DNA of 45,011 bases from Gemmatimonadota bacterium (GTDB lineage Bacteria; Gemmatimonadota; Gemmatimonadetes; Gemmatimonadales; GWC2-71-9). The notes under the pieces are model-generated. The model saw only the letters and a program-made list of their open reading frames with translations. It was not told the DNA's origin and did not search any database. The DNA lies in the NCBI GenBank assembly GCA_022566515.1, contig JADFIT010000008.1:1-45011 (forward strand). The letters are read 5' to 3'. Both the position numbers and the translations under genes were made by a program. Below, in pieces: positions 1 through 45,011 of the stretch (its first letter is position 1; each line of letters begins with the position of its first letter).

Positions 1-163
1 GCTCGGCGACGGTGTAGGACATGACGCCGTAGGTGCCCACGGCGGCCAGCGCCAGCGCGACGCCGCCAAAGATGGCGAGCAACAGCGTCAGGAAGCGGGG
101 CCGCGCCACCGCTTCGTAGAGCACGGTCTCCATCTCCTGGAGATCGGCCAGCGGCAGTGTCAT
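1..163 (-). pseudogene. Truncated ADOP/FtsX-family ABC permease fragment (runs off the left edge)
   Basis: About 155 bp nearly identical (about 5 mismatches) to 3520-3674 inside the full ADOP permease. Homology stops at about 157, so the N-terminal part is missing; an ATG at 163 opens the fragment ([13 protein letters not shown]...). Confidence 0.8.
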
Positions 164-254
164 TCTGCCATTTGGCTTCGAGTAAGTAGGTCTGACCCTG
201 CAACATGAAGCTCCCGTCGATCTCCTCACCTGCAATGCGGAAGTGGTATTCCCC

Positions 255-400
255 TGATTTCGCGGACACTTCTGAAAAGGCTCATATTGGGTCAGGAGGA
301 GTGTCATGGGAAAGCGGAGAAGGTTTTCAGCCGAGTTCAAACGGGAGGCCGTGGCGTTGACGGCCCAACCGGACGTGTCCGCACACCCTTGCTCGGCGCG
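255..400 (+). mobile_element. IS3-family remnant: left-end-like sequence plus truncated OrfA N-terminus
   Basis: TGATTTCGCGGACACTTCTGAAAAGG followed by ORF 306 MGKRRRFSAEFKREAVALTAQPDVS, typical of an IS3 OrfA N-terminus. Similarity ends after about 25 aa and no OrfB is present. Confidence 0.7.
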
Positions 401-442
401 TTGGTGTAGACGTGGGGACGGGCGTGTACGGATGCGAGTGGT

Positions 443-2728
443 CTACCTGCCGCCCGTCCTCCCCGGCTCGCTGCCGAGTTCCGGTTTCAGGTGCTCCTGG
501 AAGTAACGGCGAATGGCTTCGAATACGTAGGTGCGGCGCGTTCTATCAGATAACGACGTTCCAGTATTATAACGGTGGCCCGCGCCGGGCAGCACAAGTA
601 GGTCGAAGTGTTTGCCTGCCTGGATCAGTGCGTCCACCATCTTCATAGCGTTGGAGAAGGGCACGTCGGCGTCGCTCGTGCCGTGGATGAGAAGCAGCTT
701 GCCCTTGAGATTCGCCGCAAAATTGAGATTCGAGGCGTAGTCTAAAGCCTCCTTACTGCCCATCAAGACATCATCATCTGGTCGAAACGGGTTATACGCT
801 GCTCTGGCAACACCGACGTGGTACACATTGGGGGCGAGTAGCATAGCGCGGATAGCAAAGTAGCCTCCGAATGAATTTCCGTGTATACCCACGCGACTCA
901 GATCCATGTAGGGTCTCGTTTCAGCCAATTGTTTGAGTGCCGCGACATGGTCAGGGATCTCGTTTCGACCCAGGTTTCCGTAAACGACCTCTTGGAACTC
1001 TCTTCCACGCTCAGGAGTACCGCGCGCGTCCACGGTAAAGACGATAAATCCCAGTTGCGCCCGTGCCTGTGGCAGAAAAGCCCTCCTTTGGGAGAAGGTG
1101 CGTGGCACATAAACCGTCTGGGCGCCACCATAGATTTTGTCGATCACTGGGTATTTCTTGTTCGGGTCAAAATCGTATGGTTTATAGAGCACGCCGTAGA
1201 GATCGGTTTCCCCATCGGCGGCTTTGACGACGAACTCCTCCGGCGGCTTCCACTTCAGCTCCTTCAGGGCGTCGATGTTGGCTTTTGAGACCGTCTGCAG
1301 CAATGTGCCATCCGCCCGTTTCAACTCCACCGCCGGTGGCCGGTCGACATTGGAGTGGGTATCCAAGAAGAATTCCTTCGACGGTGCAAACTGGATGTCG
1401 TGTTGACCGTTGGCTTCGGTCAGTCGCGCCAGCCGGTTCCCTTCTAGATCCACTCTGTAGAGGTGGGTGTCGTAGGGCCGCTGCGGGTCGCCGTGAGCGG
1501 TGAAGTAGACCCAGCCGGCTTTATCGTCCACGGCCACAACTTGCAGCACAGGGAAGAGCCCTTCTGTCAAGCGCCGGATCAGATTGCCGTCCAAGTCATA
1601 CAGGTAGAGGTGATTCCAACCATCCCGTTCTGACCTCCAGATGAAGCGTGCTCCGTCTTCGAGGGGCGTAAAAAGTCTCTCCCATTGCAGCCAGAGCCCA
1701 TACGTTGTTCGGCTTTCGGTGAGAACAATCCTTGTCGAGCCCGTCGAGGGATTTGCGGCCATGAGGTCCAACTTCGTGGTCCAGGGGTCAGGCCTGAGGA
1801 AAAGCAGCTCGGAGCCGTCCGGTCGCCACCCGAGGACCCAGAAGTACTGATCCGGCTCCGTGCCAGTGTCGACCCGGACTAGTTGCTTCGTGACGATATC
1901 GACGATGAAGAGTTCGGCCGGGGGCTCGGGGTCACTGTCTGAGATAGACCACCGTACCTCCTCCCTCGGCGACAGATAGTCAACAATGGCGTATTTGGGC
2001 ATTGAGCGGTAATCCGTTTTTTTTACCGCGAGCCGGTAACTATCTGGCGACCACCAGGCCCACGGGTCCCAATAGCCTCCCCAAACGTAGTCTTCGATGG
2101 CATCAGTAGTGAGCTGTACACTGCCGTCGTCGTATGTCGAGCGCAGCCATAGGTTGTCGTCTTTCAAGCTTGCGAACCACCGGCGGTCGGGAGAGAGGAC
2201 CTCCATCAGGTCCGGCCCGTTCACCATAAAACTCTTTCGAACGCCCTTTGGGATCAGCCGGTTTTTCTCCTCTTCGGATATGGAAGGAGCTCGTCTTATC
2301 CTGTAGGTGTCGAGCCAGAGAATAAATTCCTTCTTTTCGACGCTGAACGTGACTTCTTTCTCGCCCTCATCAACAAAGGTGAATTCCTCAAAGGGGAGAC
2401 CCTCGTAGGCGGGTTCGTGGTCGAGTAGGGGGGTAATTGCTTGGCGCAGTCGGGCTGTGTCGAACAACTCGGTCTTGGTGTTGGCTTTGGGATCGACCTT
2501 GTAGATAACAGTGTTTTCTGGTGCTCCCTCGGCGTACCAGAAACTCGAGCCGTCGGCCATCCAATGAGGCTCGACAGAGCCCCCTTTGACGTAGGAGGAG
2601 AACTCCCGGTAGCGGTCGTACATCGCCTCCCGTTCGGATTGCGCTGACTCCTGCGCGCGAAGCAGGGGGACCGCGATCGCGTGGCCGAGGCATAGCATGA
2701 CAACCGTTGCTCGCATTGGCGTAATCAT
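443..2728 (-). CDS. S9 family peptidase (DPP IV N-terminal propeller plus prolyl oligopeptidase domain), secreted
   Basis: Signal peptide MITPMRATVVMLCLGHAIA; GIHGNSFGGY nucleophile motif; IHGTSDADVPFSNA; GAGHRY His. Start trimmed from the ORF at 2875. Confidence 0.93.
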   Translation of the reverse strand: MITPMRATVVMLCLGHAIAVPLLRAQESAQSEREAMYDRYREFSSYVKGGSVEPHWMADGSSFWYAEGAPENTVIYKVDPKANTKTELFDTARLRQAITPLLDHEPAYEGLPFEEFTFVDEGEKEVTFSVEKKEFILWLDTYRIRRAPSISEEEKNRLIPKGVRKSFMVNGPDLMEVLSPDRRWFASLKDDNLWLRSTYDDGSVQLTTDAIEDYVWGGYWDPWAWWSPDSYRLAVKKTDYRSMPKYAIVDYLSPREEVRWSISDSDPEPPAELFIVDIVTKQLVRVDTGTEPDQYFWVLGWRPDGSELLFLRPDPWTTKLDLMAANPSTGSTRIVLTESRTTYGLWLQWERLFTPLEDGARFIWRSERDGWNHLYLYDLDGNLIRRLTEGLFPVLQVVAVDDKAGWVYFTAHGDPQRPYDTHLYRVDLEGNRLARLTEANGQHDIQFAPSKEFFLDTHSNVDRPPAVELKRADGTLLQTVSKANIDALKELKWKPPEEFVVKAADGETDLYGVLYKPYDFDPNKKYPVIDKIYGGAQTVYVPRTFSQRRAFLPQARAQLGFIVFTVDARGTPERGREFQEVVYGNLGRNEIPDHVAALKQLAETRPYMDLSRVGIHGNSFGGYFAIRAMLLAPNVYHVGVARAAYNPFRPDDDVLMGSKEALDYASNLNFAANLKGKLLLIHGTSDADVPFSNAMKMVDALIQAGKHFDLLVLPGAGHRYNTGTSLSDRTRRTYVFEAIRRYFQEHLKPELGSEPGRTGGR

Positions 2729-2989
2729 GGTGCACCACCTTCGTGTGGGTGTTTCTCTGAAGTGGACGCCGGCGCCGAGTTGGCGCTCGCTGGTGTAGCG
2801 GTCGGCTAAGGCAATCTTGAGACGGTCGAAGGTGTCGGTCACATTGCTACGGCTATCGCGTGGCTGCATCACCAAGATGCAGCCTGCGGGCTCAGGTAGC
2901 CAGCGTCTTGAACAAGGTGCGCAGTGCTGAATCGAGCCGAGATTTCAACCCAATGAGATTGGTCAAGAATCCGGGGGACCGCCCCTCTG

Positions 2990-3025
2990 AAACGCAAAAA
3001 CGAGCCAACCTAACTGGTTGGCTCG
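2990..3025 (-). terminator. Rho-independent terminator downstream of the tRNA-Gln fragment
   Basis: Perfect 10-bp stem CGAGCCAACC/GGTTGGCTCG (3001-3025) followed on the minus strand by TTTTTGCG. Confidence 0.85.
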
Positions 3026-3032
3026 CTCTTAG

Positions 3033-3086
3033 TTGCCCCGCCAGGGCTCGAACCTGGACTCTTCTGATCCAGAGTCAGACGTGTTG
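3033..3086 (-). pseudogene. Truncated tRNA-Gln(CTG): anticodon arm, variable region, T arm and 3' acceptor strand only
   Basis: Minus strand GCAACACGTCTGACTCTGGATCAGAAGAGTCCAGGTTCGAGCCCTGGCGGGGCAA: stem TCTGA/TCAGA with 7-nt loop CTCTGGA (anticodon CTG), T arm CCAGGTTCGAGCCCTGG. The expected 5' TGCCCCG strand and D arm are absent. Confidence 0.78.
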
Positions 3087-3226
3087 CAGGGTGTTCGTTA
3101 CCACGTCTGATTCTCTGCCCCCGACCCGAGCGATCGGCTCGCGGCCGCCGATCGGCCTCATCGCCGCGACTCGGGTGATGTCACGGAGTGACACTCAAGC
3201 ACCTACAGCAAGGGTCCGCCTCGCCC

Positions 3227-5674
3227 CTACTCGGCGCGGAGCACCTCGATGGGATCGACGCGCGTGGCACGGCGGGCGGGGATCCAGCACGCCACGACCG
3301 ACACCAACGCCAACAGGACCGGCACGGACACGAAGGTCATGACATCCGTGTTGCTCACCCCGTAGAGGATCGACGACATGAGCTTCGTGAGCACCAAGGC
3401 GCCGGCCAAACCAAGTCCCAGGCCGAGGGCCGACACCTTCAAGCCCTGAACCAACACGAGTTTCACCACGCTGCCGGCCTTGGCACCCAGGGCCATGCGG
3501 ATACCCATCTCGTGGGTGCGCTCGGCGACGGTGTAGGACATGACGCCGTAGGTGCCGACGGCGGCCAGCGCCAGCGCGACGCCGCCAAAGATGGCGAGCA
3601 ACAGCGTCAGGAAGCGGGGCCGCGCCACCGCTTCGTAGAGCACGGTTTCCATCTCCTGGAGGTTGGCCAACGGCAGCGACGCATCGAAGGACCACACGGC
3701 CTCGCGCATCGCGCCGGCGAGCGACAGCGGCGGCACCGCGGTTCGCACGACGATGTTCATGCTGCGGGGAGCACCGTAGAACAGCTGCCCCTGGGAGCCG
3801 GCTGCCTGCCGATAATAGATGTACATCTCCGTTCCCGTTTCCGCCTCCAGGCCGTTCTGCTTCACGTCGCCGACGACGCCGACGACGGTCATCCAGTCCG
3901 GCTGGCCTCCCAGCCTTCGTCCAATCGCGCCGTCCGGCCAGAACGTGTTGGCCATCGTCTCGTTCACGAGGACTACAGGGAGCGTGGACTCGGCGTCCTG
4001 CGCCTCGAACAACCGTCCCGCAACCAGCGGGATATCCATGGTCTCGAAGTAGTGCTCGGTGACGTACTGATAGAAATCGACGATGTGGGGCGGACTGTCC
4101 GGCGTTCGTTCGATTCCTTCGAACTGCAGCGTGTTGGCGTTCATGCGGCGCCTGGGAGGCAGTCCACTCATCGCCGTCACGTTCGTGACGCCGGGTACCG
4201 CTAGCAAGCGATCATGCAACTGGCTGAAGAAAGCCGACTGGCGTGCACCATCGGGATACGTCTCCGCCGGCAAGAACAGGCGGAAGGTGAGCAATCCGTC
4301 AGGACGGAACCCCAGCTCTACCTGTTGCAGCGACGCAAAGCTCCGCAACATCAAGCCGGCGCCCATGACCAGCACCACCGCCAACGCCAACTCGGCAACC
4401 ACGAGCGAACGTCGCAGGATCAAACGGGCCGATCCTGCCGTGGCACGCTGCCCACCCTCCCGCAACGCCATGCCAACGCTGCCCGGCGCGAGGTGGAACA
4501 CCGGGGCGAGCCCAAAGAGAACGCCCGCGACGATGGAGACGAGGAAGGTGAACAGCAACACAGACGCGTCGAGTCCTACCTCGCTAAGCCGTGGGATGCT
4601 GTCGGGACTGGTAGCGAGCAGGAGCTTGACGCCCACCGCGCCGGCGATCAAACCCACCACACCTCCCACCATCGACAGCACCATGCTCTCCGTGAGAAAC
4701 TGCCGGATGAGCCGAGCGCGTCCCGCGCCCAGTGCGGTCCGCACGGCGATCTCTTTCCGTCGAGACTCGGCTCTCGCGAGCAACAGGTTACCCACGTTCG
4801 CGCAGGCGATGAGTAAAACGAATCCCACCGCCCCGAGCAGCACAAATAGCGCGGGACGCACTTCACCGACGACTTCCTCCTGTAGAGGCTTCATGCTGAG
4901 GAAATGGGATTCCGGATTCAGGACGTGACCTCCCCCGACCCGCTCGGCCCACTGGGCAACGAGCGTGCCGAGTTCGGCTTCGGCCCTCTCACCAGAGACG
5001 CCGCGTTCCAATCGCCCGACGACATAGAGAAAATGGCCGCCCCGGTCGCCCGGGTTTGCCGGATCGAGGGCCAACGGAATCCAGGCCTCGACCTTGTGGT
5101 CGCTGATGTCGAACTGCGGCGGCATGACACCGATCACGGTCCGTTGCCTGCCGTTGACCTCCAGGTTCCGACCCAAGATGCCGGGGTCGGAGCCGAACGC
5201 CTGTTGCCACAGCTCGTGCGAAAGCATCATCACGCCATCCACCCCGGGACCGTCCTCTTCCGGCGTGAAGACTCTGCCCATCCGCGCCTCCACCCCCAGC
5301 GTCTCGAAGAATCCGGCGGTCGTGAAGGCCCCAGCGACCCGCATCGGCGTTTCACCGTGGTTGATGCTCACCTCGCCCGTCGTGTAGGCGCCGGTGCTGC
5401 TGAACGATTGATTCCATTCCTGGTACTCGAGATATTCCGGCGCCGACCACCAGAACTCCCGCAAATCGAGCCCTGGGAACTCGGTCGTGAGGAACATCAA
5501 CTCGTGAGGTGCCCGGTACTGCAGCGGCTTGAGGAGCACGCCGTTGACCACGCTGAAGATCGCGCTGTTCGCCCCGACACCGAGGGCGAGAGTGAGCACG
5601 GCGACGGCGCTGAAAACGGGGGCCTTGACGAGGGTACGGATCGCGTAGCGAAGATCTTGCAGGAGCAGTTGCAT
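3227..5674 (-). CDS. ADOP-family ABC transporter permease (two MacB-PCD/FtsX modules)
   Basis: 815 aa; N-terminal [51 protein letters not shown] and C-terminal [17 protein letters not shown], hallmarks of the family. Confidence 0.95.
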
Positions 5675-5864
5675 GGTATCGCCTGAGAGTGGCTGAGAGA
5701 AGGACGTCGTCCCTAGTTAGATTCGCGACATCCCACTGACGTTGGAACGCAGGCCTAGGTTTCAGTCGGTTCCCTGAACTCGTCTCGCACGTAGAGGGCG
5801 GCGGCGGCCGGCTAATTCAGATCCTTGGTTTTTCCTTCAGATACTTGCTCCACCGTTCCAAGTC

Positions 5865-5870
5865 CTTAAG
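5865..5870. repeat. Target-site duplication CTTAAG, left copy
   Basis: CTTAAG directly outside the left IS end; matches 6919-6924. Confidence 0.85.
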
Positions 5871-6828
5871 TGTCGTTGACACGGACGTTGTTCATAGCCG
5901 CCAGACGATTCAGCGGCGGGATCGAGCCCAGCGCGAGGTGAGGGCGTTCGGTGTTGTAATACTGCATGAAACGCGGCAGCGCGCCACTGCGGTGTGCCGA
6001 GCTACGATACGCACGCGCGTACGCCCATTCCCGGATGGCGGTCAAGATGAAGCGTTCGGCCTTGCCGTTGGTCTGGGGACGGTACGGTCGGATGCGGACG
6101 TGGCGGATCGTATGGCGGTGCAGGAGAGCCTGATAGCAGCGGGCCCGATAGGCCAGAGCGTTGTCGGTCATGACGCGCTCGATGCGGACCCCATGTTCGG
6201 TAAACCAGGTGAGGGCGTGCTCCAAGAACTGGGTCACCGACGTGCCGCGCTCGTCCGGGAGCAGCTCCACGTACGCGACGCGCGTGGCATCGTCCACCGC
6301 AACGTGGAGGTACTCCCAGCCGCCGCCGCTCCGCGGGCCACGGACCGCCCGGGCGCGTGGGGACAGCGCTGGCCCCCGGCGCGGTGGGAGAATGCGCGCC
6401 AGCTTCTTGGCATCGATGTGTAGCAGTTCGCCAGGGCGCTCACGCTGATATCGTCGCACGGGAGGACGCGGCTCCAAACGGCTTAACCGGGCGAGCCCCA
6501 GGCGTCGCACGGTCACGACCACCGTCGAGATCGGGAGCCGCAGATGGTGGGCAATGCGAGGACTGGTCCAGCGGCGCCGGCGCAGTCGTTCGATCCGCTG
6601 TACCGCGCGCTCCGGCAATCGCCGGGGGGATCGGTGGGGCCGGGACGATCGATCACACAACCCCGCGTAGCCTTCCGCGCGGTACCGGGCGAGCCACTTG
6701 TACACGGTGCGTCGGCTCATCCCGATGCCGACAGCCACTCGGCGGACCTCCTCACGATTGTGGAGCACACGCTCAATCAGTCGGACTCGACCGGCGTATG
6801 CTAAACGTGCATTCTTATGGGTGTTCAC
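5866..6828 (-). CDS. IS481-family transposase (HTH plus DDE rve core)
   Basis: 320 aa; HTH region, HIDAKKLARI, HVAVDDATRVAYVELLPDE, RPYRPQTNGKAERF motifs. Confidence 0.93.
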   Translation of the reverse strand: MNTHKNARLAYAGRVRLIERVLHNREEVRRVAVGIGMSRRTVYKWLARYRAEGYAGLCDRSSRPHRSPRRLPERAVQRIERLRRRRWTSPRIAHHLRLPISTVVVTVRRLGLARLSRLEPRPPVRRYQRERPGELLHIDAKKLARILPPRRGPALSPRARAVRGPRSGGGWEYLHVAVDDATRVAYVELLPDERGTSVTQFLEHALTWFTEHGVRIERVMTDNALAYRARCYQALLHRHTIRHVRIRPYRPQTNGKAERFILTAIREWAYARAYRSSAHRSGALPRFMQYYNTERPHLALGSIPPLNRLAAMNNVRVNDT

Positions 6829-6918
6829 TGAGCCCTCTGGCAGATGCCGGTTGGTGTGGACTTCGCACCCCCATCTTGCTCTGTTATGGCTCAGTGAACA
6901 ACCTCTTTGTCAAACACA
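5871..6918 (-). mobile_element. Complete IS481-family insertion sequence (about 1048 bp)
   Basis: Terminal inverted repeats TGTCGTTGACACGGACGTTGTTCA / TGTGTTTGACAAAGAGGTTGTTCA, flanked by CTTAAG on both sides, containing one transposase ORF. Confidence 0.9.
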
Positions 6919-6924
6919 CTTAAG
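6919..6924. repeat. Target-site duplication CTTAAG, right copy
   Basis: CTTAAG directly outside the right IS end. Confidence 0.85.
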
Positions 6925-7083
6925 GACGCACCGGTGCCGAGCCCGGGCTCGTCAGCCCGGGACTCTGGATCGGGCGTCCCACTAGGCTGGTGTTCTAGCA
7001 GAACGTCGGCTGGAAGCCTATTTTCGCTGGCCGCCACGGCGGGTGAAACGAGAAGGTGAACTCGAACCGATGAGAGTTGGGAT

Positions 7084-7359
7084 ATGCCGAACGATAGGAG
7101 CCGAGAGCAGAAGCCCCGTGATCCGAGTGGTGACTACCCCGAGTACCGCTCCCACTACTGGCCGCGCACCCGGGACGGGCGGATCGCCGTGGTCCTCTTC
7201 CTTGCACTGTTTGCACTCACGCAACCGCCGTTTGTCCATGTGCTGGCCAATCGGATAGCGCCGTGGGTGTTGGGACTCCCGTTCCTCTATGCCTATCTGC
7301 TGGTGATTTACTTCGCCTTAATAGCAGTGCTCATCTGGGCGCAGCTGCGCGGCGTATAG
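7084..7359 (+). CDS. DUF3311-like small membrane protein, SSS symporter accessory
   Basis: 91 aa with two hydrophobic segments; its TAG stop abuts the ATG of the symporter. Confidence 0.7.
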   Translation: MPNDRSREQKPRDPSGDYPEYRSHYWPRTRDGRIAVVLFLALFALTQPPFVHVLANRIAPWVLGLPFLYAYLLVIYFALIAVLIWAQLRGV

Positions 7360-8868
7360 ATGGAAGCCTGGGTGGTGGCCACTGGGCTCATCTTCGCATA
7401 CCTGCTGGTAACGATTGTCATCGGAGTGGTCGCGAATCGGAAGCTGATTCCCGATCTAGAAGACTTCTTGCTGTACGGCCGTAAGGCCGGCTTTGTCGTT
7501 CTGTATCTCACCGTCGTGGCGACCTACCATTCCGCCTTTGCCTTTCTGGGTTCCGGCGGGTTCTTCTACACCCACGGAATCGGCTTCTGGGACGCCGGTT
7601 CATGGACCGTTCTGGTTGGTGCCATCACGTACGTCCTCGGCAGTCGTATATGGGCGTTGGGGAAGCGGTTTCGGTATATGACGCCCGCCGACATGCTGGC
7701 CGACTTCTACGAGAGCGAGGCCGTGCGTGTAGTCGTTGCCGTCGTGTCGGTGCTATTCACCATCCTTTATATACAGGTCCAGGCGAAGGGGCTCGGCTAT
7801 ATTCTCTCGGTTGCTTCAGGCGGTCGGATCTCCTTTGAGTTGGGTACGCTCATCCTGCTGTTGGTGGCGGCGGGGTACTTGATGGCCGGGGGTCTACGAG
7901 CGGTCTATTGGACCGACGTGGTTCAGGGCGTGTGGATGTATGTCGCCGTCTGGGTGGGTGCGCTGGTGCTGACGTACAAACTCTTTGGCGGGCCGCTGCA
8001 ACTGTGGCGGCGCGTGGCCGTCGAGCGGCCGGATCTGTTGACCGTTCCAGGTCCTCAAGGATTCTTCACGCCGGGAATGTGGTTCGGCCTGATGGTCGTG
8101 CTGTCGTTTGGGATCATCTTCCAGCCGCACATCATGATCCGCTTTAACACGGCGGCATCGGCGCGGACCATCAAGTGGCTCGGTGCCACCATCCCACTTT
8201 TCCTGATGACTCTGTACATGCCGGCGGCGCTGGTTGGATTGGGCGGAGCGCTTGCAATGCCGAACATCGAGATCCCCGACCGTATTTTTCCCGAGATGTT
8301 GTTCAACAATGCCCCGGCTTGGTTGACGGGGATCATTCTAGCCGGAGCGACTGCCGCTGCCATGTCGACGTTGGATTCGATCCTGCACGCGAACATGACG
8401 GTTCTGACGAGAGACGTGTATCAACGCTACATCTCGCCGAAGGCAAGCCCGGCTCATTACATCCTCGTTGGCCGGGTGATCGTGCTTGCGCTGCTCGTCG
8501 TCGGGTACCTGCTTTCGGTGACCACCTTCCAGTTCCTCGTGGTGCTCGTGGCTATTTCGGGCGCGGGTGCGTTGCAGCTCATGCCGGCCATTCTCGGTGT
8601 GTGCTTCCCGACCCGCCGCCTCCTCACGCGTACCGGAGTTCTCTCGGGGATCGGCGTTGGGTTGGCGACTCTGTTCCTAACACTCGTCGTGATACCGCAT
8701 CCCTTGACCCTGCACGGCGGTGTGTGGTCGGTGCTGGCGAACTTCGCCGTTACGATCCTAGTGTCGCGTTTTACGCGACCGCCGTCCGCTGAGACGGTGC
8801 GGCGCATCCACGGAGAATTGGAGCGGTTCGTTTATGGTGACAACACCGTCAGCGAGGCCGCTACATGA
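7360..8868 (+). CDS. Sodium:solute symporter (SSS) family transporter
   Basis: 502 aa polytopic protein; YGRKAGFVVLYLTVVATYHSAFAFLGSGGFFYTHGIGFWD and AGATAAAMSTLDSILHANMTVLTRDVYQRY motifs. Confidence 0.92.
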   Translation: MEAWVVATGLIFAYLLVTIVIGVVANRKLIPDLEDFLLYGRKAGFVVLYLTVVATYHSAFAFLGSGGFFYTHGIGFWDAGSWTVLVGAITYVLGSRIWALGKRFRYMTPADMLADFYESEAVRVVVAVVSVLFTILYIQVQAKGLGYILSVASGGRISFELGTLILLLVAAGYLMAGGLRAVYWTDVVQGVWMYVAVWVGALVLTYKLFGGPLQLWRRVAVERPDLLTVPGPQGFFTPGMWFGLMVVLSFGIIFQPHIMIRFNTAASARTIKWLGATIPLFLMTLYMPAALVGLGGALAMPNIEIPDRIFPEMLFNNAPAWLTGIILAGATAAAMSTLDSILHANMTVLTRDVYQRYISPKASPAHYILVGRVIVLALLVVGYLLSVTTFQFLVVLVAISGAGALQLMPAILGVCFPTRRLLTRTGVLSGIGVGLATLFLTLVVIPHPLTLHGGVWSVLANFAVTILVSRFTRPPSAETVRRIHGELERFVYGDNTVSEAAT

Positions 8869-10859
8869 ACTCGCGCCGCAATATCGTTGTAGGAATCGAT
8901 ACCGGCGGCACGTTCACGGACTTCGTGGTACTCGACGGTGGGCGACTCCGCGTTCACAAGGAGCCCTCAACTCCCGATAACCCGGCTAATGCCGTGCTTG
9001 CGGGTCTGAAATACGTGCTCGACGGTGAAGTGGTCAACGTCGTACATGGCTCGACCGTGGCGACGAACGCGTTGCTGGAGAGACGTGGCGCCAAAACCGT
9101 GCTCGTCACGACGCACGGGTTTGAAGACGTGCTGGAGATTGGGCGGCAGACACGAAGCGATATCTACGACTTGAATGTTGAGAAGGCGGCGCCATTGGTT
9201 CCCGCAGAGCGACGCCTTGGAGTTCCCGAGCGGGTTGATCCGCAGGGCCGAGTGCTCGAGCCGTTGAGCGAGGAGTCCGTGCGCGAGTTGGTAGATCAGG
9301 TGCGAGGGCTCAACCCGGATTCGGTGGCCATCTGCTTGCTCCACTCGTACGCGAATCCCGATCATGAACGTGCTCTGCTGATGGCGCTCGAGGACGAACT
9401 CGACGCGTTCGTAACGGCGTCTCACTTGGTGCTCCCGGAGTTTCGCGAATACGAACGGTGTAGCACGACAGTGGTGAACGCCTATGTGGGTCCGGTCATG
9501 TCGCGCTATCTGGCGTATCTGGCCGAGGCGCTGGAGTCGGATCGCGTGCGGATCATGCAATCTAATGGGGGGATCGTTTCGTTGGAGGCCGCACGGCAGC
9601 ATGCGGTGCAGACCGTGCTTTCCGGGCCTGCGGGTGGTGCGGTGGGCGGTTTCGAAATGGGTAGGCGCTCGGGCTACGACAAGGTGATCACGTTCGACAT
9701 GGGCGGCACGAGCACAGATGTCTGTCTGTGCCCCGGTGAACTGAGTCGAACGACTGAGGCGATTATCGCTGAGGCGCCGATACGAGTTCCTGTGATCGAT
9801 ATTCACACGGTTGGCGCGGGCGGCGGATCGATTGCATACCGTGATCCCGGAGGCTCACTGCGGGTCGGCCCGCTTAGTGCCGGCGCCGAGCCCGGTCCGA
9901 TCTGCTACCAGCGGGGGGGAACGGAGCTGACGGTGACCGATGCCAATCTGTTCTTGGGACGTCTTTCGCCGACGCACTTCCTGGGCGGCAACCAAGAGCT
10001 TCCGGTGAAACCGGTGAACGATGCGATGGAAGTGTTTGCACGGGAGATGAACCTGTCGCCCGTAGAGGCGGCGGAGGGAATCTTGCGCGTTGCCAATGCC
10101 ACCATGGAGCGGGCGATCCGTGTGATATCACTGGAGCGCGGGCACGATCCGCGGGATTTCACCTTGGTGTGTTTCGGCGGCGCCGGCGCGATGCATGCAG
10201 CGGATCTGGCGAGAAATCTCAACATCCCGCGCGTGCTGGTACCGCAGGCAGCCGGCATCTTGTCCGCGTTGGGCATGCTGCTGGCCGACTTCGTACGCGA
10301 CTACTCGCGAACGCTGCTAGTGCGCAGCGCGGAACTCGACTCTGGTGACTTGGAACGAGCCTTCGTGAAACTGGAGACACGGGCGCGCACCGAGTACGAG
10401 GCGGAGGGCTTTGTGACGAAGCGTTTGGTTATGGAGCGCTCGCTGGACATGCGGTACGTGGGTCAAGGCTATGAACTTGCCGTCCCGATGACTCAGAACT
10501 TCGAGGCGGCGTTCCACGAATTGCACGAGACACGTTACGGCTATGCCGATCCCACCCGAGAGACGGAGGTGGTCAACGTGCGGCTGCGATCGGTGGGGCG
10601 TACGGAGAAGCCGCCCGTTCTGGAACACGAGTTGGAGGACGAGGACGCGTCGGCAGCGATGATCGGCGAATGGCGAATGGTGTTCGACGGGAGAGCGAGG
10701 GAGTCGCAACTGGTGGACCGAGCCAAGCTGCGGCCGGGGAACGCGTTCAAGGGCCCGGCGTTGGTCGTCGAATACAGCACGACGACGGTGGTGCCGCCCG
10801 ATTTTCGTTGCAGGGTGGATAAGGGTGAGAACCTGATCTTGGAGCCTGTGTCATTGTGA
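8865..10859 (+). CDS. hyuA: Hydantoinase/oxoprolinase family protein, subunit A
   Basis: VVGIDTGGTFTDFVVLDGG; TFDMGGTSTDVCLCPGE; CFGGAGAMHAADLARNLNIPRVLVPQAAGILSALGML. ATGA overlap with the symporter. Confidence 0.94.
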   Translation: MNSRRNIVVGIDTGGTFTDFVVLDGGRLRVHKEPSTPDNPANAVLAGLKYVLDGEVVNVVHGSTVATNALLERRGAKTVLVTTHGFEDVLEIGRQTRSDIYDLNVEKAAPLVPAERRLGVPERVDPQGRVLEPLSEESVRELVDQVRGLNPDSVAICLLHSYANPDHERALLMALEDELDAFVTASHLVLPEFREYERCSTTVVNAYVGPVMSRYLAYLAEALESDRVRIMQSNGGIVSLEAARQHAVQTVLSGPAGGAVGGFEMGRRSGYDKVITFDMGGTSTDVCLCPGELSRTTEAIIAEAPIRVPVIDIHTVGAGGGSIAYRDPGGSLRVGPLSAGAEPGPICYQRGGTELTVTDANLFLGRLSPTHFLGGNQELPVKPVNDAMEVFAREMNLSPVEAAEGILRVANATMERAIRVISLERGHDPRDFTLVCFGGAGAMHAADLARNLNIPRVLVPQAAGILSALGMLLADFVRDYSRTLLVRSAELDSGDLERAFVKLETRARTEYEAEGFVTKRLVMERSLDMRYVGQGYELAVPMTQNFEAAFHELHETRYGYADPTRETEVVNVRLRSVGRTEKPPVLEHELEDEDASAAMIGEWRMVFDGRARESQLVDRAKLRPGNAFKGPALVVEYSTTTVVPPDFRCRVDKGENLILEPVSL

Positions 10860-10907
10860 AAATGACCACTCTACCGGATTCCGTGGCTCCAACGAAATGG
10901 AAGGTGT

Positions 10908-12497
10908 ATGCGAAGCGAAGCTAGTTGGGACCCCGTAACGCTCGAGGTTTTTCGCAACCTGTTCTACTCCGCCGCGGAGGAGATGGGGGTTACCCTGTGC
11001 CGTACATCGTTCTCGCCGAACATCAAAGAGCGAAGAGATTACTCCTGCGCTGTGTTCGACGGCGATGGTCACATGGTAGCACAAGGTGAGCATATGCCCG
11101 TGCACCTTGGCTCGATGCCGTTGTCGGTGGAGGCTGCCATCACGCACGTCCCGATGGAGCCGGGAGACGTAGTGATCGTCAACGATCCGTTTTGCGGTGG
11201 CACCCACCTCCCGGATATCACGTTGGTTCAACCGGTCTACATGGAAGGAGATGATGCGCCGACGTTCTACGTGGCGAATAGGGCACATCATTCCGATGTG
11301 GGCGGCATCACCCCCGGATCGATGCCTCTGTCGAACTCCATCTATCAAGAGGGAATCCGGATTCCACCGCTGCGCCTCGTCCGTAACGGTGAGGTGGTGA
11401 AGGACATCCTGGACCTGATCCTCGCCAATGTGCGCACGCCCGTGGAGCGGGAGGGAGACCTGACGGCGCAAATCGCGTCGAACCGTACCGGTGAGAGACG
11501 ACTCGTTGCCATCGCAGGCAAGTACGGCATCGATACGGTGAAGTCCTACATGAGTCACTTGCAGGATTACGCCGAACGGATGATCCGGGAAGCGATCAAG
11601 CAAATTCCGGACGGCGTCTACAAATTCGAGGACTGCATGGACGACGACGGTCAGGGAAATGGGCCACTGCCCATCGTCGTTACGATCACCATAGATGGCG
11701 AGAAGGCGCGAATCGACTTTTCCGGAACGTGCGAGCAGGTGCCCGGAAGCGTGAACGCCATTTATGCCATCACGTTGTCGGCCGTGATGTACTGTTTTCG
11801 AGTGATCGTGCCGTTTTCGATCCCGTCGAATTACGGCACAGTTCGTCCGCTGGAGGTGGTCGCGCCGGAGGGGTCGCTCGTGAACGCGCAAATGCCCGCA
11901 GCCGTTGCCGGCGGGAACGTCGAAACCTCGCAGCGCATCGTGGACGTGGTGCTCGGCGCGCTCTCGCAGGCAATGCCCGGCAAGATCCCGGCGGCGAGCT
12001 ACGGAACAATGAGCAACCTGACTCTTGGAGGCACCGATCCCAGAACGGGAAGTGGCTTCGCGTACTACGAGACGATCGCCGGCGGGATGGGTGCACGTCC
12101 CGCTGCGGATGGTTTGGATGCTACCCATTGTCACATGACCAATAGCCTCAACACGCCTATCGAGGCGTTCGAACACACATATCCCTTTCGTGTGCGCCGC
12201 TACGCTGTGCGGCGTGGCTCGGGCGGTAGGGGCCGGTTCCGGGGCGGCGACGGCATCGTTCGCGAGATCGAAGCGTTGTGCCCGGCCGAGGTCACGATCC
12301 TGAGCGATCGTCGGCGCTACGCACCGTACGGCCTCGAGGGCGGCGAGCCGGGCAAGGTGGGCCGCAACGTGCTCATCATGCCTGATGGAACCGAGCGCGA
12401 GTTGGGAGGCAAGGCGAGTGTGTCGGTGGAGGCAGGGACAGTCGTGCGGGTGGAGACGCCAGGTGGTGGTGGGTACGGGAGTCCCCGGAGCCGCTAG
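10908..12497 (+). CDS. hyuB: Hydantoinase B/oxoprolinase family protein, subunit B
   Basis: DPVTLEVFRNLFYSAAEEMGVTLCRTSFSPNIKERRDYSCAVFDGDGHMVAQGEHMPVHLGSM; VVRVETPGGGGYG. Confidence 0.94.
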   Translation: MRSEASWDPVTLEVFRNLFYSAAEEMGVTLCRTSFSPNIKERRDYSCAVFDGDGHMVAQGEHMPVHLGSMPLSVEAAITHVPMEPGDVVIVNDPFCGGTHLPDITLVQPVYMEGDDAPTFYVANRAHHSDVGGITPGSMPLSNSIYQEGIRIPPLRLVRNGEVVKDILDLILANVRTPVEREGDLTAQIASNRTGERRLVAIAGKYGIDTVKSYMSHLQDYAERMIREAIKQIPDGVYKFEDCMDDDGQGNGPLPIVVTITIDGEKARIDFSGTCEQVPGSVNAIYAITLSAVMYCFRVIVPFSIPSNYGTVRPLEVVAPEGSLVNAQMPAAVAGGNVETSQRIVDVVLGALSQAMPGKIPAASYGTMSNLTLGGTDPRTGSGFAYYETIAGGMGARPAADGLDATHCHMTNSLNTPIEAFEHTYPFRVRRYAVRRGSGGRGRFRGGDGIVREIEALCPAEVTILSDRRRYAPYGLEGGEPGKVGRNVLIMPDGTERELGGKASVSVEAGTVVRVETPGGGGYGSPRSR

Positions 12498-12741
12498 CTG
12501 GCTGAGGGCTTCCTTGGTTGCTCATTGGCCGTCGGGCCCGGGCCGGCGGCCGCGGCTCGAGTCGTTAACTCTATGTAAACAACTGATATAACAGCTACTG
12601 GCCCGGCTTGGAGCTGGGCGCGCCACGCCGCGTCTCGCTGCCATGACCGGCGTCCACCGGTCGGCAAGTGGGCCGTGCGTCACAGCAAAATTCAGCTGGA
12701 GACCCATTATTACGAACCCCGGTAATGGGAGGTTTTTAAGG

Positions 12742-14436
12742 ATGCAGTGTCCCCGCTGTAACTCCGGACAAATTTCAGAGATCGACAACAAGTGTCCCGA
12801 GTGCGGGTTCTCACTGATCGGCGGCTCGAAGCGTCGCGTTGAGGTCTCCTCCGAAGTCGAGAAGAGTATTCGCCGGGCATTCCGTCCGGAGTTCCGGATC
12901 GAGGGTCTTCTGGGGCGGGGGGGGATGTCCCTCGTCTACTTGGCTCACGAAGTGGAGTTGAACCGATTTGTCGCCTTGAAGGTGTTGCCGCTCGAGCTGG
13001 CACTCGGCACGGAGTCAGCCGAGCGGTTCAAACGAGAGGCCAAGATCGCCGCGTCTCTCGACCATCCCCACATTGTGCCGATTCACCAGATTGGCAGCCG
13101 CTCCACCTTCCTCTGGTTTACCATGAAATTTGTCAGGGGCCACTCGTTGGCGGAACTGATCGCCGATCGTGGGCCCCTCGACCTGGTGGAGTGCTTGAGA
13201 TTGGTGGAGCAGGTAGCCAGTGCCCTGCACTACGCCCACGACCGGGGGGTCGTCCACCGTGACGTGAAGGCGGCAAACGTGATGATTGACGAGAACGGTT
13301 GGGCGGTGGTTTGCGACTTCGGAGTGGCGAAGGCGTTCGGCTCGGTGCAACTGACGCAAACGGGTGGGACGATGGGGACGCCGTCGCACATGTCGCCGGA
13401 GCAACTGTACGGTCAGCCTCTGACGGGACGGTCCGACCAGTACTCGATGGCGATCATGACGTATGAATGTCTTGCCGGAAAACCACCGTTTCCCGGGGAC
13501 TCGCTTGGCGAAGTCCTGCGCCAACATTGTCTCGAGCCACCGCCGCGGCTCTCCGACAGCCGGCCGGACATACCTCCGCATGTGTCCGATGCGCTCATCC
13601 GAGCGATGAGCAAGAAGCCTGAGGAACGTTTCGACAGCGTTTCGGATTTTGTCGTCGCCCTGGGTGGCCGTCGCCCAGGTACGGTAGGAGTTGGGCAACG
13701 GCCGGAGGTGCTGGAAACCACTGCTCCAGTGAGCACGTGGCGGTTCGGCCGTCGGAGCCGCGTGCGTCCGGGGCACCTTCCGCTTGTAGCGGCGTTCGGG
13801 GGGCTTCTATTCGCGGTATCTGTTGCCTTGGCGTCGCTGGGTGCGCCGCCGGCACAGGGCTCGATGGCCCAAGCCGCAGCCGAGCCTGGAGTGGCTGATT
13901 CTTTGTCCGGTCCGTTCGCTTTTCAAACAGACTCTGAGGCAGGCGACACTACCGCGGTCGAGAACGCCCCGGATTCGGTTGGCCCTCCTTCGGTTCAACC
14001 GTTGTCGAAGCCGGTGCGAGAGCCCTCAGCGTCGCCAGCGGCGGCGCGGCGGACCGCGAGACGCTCACGGCCTACACCGCAGGCGACGCCGAGCCGGTCA
14101 GTGAGTCAACCGCGTGTCCAAATCGCACAAGTCGTGCAGCGTCTTGCCCGAGCAATAGAGTCGCGAAGCGTAGATCGCCTGGCGCAAGTCCACGTTAACC
14201 TGACGCGCGAGGATCGGGCTAGTTGGGCGGGATTCTTCAGGTCCGTGCAGACCCTAGAGGTACGTTTAACAGCCGATCGGATTGACGTCGAAGGGAATTC
14301 GGCGTCAGCATCGCTGAGCGGGCGGTACGAGTACCGGACGAATGACGGAAGTCAGGGCCAGCACTCCCCCCAAATGCGTGTCACGTTCGAAAAACGTTCC
14401 ACTGGTTGGTTTTTGACATCGATCAAGAACCAGTAG
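12742..14436 (+). CDS. Ser/Thr protein kinase with N-terminal zinc ribbon, TM segment and C-terminal NTF2-like domain
   Basis: CPRCNSGQISEIDNKCPECG; GRGGMSLVYLAHEVELNRFVALKV; VHRDVKAANVMID; CDFGVAK. GGGAGG RBS upstream of the ATG at 12742. Confidence 0.9.
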   Translation: MQCPRCNSGQISEIDNKCPECGFSLIGGSKRRVEVSSEVEKSIRRAFRPEFRIEGLLGRGGMSLVYLAHEVELNRFVALKVLPLELALGTESAERFKREAKIAASLDHPHIVPIHQIGSRSTFLWFTMKFVRGHSLAELIADRGPLDLVECLRLVEQVASALHYAHDRGVVHRDVKAANVMIDENGWAVVCDFGVAKAFGSVQLTQTGGTMGTPSHMSPEQLYGQPLTGRSDQYSMAIMTYECLAGKPPFPGDSLGEVLRQHCLEPPPRLSDSRPDIPPHVSDALIRAMSKKPEERFDSVSDFVVALGGRRPGTVGVGQRPEVLETTAPVSTWRFGRRSRVRPGHLPLVAAFGGLLFAVSVALASLGAPPAQGSMAQAAAEPGVADSLSGPFAFQTDSEAGDTTAVENAPDSVGPPSVQPLSKPVREPSASPAAARRTARRSRPTPQATPSRSVSQPRVQIAQVVQRLARAIESRSVDRLAQVHVNLTREDRASWAGFFRSVQTLEVRLTADRIDVEGNSASASLSGRYEYRTNDGSQGQHSPQMRVTFEKRSTGWFLTSIKNQ

Positions 14437-14467
14437 GTGTCCGGCGATCCTACACGACCCACCCAAA

Positions 14468-15448
14468 TCATAGTCCGAGCAGACTCGAGGCATTACCGCC
14501 CAGTATCTGTGCACGCGCCTCTTCAGTGATATCCAATTGGTTGATGCTTTCAACCATTTTTTGGAGGCTGCCAATCTGATGTGGATAATCGCTGCCGGCG
14601 AGAATGTGATCGGCACCGGCGAAGTCGATGGCCAGTTGGAGCGCCTTTGGCTCGAAGTTTACCGTGTCGTAGTAGAAATTCTTCAAGAATTCGGTGGGTG
14701 GCCGGCTGAGGTGTTCCCTGCACGACTCGAACGCGTAGTACCCCCTGTCGAGTCGCTCGGCTAGATACGGAATGGCGCCTCCCAGGTGACACAGTGCCCA
14801 TTGGATTCCCGGAAACCGTTCCACCACTCCGCTGAAGACGAGTCCGGCCGTAGCCAACGTCGTATCGAAGAGGAATCCCACCAGCGGCATGAGCCAGTAT
14901 TCGGTCATCGCTTCGACTCCCACGGGATAGGTGGGGTGGATGTAAATAACGGCGTTCAGATCGCTGGCGAGTTCGTATAGCGGCCAATAGCAACGATCGC
15001 TTAGTGCCGTACCGTTGACGTTGCTGTACACCATCACACCCTTGAACCCCAGCTCTGTCATGGCTCGCTCGAGTTCCTTGACCGACGCCTCAGGATCGTT
15101 CAGCGGAAGGGTTGCCAGCGAGCTGAAGCGGTCGGGTCGCTCCTCGACGATTCGTGCCATACTGTCATTGACCATTTGAGCCAGCGAAACAGAGCGTGCC
15201 GGTGTTTCGACGACGGTGCCGGGCGCAGTGAAAGTGATCACCTGCCTGTCGATTCCGGCTTCCTCCAGCACCTGTTGCCGCACTTCGACGTCTCGGTGGC
15301 CCGGGACGATGATGTTAATATCTCCCGGGGAATGCAGGACCGGGTTGCCGTCGTCATCGAAGCTGACAGTGAATTTACTCGACCCGGACTGGAGTTCCTT
15401 GATGTACTCAGGCGGGTAGTAGTGGTTGTGAAAATCAATTATCGTCAT
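14468..15448 (-). CDS. Amidohydrolase family protein (ACMSD-like TIM barrel)
   Basis: MTIIDFHNHYYPPEY N-terminus; GVMVYSNVNGTALSD; HLGGAIPYLAERLDRGY; ILAGSDYPHQIG. Confidence 0.9.
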   Translation of the reverse strand: MTIIDFHNHYYPPEYIKELQSGSSKFTVSFDDDGNPVLHSPGDINIIVPGHRDVEVRQQVLEEAGIDRQVITFTAPGTVVETPARSVSLAQMVNDSMARIVEERPDRFSSLATLPLNDPEASVKELERAMTELGFKGVMVYSNVNGTALSDRCYWPLYELASDLNAVIYIHPTYPVGVEAMTEYWLMPLVGFLFDTTLATAGLVFSGVVERFPGIQWALCHLGGAIPYLAERLDRGYYAFESCREHLSRPPTEFLKNFYYDTVNFEPKALQLAIDFAGADHILAGSDYPHQIGSLQKMVESINQLDITEEARAQILGGNASSLLGL

Positions 15449-16782
15449 GGTGTTGACTTTTTCTTATATCCTTTCCGCACCCAGAGGTAGTACACAGGCA
15501 ATCCGGCCAGGACGAGTGACAGGCCGAAGACGCTTTCGCCGGGATTCGTCACGATCTGATCGGCAACGATGGCCAGGGACGACACCACGAATATTGCCGG
15601 CAGGACGGGATATCCCCACATTTCATACCCACGCTGCAGGTCTTTCCGGCGCCGCAGCAGCAGCAAGCCGATAGTCATCAAGGCAAAGAAGATCCATTCG
15701 GTGTAGACGACTCTGGTAAAGAGAACCTGGAAAGTGCCGGTACCGACTAGAATTGATGACCAGACGGCTTGAACGACGATTGCCCTATGCGGTGTTCTGT
15801 ATTTCGGGTGGATGTCACCAACCCACCGAAACAGCAGACCGTCGCGCGCCATGGAGAAATACACCCGTGGTCCCGATAGGATGATTCCGCTCAGGGCGCC
15901 GAAGGTAGAGAACATTACGACGGCCGATATCAGCGCTCCGCCGCCGAATCCGATCAGCGCGTCGGCGGCGTCTGCCGCCACACGGGTGGAAGAAGCTACC
16001 GCATCCAGCGGCAAGACGTACATGTACACCGTGTTCATTGCGATGTAACTCACCGTGACGATCACAGTACCTATTACGAGCGCCCGGGGAATCGTCCGCT
16101 GGGGGTTGACGGTCTCCTCGGAATTGTAGGTGACCATGTGCCATCCGCCGAACGCAAACAATCCGGCAACCAGGGCAGTAGCGAACCGGCTGGCGGTGAC
16201 CCCGTCAGAGGCGGATGCTGATGTCACGAAGTGCTCCGGCAACCGGGACCCGAGAGCGAATCCCAAAACGATGATGACCAGAATTGCGATGAGCTTTCCC
16301 AGGGTGAAGACCGCCTGTAGCGTGCTCCCCTGTCTCACTCCCGTATAGTTTATCGCCGACAGGATAAGGATAACGCTGATCGCAACGGCCTTGATTGCGG
16401 CGTCTCCCATCGGCACGAAGTAGGAAGTGTATCGTGCAAAGACGACGCCAACGACGGCAATGATGCCGGAGTGCATGGTCCAGAACATGGCCCATCCCCA
16501 CAAGAACCCGACCGGTGGTGCGTATGCCTCCTTCAAGTAGACGTAGACGCCCCCTGCTTGGGTGAAGGTCGATGCCAGTTCCGCACATACCAAGGCGCCA
16601 ATGAGCGTAAGCACGCCGCAGATGAGCCACACGAGTAGGACGCCGGAAATAGACGGCACTTGTCTCGTGATCTCTGAAGGCAGCACGAAGATGGATGCCC
16701 CGATGATCGTACCAACGACCATGGCGGTCGCGTGCGGCAAACGGATGGCCTGTCTGAGGCTGGCCTTCGGGTCCGTGTTCAT
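15445..16782 (-). CDS. APC-family amino acid permease
   Basis: RLPHATAMVVGTIIGASIFVLPSEITRQVPS; YVYLKEAYAPPVGFLWGW; overlaps the amidohydrolase start by 4 nt. Start trimmed to MNTDPKAS. Confidence 0.91.
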   Translation of the reverse strand: MNTDPKASLRQAIRLPHATAMVVGTIIGASIFVLPSEITRQVPSISGVLLVWLICGVLTLIGALVCAELASTFTQAGGVYVYLKEAYAPPVGFLWGWAMFWTMHSGIIAVVGVVFARYTSYFVPMGDAAIKAVAISVILILSAINYTGVRQGSTLQAVFTLGKLIAILVIIVLGFALGSRLPEHFVTSASASDGVTASRFATALVAGLFAFGGWHMVTYNSEETVNPQRTIPRALVIGTVIVTVSYIAMNTVYMYVLPLDAVASSTRVAADAADALIGFGGGALISAVVMFSTFGALSGIILSGPRVYFSMARDGLLFRWVGDIHPKYRTPHRAIVVQAVWSSILVGTGTFQVLFTRVVYTEWIFFALMTIGLLLLRRRKDLQRGYEMWGYPVLPAIFVVSSLAIVADQIVTNPGESVFGLSLVLAGLPVYYLWVRKGYKKKSTP

Positions 16783-16962
16783 TGGCAGATGCCTGTCCAG
16801 AGTCTCGGCAGTGTTGAAGCGTGACAACATACTGGACGCCCGGGCGACAGGCTAGGTACGTGATTGTGCTGCTGGCCTCGACGTGCCCCTGCTGTATCTT
16901 GCGGCGGGCGCCACCGCGAGCATGGTGCTTCATTCCATCCAGTTTGGGAAGTGGAGGCCTGC

Positions 16963-17550
16963 ATGCACGACTCACTCAACAGGAACGTCTTCCTCGTAAA
17001 AGAACACGTTGGCATGTTCAAGGCAGCCAACAACTACGACATTTGCGACCCTGAAACCGGCGACGTGATCATGTTGTGCCGCGAGGAGAACCTGGGGGCG
17101 CTGACGAAGTTTCTCAGGTTCACCAAGTACAAGCGGATGACACCTTTCGACATTCGCATCACGACGCCCGAGGGCCAGCAGCTAGTGCGGGTGACCAGGG
17201 GCCTAACCTTTCTGCGCTCAAAGGTGACGGTGCTCAACGGGAATGACGAAGTGGTCGGCGGGTTCAACCAGAAGCTGCTGGCGATTGGTGGTGCGTTCGA
17301 CGTGTTGGATCAGGACGATCAAGTCATCTGTAGCCTCAAGGGCAAGTGGACGGGCTGGGATTTTCGGTTTATCGCGGGCGACACTGAGTTTGCGCATGTA
17401 ACAAAAAAGTGGGCCGGAATTGGCAAGGAGTTTTTCACGAGCGCGGACAACTATATCCTTAAGATTGCGGATACGGTTCCTCCCGACAATCGCGTGCGCT
17501 TACTCATTCTGGCGGCGGTCATGTGCATAGACATGGTGCTCAAGGAGTAG
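16963..17550 (+). CDS. LURP1-related/phospholipid scramblase-like (Tubby-like fold) protein
   Basis: MHDSLNRNVFLVKEHVGMFKAANNYDICDPETG...; repeated strand pattern GGFNQKLLAIGGAFDVLDQDDQVICSLKGKWTGWDFRF and a C-terminal hydrophobic helix. Confidence 0.75.
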   Translation: MHDSLNRNVFLVKEHVGMFKAANNYDICDPETGDVIMLCREENLGALTKFLRFTKYKRMTPFDIRITTPEGQQLVRVTRGLTFLRSKVTVLNGNDEVVGGFNQKLLAIGGAFDVLDQDDQVICSLKGKWTGWDFRFIAGDTEFAHVTKKWAGIGKEFFTSADNYILKIADTVPPDNRVRLLILAAVMCIDMVLKE

Positions 17551-17567
17551 AAGGTGAAGGCAGAGTC

Positions 17568-18791
17568 ATGATGGATGATCTCCGTGAATTGGTGGGTGTC
17601 GAGCGATCGGTATCCGGGGTCAGCCAGGCCATGCACATTCTCGTTACCGGTCTGCGCGCGCCGGTGGTGGGGACAATGCACATAACTTGCGCTGACGAAT
17701 CGGAAACTGAATGTGTCAACGCGTTTCAGCGCGACTTCGTGCGCTACTTTGTGCCGGCGCTGAAGTTTGCGGAGCACTCGTCTTTTCGGCTTGCCAATCT
17801 GGGCGGACGGTATGAGTGGGGCGCGATTCGCATCGCCGAGCAGCATTACGCCACGGCGGAAAGCTACACCACGTACAAGCTACTCGTGGTGAAGCTGAAC
17901 TCGCATGTCGGGGTGATCGAGACGGAGGACGGGAATCGCTTCGGCATGATGAAGCGGTATCACATGGATTCGCCCTGCTGCGGGGCGCTACACCAACTGT
18001 TAGAGGGCGAGCATCATCCGTATGTGAGGCAACTCGGCGAGGCGTTTGCCTCAGAGGGCAATGAACGCGTCTCCACGCTCCTCGACGATCAGCTCGTAGA
18101 TCCTGTGCATCGCAGCTTACTCGCCGCCGTAGCTTCGGCGCGATTGCAGGCGCGCCGCGTAGTCCTGGATTTTCAAGACTATGAGCCTCTATCTCCGACG
18201 CAGTACCTTGTGGTTCCGTGTGTGACCATCAACCGGCCGGAGCGCGATACTGAGATTGTATGCGGGTACTACTGGGCGGAGGACCCACAGCAGCCGCATA
18301 GCGTGGAGTACTTTGGACTCGGTGACGATCCGGCCGGCTACGAATTGCAGCTCAAGAATGGCCAGCTCGTGATCACGGACGCACAAGTCGCCGCGCCCCG
18401 GCAGGCACGCAATCACCGGCAGCTGGTGCTGGAGGAGTATCACCGCCGCATGACCGACCTCCAGCTCACGGTCGACGACGATCGGTTTGAGCGTGTGCGG
18501 GGCGATGTGGCGCAGAGCAAGCATCGCGACCATCGTCAAGCCAAAGCCCTGCTTGGCGTTGTGTTACTGGTTCTCGCCGAGGTCCAACCGGTTTCGGCGG
18601 CTGTGCTGCTGTTTGCCCACGGCATCGCCGGCATTCATCATGCGTTTCGGGCCCACCGGTTGGTGCGGGAATTGGAAGGTTCGGACGAAGCGAGGCAAAT
18701 GTTGAATGAAATTCATGACCAAGTGGATCGCCTTGATCCGAAACATGCCGAGGCGATAATAGAATTGCTGATGCGAGAATATCGTAGATGA
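17568..18791 (+). CDS. Uncharacterised protein with C-terminal hydrophobic segment
   Basis: 407 aa starting MMDDLRELVGVERSVSG, 17 nt after the scramblase-like stop; C-terminal AKALLGVVLLVLAEVQPVSAAVLLFAHGIAGIHH. No family recognised. Confidence 0.75.
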   Translation: MMDDLRELVGVERSVSGVSQAMHILVTGLRAPVVGTMHITCADESETECVNAFQRDFVRYFVPALKFAEHSSFRLANLGGRYEWGAIRIAEQHYATAESYTTYKLLVVKLNSHVGVIETEDGNRFGMMKRYHMDSPCCGALHQLLEGEHHPYVRQLGEAFASEGNERVSTLLDDQLVDPVHRSLLAAVASARLQARRVVLDFQDYEPLSPTQYLVVPCVTINRPERDTEIVCGYYWAEDPQQPHSVEYFGLGDDPAGYELQLKNGQLVITDAQVAAPRQARNHRQLVLEEYHRRMTDLQLTVDDDRFERVRGDVAQSKHRDHRQAKALLGVVLLVLAEVQPVSAAVLLFAHGIAGIHHAFRAHRLVRELEGSDEARQMLNEIHDQVDRLDPKHAEAIIELLMREYRR

Positions 18792-18849
18792 GCCGAACCA
18801 TCCGACCGTCACTTGACCAAGAATTGCAACTCCAATTAGGAGAGATGAA

Positions 18850-19773
18850 TTGCGCATCGCTGTCATAGGCACGGGCGCCATCGGCGGGTACTTCGGTGGG
18901 CGATTGGCTGCCGCCGGAGAAGAAGTTGTCTTCGTCGCACGTGGCGAGCATCTGCGCGCCCTGCGTGCCGGTGGTTTGAAGGTGGAGAGTCCGAAGGGAG
19001 ACTTCGCTGTGTGCTCCTTGAACGCTACAGACGACATCTCCGGGATTGGATCGGTGGACCTCGTGTTGGTGGGCGTCAAAGCGTGGCAGGTGCCGGAGGT
19101 CGCGCCGGCTCTGGGTCCATTGATTGGGGACAACACGGCTATTCTGCCGCTCCAGAACGGCGTGGAAGCGTCCGGGCAGCTTGCCGCGCAGCATGGCGAG
19201 CGTCACGTCTTGGCTGGCATGTGCAGGATTGTGAGCATGGTCGTCAAGCCCGGGCGCATTCGCCACCTCGGAGTGGAGCCATGTGTCGTTTTTGGCGAGC
19301 TGGACGGGCGCAGCAGTGAACGAGTCACCACCATCATGGGTGCCTTTGAGGGGGCCGGCGTGGGTGTCGAAAGCCCGGCTGATATTTGGGCCTCCATATG
19401 GGGGAAGTTCGCGTTCATCGCGTCGTTCGGCGGCGTAGGAGCCGTGGCGCGTGCACCGGCCGGCGTGATGCGAAGCACGCCGGGGACTAGGGAGTTACTC
19501 GAGTCGGCCATGAGAGAGGTTTGCGAAGTTGCCGGCGCAAAGAGCGTTACCCTCTCACATGATACCGTGGGCAAGGCAATGGCATTTCTCGATGGCATGC
19601 CTCCCGATGCCACCTCCTCCATGCAACGCGACATCATGAACGGCCGGCCGTCGGAGCTCGAATCTCAAAACGGTGCGGTCGTACGGATCGGTAAGGAAAC
19701 AGGCGTGGCAACGCCGGTTCATCGCTTCATCTACAATGCGTTGCTTCCGATGGAGACGCTGGCCCGAGGTTGA
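18850..19773 (+). CDS. panE: Ketopantoate reductase family (2-dehydropantoate 2-reductase-like)
   Basis: MRIAVIGTGAIGGYFGGRLAAAGEEVVFVARGEHLRALRAGGLKVESP; TTG start; PLQNGVEA. Confidence 0.9.
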   Translation: MRIAVIGTGAIGGYFGGRLAAAGEEVVFVARGEHLRALRAGGLKVESPKGDFAVCSLNATDDISGIGSVDLVLVGVKAWQVPEVAPALGPLIGDNTAILPLQNGVEASGQLAAQHGERHVLAGMCRIVSMVVKPGRIRHLGVEPCVVFGELDGRSSERVTTIMGAFEGAGVGVESPADIWASIWGKFAFIASFGGVGAVARAPAGVMRSTPGTRELLESAMREVCEVAGAKSVTLSHDTVGKAMAFLDGMPPDATSSMQRDIMNGRPSELESQNGAVVRIGKETGVATPVHRFIYNALLPMETLARG

Positions 19774-19802
19774 CACGCGGCTGTTTGATCGTGTGGCACA
19801 GG

Positions 19803-19828
19803 AAAAAGGCCGGGATTTCTCCCGGCCT
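19803..19828 (-). terminator. Rho-independent terminator for the VWA lipoprotein transcript
   Basis: 9-bp stem AGGCCGGGA/TCCCGGCCT (19807-19828) with minus-strand T run, about 30 nt past the stop at 19859. Confidence 0.8.
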
Positions 19829-19858
19829 CTACCTGCTGCATAATGGAGCTGTGCCTTG

Positions 19859-20626
19859 CTATAGCACCCGGGTGCGCACTCGGAAGTCTATGTTGTCCTG
19901 CACCCACTTCCAAAGGTTGTCCTCGGCACCGCCGCTGTTGATGTCGAACTCTAGTTGCTCGCGCCATCCTGCCATGACCTCGTGATCCACCGTCCACATC
20001 CGGACCCGTCTCCTGTCGATCTCTCGCTCCCAAGCAACGGAAACGGTGGGTGTGGCATAGAGAAGACGCACGGTGACGCTTCGCGAGAGGTATTCCAAGG
20101 GGCCTAGATCGATCGTTGCGAACCGACTCTCAGTGCCGGAATCGGCGGTGAGATCTTGAATACCGTCGGTGAGCAACACGATGTTCAGCGGAGCCAAGAT
20201 CAGTCCCTGCCGTTTGACCAAGGTCGCCACACGGTCGAAGAAGGCGTTGAAGTCCGTGAACCCGTCCCGCGAGGGGAATTGCTCCCGCAGAACAGTAGCG
20301 ATCTCCTCCGGGCTCTTGCCTTGGAACGCGTGAATCGGCTGGAACGATTTCGTTTCGCCTGGGTTTTCTCCACCCACCGAGCCGACAAACACCGCCGACG
20401 GCATAGCCAACTCGCCGAGACCGCCGAGGTGCCCGTACAGGTAATGCGACGCGAACTCTATTGCGTCGTTGTAGTTTCCAGTCGCCTCGAACGATCCACT
20501 CACGTCGATGCCGAGAACGAGGGTGGATCTGGCCCGACGGGGATTCTCCACCGGCGTGCAAGCGCCGAGGATGGTGACGATGATCGCGCCGGCTGCGAAC
20601 CGTCGTACCCTCACCGCCGCCGTCAT
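19859..20626 (-). CDS. von Willebrand factor A-like lipoprotein
   Basis: Lipobox ILGACTPV; STLVLGIDVSGSFEATGNY (MIDAS-like DxSxS); NIVLLTDGIQD. Confidence 0.8.
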   Translation of the reverse strand: MTAAVRVRRFAAGAIIVTILGACTPVENPRRARSTLVLGIDVSGSFEATGNYNDAIEFASHYLYGHLGGLGELAMPSAVFVGSVGGENPGETKSFQPIHAFQGKSPEEIATVLREQFPSRDGFTDFNAFFDRVATLVKRQGLILAPLNIVLLTDGIQDLTADSGTESRFATIDLGPLEYLSRSVTVRLLYATPTVSVAWEREIDRRRVRMWTVDHEVMAGWREQLEFDINSGGAEDNLWKWVQDNIDFRVRTRVL

Positions 20627-21876
20627 CGTGCCTCCTGTTGGAGCTGGATAGGGGGCTCACTCTTGGAGGCTTTCGACTTCTTTGAACTGCCGAGCGTCGG
20701 CGTCGTGGCCATTACCTCGTCCAGATTGGCGAACGGTAAGCTGAACATTGGCCGCGATGTTATGGCGACCACGGCAAAGTTGACCGCCGCGGCGAGGAGC
20801 TGGAGCACGGGCAGCGACAGCAACTCGAACACCTTGCGTGCCTCTCGGTTGAACCACGCGGTCTCTGCCTTGAGGGCGGCGATTGGTCCCTCCATTGCAT
20901 TCACAAGCGGCTCTCGGACATCTGCGCCAATAGCTGTATCATGCTTGAGGGTCTCCCGACCTAGAATGGCCAGCAGTGCCGGTGTGCCGAACCGCCCGAA
21001 CAGGAACCAGGTCATTCCCCGGACGCCGACCCAGCCGAACACCGCGAGGGACAAGGTCCCCACCAGCCCGAGTTGAAGCTCTCCGCCGGTTTGCTGAGCG
21101 ATCCAGGGGGTGAGGGCATCGATCATTTCGCGATACAAGAACATGACTTCGAAGAAAACCACCGACAGCTCGACCAGCACCATCTGCAATATTTGTCCGT
21201 AGTTCCTTTTGTTCATCGCGTCACCGAGTACCTGGATGCACGCGAAGCTGCCTAGGATCAAGAAATAGAGGAAGATCCACAGGATAGGGGTCAGGAACCG
21301 GGCATCGGGCTCGAAGCCGGTAATCCCCGCCAGAACCTCTGTCATCGTCGGACGCAGCGTGTAGGTGAAGATCAACGCCTCGATGACACCCCAAACCATG
21401 AGGCCGAGGAATGCAACCCACGGAACGCCTGGCTTGAAGTAATTGCGCGAGGTCCAGTCCAGAAAGTTCAGAGGTGACTGGAAGGCGCTCTTGAGTATGG
21501 AGAATGAGAGGCTGATCAAATTCTTGATCCAACCCACCAAGACCACGCCCAGCCGAACCATTCCGGCCCAGAAAAACCAGATAGTGCGTCCCGCATCCCA
21601 CCACGCACTGAGCATGGAGGTGAGAAAGCTGCCGCGGGCCGATCGGAACGGTAGCGTATACAGCGAAACCATCGTGGACCACATTGCTGCAATGAGTAGT
21701 AGCATTGGCAGCATCACCAACACACGCTTGACTAGGATCTCCGTGGGCGAGCTGCCATACCACGCGAAGTTGATCATCGCGGTATGCCAAGCCGGGATCC
21801 ACGAAACGGGAGCGGATAGCAATTCGAACGCACCGCTCCATTCCTCAGGAATGAGGCTTTGTGTTTGCTGTAACAT
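20623..21876 (-). CDS. Uncharacterised polytopic membrane protein
   Basis: 417 aa with multiple hydrophobic segments; ATGA overlap with the VWA gene start. Confidence 0.8.
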   Translation of the reverse strand: MLQQTQSLIPEEWSGAFELLSAPVSWIPAWHTAMINFAWYGSSPTEILVKRVLVMLPMLLLIAAMWSTMVSLYTLPFRSARGSFLTSMLSAWWDAGRTIWFFWAGMVRLGVVLVGWIKNLISLSFSILKSAFQSPLNFLDWTSRNYFKPGVPWVAFLGLMVWGVIEALIFTYTLRPTMTEVLAGITGFEPDARFLTPILWIFLYFLILGSFACIQVLGDAMNKRNYGQILQMVLVELSVVFFEVMFLYREMIDALTPWIAQQTGGELQLGLVGTLSLAVFGWVGVRGMTWFLFGRFGTPALLAILGRETLKHDTAIGADVREPLVNAMEGPIAALKAETAWFNREARKVFELLSLPVLQLLAAAVNFAVVAITSRPMFSLPFANLDEVMATTPTLGSSKKSKASKSEPPIQLQQEAR

Positions 21877-21986
21877 GGACGACTCCTCAAAGGAACAAGG
21901 ACCGTAAAGCCGATTACGCCCGTCTGCGGCTAGGCCGCTGCCGGTGCGAACGCAGCCAACGTGCCATGTGGCTTGGTTAGGCGCGA

Positions 21987-22012
21987 TGACCTATGTCACA
22001 TGTGAGAGGTCA
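21987..22012. promoter_or_regulatory. Nested palindromic candidate operator
   Basis: TGACCT-N3-TCACATGTGA-N1-AGGTCA: a perfect 10-bp palindrome nested within 6-bp arms, between divergent genes. Confidence 0.5.
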
Positions 22013-22328
22013 CCCACGAGCAGAAACCGCTGACGGACTGGCGAGGAACGGTACAGTACCTTACGTAACTCCCAGTGCCATGGGCACTTAGGTCAAGGTG
22101 AACTCGACTGAGGACGCTGTCTAAGTGCTTGGCAGTGGGAATAAGTGGCTCCTTGTTGGTGGAAACTCGATCCCATCAAGAGAGCAAGCGCATGCGGTCT
22201 ACCGGCGGAGCGCTTGCCAAGGCCGTCGGGATGGGGATACTCTGTCTGTCGACCCACCCCTTGCCGGTGGAGTCGGACGAACTGAGACCCAGACCGGCCG
22301 GAAGCTGCGCCGGCTGAAAGGTTCAGCG

Positions 22329-22943
22329 ATGAACCCCCTTTCCCATGACAACCGCCAAGCTCCGCGACGGCGTGTGGCTGATCGGCGCTCAGTGGCGCAA
22401 ACTCGTTCGGGTCACGAGCGGAGGGTCATGCGTCGCCGAGAGATTTACCTTCCTGTAGCGGCGGGTCGGCGCTTCTTGACGGAACGCCGGACGGGTGTGG
22501 AGCGCCGCGAGCTGGAGAGGCGTGCAGGTCTCACTCGCCGGTTCATTGAGCGACGCCAAGACACCGACTCGAAGTGCATTCTGGTGGTGGATGGGGAGGA
22601 AGCAGTGCGCGGAGGATTGCGACGGGTGATCAACGGCGCCGGCCACGAAGTGGTCGAGGCACACGAGGGCCATGCTGGTCTGGCTTTTTGCAGCGAGACG
22701 CCCGTGGATGTCGTTGTGGTGAACCTCACACTCCCGGACATGGACGGAGTCGAGTTCATCCGGCAACTCCGCCATGGATGTCCCAAGGCGAAAGTGGTTG
22801 CCATAGCAAGCCGCCGGCCTTACGGCGCGCCCGATCCGCTTGCTATCGTGAAGCGGCTCTCCGACGTACGCGGACTTCGATGGCCGTTCACGCCCGACCA
22901 ATTGCTGAGTGCGGTCCGCGAGGTGCTGGAAGCCAGGAACTGA
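22329..22943 (+). CDS. Receiver-domain protein (degenerate) with Arg-rich N-terminus
   Basis: ILVVDGEEAVRGGLRRVINGAGHEVVEAHEG...DVVVVNLTLPDMDGVEFIRQLR; receiver fold with Asn at the phosphoacceptor position. Confidence 0.85.
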   Translation: MNPLSHDNRQAPRRRVADRRSVAQTRSGHERRVMRRREIYLPVAAGRRFLTERRTGVERRELERRAGLTRRFIERRQDTDSKCILVVDGEEAVRGGLRRVINGAGHEVVEAHEGHAGLAFCSETPVDVVVVNLTLPDMDGVEFIRQLRHGCPKAKVVAIASRRPYGAPDPLAIVKRLSDVRGLRWPFTPDQLLSAVREVLEARN

Positions 22944-22947
22944 TGCG

Positions 22948-22978
22948 CGCCTGCGGGGCGGCGTTAGCCCCGCAGGCG
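22948..22978 (+). terminator. Strong hairpin downstream of the receiver gene
   Basis: 12-bp stem CGCCTGCGGGGC/GCCCCGCAGGCG; weak T tail. Confidence 0.6.
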
Positions 22979-23112
22979 TTGCATGCGCTGATTTGTTTAC
23001 TCGAACTTCAAGAGGACCGAGACCTGCCGTCGAACGCCCTGCCCCGAGCCCATCTTCCACACAGGGGATACGACTATAAACCGCAAGCGGCGGTCTTCAA
23101 CAGTGTGCAAGC

Positions 23113-23640
23113 CTACTGCTGAGCGGGGGGATCTTCTACAAGTCCTGCCCGTATGGAATCCTGTCGGGAGGGTTCCAAGGCCACAATCCCTATCGCCGCG
23201 ATGGCTTCATCGTTTGAGATTCCTAGGGAACTGTGATACAAGATGGGCCTTCCGTCCAAGGCACCTGGCGGAAGGTTGGCGAGCATCTTGGTGTTGATTG
23301 GTGTGCCCTCGACGGTAATACTCGATACTCCGTAAATGAAATACCACCAGTTCGAGGTCACCACGCCATCTATAAGAGCATCGTACTGAGGACCCGCATT
23401 TTCGATGGCTCTATCCGTTGCTTCCTTCATATTGGGACGACCAAGAGCAAAGAAGAAGACGGGAACCGAGTGTACGCCCTCGGTCCGAGGCCCCGACGCG
23501 CCATCGGGAAGGTCTAGTCGTACATTCTTAGAGCTGATGACGGTGAAGTCGATCAGTCGGTAAGTGCAACCAGTAAGCAGCACAGTGAATGCGAGCGCCG
23601 AGACGAACAGCTTCAAATTGGGTTTCATTTTGTTCTCCAT
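23113..23640 (-). CDS. Small lipoprotein, uncharacterised
   Basis: MENKMKPNLKLFVSALAFTVLLTGCTYRLIDFTVISS with lipobox LLTGC. Confidence 0.75.
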   Translation of the reverse strand: MENKMKPNLKLFVSALAFTVLLTGCTYRLIDFTVISSKNVRLDLPDGASGPRTEGVHSVPVFFFALGRPNMKEATDRAIENAGPQYDALIDGVVTSNWWYFIYGVSSITVEGTPINTKMLANLPPGALDGRPILYHSSLGISNDEAIAAIGIVALEPSRQDSIRAGLVEDPPAQQ

Positions 23641-24356
23641 GTTGGTTATCACGATAGGAATTTGCTTTCTTCTGTCTGCAGTATGTCCCGGCCTTCGCGG
23701 CGGCACGCATAGCCATCCTCCTTTGGAACAAAACGGCGTTTTGCGTCGGTGGATCAGGTGGTCTCGTCGTCGGGCGGGCGTCCTGCGAGGGGCGTCTGGC
23801 TGGCTGCGGGCCAACCGCTGACCACCGGCCCGGTGAAGATGCGACAATGGCAGGCGACCGCAAGATGCAATTGGACTTTAGTCCCGCGAACAAATACCGT
23901 AGAAAGCGGTTCTTCCAGTAATGATCCTTGGCCTTGTGGCCCTGTGGTAGCGATCCAGTGAAGCCGCCGCCGCCTTTCCAGATTGCCTTCAGTGGAGGGG
24001 TGAACGAGGAGAACTAGGAGAAGGGAAGCGGCCTGATTAACCCGCCCACTTTTTCAAAAAACCAAGCACCGGTACCAAACTTTGTTGCGACCCTCGCTAC
24101 CCCGTTGGGCAACGCGATGCCGTTTCAACGGTCTGCGGCGAGAGCGCCACGACGGCGCCGAGAAGCGCGTCGGAACGGGAGATTGCCTTGAATGACCTCC
24201 GTCTAGACGTACGTTGAATAGACCTGCGTCAGAAGTGACCTTGCAAAATGCTATGATAAGGCAACTGTCATCACTGGCTTCATTGCTTGACGAGTCGATA
24301 CATCCTCCCGTACCCTACGTCCTAGACCAACCCGCTGCGCGCGATGACGAGCTGAG

Positions 24357-27197
24357 ATGGCATCCTTACTCGAGCGTCTTCAGGAAGCATTAAGCCCCGA
24401 TTACGAGGTCCAGCACGAGCTGGCGGCAGGGGGCATGGGAGTGGTGTTCCTCGCGCGGGACGTTGCCCTCGACCGGAGGGTGGCCGTCAAGGTCTTGCTG
24501 CCCGAAATCGCCACTGAAGTCGCCGCGCAGCGCTTCCTCCGGGAAGCTCGCATTCTCGCAAGCCTGAGTCACTCCCACATCATTCCGGTTCACCACGTCG
24601 GAGAGGCAGACGGCCTGTTCTACTACGTGATGGACTACATGGAAGGAGCTACGCTTGCGGACGCGCTGCGGCGCGGGCCGATGAGTGTTGGCGGGGCCGT
24701 CAAACTGGGACGCGATCTCCTCGACGCACTGGAAGAAGTACACAAGCGGGGCATCGTCCATCGCGACATCAAACCGGCCAACGTGTTCTTGCTGGGCAGA
24801 CGGGCCCTGCTGGGAGATTTCGGTATTGCGAAGCCCCGGCGTGGGACGGAGGAGACCCTGACTCAGACCGGCGGCGTGATCGGCACCCCGGATTACATGC
24901 CCCCCGAGCAGATATCCGGCCATGAGGTGAGTGCTCAGACGGATGTCTACACCGTGGCGATGGTGTTGTACGAGGCGATTAGCGGCCGGCGGTGGAATAT
25001 CGGCGAGGAGCCGAGCAGCGCCGACTGGTCTGGAGTGCCGGGTAAGATCGCTCGGGTCCTGCGGGGTGCACTGGCGTTCGACCCCGAGAACCGCTGGCCG
25101 GATGCTGCGACGTTCCGTAAGAAGCTTTGGAATACGCGGGTCCGCCGCTATCAGTGGCGTGCCGCAGCGCTCACTGCCGCTGGGATTGTGGCGGGTGGTG
25201 TGTTCGTGGGGACGATTCTCACGTTGCGGAACCCTTCGCCGGTTCCCGGAGCGCTGGTAGTGAGGGTTGAGCCGTTTCAGCAAGTCGGTGCCGACGCGCT
25301 TCGGCTGACGGACTCGGTTACTGCGTTCGTCGTCCGCAGCCTGGGCCAGAGTACGGATTTTCACGTCTGTGAGCCGAGCGCATCCTGTAGAAACGCGACG
25401 GTCACGTTGCACGGTTCGGTGACGCTGTCGGATGTCTTCTTCACGGTGAAAGTGGAAACCAGAGACCTGTTCGGCTTGGTGACAACCGAGTACGCGAGCC
25501 GAATGGGGCGCAGCGAAGATTGGCGGGTGGTCGCCGATTCAGTTGCCTACGACGTCCTCCGCGCTTTGTGGAGTCAAAGTAGCCCGCTTGCCAAGTGGCT
25601 GCCGCGCAGGGCTCTCCCCCAAGGAAACACGTCAGGCTTCAACCGCTTCATCGCAGCAGAGCGTCTGTTCAACGAAGCCCGTTGGGGCGAGGCTCGCGAT
25701 GCGTATGCTGCTGCTGCCGAAGGGGATTCCGGGTGCTGGCTGTGTTCGTGGCGCATAACAGAGATCGATCGGCAACGTCCGGGGGCAGGGTTGGATTCAG
25801 TGCACATGCAACGGGTTCTCGACAACAGAGAACTCTTTCCCGCGCATTATCAGCCGCTCATCGAGTTGGAAACACTCGAAGCGCCGGATGAGCGCCTCGA
25901 TATCCTCAGGACGGCCGTGGCACGGTGGCCCCACTTTTACTACCTGCACTACCGGCTGGGTGAAGAGCTATTCAATCGCGGTCCGCTAGCGGGGCACCTT
26001 CGTCGGGAAGCGCGGCTTCCACTGCTGGAAGCCACGAGGCGCAGGCCGGGATTCGGGCCTGCCTGGCAGGAATTGGCCTGGGTAGAGGTCGCGGAGGGAG
26101 ATGCCGAGAGGGCACGAGACGCCTTAGACAACTTGTTCAGTCTACCTGAACCCAAGGACCCTTTTTCGAGGGCGTCCAGAATGCTTATTTCGGTCGGTGC
26201 GGCGTACCGTTTCGAGGGAACTCAGGGTGGGGGGGATGCTTTGGTCGTCGGGCTCGACGACCCTGAGATTGGCGAAATACCGGACCTCCCCTCCGGCCCC
26301 CGGCTGATGCCCCTCTTTGACGCTCCCGAGGGTGCCGTCCATTTCGGAAAAATGGTCGCTGCGATGGGCCCCGGGTCTGAGCTTGAGCAGTCGGGTCTCA
26401 TTGCGCAGATGTTCGGGCACCTCGCACTAGGTCAGATCAGCTTGGCGCGGCGGCGGGCGCGAGACATAACCACGCGCTTCGAGCTCGATGGATTCCGCCT
26501 CTTCGCCGCCCAGCTCGACGCATTTCTGTTGTTCTTCGATGCGGCGGCGGTCGATCTCGACCGCAACACAGTAGTGGACAATCTTCGGCAGTACGTTGGG
26601 CGGGGGTCGGGTACGGAAATGCAGCGGCGACGGGCGGCCTGGACGTTGGCGTTGCTGCAGCGTCAAGCTGGACAGCATGTGGCGGCCGACCGCAATGCGG
26701 GATTGGTGGTGACCGACTCAGAACCTCAGCCGCTGGCGATCCTGCTCGAGGCGCAACGGCACGCGACGGACGGTGATCTCGAGAGGGCGCTGCTGTTGGC
26801 CGAGGGTCTCACCCGATGGGAACGCGCAAAATATGTTACGGCCCGCGTGGTCGGGCCCTTCTTCCGCACCGCTCTCCACCTGCTCCGGGCGGAGTGGTAC
26901 GCCGCGAGCAACAACCCTGAGGCGGCGCGTCGGCAACTCGTATGGCACGAGGGTTGGGATCAGACGGGACTTCCCATCGGTGCACCGAGGGTCGAAGAGG
27001 TGGACTGGGCGTTTGGAACTATCGGCCGGTGGCGACGGGCCAGTGTGCTCGAACGCTTGGGAGATGAGGGGGAGCTGTGCCATGTGTACGGCGACATCGA
27101 GCGGCTCTGGTCGAAGGGCGATCCTGTCTACGCCGCGCGCGCGGACACTGCGCAACAGAGATTCCGCGAACTCGACTGCGAAGCGACAAGCGGCTGA
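24357..27197 (+). CDS. Ser/Thr protein kinase with TM segment and C-terminal TPR-like region
   Basis: GGMGVVFLARDVALDRRVAVKVL; VHRDIKPANVFL; LGDFGIAKP; TM AAALTAAGIVAGGVFVGTILTL. Confidence 0.93.
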   Translation: MASLLERLQEALSPDYEVQHELAAGGMGVVFLARDVALDRRVAVKVLLPEIATEVAAQRFLREARILASLSHSHIIPVHHVGEADGLFYYVMDYMEGATLADALRRGPMSVGGAVKLGRDLLDALEEVHKRGIVHRDIKPANVFLLGRRALLGDFGIAKPRRGTEETLTQTGGVIGTPDYMPPEQISGHEVSAQTDVYTVAMVLYEAISGRRWNIGEEPSSADWSGVPGKIARVLRGALAFDPENRWPDAATFRKKLWNTRVRRYQWRAAALTAAGIVAGGVFVGTILTLRNPSPVPGALVVRVEPFQQVGADALRLTDSVTAFVVRSLGQSTDFHVCEPSASCRNATVTLHGSVTLSDVFFTVKVETRDLFGLVTTEYASRMGRSEDWRVVADSVAYDVLRALWSQSSPLAKWLPRRALPQGNTSGFNRFIAAERLFNEARWGEARDAYAAAAEGDSGCWLCSWRITEIDRQRPGAGLDSVHMQRVLDNRELFPAHYQPLIELETLEAPDERLDILRTAVARWPHFYYLHYRLGEELFNRGPLAGHLRREARLPLLEATRRRPGFGPAWQELAWVEVAEGDAERARDALDNLFSLPEPKDPFSRASRMLISVGAAYRFEGTQGGGDALVVGLDDPEIGEIPDLPSGPRLMPLFDAPEGAVHFGKMVAAMGPGSELEQSGLIAQMFGHLALGQISLARRRARDITTRFELDGFRLFAAQLDAFLLFFDAAAVDLDRNTVVDNLRQYVGRGSGTEMQRRRAAWTLALLQRQAGQHVAADRNAGLVVTDSEPQPLAILLEAQRHATDGDLERALLLAEGLTRWERAKYVTARVVGPFFRTALHLLRAEWYAASNNPEAARRQLVWHEGWDQTGLPIGAPRVEEVDWAFGTIGRWRRASVLERLGDEGELCHVYGDIERLWSKGDPVYAARADTAQQRFRELDCEATSG

Positions 27198-29107
27198 TGA
27201 TCGAGTGTCGTGTCTTGGGTCCGGTCGAGCTGACCGTAAACGGCAAAGCGCCGCACCGCGACCTGCTGCACAAGAAGAACCTCGCCTTACTGCTGTACCT
27301 TGCCCGCTCGCCGGCGCAATCGTGCGGACGGGAGCAATTGATGGCGCTACTGTGGCCGGACCGAGACGAAAAAACGGCGCGCCATTCACTGCGGGAGGCG
27401 ATCCGGGTAATAAAGCGGCACGCCGGAGAAGAGGTAATCACGACCGAGTCGGATCGGGTGCGCCTTGTGGAGAGGGCGGTGCAGCTGGATACAGACGAGC
27501 TAGAGGATTTGAGGGCCCAGGGCTCGTGGCAGGCAGCGGCCCGATTGGTCAGGGGTGAATTTCTGGAGGGTTTCAGCGTGCCCGGCGCCGTGGACTTCGA
27601 TCACTGGCTCGCCGGCGAGCGAATGGCCTGGGGGCATGCGTCGCTGAGAATCCGTGTGGCCGCAGCGAATGAATTGATGCATACCGGCGAAATAACCCAG
27701 GCCGTCGATATGGCCAACAAGGCCTTGCGATCGGAGCCCGGTGCGGACGCTGCGGTTCAAGTCGTGATGTCGAGCATGGCCATCGCCGGCGATCGGGCTG
27801 GTGCTCTGGCGCAGTTCGAGGCCTTCGCACAGGGGTTGACCGCACTCGATGCGGAGCCGGACGGCGTGACTCTGGAGCTTGCCGATCGAATCCGCAAAGA
27901 GCGCCAATGGCAGTGGCCAGAGAGTGCAGGCGAGAGGGTCGGTGCGGAAACGCGCCGTGCACCGCTGGTGGGGCGGGGTGCGCAGCTGCAACGGCTCACC
28001 AAAGCATGGTCTTCCTGTCGCCGTAACAGCACGCCGAGCCTGGTGTTCATCGAGGGCGATCCCGGCGTCGGTCGGAGCCGGCTGGCCGAGGAATTTCTTG
28101 CCAGGGCACGGCTGGATGGGGCCGTAACCGTCACGGCCAGAGCCGTGGCCGCCGATCTCGCTGCGCCATGGAGTGGGGTCATCCAATTGGCCGGATGCGG
28201 GCTGGCCAACACGCCGGGTGCCGCCGGCACCGACCCCAGGGCCGTGGCTACATTGGCGGCCCACAGCGATGAGTGGGCGGAGCGATTCCCAGGGGCTCGG
28301 GCCGAGGCGTCTTTCCCCGGGGATATGGGCAAGGCGTTCCGTGATGCCATGCGGGCCATTTGTGGAGAGCAAGATGTGGTGCTCTTCGTCGACGATGCTC
28401 ACTGGCTGGATGCGGAATCGTTACGAGCGCTTCACGCGGTGCTCCGCGACCTTTCGGAGTCTCCACTGTTCTTGCTGGTGAGCGCGGTCCAACGGTCGGA
28501 ACGCACGGAACTCGATGAGATGAGGTCTCGGATCGCCCGCGATTTTGGCGGCGATTGCATTCGGTTGGCTCCGCTGAGCATTGATGACATTCGGACGCTG
28601 GCCGAGTGGGCGATGCCGGATTACGGGCCTGAGCAGTGTGACCGGCTGGCTCGCCGGGTGGCGATCGACTCAGGCGGGCTTCCGTTGCTCGCCGTGGAGC
28701 TGCTCCACGCCGTGGCCAGCGGGCTCGACCTGGGGCGCCTGAGTGCTGACTGGCCCCAGCCGCTTCGGACCCTCGACCAGACGCTGCCCGCCGACCTTCC
28801 GGAGGCCGCGGTGGGTGCGATCCGGGTTGGTTTTCGGCGGTTGAGCAAGCCCGCCCAAGAAGTCCTCCTGGCGGCGGCGGTGCTCGGCGACCGGGTTCCA
28901 GCCAGCCACCTCGGTGCAGCACCGGATGTAGATGATGCGTCGTTGGGCTCCGCCCTGGAGGAGTTGGAATGGGAGCGGTGGCTCATAGCCGAGCCGCGCG
29001 GCTATTCGCTGCTGGCCAGGATAGTGCGGGACGTGATTCTGCGGGATATGGTCACCCCAGGCAAGCGGGCCCGTATCGAGCAGGCCACCGGGGTATCATC
29101 CGAATAA
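27197..29107 (+). CDS. BTAD/SARP-type transcriptional regulator with AAA ATPase domain
   Basis: MIECRVLGPVELTVNG...REQLMALLWPDRDEKTARHSLREAIRVIKR; FIEGDPGVGRSRLAEEF; VVLFVDDAHWLDAESLRAL. Confidence 0.88.
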   Translation: MIECRVLGPVELTVNGKAPHRDLLHKKNLALLLYLARSPAQSCGREQLMALLWPDRDEKTARHSLREAIRVIKRHAGEEVITTESDRVRLVERAVQLDTDELEDLRAQGSWQAAARLVRGEFLEGFSVPGAVDFDHWLAGERMAWGHASLRIRVAAANELMHTGEITQAVDMANKALRSEPGADAAVQVVMSSMAIAGDRAGALAQFEAFAQGLTALDAEPDGVTLELADRIRKERQWQWPESAGERVGAETRRAPLVGRGAQLQRLTKAWSSCRRNSTPSLVFIEGDPGVGRSRLAEEFLARARLDGAVTVTARAVAADLAAPWSGVIQLAGCGLANTPGAAGTDPRAVATLAAHSDEWAERFPGARAEASFPGDMGKAFRDAMRAICGEQDVVLFVDDAHWLDAESLRALHAVLRDLSESPLFLLVSAVQRSERTELDEMRSRIARDFGGDCIRLAPLSIDDIRTLAEWAMPDYGPEQCDRLARRVAIDSGGLPLLAVELLHAVASGLDLGRLSADWPQPLRTLDQTLPADLPEAAVGAIRVGFRRLSKPAQEVLLAAAVLGDRVPASHLGAAPDVDDASLGSALEELEWERWLIAEPRGYSLLARIVRDVILRDMVTPGKRARIEQATGVSSE

Positions 29108-29319
29108 CGCGACCCTCCGCGCGGTGGCGGGTATCGACGGCGGCAACCGCAGGCCTTTGAGGTAGTGCGCCCAGCGGACGTTGGGGCTACATTTACTTTG
29201 TCGTCTGTCAGCCAGCCGAGTCACGTGGTTCTCCCCGACCGGCTGAGCCTTGATCGACCGATGCCGCGAGGAGCGGCACATTTTGAGAGGGGCCCGGCGA
29301 CACAACCGCTCGACACCTT

Positions 29320-29341
29320 TATAGCAAGTCTATAGCACGTC
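29320..29341. repeat. Tandem 11-bp direct repeat TATAGCAAGTC/TATAGCACGTC
   Basis: Adjacent, 10/11 identical, 80 bp upstream of rho. Confidence 0.7.
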
Positions 29342-29420
29342 GAACGTCTACCGTCTTTGACAGCGGCGGGGTTTGCCTCGGCTCCGCAGTCCTTCCGTGA
29401 TTTACCGGAGTGGTGATTAG

Positions 29421-30566
29421 GTGAGCAACAACGATTGTCTTGGAGTTTTGGAAGTTCTCGGCAACGGCGCGGCGTTTATCCGCCGGAAGGAAGCGTGCTA
29501 TACGCCCGGAAAGCGAGACGTCTACGTCGGGCCGAAATTGGTGCGCAAATACGGCCTCCGAACGGGAGATGAAATTTCCGGCGTGGTGGGTAAGCGGCCC
29601 CGCAACGGTAAGAGCGCCCCGCTGGCGAAACTGGACGCCATAAACGGCCGGCCCCCCGAGTCTCTCGGCCACCGTCCGGAGTTCGAAAAACTCGGCGCGC
29701 AGCATCCAGACGAGCAGCTCTCCCTCGAGTGCGCACGGACCATCCGCGGCCAACCCGACTACACCAACCGAATCATCGATCTGCTCTGCCCGTTCGGGAA
29801 GGGCCAGCGAGCACTCATAGTGTCACCACCGAAAGCCGGCAAGACGATGATTCTCCAGTCCGTGGCGCAAGGCATATCCACGAACTACCCCGAGTGTACA
29901 CTGTTCATTGTTCTGGTGGACGAGCGACCGGAGGAAGTGACGGAGATGGAGCTTGCGGGATTCGGAGAGGTTTTTGCATCGAGCTTCGATCATCCTCCAT
30001 CCCGGCATGTGGCTGTGGCGGAGATGTGCGTGCAACGGGCGAGACGGCGGGTGGAAATGGGTGAAGACGTGGTGATCATCTTGGACTCCATCACGAGATT
30101 GGCACGCGCGTACAACACGGTGGAGGAGGGTAGTGGACGAACCCTGTCGGGAGGGCTCGATGCGACGTCCATGGAAAAGCCAAAACGTTTCCTCGGGAGC
30201 GCCCGCAAAATCAACACGGCCAAGGGAGGTGGCTCGCTTAGTATCGTGGCGACGGCCTTGGTGGATACGGGCTCGAAAATGGACCAGGTGATCTTCGAAG
30301 AGTTCAAGGGCACTGGAAATAGCGAATTGCTCTTGAGCCGCGAATTGGCGGATCGCCGCATCTACCCGGCCATCGATCTCGTGGCCAGTGCGACCAGACG
30401 CGAGGAACTTCTCTTGTCCGATGACGCGCTGGCGGCATCCCGAGCGATGCGACGCGAACTCAGCAACGCTACCCCCGTTGACGCCATGAAGAGGCTGTTG
30501 AGCGACATGAAGTCGACCAAATCAAACGAAGAACTCGTGAGTATGGTGGTCGCCCGGAGCCGGTAA
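29421..30566 (+). CDS. rho: Transcription termination factor Rho (short N-terminus)
   Basis: GKGQRALIVSPPKAGKT; VLVDERPEEVTEM; SFDHPPSRHVAVAEM; ILDSITRLARAYNT; TALVDTGSKMDQVIFEEFKGTGNSELLLSR. GTG start. Confidence 0.93.
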   Translation: MSNNDCLGVLEVLGNGAAFIRRKEACYTPGKRDVYVGPKLVRKYGLRTGDEISGVVGKRPRNGKSAPLAKLDAINGRPPESLGHRPEFEKLGAQHPDEQLSLECARTIRGQPDYTNRIIDLLCPFGKGQRALIVSPPKAGKTMILQSVAQGISTNYPECTLFIVLVDERPEEVTEMELAGFGEVFASSFDHPPSRHVAVAEMCVQRARRRVEMGEDVVIILDSITRLARAYNTVEEGSGRTLSGGLDATSMEKPKRFLGSARKINTAKGGGSLSIVATALVDTGSKMDQVIFEEFKGTGNSELLLSRELADRRIYPAIDLVASATRREELLLSDDALAASRAMRRELSNATPVDAMKRLLSDMKSTKSNEELVSMVVARSR

Positions 30567-30747
30567 TCCTCCCCCCTTCCCCCTCCCCCCCCTGCCAAAA
30601 GTGTGGTATTAGGAGATTGGTCCAAGCCGGTTAGCTTTTGAATGCGTCCTAGATCAACGGGCGTCTCGGCTGGCGTGATTGCCGGTCGGGAGCGGAGCGA
30701 ACTCGAGGCCTGGCCGCTTGCCAGGCCTCGCCTAATTCCTGCGCTCG

Positions 30748-33321
30748 TCAGAAGTGTAGGAAGCTCTGGAACTTGAAGGACCACTCGAAATTTTCCGCCG
30801 CCGGCGACCACACATCGACATTGGCCACCAGCATGTTGCGGCCCGCCATGCGTAACGCGATCCCAGGAGTAAACAGCCAGCCGCCGGCGTTTGCAGCGTC
30901 CGTGTCCGGATCCGCCCAACTCAGCCGGGCTAGCGGCTCCACCGCCGTAAAGCGGCTGGATCCGGTGATCGGGAAGCGGTAGCTCACAACACCCTGTGCG
31001 GTGAGGAACGTGGACGGGTCGCCGGTTGCATCCAGATTGAGCCAGTTCTGGCCGGCGAGAAAGCCGGCTTGCAGGTGAAACTCGTCTCCGTACCGCCCGA
31101 TCTCGATATCTCCCCCGTATGCCACCGCGTACTCGTTGGCGGTGGTGGAGTCGAAGTAATCGTGGACTCCGACGTTGGCCCCGAGGCGCACGTGGGAAGC
31201 TGCCTGTACTACCACTCGAGCGGTGTATGACTTGGTGCCGTTCTCATCAGGCTCATCGGCTCCGGTACCGTTCGTGATGGAGAATCGATACTCCAACTCG
31301 TCGGTGACTCGACCGTCGACGAGAATTCCGATGTCGCGGTCGGAATACTTGAGCCCCTGCGTCAACCGGCTCCAAGAGCACACGCCGCCGGGCCCGGCAC
31401 ATGCGTCCACGCCGTCGATTTTTCCGGTTCGTTCGATCGTCAGGATTTGTGTGGAACTGTACAGCTCAAAGATGTCGAACGGTCGCTTGAACTGGCCGAA
31501 CGACAAGCGAAAAGCGGGATCGAAGTTGAGCCGCAGATAGGCGTCCTTGAGGCTGAGTTCGCCTTCACCGAAATCCGGCTGGATACGCCCTTCAATCAAG
31601 TCGTTGACTCGTATATGGGCCGTAAACCGCGCTCGACGCAGAAGGAACTCCGACGAGCGGGTGCCATCTACCGAGGTTGTCCGGTACTGCATTTGGACCC
31701 GCCCGGTAAGGGTGATCTGGACGGCGCCAGAGTCGAGCTGAACCTGGGCGCCCGCCGCGCTCGGCGCCAGCAGTGCGACCAGCGCGCCCAACCAGTGAAC
31801 TGCCCTTAGGACGGTTTTCATCGGCATCCAGTCAAATGTTCGAAAGTGCGCTTTGGAAAGAAACCGCGCGGACATCAATCCTGCGTCGGCCCCTGCGGTG
31901 GGGGGGGGTGGGGGTGGGGAAGGTTCTTCCTCGGCTGGTGGTTCCGGTATATCGCCACCGTCGCTTGCCGGTGACGCCTCAGGCGTGAGATCCACGATAT
32001 TGGGCTCAAAGAATACCTCCCGGAGTGCAGGAAGACCGAGTGATTGATCGAACGCGGGCACTGGGAGGTCGGCTGCGGTCTCTGAAGGAGGTTGTGTGGC
32101 GAAGGGTCGGAAGAACGTATCGCCGAAGGCGTTGAGTCTGCCTTTCTCGATGATGAAAACGAAGATGGCGCACAGCAGGATCGTGAAGAAGATCACTGCG
32201 AAGACCGTACTCCGCACTATTTCACCGTTGGAGAGGCCCATCTGTAGCGGCAGCGCTGCCAGCACCGCGGCGGCCAGGCCTTTGGGGATTAGGGCCGTCA
32301 TGAGCATGGCATCCCGGCGCGTCACGGAGCGAGGGGCGAGCAACCGTACCATGATCGATCGCCCGCCGATCGCGATCACTGCTACGATCAAACCGACCGC
32401 GAACGTGCGTGGGTCATCGAATGTGATCGAGATCCCCAGGAAAACAAAGAAAAACGTCTTCACCAAGAAGACAGCCTCCGCAAAGAACGTCCGCTCCACG
32501 TCGGAGAATCCAGCCAATCGGAACGTGATGAATTTCCCTAGGATGCGCTGTGGGATGTTGGGAAAATTCGCCACGCCGATGCCGAACGAAAGGGCGGCGA
32601 TGGCACCGCTGTATCCCCAGATCTCCGTCAGCCCGAACAGGATCAAGACGTAGGCGATGGTGGTGAATACAGTGTTGGGGATCTGGCGGATTTTCGGCAG
32701 GATCGCGGACCAGATGAATGCCCCGCCGCCCCCGATCAATGCAGCGACGAGAAACGACGCGGAAACGTCGCCCAGCATCACTCCGGCTGATATACCCTGT
32801 CCCGACTGGAGGCCCCGAATCAAGCCGAGACTCAGAACTATGGCGAGCACGTCTGTCAGAGCCGATTCCAAGAGGAGGATCGTGCTCGTCCGATCGCTGA
32901 CCCGGAGGATACGGATGAGAGGCACCACAACGGCGGACGAAGTACCACCGAGAATCATTCCGATGAGAAGAGCGGTGAGCGAATCGATCGGCAAGAGAAA
33001 ATCGGCTATGTACATGACCAGCAGAACGGTCAGTGCGAAAGTGGCGATCGAGAGGACCAACGTGTCACGCGCCGATCTCTTGAGGTCCATCATGTTGAGG
33101 TGGATACCGCCTTCGAAGAGAATCACGACTAGGGCGAGGGTCGTGAACACCGGTCCCACCTTGCCGAAATCCGCAGGCGTCACGATTCCCAAGGCGGGAC
33201 CGATGACGATGCCGGCGAGCATGAGCACGAGCACATCGGGGACTTTGGTTCGCTCGAAGAAGCCGGTCAGGAAATGGCCGGCGAAGACCAAAAGACCGAT
33301 GCTGAGGATGGTGATTTCCAC
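30748..33321 (-). CDS. Cation:proton antiporter (CPA family, N-terminal) fused in frame to a phosphate-selective-porin-like (OprP/OprO) outer-membrane protein
   Basis: N-terminal MEITILSIGLLVFAGHFLTGFFERTKVPDVLVLMLAGIVIGPALG, LEGGIHLNMMDLKRSARDTL; Pro-rich linker EPPAEEEPSPPPPPPTAG; internal signal peptide MKTVLRAVHWLGALVALLAPSAAGAQ; then FLLRRARFTAHIRVNDLIEGRIQPDFGEGELSLKDAYLRLNFDPAFRLSFGQFKRPFD. Confidence 0.85.
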   Translation of the reverse strand: MEITILSIGLLVFAGHFLTGFFERTKVPDVLVLMLAGIVIGPALGIVTPADFGKVGPVFTTLALVVILFEGGIHLNMMDLKRSARDTLVLSIATFALTVLLVMYIADFLLPIDSLTALLIGMILGGTSSAVVVPLIRILRVSDRTSTILLLESALTDVLAIVLSLGLIRGLQSGQGISAGVMLGDVSASFLVAALIGGGGAFIWSAILPKIRQIPNTVFTTIAYVLILFGLTEIWGYSGAIAALSFGIGVANFPNIPQRILGKFITFRLAGFSDVERTFFAEAVFLVKTFFFVFLGISITFDDPRTFAVGLIVAVIAIGGRSIMVRLLAPRSVTRRDAMLMTALIPKGLAAAVLAALPLQMGLSNGEIVRSTVFAVIFFTILLCAIFVFIIEKGRLNAFGDTFFRPFATQPPSETAADLPVPAFDQSLGLPALREVFFEPNIVDLTPEASPASDGGDIPEPPAEEEPSPPPPPPTAGADAGLMSARFLSKAHFRTFDWMPMKTVLRAVHWLGALVALLAPSAAGAQVQLDSGAVQITLTGRVQMQYRTTSVDGTRSSEFLLRRARFTAHIRVNDLIEGRIQPDFGEGELSLKDAYLRLNFDPAFRLSFGQFKRPFDIFELYSSTQILTIERTGKIDGVDACAGPGGVCSWSRLTQGLKYSDRDIGILVDGRVTDELEYRFSITNGTGADEPDENGTKSYTARVVVQAASHVRLGANVGVHDYFDSTTANEYAVAYGGDIEIGRYGDEFHLQAGFLAGQNWLNLDATGDPSTFLTAQGVVSYRFPITGSSRFTAVEPLARLSWADPDTDAANAGGWLFTPGIALRMAGRNMLVANVDVWSPAAENFEWSFKFQSFLHF

Positions 33322-33638
33322 AGGCCAAGGTTACTGCTGGGCCTGAGGGGTGGGAAGTGTTGGAGGGGAGTGGGGAGTGGGCCCTTTCTCGTCCCCCGGG
33401 TCGTTGAATTGCGCTTCGTTCTCCAGCTGGAGTCGGTAGCCAAGCCAAAGGATGGCGTGGCGAAGACAAGGTTGCTTGACCACGCCGAGATCGAGCCAGG
33501 GCCTCGATTCCGCCAAAATGAACTACGGAAGGGTCGGGAATTGCTCTCCTGGAGGGCCCGACGGGAACCCTCAGCGAGCTAGGGCTGTTGCCGAGAGGCT
33601 AGGATGTCCCATCCGGGGATAGCGGGAAGGAGCTGTAC

Positions 33639-34265
33639 TTGGCTGACCGACCGACAACGCTGAAGGCGGTGCCCGGCAACGTAAATGCGGCCGAAGGCGG
33701 GTTCGAGAAGGAGACGCTGGACGCGCTGGACCGCGTATACCGGTTTGCCCTCCAACTGACAAGGGATCCGTGCGACTGCGACGATTTGGTGCAGGACACG
33801 TTCCTGAGGGCGTACCGCAGCCGGCACCAATATCGGTTGGGAACAAACTGCGCGGCGTGGCTCTTTACGATATGCCACCACCTATGGATCCAAAAACGAC
33901 AGCGGGAGAGACGGATAACGACCTGGGAGGAGTCAGACCTCGATGAGATCGCCGCGACTCGGAGATTCCAAAGCGGGGCGGTCGATCTGTCGCTCCGGCG
34001 GGTTATGGAGCTGCCAGAATTCGATGAGGTCTTGAGACGCGCCTTGGCGGTGCTTCCGGAGATTTACCGAACACCCGTTATCATTATAGACGTGGAAGAT
34101 CAAACCTATGTGTCGGCCGCCGGCATTCTGGACGTTCCCGTCGGGACGGTCCGTTCGCGTTTGTTTCGCGGGCGCCGGCTGCTTCAGCGCGAGCTGGTCG
34201 CCTACGCCGAAGATGCTGGTCTTATTTCAGGACGTCGCAGGGCGTACGCACGACCTGCTTCGTAA
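33639..34265 (+). CDS. ECF-type RNA polymerase sigma factor
   Basis: LDRVYRFALQLTRDPCDCDDLVQDTFLRAYRSRHQY; AAWLFTICHHLWIQKRQRE; LDVPVGTVRSRLFRGRRLLQREL. TTG start with GGAAGGAG RBS. Confidence 0.92.
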   Translation: MADRPTTLKAVPGNVNAAEGGFEKETLDALDRVYRFALQLTRDPCDCDDLVQDTFLRAYRSRHQYRLGTNCAAWLFTICHHLWIQKRQRERRITTWEESDLDEIAATRRFQSGAVDLSLRRVMELPEFDEVLRRALAVLPEIYRTPVIIIDVEDQTYVSAAGILDVPVGTVRSRLFRGRRLLQRELVAYAEDAGLISGRRRAYARPAS

Positions 34266-34298
34266 TTACTTCATTATCAATCAACAGAGGAGAAATGT

Positions 34299-34694
34299 AT
34301 GAAACGGTTGGTCTCTAGCCTTGGGGCTTTGGCTTTGGTGGTTGTGCTTACTCCGGCTGCTACCAGCGCCCAGATGGGCGACATGCCGAAAGGCGAGGAA
34401 GTCACGGTGGAGGGAACAGTGGTCGATCTCGACTGCAAGTTCCGCAACGGCCAGTCGGGTGACGGTCACCGGATGTGTGCTCAGGTTTGCGCTGATGCGG
34501 GCCTGCCGCTAGCGATTCTGGGCGACGACGGCAAGTTGTACATGATTGTCGGCGGCGGGATGCCTGGCGATCCTGTGGCGAAGCACAACGCGAAACTCAA
34601 GGATTTCGCCGAGCAGCACGTCGTGGTCCACGGTAAGGCCTATCAGGCGGGTGGTGCGTTCGCGCTGACGATCGAGTCAATCGAGCGTTCGTGA
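34299..34694 (+). CDS. Small secreted protein, OB-fold-like with conserved Cys residues
   Basis: Signal peptide MKRLVSSLGALALVVVLTPAATSAQ; VEGTVVDLDCKFRNGQSGDGHRMCAQVCADAGLPLAIL. Confidence 0.75.
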   Translation: MKRLVSSLGALALVVVLTPAATSAQMGDMPKGEEVTVEGTVVDLDCKFRNGQSGDGHRMCAQVCADAGLPLAILGDDGKLYMIVGGGMPGDPVAKHNAKLKDFAEQHVVVHGKAYQAGGAFALTIESIERS

Positions 34695-36265
34695 GCACTG
34701 AGTCGAACGGGATGGCGGGCCGGAGTAGTACGCGGCCCGCCATCGTCGTTTTTGTCACCGCAGCCCTTGCAGTTGGGTTGGTAGCGGTGGTTTTCTCCCG
34801 TGGAGCGCGTGAGCCGGTGCGGGGACCCATCGCCTTGCCCAATCCCGATGCTGCTGCCCCGGTCGAATCGATCGCCGGAGGCGTCAGGTACGTATCCACG
34901 ATGGCGGCGCCGGAGTATCTCGTGGTCGATACTGTTCGGCCGGTGCGTGAGCCGGTGCGCCTCCTGTTCCTTCAGGGACAGGTTGCCCAGCCGACCCCCG
35001 ATGGCGGCGTGGTGACGACGGAAGCCGGCGGCGTGCTGTATGTCGATACCAAGCTGCGAATCCATCGCATTCCGATACATGTAGAGGGGCGCGAGATCGT
35101 GAGCGTGGCACCGGCCCCGGACAATGGACTTTGGGCCGTTTCCGGTGAAGGCGAACTGCTCAGGCTCAACGGGCAGGGAGAGATGATCGGCAATACGCGA
35201 CAGACGACATTCGTCTTCTCGTACGTCGCCAGTGACCCGCGTGGCACGGCCTATCTCTTTCGTTCCCCGACGCAACCGGCGTTCCGTCCGGTGTTTGGAT
35301 CAACGCCGCTCCTTCTGCGGATGGATGAGCAAGGTGAAGTGGACGCAGTAGTGGGCAACGGGGTCGTCCCAGCCGACTTCATGCTGGCGCACCTGGCCAG
35401 CTCGGGACGCGTGGCCATTGCCGATTCCGTCATTTTCTTCGCCCCGTTCATCCGGGACGAAGTGATCGCCCTGACAACAGACGGGGACACACTGTGGGTT
35501 GCCAAGCGTGGTCTGCCGCAGGCCGTGAAAGAGGCTCGGTTTGAGGTTGTGGACATGCAGCCCATGGTAGACTATGCGCCGGTCAATACGGGCATCGCTC
35601 TCGGACCCGACGGGCGCTTGTACGTGTTGTCGGTTCCCGGCTTCTCTACCGCAACGAGTCGGATCGACGTCTTCGATACGGAGAACGGAGATTTGTTGCG
35701 CTCCGGGATTGTAGACGCGCCCCTGCCGACACTCGCCGCCGACAAGGATGGGCGAGTCTATCTACTGAACGAACTTGAACTGCTGACCGGTGTGCCGCCT
35801 CGCGAGCGGGCCCTGTTCAGCCCGTTCGACCTCGAGTTGCTCAACGGCGGGCGCGTGACGTCGGCTGATGTCGAAGGGAAGGTTGTGTTGATCAACTTCT
35901 GGGCCAGCTGGTGCGCGCCATGCCGCGAAGAAATGCCGTCGCTGGACACGCTACGCCAAAGTATCAGCCACGAAGATTTCGTTTTTCTAACGTTCAACGA
36001 AGACGTTAGGCTGAGCCCGGCGAAGAAATTCCTCGAGCAGTTCGGCTCGGACTTTCCGGTGGCTCTGGGGCATGGTGACTTGAGACGGCAATACCACTAC
36101 GTGGGGTTGCCGTTTACCGTGCTGCTGGACCGTCAAGGGAGAGTGGTCAGCCGATGGATCGGCTATGCCGGTGCGGAGCAACTCCAGGGCATCCGCTCGA
36201 TCGTCACCGCTGAACTCAACAGGATAGAAAGCATGGGTCCCATGGACCATGCTGGATCTCACTAG
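34691..36265 (+). CDS. Membrane-anchored beta-propeller-like protein with C-terminal TlpA-family thioredoxin domain
   Basis: N-terminal TM; repeated GxLYVLSVPGF/GRVYLLNELELL-type segments; VVLINFWASWCAPCREEMPSLDTLRQ. GTGA overlap with the upstream gene. Confidence 0.87.
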   Translation: MSTESNGMAGRSSTRPAIVVFVTAALAVGLVAVVFSRGAREPVRGPIALPNPDAAAPVESIAGGVRYVSTMAAPEYLVVDTVRPVREPVRLLFLQGQVAQPTPDGGVVTTEAGGVLYVDTKLRIHRIPIHVEGREIVSVAPAPDNGLWAVSGEGELLRLNGQGEMIGNTRQTTFVFSYVASDPRGTAYLFRSPTQPAFRPVFGSTPLLLRMDEQGEVDAVVGNGVVPADFMLAHLASSGRVAIADSVIFFAPFIRDEVIALTTDGDTLWVAKRGLPQAVKEARFEVVDMQPMVDYAPVNTGIALGPDGRLYVLSVPGFSTATSRIDVFDTENGDLLRSGIVDAPLPTLAADKDGRVYLLNELELLTGVPPRERALFSPFDLELLNGGRVTSADVEGKVVLINFWASWCAPCREEMPSLDTLRQSISHEDFVFLTFNEDVRLSPAKKFLEQFGSDFPVALGHGDLRRQYHYVGLPFTVLLDRQGRVVSRWIGYAGAEQLQGIRSIVTAELNRIESMGPMDHAGSH

Positions 36266-36378
36266 CGAACAACTGATCATCTTCTCTGCCAGGTCAGTTG
36301 CGTTCGGCCACCCCCGGGCAGCGTGGCGCCGCCGGGGGGCGATTCTTCCCAAAACGATGAGCATTCAGCCCGAGCGGG

Positions 36379-37506
36379 CTACTTGACGACCCGCGTTTCC
36401 GGTTTGAAGACGCCCCAAGCGAACCAGAAGTGGTTGCCGTGGACGATCGGAATCAACTGCTTGCCGGTAAGCGGTCCGTCGATCGCGTGACCGAGGATGT
36501 TCCACGTGGATTCGGTCTCGCGATCGGTGAATCGCCCGTCGCCGTCGGGCGTGAACCGAAGCGTCCGCCCCTCCAGGCGGCGGTCGAAGACGCCGGTGGA
36601 TCCGACGTCGCGCCCCTTGGCGATGGTGGAATTGTCCACGGCACTGGCCGTGCCGGGCGCCCAGAACACCACCAGCGGTGTCTCACCCACCTGCTCTGTG
36701 ATGACGCGCTTCTTCCTCAACTTGGAAAACGCGAACGCGACGCTCTCTCCGTCGATTTCCACTGCGGCAACCCGTTCCATCGCCGGCAGGCGACCGTCGC
36801 GCCGGCCGGAGAAGAACTGAGGCCAGGGACCCCGACCCCGGTCGTAGAACTCGTAGGGATTCCTGCCGTAGTTGCGTTGGAATCCGGTGTCCCGCGACAG
36901 CACCTTGCCGTTGGGGTAGCTCTCCTTGAACGTGCTCCAGCTGATGAGGGGGGAGGGAACGAACGTCAGCCTCCGGCCGGCGTACTCTCCGACGATTCCC
37001 TCACCTATGGCTTGCTGCCACCACGTTTCCGTCTGGCGATCGTACATGATGAGATCGGAGTGGCGTAATCTCCCGGTGGTTCCGAAGTCGAGCAGCAGCC
37101 CGTCAAATCGACGGTCGAACGATATAGCCGTATTGCAGAGCGGACAGTAGGTCACTGTAACGGGCGTTTGACCTACCACATCGTTCACGATCTCGTGCTG
37201 TATGAGAATCTGGAGTGGGTACGCCTTGGCGACGCCATCGAGCGCTACCAGGACGACAGGCTCGCGGTCTTCGAGCCACCGGTCCGCATCCTGCACGCCG
37301 ACGAACTTTGGACGGTCGATGGCCGGGATGCCGTCCTTGGGCGGTCCGCCGGACACGATTTCGTCAAACGATACGGTCTGCTTGCCGAAGTCGGTCTTGA
37401 ATTCCCGTCGGTCGGCGCGCGATTGGGCGAAAAGCTGCCCGCCAACCGTCATCATCAAGAGCGCCGTCAGGGCTAGGATAGGAGCAAATCTGTAAGAGTA
37501 TTTCAT
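36379..37506 (-). CDS. DUF3179 domain-containing secreted protein
   Basis: GGPPKDGIPAIDRPKFVGVQDADRWLEDREPVVLVALDGVAKAYPLQILIQHEIVNDVVGQTPVTVTYCPLCNTAISFDR. Confidence 0.92.
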   Translation of the reverse strand: MKYSYRFAPILALTALLMMTVGGQLFAQSRADRREFKTDFGKQTVSFDEIVSGGPPKDGIPAIDRPKFVGVQDADRWLEDREPVVLVALDGVAKAYPLQILIQHEIVNDVVGQTPVTVTYCPLCNTAISFDRRFDGLLLDFGTTGRLRHSDLIMYDRQTETWWQQAIGEGIVGEYAGRRLTFVPSPLISWSTFKESYPNGKVLSRDTGFQRNYGRNPYEFYDRGRGPWPQFFSGRRDGRLPAMERVAAVEIDGESVAFAFSKLRKKRVITEQVGETPLVVFWAPGTASAVDNSTIAKGRDVGSTGVFDRRLEGRTLRFTPDGDGRFTDRETESTWNILGHAIDGPLTGKQLIPIVHGNHFWFAWGVFKPETRVVK

Positions 37507-37552
37507 AGTAACTAGCTAACGGCCCTGCCCCTCACCGAGTTCCGCTGGAAGG

Positions 37553-37963
37553 CTAGGCGGCCTGGTTCTTTCGCTTTGCGAGAAGAGCATCGATGCTGAA
37601 ATCGCCCCCGCCGCGGGTGGCGATAACCAGGAACAGGAAAGCGTACACCAGCGGCAACTCGCCACGATTTGCCCACCACCACAGCTCTCCCCGGCCCGCT
37701 ACGTGCATCCACCAATAGGTGACCGCCATCTCGCCTGATATTAGGAACGCTGCGGGGCGGTGAAAAAGGCCGAGTACCACCAAGGGAGCCACGAAGAACT
37801 CGATGATACCGGCAATGCCGAATCGGCTCGTGAGGGCGACCGTTCCGCTGGCGCCAAACCATCCGAACAGCTTCTGGGCGCCATGCGACCAGAAGGTAAG
37901 CCCCACCATGATGCGCATGGCGTTCGTGGCCAGGGGTTCGAGTTTCGAAAGGAAATCGTTCAT
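37553..37963 (-). CDS. DoxX family membrane protein
   Basis: MRIMVGLTFWSHGAQKLFGWFG; FGIAGIIEFFVAPLVVLGLFHRPAAFLISGEMAVTYWWMH. Confidence 0.9.
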   Translation of the reverse strand: MNDFLSKLEPLATNAMRIMVGLTFWSHGAQKLFGWFGASGTVALTSRFGIAGIIEFFVAPLVVLGLFHRPAAFLISGEMAVTYWWMHVAGRGELWWWANRGELPLVYAFLFLVIATRGGGDFSIDALLAKRKNQAA

Positions 37964-38071
37964 GTGAGTAGTCTCCTTGCCTCTTGGCGTTGTGCCCACT
38001 CATACGATCGGATGACCGCTGAAGTTGAACTCGTAGTGTAGTAGTGAAAAGAAGTTCGCAAGAGAGCAACT

Positions 38072-39631
38072 TTATCGGTTCGGTCTGCTCCGCGCTTGCA
38101 TGAGGGAAACACCGCTGACGAACATAAAGCCCACGCCGAACAGCAGCACCAAGCCACTCGGGGGCAAGTCGCTACGCGCGGCTCCGAGAGCACCGGCAGC
38201 TAGAAACGCGAGACCGGCCAGGAATTCAACCACGGCGGGCCCCGCCACGGGAAGACGGTACGCAGCGTTGCGCCAAGATTGGTCGCTGGCGGCGGCAATG
38301 TCGTACTTTGGAGTGCGTAGGAATGGGGTGCGTCGTCCGCTCAACCCGCGTATGACGGCCAAGGTCTGGCTCAGCGCGATGCCTGCACCAATGATCATGA
38401 TCAGCGGTACGAGGAGCAGACGTCTGCGCCAGTGGCCGCCCCGTGCCTCGGCGGTGACACCGTAGAAGTATGCGAGAGAGCCCATCGCGAACGTGAGCAA
38501 GCTTCCGTCCACGGCGAGCACCCACCGTGCGGCGAGCGACTCCGCCGTAAAACCAACTGCCAATCCCGCCAACGTCACTAGGGCCAGAAGCGGGTACGCG
38601 AAGTGAGTCAACAAGTGCCAAGCCGCTTCTCGCTTGACCGCTCGGGGAAGCTCAGCGCGCATGATGGCCGGGAGCAATTTGCGGGCGGACTGCGCTCCGC
38701 CCTGTGCCCAGCGTTGTTGCTGCTGGCGATACGCCGCGATTTCGACCGGCAGCTCTGCCGGGACGGCGACGTCATCACGATACACGAAACGCCAACCCTT
38801 AAGCTGCGCGCGATAGGAAAGGTCGAGATCTTCAGTGAGCGTATCGGCCTGCCAGCCGCCGGCGTCTATAATGGCCTGCTTGCGCCATATGCCCGCGGTC
38901 CCGTTGAAATTGAAGAAGAAGCCCTTGGCCTCCCGCACCCCGTGCTCCAAGGTGAAGTGGGCGTCGAGCTGGAGCGCCTGGGCCCTCGTGAGCAGTGAAT
39001 GGCTCTCGTTGATGTGGCTCCACCGTGCCTGGACCATTCCCACTCCGGCGCTGTCGAATTCGCCTACCACACGCAGTAGGAAATCGGCGTGTGGGACGAA
39101 ATCCGCATCAAAAATTGCAATCAATTCGCCCGACGCCCTCGACAAACCCTCCGCGAGAGCACCCGCTTTGTAACCGGTGCGCGCCTCCCGTCGGATGTGG
39201 TGTATGCGAATCCCACGGTCGGTGAGTTCCCCAACGACTCGTGCCACCAATTCGGACGTTTCATCCGTCGAATCGTCCAACACCTGGATCTCGAGGAGAT
39301 CCCGAGGATACTCGAGTGCTGCCACCGCGCGGATCGCACGCTCCGCCACGTATCGCTCGTTGTAGAGCGGCAATTGGACTGTGACGGACAGCCACCGCTG
39401 CGGCGCACCTGGCACATTGCGCTCGACGCGCCGTTTGATACGCCGGTATTCCCGCGCCAAGTACAAGCGGTGCAGACCGAACGCCGACAGCAAGATCGAC
39501 GCTCCGATATGCAGGGCAATGAGTATTAGAACAACAACCTCCTCTGTCGAGAGTTCGTCAACGTGAAGACGGCATACGTGGACTAGGTAACCGTCGCGCC
39601 GCCACAGCTCGAGCCGGCTCCTGCAGTGCAT
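38072..39631 (-). CDS. Glycosyltransferase family 2, membrane-bound (cellulose synthase-like); start uncertain
   Basis: LSVTVQLPLYNERYVAERAIRAVAALEYPRDLLEIQVLDDSTDETSELV; DADFVPHADFLLRV; LTEDLDLSYRAQLKGW; QQQRWAQG. The true start may lie inside or just after the arsS 3' end. Confidence 0.9.
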   Translation of the reverse strand: MHCRSRLELWRRDGYLVHVCRLHVDELSTEEVVVLILIALHIGASILLSAFGLHRLYLAREYRRIKRRVERNVPGAPQRWLSVTVQLPLYNERYVAERAIRAVAALEYPRDLLEIQVLDDSTDETSELVARVVGELTDRGIRIHHIRREARTGYKAGALAEGLSRASGELIAIFDADFVPHADFLLRVVGEFDSAGVGMVQARWSHINESHSLLTRAQALQLDAHFTLEHGVREAKGFFFNFNGTAGIWRKQAIIDAGGWQADTLTEDLDLSYRAQLKGWRFVYRDDVAVPAELPVEIAAYRQQQQRWAQGGAQSARKLLPAIMRAELPRAVKREAAWHLLTHFAYPLLALVTLAGLAVGFTAESLAARWVLAVDGSLLTFAMGSLAYFYGVTAEARGGHWRRRLLLVPLIMIIGAGIALSQTLAVIRGLSGRRTPFLRTPKYDIAAASDQSWRNAAYRLPVAGPAVVEFLAGLAFLAAGALGAARSDLPPSGLVLLFGVGFMFVSGVSLMQARSRPNR

Positions 39632-40632
39632 GCAAAACAGTGCGGCCCTACGACGATCTCTCTGTGGCGAATTTGGGCGATGTCGAAGTCCATGATCGAC
39701 CGCGGCCCATCGCCTGCCAGCCCCAGCTCCAGCATCTGATTGAAGTCGCAGTCGTAGAGTTGACCGTCCCAGCCAACCGACAATGTGTTGCGGCACATTA
39801 CACCCTGAGCGGCTCCGGGGTTGAACGCGTTCACCAGGCGGGTCATGTACCCCTCAAGGTTGTCACTCTCCTCGAGCCACTCGAGAAACCGGGAAATGGG
39901 CAGGTTGGTGATCGTGTACAGATTGTTGAACACGATGCCGTGACGGTGTTTGAGTTCGCGTTTCCACTCCCGTTCCAGGCTGGCTTGGTTGCCCGGCAGA
40001 AAGGCGCCCACCGGATTCATCACGAGGTTCACCACGAGGCCGCTGTCGGGCTTGCCATACCCCACCGCATTGAGGCGGTGTAGCGCCTCGATGGACTCAT
40101 CGAACACGCCCTCGCCACGCTGACTGTCGGTTTGTTTGGCGCGATAATGCGGGAGTGAGCAAATCACTTCCACCTGGTGTTCGGCGAAGAACTCCGGCAG
40201 GTCTGAGTAATTCGGCAGCAGCAGGATGGTGAGGTTGCAGCGATCCATCACATGCTTGCCGATGGCATGTGAGCGCGCGACAAGCTCGCGGAAATCGGGG
40301 TGCAGTTCGGGAGCCCCGCCGGTGATGTCGACCGTCGGAATATCGGTCGTTGCCAACACCTCGAGACACTTCTCCATCACGTCGCGGGGCATCATCTCAG
40401 TACGGTCCGGGCCGGCATCCACGTGGCAATGGCGGCAGGTCTGGTTGCACTTCTTGCCGACATTGATCTGCAAGATGTCAACGCCGGTGGCGCGAAGGGG
40501 GTAAAGGCTCGATTGGGCGAGGGCTTCCTTGAACGATCTGGCGAGCGGGACGGTGGCCAGTGTCGCTCGCTGCTCCGCGCCGGACGCAAGCGGTGCATGT
40601 TGCTTCTGAAGTGTGGGTAGGACTCGTCCCAT
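39583..40632 (-). CDS. arsS: Arsenosugar biosynthesis radical SAM protein ArsS
   Basis: CNQTCRHCHVDAGPDRTEMM radical SAM Cx3Cx2C; DITGGAPELHPDF; RCNLTILLLP; CFACTAGAGSSCGG C-terminus. Confidence 0.9.
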   Translation of the reverse strand: MGRVLPTLQKQHAPLASGAEQRATLATVPLARSFKEALAQSSLYPLRATGVDILQINVGKKCNQTCRHCHVDAGPDRTEMMPRDVMEKCLEVLATTDIPTVDITGGAPELHPDFRELVARSHAIGKHVMDRCNLTILLLPNYSDLPEFFAEHQVEVICSLPHYRAKQTDSQRGEGVFDESIEALHRLNAVGYGKPDSGLVVNLVMNPVGAFLPGNQASLEREWKRELKHRHGIVFNNLYTITNLPISRFLEWLEESDNLEGYMTRLVNAFNPGAAQGVMCRNTLSVGWDGQLYDCDFNQMLELGLAGDGPRSIMDFDIAQIRHREIVVGPHCFACTAGAGSSCGGATVT

Positions 40633-40633
40633 G

Positions 40634-40969
40634 CTACATCCCGAGCTGCTTGGCTTTGTTGCGCATCTGCACTCCGTGCACGAGCGAGGCGCCTCCACGA
40701 ATCGCGGATGCTACGTGGACGGCCTCAGTCATCTGCTCTGTATCGGCGCCGTTTTCGAGACAGGATTCCGTGTACGCGTCGATACAATAAGGGCACTGTA
40801 CGGCGTGTGCGACCCCTAGCGCGATCAACGCCTTTTCGCGCTCACTGAGGGCGCCGCCGGCGAATACGGCGGTGTACCAGGCGTTGAATTTCTGCCACAG
40901 GGGGCCGGCCTCCTCGCCAATCTCGGAAAACCGCGCTAAGTCTTTAGCGTTGTAGTAGTGGTCCATCAT
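40634..40969 (-). CDS. Carboxymuconolactone decarboxylase/AhpD-like, arsenosugar-biosynthesis-associated peroxidase-like protein
   Basis: EKALIALGVAHAVQCPYCIDAYTESCLENGADTEQMTEAVHVASAIRGGASLVHG; directly upstream of arsS. Confidence 0.88.
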   Translation of the reverse strand: MMDHYYNAKDLARFSEIGEEAGPLWQKFNAWYTAVFAGGALSEREKALIALGVAHAVQCPYCIDAYTESCLENGADTEQMTEAVHVASAIRGGASLVHGVQMRNKAKQLGM

Positions 40970-41092
40970 AGTGACTCCGATATGATCTGGTGAACGTGAT
41001 TAGTCATCGATGGGTTCCTGACGTTAGCGATGGAGACCTGAGGAAGACGGCGGCCCGGTGGCCTGCCAGCCGTCCAGATGTCAAATTGAGCT

Positions 41093-41716
41093 ATGCGAAT
41101 CAGTAAGGTATACGACGTTTTGGCGCCGATGTACGGCCGTGTGGTCCCGGTCTTATACGAGCTAGCGACGTCGCGTGCCGCGCAACGGCTGTCGGCTGGG
41201 GCTCCGGCGACGATCCTGGAGGTGGGGGTCGGGCCGGGCCACATCCTGACCGCCGTCGGCAAGCGGAACAAGTCGGCGGTATCCGTGGGGATCGACATCT
41301 CCCGGGGTATGCTCAATCAATCCAGGCGGGCGCTGAAGAAACACCACGTGGGAGCCAATCTGGTCTGTGGGGATGCCATCCAGCTTCCCTTCGCGGACGG
41401 AGCTTTCGAGGGGGTGGTGGCTTCCTTCCTGCTGGACCTCTTTCAAAAAAGGAATATCCCCGACGCTCTACGGGAAATGCTGCGGGTGCTGGCGCCAGGC
41501 GGTCGAATCGTCGTGGTGTCGCTGCAGTTTTCCAACCCGGTATTGAAGCAGGCGTGGATGCTCGCCAGCCACGTCGCTCCCGGCCTGGCGAAATGGATCC
41601 AGCCCATCGACTTCCGCGAGTTTCTGGAAGGTACGGGGCTGAGAGTGCTGCGAGATGAGCAGATCCCGGGGGCGCCAGGGACGAGGTTGTTGACGCTGGT
41701 GAAGGTGGTGGGGTGA
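41093..41716 (+). CDS. Class I SAM-dependent methyltransferase (PmtA-like)
   Basis: [55 protein letters not shown]. Confidence 0.87.
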
Positions 41717-41753
41717 TTGGGGGGATAAGAATATCGAATATCCAATATTGAAC

Positions 41754-41806
41754 ATTGACGATTGCTGGACTCTTCAATCCCAAATCGCCAATTTGCAATC
41801 GTCAAT
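41754..41806. repeat. Long-loop perfect inverted repeat in an AT-rich intergenic segment
   Basis: ATTGACGATTGC (41754-41765) and GCAATCGTCAAT (41795-41806); surrounding sequence rich in CAATC/CAATTTG words. Confidence 0.65.
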
Positions 41807-41834
41807 CTGCAATCTCCCGTCCTTCCGTCCGATT

Positions 41835-43109
41835 TCACCGCCGCATCGCCCCCACCCACCGCTTGGGATCGCTCTTGTATCCGGGAAATACGGCCGACAG
41901 GTCAGCGGAGCCGAGGTGTCCGACCAACACCTCCCCGAAGAGGTCGCGGAAGTCGGTGGTGACGGCCAGATCCCGGCCGTCTTCCCGCTTCTCAGGCGCG
42001 AGTGTGGGCCAGCGGCCGTGCACCTTGCCGCCATTCGCGTTTCCGCCGAGTACCAACATCGCGGTTGCCCGGCCGTGGTCGGTGCCGCGGTTGCCGTTCT
42101 CCGACACAGTGCGGCCGAACTCGCTCATGGTGAGCACTACGACGTCTGCCATTCTCGGCCCCAGGTCTTGGGCGAAGGCCGCAAGCGTCCCGCCGAAATC
42201 CCTCAATCTGCCGGCTAGCTGGCCCTCGCCGGCTCCCTGGTTGACGTGTGTGTCCCAGCCTCCCACATCGGCGAACCCGATTTCCAGTCCGATCCGGGCC
42301 TTCACGAGCTGGGCTAGCTGACGCATCTGGCGTCCAAAGGTGCTGGTGGGATATCGAGCGCCGTTCTCCGGCTGAAACGCCGATGGGTTGGCCGCCTTCA
42401 ACATGCGAATCGCCTCGAAGCCCTCCTGCGCCGAGGACGCCACGAGCCCAGAGGCCGACCCGCGGTACAATTCCTCAAACGCTGATGCGACGCGATCTTG
42501 CGTGTTCGCTCGGGTCCGGATGCCGAAGGTTTGGAGATTGTCGATGGCGAGTGCGGTTGACGAGCCGCGGAGGGCGTGGGGCAATTGGGCTCCCATGGCC
42601 ACACTGCGAAACGGCGTGTCTTGGTGATCACGCGCGTGGGCCATGTACCTGTTGAGCCAGCCGTCTCGCGTCGACTTCACCCCGGGAGTGCCCGACTCCA
42701 TGTAGCCCTGGGCGTCGAAGTGACTGCGCGAAGGGTATGGCGATCCTACCGCATGGACGATGGCCAGGCTGCCATCGTGATAGTAGGGCAGCAGAGGCGC
42801 CAGGGTCGGATGAAGTCCGAAGTAACCGTCTAGGTCGAGAGCGCCACCGGGTTTTCCCGGCGGGCCGATTGCGATGCCCGGACGATCCTGGTAGTACGAG
42901 GGGTCGCCGTGGGGCACGATCATGTTGAGTCCATCCACTGCTCCCCGCTGGAACACGCATATGAGCGTCTTCCTGGCGTTCGCCGGACCGTCGGGGCGCC
43001 GCACCGCGTAGGCGGCGCGGGTGAGGAAGATGGGGTCTATACCGAGACTCACGAGTGCCAAGCCACCGGCTTTGACGAAGACCCGTCGGTCGATCGAACG
43101 ATCCGTCAT
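41835..43109 (-). CDS. DUF1501 domain-containing protein (Tat-type leader)
   Basis: MTDRSIDRRVFVKAGGLALVSLG leader; TLICVFQRGAVDGLNMIVPHGDPSYY; GGWDTHVNQG; VVLTMSEFGRTVSENGNRGTDHGRATAMLVLGG. Confidence 0.93.
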   Translation of the reverse strand: MTDRSIDRRVFVKAGGLALVSLGIDPIFLTRAAYAVRRPDGPANARKTLICVFQRGAVDGLNMIVPHGDPSYYQDRPGIAIGPPGKPGGALDLDGYFGLHPTLAPLLPYYHDGSLAIVHAVGSPYPSRSHFDAQGYMESGTPGVKSTRDGWLNRYMAHARDHQDTPFRSVAMGAQLPHALRGSSTALAIDNLQTFGIRTRANTQDRVASAFEELYRGSASGLVASSAQEGFEAIRMLKAANPSAFQPENGARYPTSTFGRQMRQLAQLVKARIGLEIGFADVGGWDTHVNQGAGEGQLAGRLRDFGGTLAAFAQDLGPRMADVVVLTMSEFGRTVSENGNRGTDHGRATAMLVLGGNANGGKVHGRWPTLAPEKREDGRDLAVTTDFRDLFGEVLVGHLGSADLSAVFPGYKSDPKRWVGAMRR

Positions 43110-43124
43110 GTTTTCCTCCGTGAG

Positions 43125-44909
43125 CTACTGGCGCTGGAACTCGGGACTGCCGATGGCATAGCCGATGAGAACTGCTCGGGCTTGCCGACGGTCGGATGTC
43201 TGTTCGGCTTGCTGCCGCATGACGCGAAGGGTGTTGGCGCTGGCTGTGCCGTTCAGAATTGCTGCGTTGACTCCGGCGAGCATCTCATCGAGGTCGTCAC
43301 TCAGGGCGACGACCCGCGTGAGGTCTATCTTGGCACCGCGAACGCGCCCTGCGGCGAAGCCCAGCGCGGTGTTCAAGCGGTTCAATAACGCTCCTGCATT
43401 GACCCATGATTGCTGCGTTTCCGGATAGCCGTTTGGAGCTCGATGCATGAGGAGGGGTTGGCCGAGTCGAGCGACCAAGCCGGCGAGCCCCGGCGTCTTG
43501 TCCGGCTCGGCATCGATTGCTCGCACGGCGCTCACGACAAATTCGAGCGGTGTCTTGGTTTTGCTGCCGCGCCACTCCGGATTCCAGAACTCCGGCGACA
43601 TGATTATCGCTCGTAATACCTCGCGTATGTCGCCGCCACTGGCCTCCCATGCCCGCGCGCCGGCTGCCACGCATCCCTCCGGTGGATCGTCGCTCACGAG
43701 GCGTACGCAGAGCTTGCGACTGATATACCGCATGGTGGAAGGGTGGCGCGAAAGCATCCGCAACAACTCCATACCCTCCTCCATGCCACCCGGGGCGAAC
43801 TTCCGCCCCAGCACGATCTTCTCGTCAGTGTCATGGGCCCACGCATTGAACACGAACCTCGCCCCGCGCTGCCCAGGCCGGCTGGCGCTCCATCCGGTCA
43901 GCACACGCGCGACGTTGATGACGTCCTCCTGTGTGTAGCCGCCGTCCACGCCCAAGGTGTGGAGTTCGAGGAGTTCCCGGGCGTAGTTCTCATTGAGGCC
44001 TGTGGGCAGCCGTGCGCGAGTTTGCTGCAGCCGACGCTCTGCCTGACGGATGCGATCGCCTTGTGCGCCCATGCGGTTACCCCGTGCGGTCTGCATGCGC
44101 CGGAGACGCTGCTCCATCTGTGCCAGACGCGGCGGCTCTGAACCCGGTGCCACCGATTGCGCATTGTCCAAGTAGAAGAGCATGGCGGGACTCTGCGCTG
44201 TGGCGACCAGCAAGTCTTCGAACCGTCCTAGCGCGTGCGGCCGGATGACCCCCTCTATGTAGTCCGGAGCGAGATACCTGACCTGGCCTTTGCCGAGAAA
44301 GACGTTGAAGTGATTGGTCCAGAAATCGACCAGAACCTCGTACAGCTGCCGTTGCGAGAGAACGGCTCGGGTAACTGCCAGCTGCTGGAACTGGCCTGTG
44401 AGGAGCCGGAGCCGGTTTCGGGGCCCCTGCCCCTGCCCCTGCCCCCGCCCCTGCCGGCGAGCCCCGGGGTTCGCCGCCCCGTCCATGGACTGCGCGCTGT
44501 CTCTCATCGCCAGTTGGCGGCGCCGGCGCTCTTGTTGATCGCGGAAGAACATCTCCGCCAGGTCGTCGGTGGTCAGCTTCAGGATATCGAGGTCGGCCAG
44601 CGCGGCATCCAGCCGAGGGTCCGGGGTGGCCTCCGGGTGGAGCTGTTGCTCGATCCAACGGTCTACGCCCGTTGCCAGAACCCGTTCCACGTCTCCGGGC
44701 CGGGGCCCGAACGTGAGACGGTTGAGGGCGTGCAGAGCCCTCGCCCGCTCGAGTGAGTCGCCGGCAACCGCGGCTGCCATGCCCGGATCTGGCGACCCGG
44801 CCCCGGGCGTGGGGGGAGCCAGGGCCCAAAAGGCCAGAGTGAATCCCACTAGTGTCCGCACAGTGCTCCTCCGGCTTGCAGTAGGATATTCGACGGAAAA
44901 ACCCCGCAA
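43125..44909 (-). CDS. DUF1800 domain-containing protein
   Basis: ALHALNRLTFGPRPGDVERVLATGVDRWIEQQLHPE; LVDFWTNHFNVFLGKG; LNENYARELLELHTLGVDGGYTQEDV; PNGYPETQQSWVNAGALLNRLN. Confidence 0.93.
   Translation of the reverse strand: MRGFSVEYPTASRRSTVRTLVGFTLAFWALAPPTPGAGSPDPGMAAAVAGDSLERARALHALNRLTFGPRPGDVERVLATGVDRWIEQQLHPEATPDPRLDAALADLDILKLTTDDLAEMFFRDQQERRRRQLAMRDSAQSMDGAANPGARRQGRGQGQGQGPRNRLRLLTGQFQQLAVTRAVLSQRQLYEVLVDFWTNHFNVFLGKGQVRYLAPDYIEGVIRPHALGRFEDLLVATAQSPAMLFYLDNAQSVAPGSEPPRLAQMEQRLRRMQTARGNRMGAQGDRIRQAERRLQQTRARLPTGLNENYARELLELHTLGVDGGYTQEDVINVARVLTGWSASRPGQRGARFVFNAWAHDTDEKIVLGRKFAPGGMEEGMELLRMLSRHPSTMRYISRKLCVRLVSDDPPEGCVAAGARAWEASGGDIREVLRAIIMSPEFWNPEWRGSKTKTPLEFVVSAVRAIDAEPDKTPGLAGLVARLGQPLLMHRAPNGYPETQQSWVNAGALLNRLNTALGFAAGRVRGAKIDLTRVVALSDDLDEMLAGVNAAILNGTASANTLRVMRQQAEQTSDRRQARAVLIGYAIGSPEFQRQ
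44424..44453. repeat. In-frame hexanucleotide tandem repeat (CCCCTG)x5 with one variant unit
   Basis: CCCCTG CCCCTG CCCCTG CCCCCG CCCCTG, encoding the GRGQGQGQG stretch on the minus strand. Confidence 0.85.
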
Positions 44910-45011
44910 TTGTTAAGCCAACATTACACCGGCGTACCAACCGTCCACGACGCTTCTCCGGGCGGTAGGGCGGTGACCCCCTCTCCCCTCTCCGGGGCAA
45001 TCCGCCCCATC

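Follow-up and report, generated by a model that had tools for sequence, protein, structure and literature searches.

The window, a stretch of 45,011 nucleotides, is one of the 241 contigs that make up a 3.59-Mb genome (G000). On its minus strand lies an 857-codon frame without an internal stop, which runs from a GTG at 33321 to a TGA at 30750-30748 (Table 1). Pfam places Na_H_Exchanger (PF00999) at residues 18-388 (E 1.6e-37; 129.7 bits, cut-off 26.2) and Porin_O_P (PF07396) at residues 537-702 (E 1.5e-8). The initial annotation had described a continuous 857-aa frame with an N-terminal antiporter and a C-terminal porin; the frame is real in the assembled sequence, and both domain assignments agree with the Pfam matches. 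A further neighboring gene, in the region 33639-36265, encodes a protein of 131 aa whose start is signal-like.

Table 1. Features of the joined frame and of the genes around it, in window positions. Residues are numbered along the 857-aa frame.
Feature	Position	Strand	Evidence or remark
rho transcription termination factor gene	29421..30566	+	Pfam Rho_RNA_bind; convergent with porin; marks the locus in G001 and G003
Porin gene, Porin_O_P, 357 aa, including stop	30748..31821	-	Pfam PF07396
Signal peptide of the porin (residues 501-525), expected cleavage before Q526	31747..31821	-	Position and A-Q end conserved in nine porins
Spacer, 78 bp, residues 475-500 (26 codons), open in porin frame	31822..31899	-	Flat codon-position GC; corresponds to the 108-bp gap of G001
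TGA ending antiporter at C7 or C10	31832..31834	-	Translation with altered tract length
TGA ending antiporter at C8 or C11	31875..31877	-	Translation with altered tract length
Antiporter C-terminal tail, variable, acidic/Pro-rich, residues 424-474	31900..32052	-	Aligns with ends of stand-alone antiporters
C9 homopolymer (G9 on + strand), sets frame	31900..31908	-	Longest homopolymer in the window
Antiporter core, NhaP-type, residues 1-423	32053..33321	-	13 predicted helices; Pfam PF00999; PDB matches
Sigma-70 family factor, regions 2 and 4 only	33639-34265	+	
Thioredoxin-domain protein	34691-36265	+	
DUF3179 protein	36382-37506	-	Relative lies two genes from porin in G003

Residues 8-391 match the NhaP/NapA-type antiporters PaNhaP (4cz8), MjNhaP1 (4czb) and NapA (4bwz) in the PDB by sequence, and these are also the top Foldseek matches of the antiporter model (PaNhaP at TM 0.76 by target length). 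The model has 13 membrane helices, of which those at 114-139 and 335-360 are broken, and its pLDDT is mostly 70-90 over residues 30-410. Two broken helices, which cross each other, are typical of the NhaP-type antiporter fold. D157, the conserved ion-binding Asp of helix 6, corresponds in the alignment to the Asp of the PaNhaP FND motif and does not vary among six relatives. The domain, the predicted fold and the helix-6 Asp all identify this half as a member of the NhaP/NapA-type cation:proton antiporters of the CPA superfamily. A lysine at antiporter residue 288 (K288, 32458-32460) is invariant as well. Experiments place the C-terminus of MjNhaP1 in the cytoplasm (PMC4381896), and the antiporter model together with the solved relatives suggests that the tail here would be cytoplasmic too.

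PF07396 scores above its curated cut-off in all nine aligned porins (this protein and eight relatives), covering mainly the N-terminal half, and this match identifies the C-terminal half of the frame as an outer-membrane porin of the Porin_O_P family. The second signal peptide that had been proposed mid-protein is present: MKTVLRAVHWLGALVALLAPSAAGA, starting at residue 501 and followed by Q, aligns with the starts of the relatives' porins, and its A-Q end is common to the nine (judged by eye, with no dedicated predictor). The porin model, examined for a 16-strand beta-barrel, is strand-rich with a pLDDT of 32 from an alignment of only two sequences, and the porin half of the full-length model is likewise of low confidence. 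The sequence upstream of the porin ATG at 31821 contains no clear ribosome-binding site. No promoter-like site was found for the porin either; the same scan found none for any gene in the window.

The stretch between the two domains had been read as one linker of about 70 aa. Its acidic and Pro-rich character is confirmed for the first part, residues 424-474, which align with the divergent tails of stand-alone antiporters 456-469 aa long. It is not one linker: the remainder, residues 475-500, is a 78-bp spacer without counterpart in any relative's protein. GC at the three codon positions is 0.54/0.58/0.62 in the spacer, compared with 0.58/0.43/0.76 in the antiporter core; over 26 codons, this flatness would be a weak sign of non-coding DNA. 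Only one of the three frames through the spacer lacks a stop. A spacer of 26 codons would be open by chance with a computed P of about 0.40-0.45, and an open in-frame run at least as long lies upstream of about 31 of 58 unfused phylum porins, as estimated from match coordinates. The open frame across the spacer is thus not beyond chance expectation.

What joins the genes is the C9 tract, which leads into this sole stop-free frame. Translation with altered tract lengths joins the genes only at lengths 6, 9 and 12. With C8 or C11 the antiporter stops at 481-482 aa and with C7 or C10 at 495-496 aa, so that at neighboring lengths it is only slightly longer than the antiporters of relatives. The stop used at C8/C11 shares bases with an ATG of the porin frame (TGATG, 31877-31873). 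Such stop/start overlaps are common among linked genes; none of the relatives' porins starts as far upstream as this ATG.

The named relatives of this genome are Gemmatimonadota metagenome assemblies. Besides G000, three genomes represent the genus (G001, G002 and G003). The sister genome G001 (Gemmatimonadetes KW1-S21_32, JAPULZ010000044) keeps the order rho, porin, antiporter, with protein identities of 75% and 56%, and is the sole relative with both genes at the rho locus. There they are two genes, one for a 462-aa antiporter that ends in ...EEENTPPPPSPV and one for a 357-aa porin. Where the window has C9, the C run of G001 is shorter and interrupted. In G003 the porin adjoins rho and the antiporter is absent from the locus; the gene immediately upstream of the porin is there the 328-aa gene that in G001 is found upstream of the antiporter. 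G002, which is 72% complete, has neither gene. Presence and absence of the antiporter across the genus while the porin stays is as expected of two genes.

Across 102 genomes of the family no other match covers both parts; the remaining antiporters are 456-469 aa long, and the remaining porins are encoded separately, at different loci. No second joint match was found in 395 sampled genomes of the phylum, where few candidates were scored per genome, so that this result adds support without being exhaustive. Among porins of the phylum, those with open frames of 648-882 aa (in G213, G318, G338, G415, G395 and G266) were rejected as fusions, the upstream parts being not antiporters but GC-rich shadow frames and, in G318, an unrelated protein. 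In the plasmid collection only the antiporter half has matches and no record covers 80% of the query, and a literature search found no antiporter-porin fusion. One porin relative (L039; G086:C70:2435-3475) and one antiporter relative (L010; G044:C78:288-1538) each have one in-frame stop codon inside the matched stretch, which may reflect gene decay, assembly error or match overrun.

The genome contains 11 tracts of at least 9 C/G. Three of them sit 30 bp or less from the end of a contig (contigs C42, C122 and C221; loci L092, L094 and L097), far more than chance predicts (P about 1e-5), which shows an assembly prone to breaking at tracts of this kind. This weakness makes a miscount of C9 at the junction in the window plausible. 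C9 occurs at 14 positions in the genome, compared with 68-176 expected from base composition. G003 has 249 C9 positions, compared with 14-30 in its three congeners, which is a wide spread for a single genus.

These features suggest, with a probability of about 0.9, that the locus holds ordinary neighboring antiporter and porin genes whose common frame is accidental and whose two proteins act separately in two membranes. The locus would consist of a gene for an NhaP-type inner-membrane antiporter and, downstream of it in the same orientation, a gene for an O/P-type outer-membrane porin; the non-conserved C9 at the end of the former would carry the reading frame past the antiporter stop into the porin. 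This reading is favored by the two genes of G001, the porin beside rho without an antiporter in G003, the separate genes of the family and the lack of a second joint match in the phylum sample, as well as by the dependence of the join on tract length, the chance level of the open spacer, the weakness of the assembly at such tracts, the conserved position of the signal peptide and the probably cytoplasmic antiporter C-terminus. Against an accidental pairing count the uninterrupted assembled sequence, with no sign that C9 is wrong, and a porin ATG with neither a clear ribosome-binding site nor a promoter-like site, although the scan gave no such site for any gene.

Within this reading of two neighboring genes, we slightly favor the case in which the tract was miscounted in the metagenome assembly, or in which C9 is one of several lengths present in the population; the antiporter would then end after 481-496 aa. 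That C9 is true and fixed is a tentative second case. Ribosomes finishing the antiporter would then continue into the porin and produce a joined nascent chain; the porin signal peptide, coming after a cytoplasmic tail, would act as a normal internal signal, and signal peptidase would probably cut before Q526. Two mature proteins are thus expected even with C9, given an intact porin signal peptide and an antiporter tail that is probably cytoplasmic. Our claim is limited to there being two mature products and no selected fusion; read-through itself may occur.

A genuine fusion protein is not supported, since relatives keep two genes and the frame depends on C9. If the fused frame were fixed and useful, porin synthesis would be tied to the antiporter and signal peptidase would separate the two during synthesis. 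The uninterrupted frame, the intact internal signal peptide and the weak ribosome-binding site of the porin would all fit such a polyprotein, which should however be conserved; with two genes in G001, no antiporter at the locus in G003, and flat codon-position GC in the spacer, it is very unlikely. Even less probable is a switch in which slippage of the C tract would yield two separate proteins at some times and a joined chain at others. The tract sits exactly where a change of length decides fusion, and a comparable arrangement has been proposed for HCAN_0660/0661 of Helicobacter canadensis (PMC2823697). Against a switch, the G001 locus lacks the tract, a length of nine falls below that of the G10-G14 tracts given for H. 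canadensis (PMC2823697), and the rarity of C9 relative to composition gives no sign of a tract-using genome. If C9 were nevertheless real and variable, two transporters would alternate with an antiporter-porin chain cut at the internal signal peptide, and an outer-membrane pore would be tied to an inner-membrane antiporter.

The initial annotation had also raised a single polypeptide across both membranes, with the antiporter in the inner and the porin in the outer one. Such an envelope-spanning fusion would be striking if true. The continuous frame and nothing else speaks for it; a conserved-type signal peptide with a cleavage site stands between the parts, the linker is probably cytoplasmic, which would leave the barrel tethered by the signal peptide alone, and the arrangement occurs in no relative among the family and phylum genomes. 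The genus, family and phylum searches found the two as separate genes in relatives, which is the first half of what the annotation itself had named as refuting its proposal, and the frame depends on the tract. A stable protein bridging the envelope is therefore very unlikely, and the least likely of the explanations considered. Preferable is the fallback of the annotation, in which translation of the porin starts anew or the chain is cleaved at its internal signal peptide. As a caution, a homopolymer at a gene end can, in GC-rich assemblies from metagenomes, join neighbors into a false fusion that gene callers accept.

Compared with known systems, the porin half matches the phosphate-selective porin O/P family (PF07396) mainly in its N-terminal half, and a PDB profile search with it returned no match to a solved OprP/OprO structure. 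The antiporter half resembles the NhaP/NapA-type antiporters in sequence, fold and its 13 helices, two of them broken, and differs from them in its Pro-rich tail without a known domain. Identity to these antiporters is about 24%, and Thr-Asp stands in place of the NhaP Asn-Asp (antiporter residues 153-157, 32851-32865); its ion and stoichiometry may differ from those of classical NhaP. The G001 locus has the same gene order, but as two genes with a 108-bp gap and without the C9 tract. In HCAN_0660/HCAN_0661, a homopolymer near the 3' end of the first gene would, at every third tract length, merge it with its neighbor, and the tract varied from G11 to G16 in sequencing reads (PMC2823697). The locus described here shares the 3'-end homopolymer with that pair and differs in that one assembled length is known, nine.
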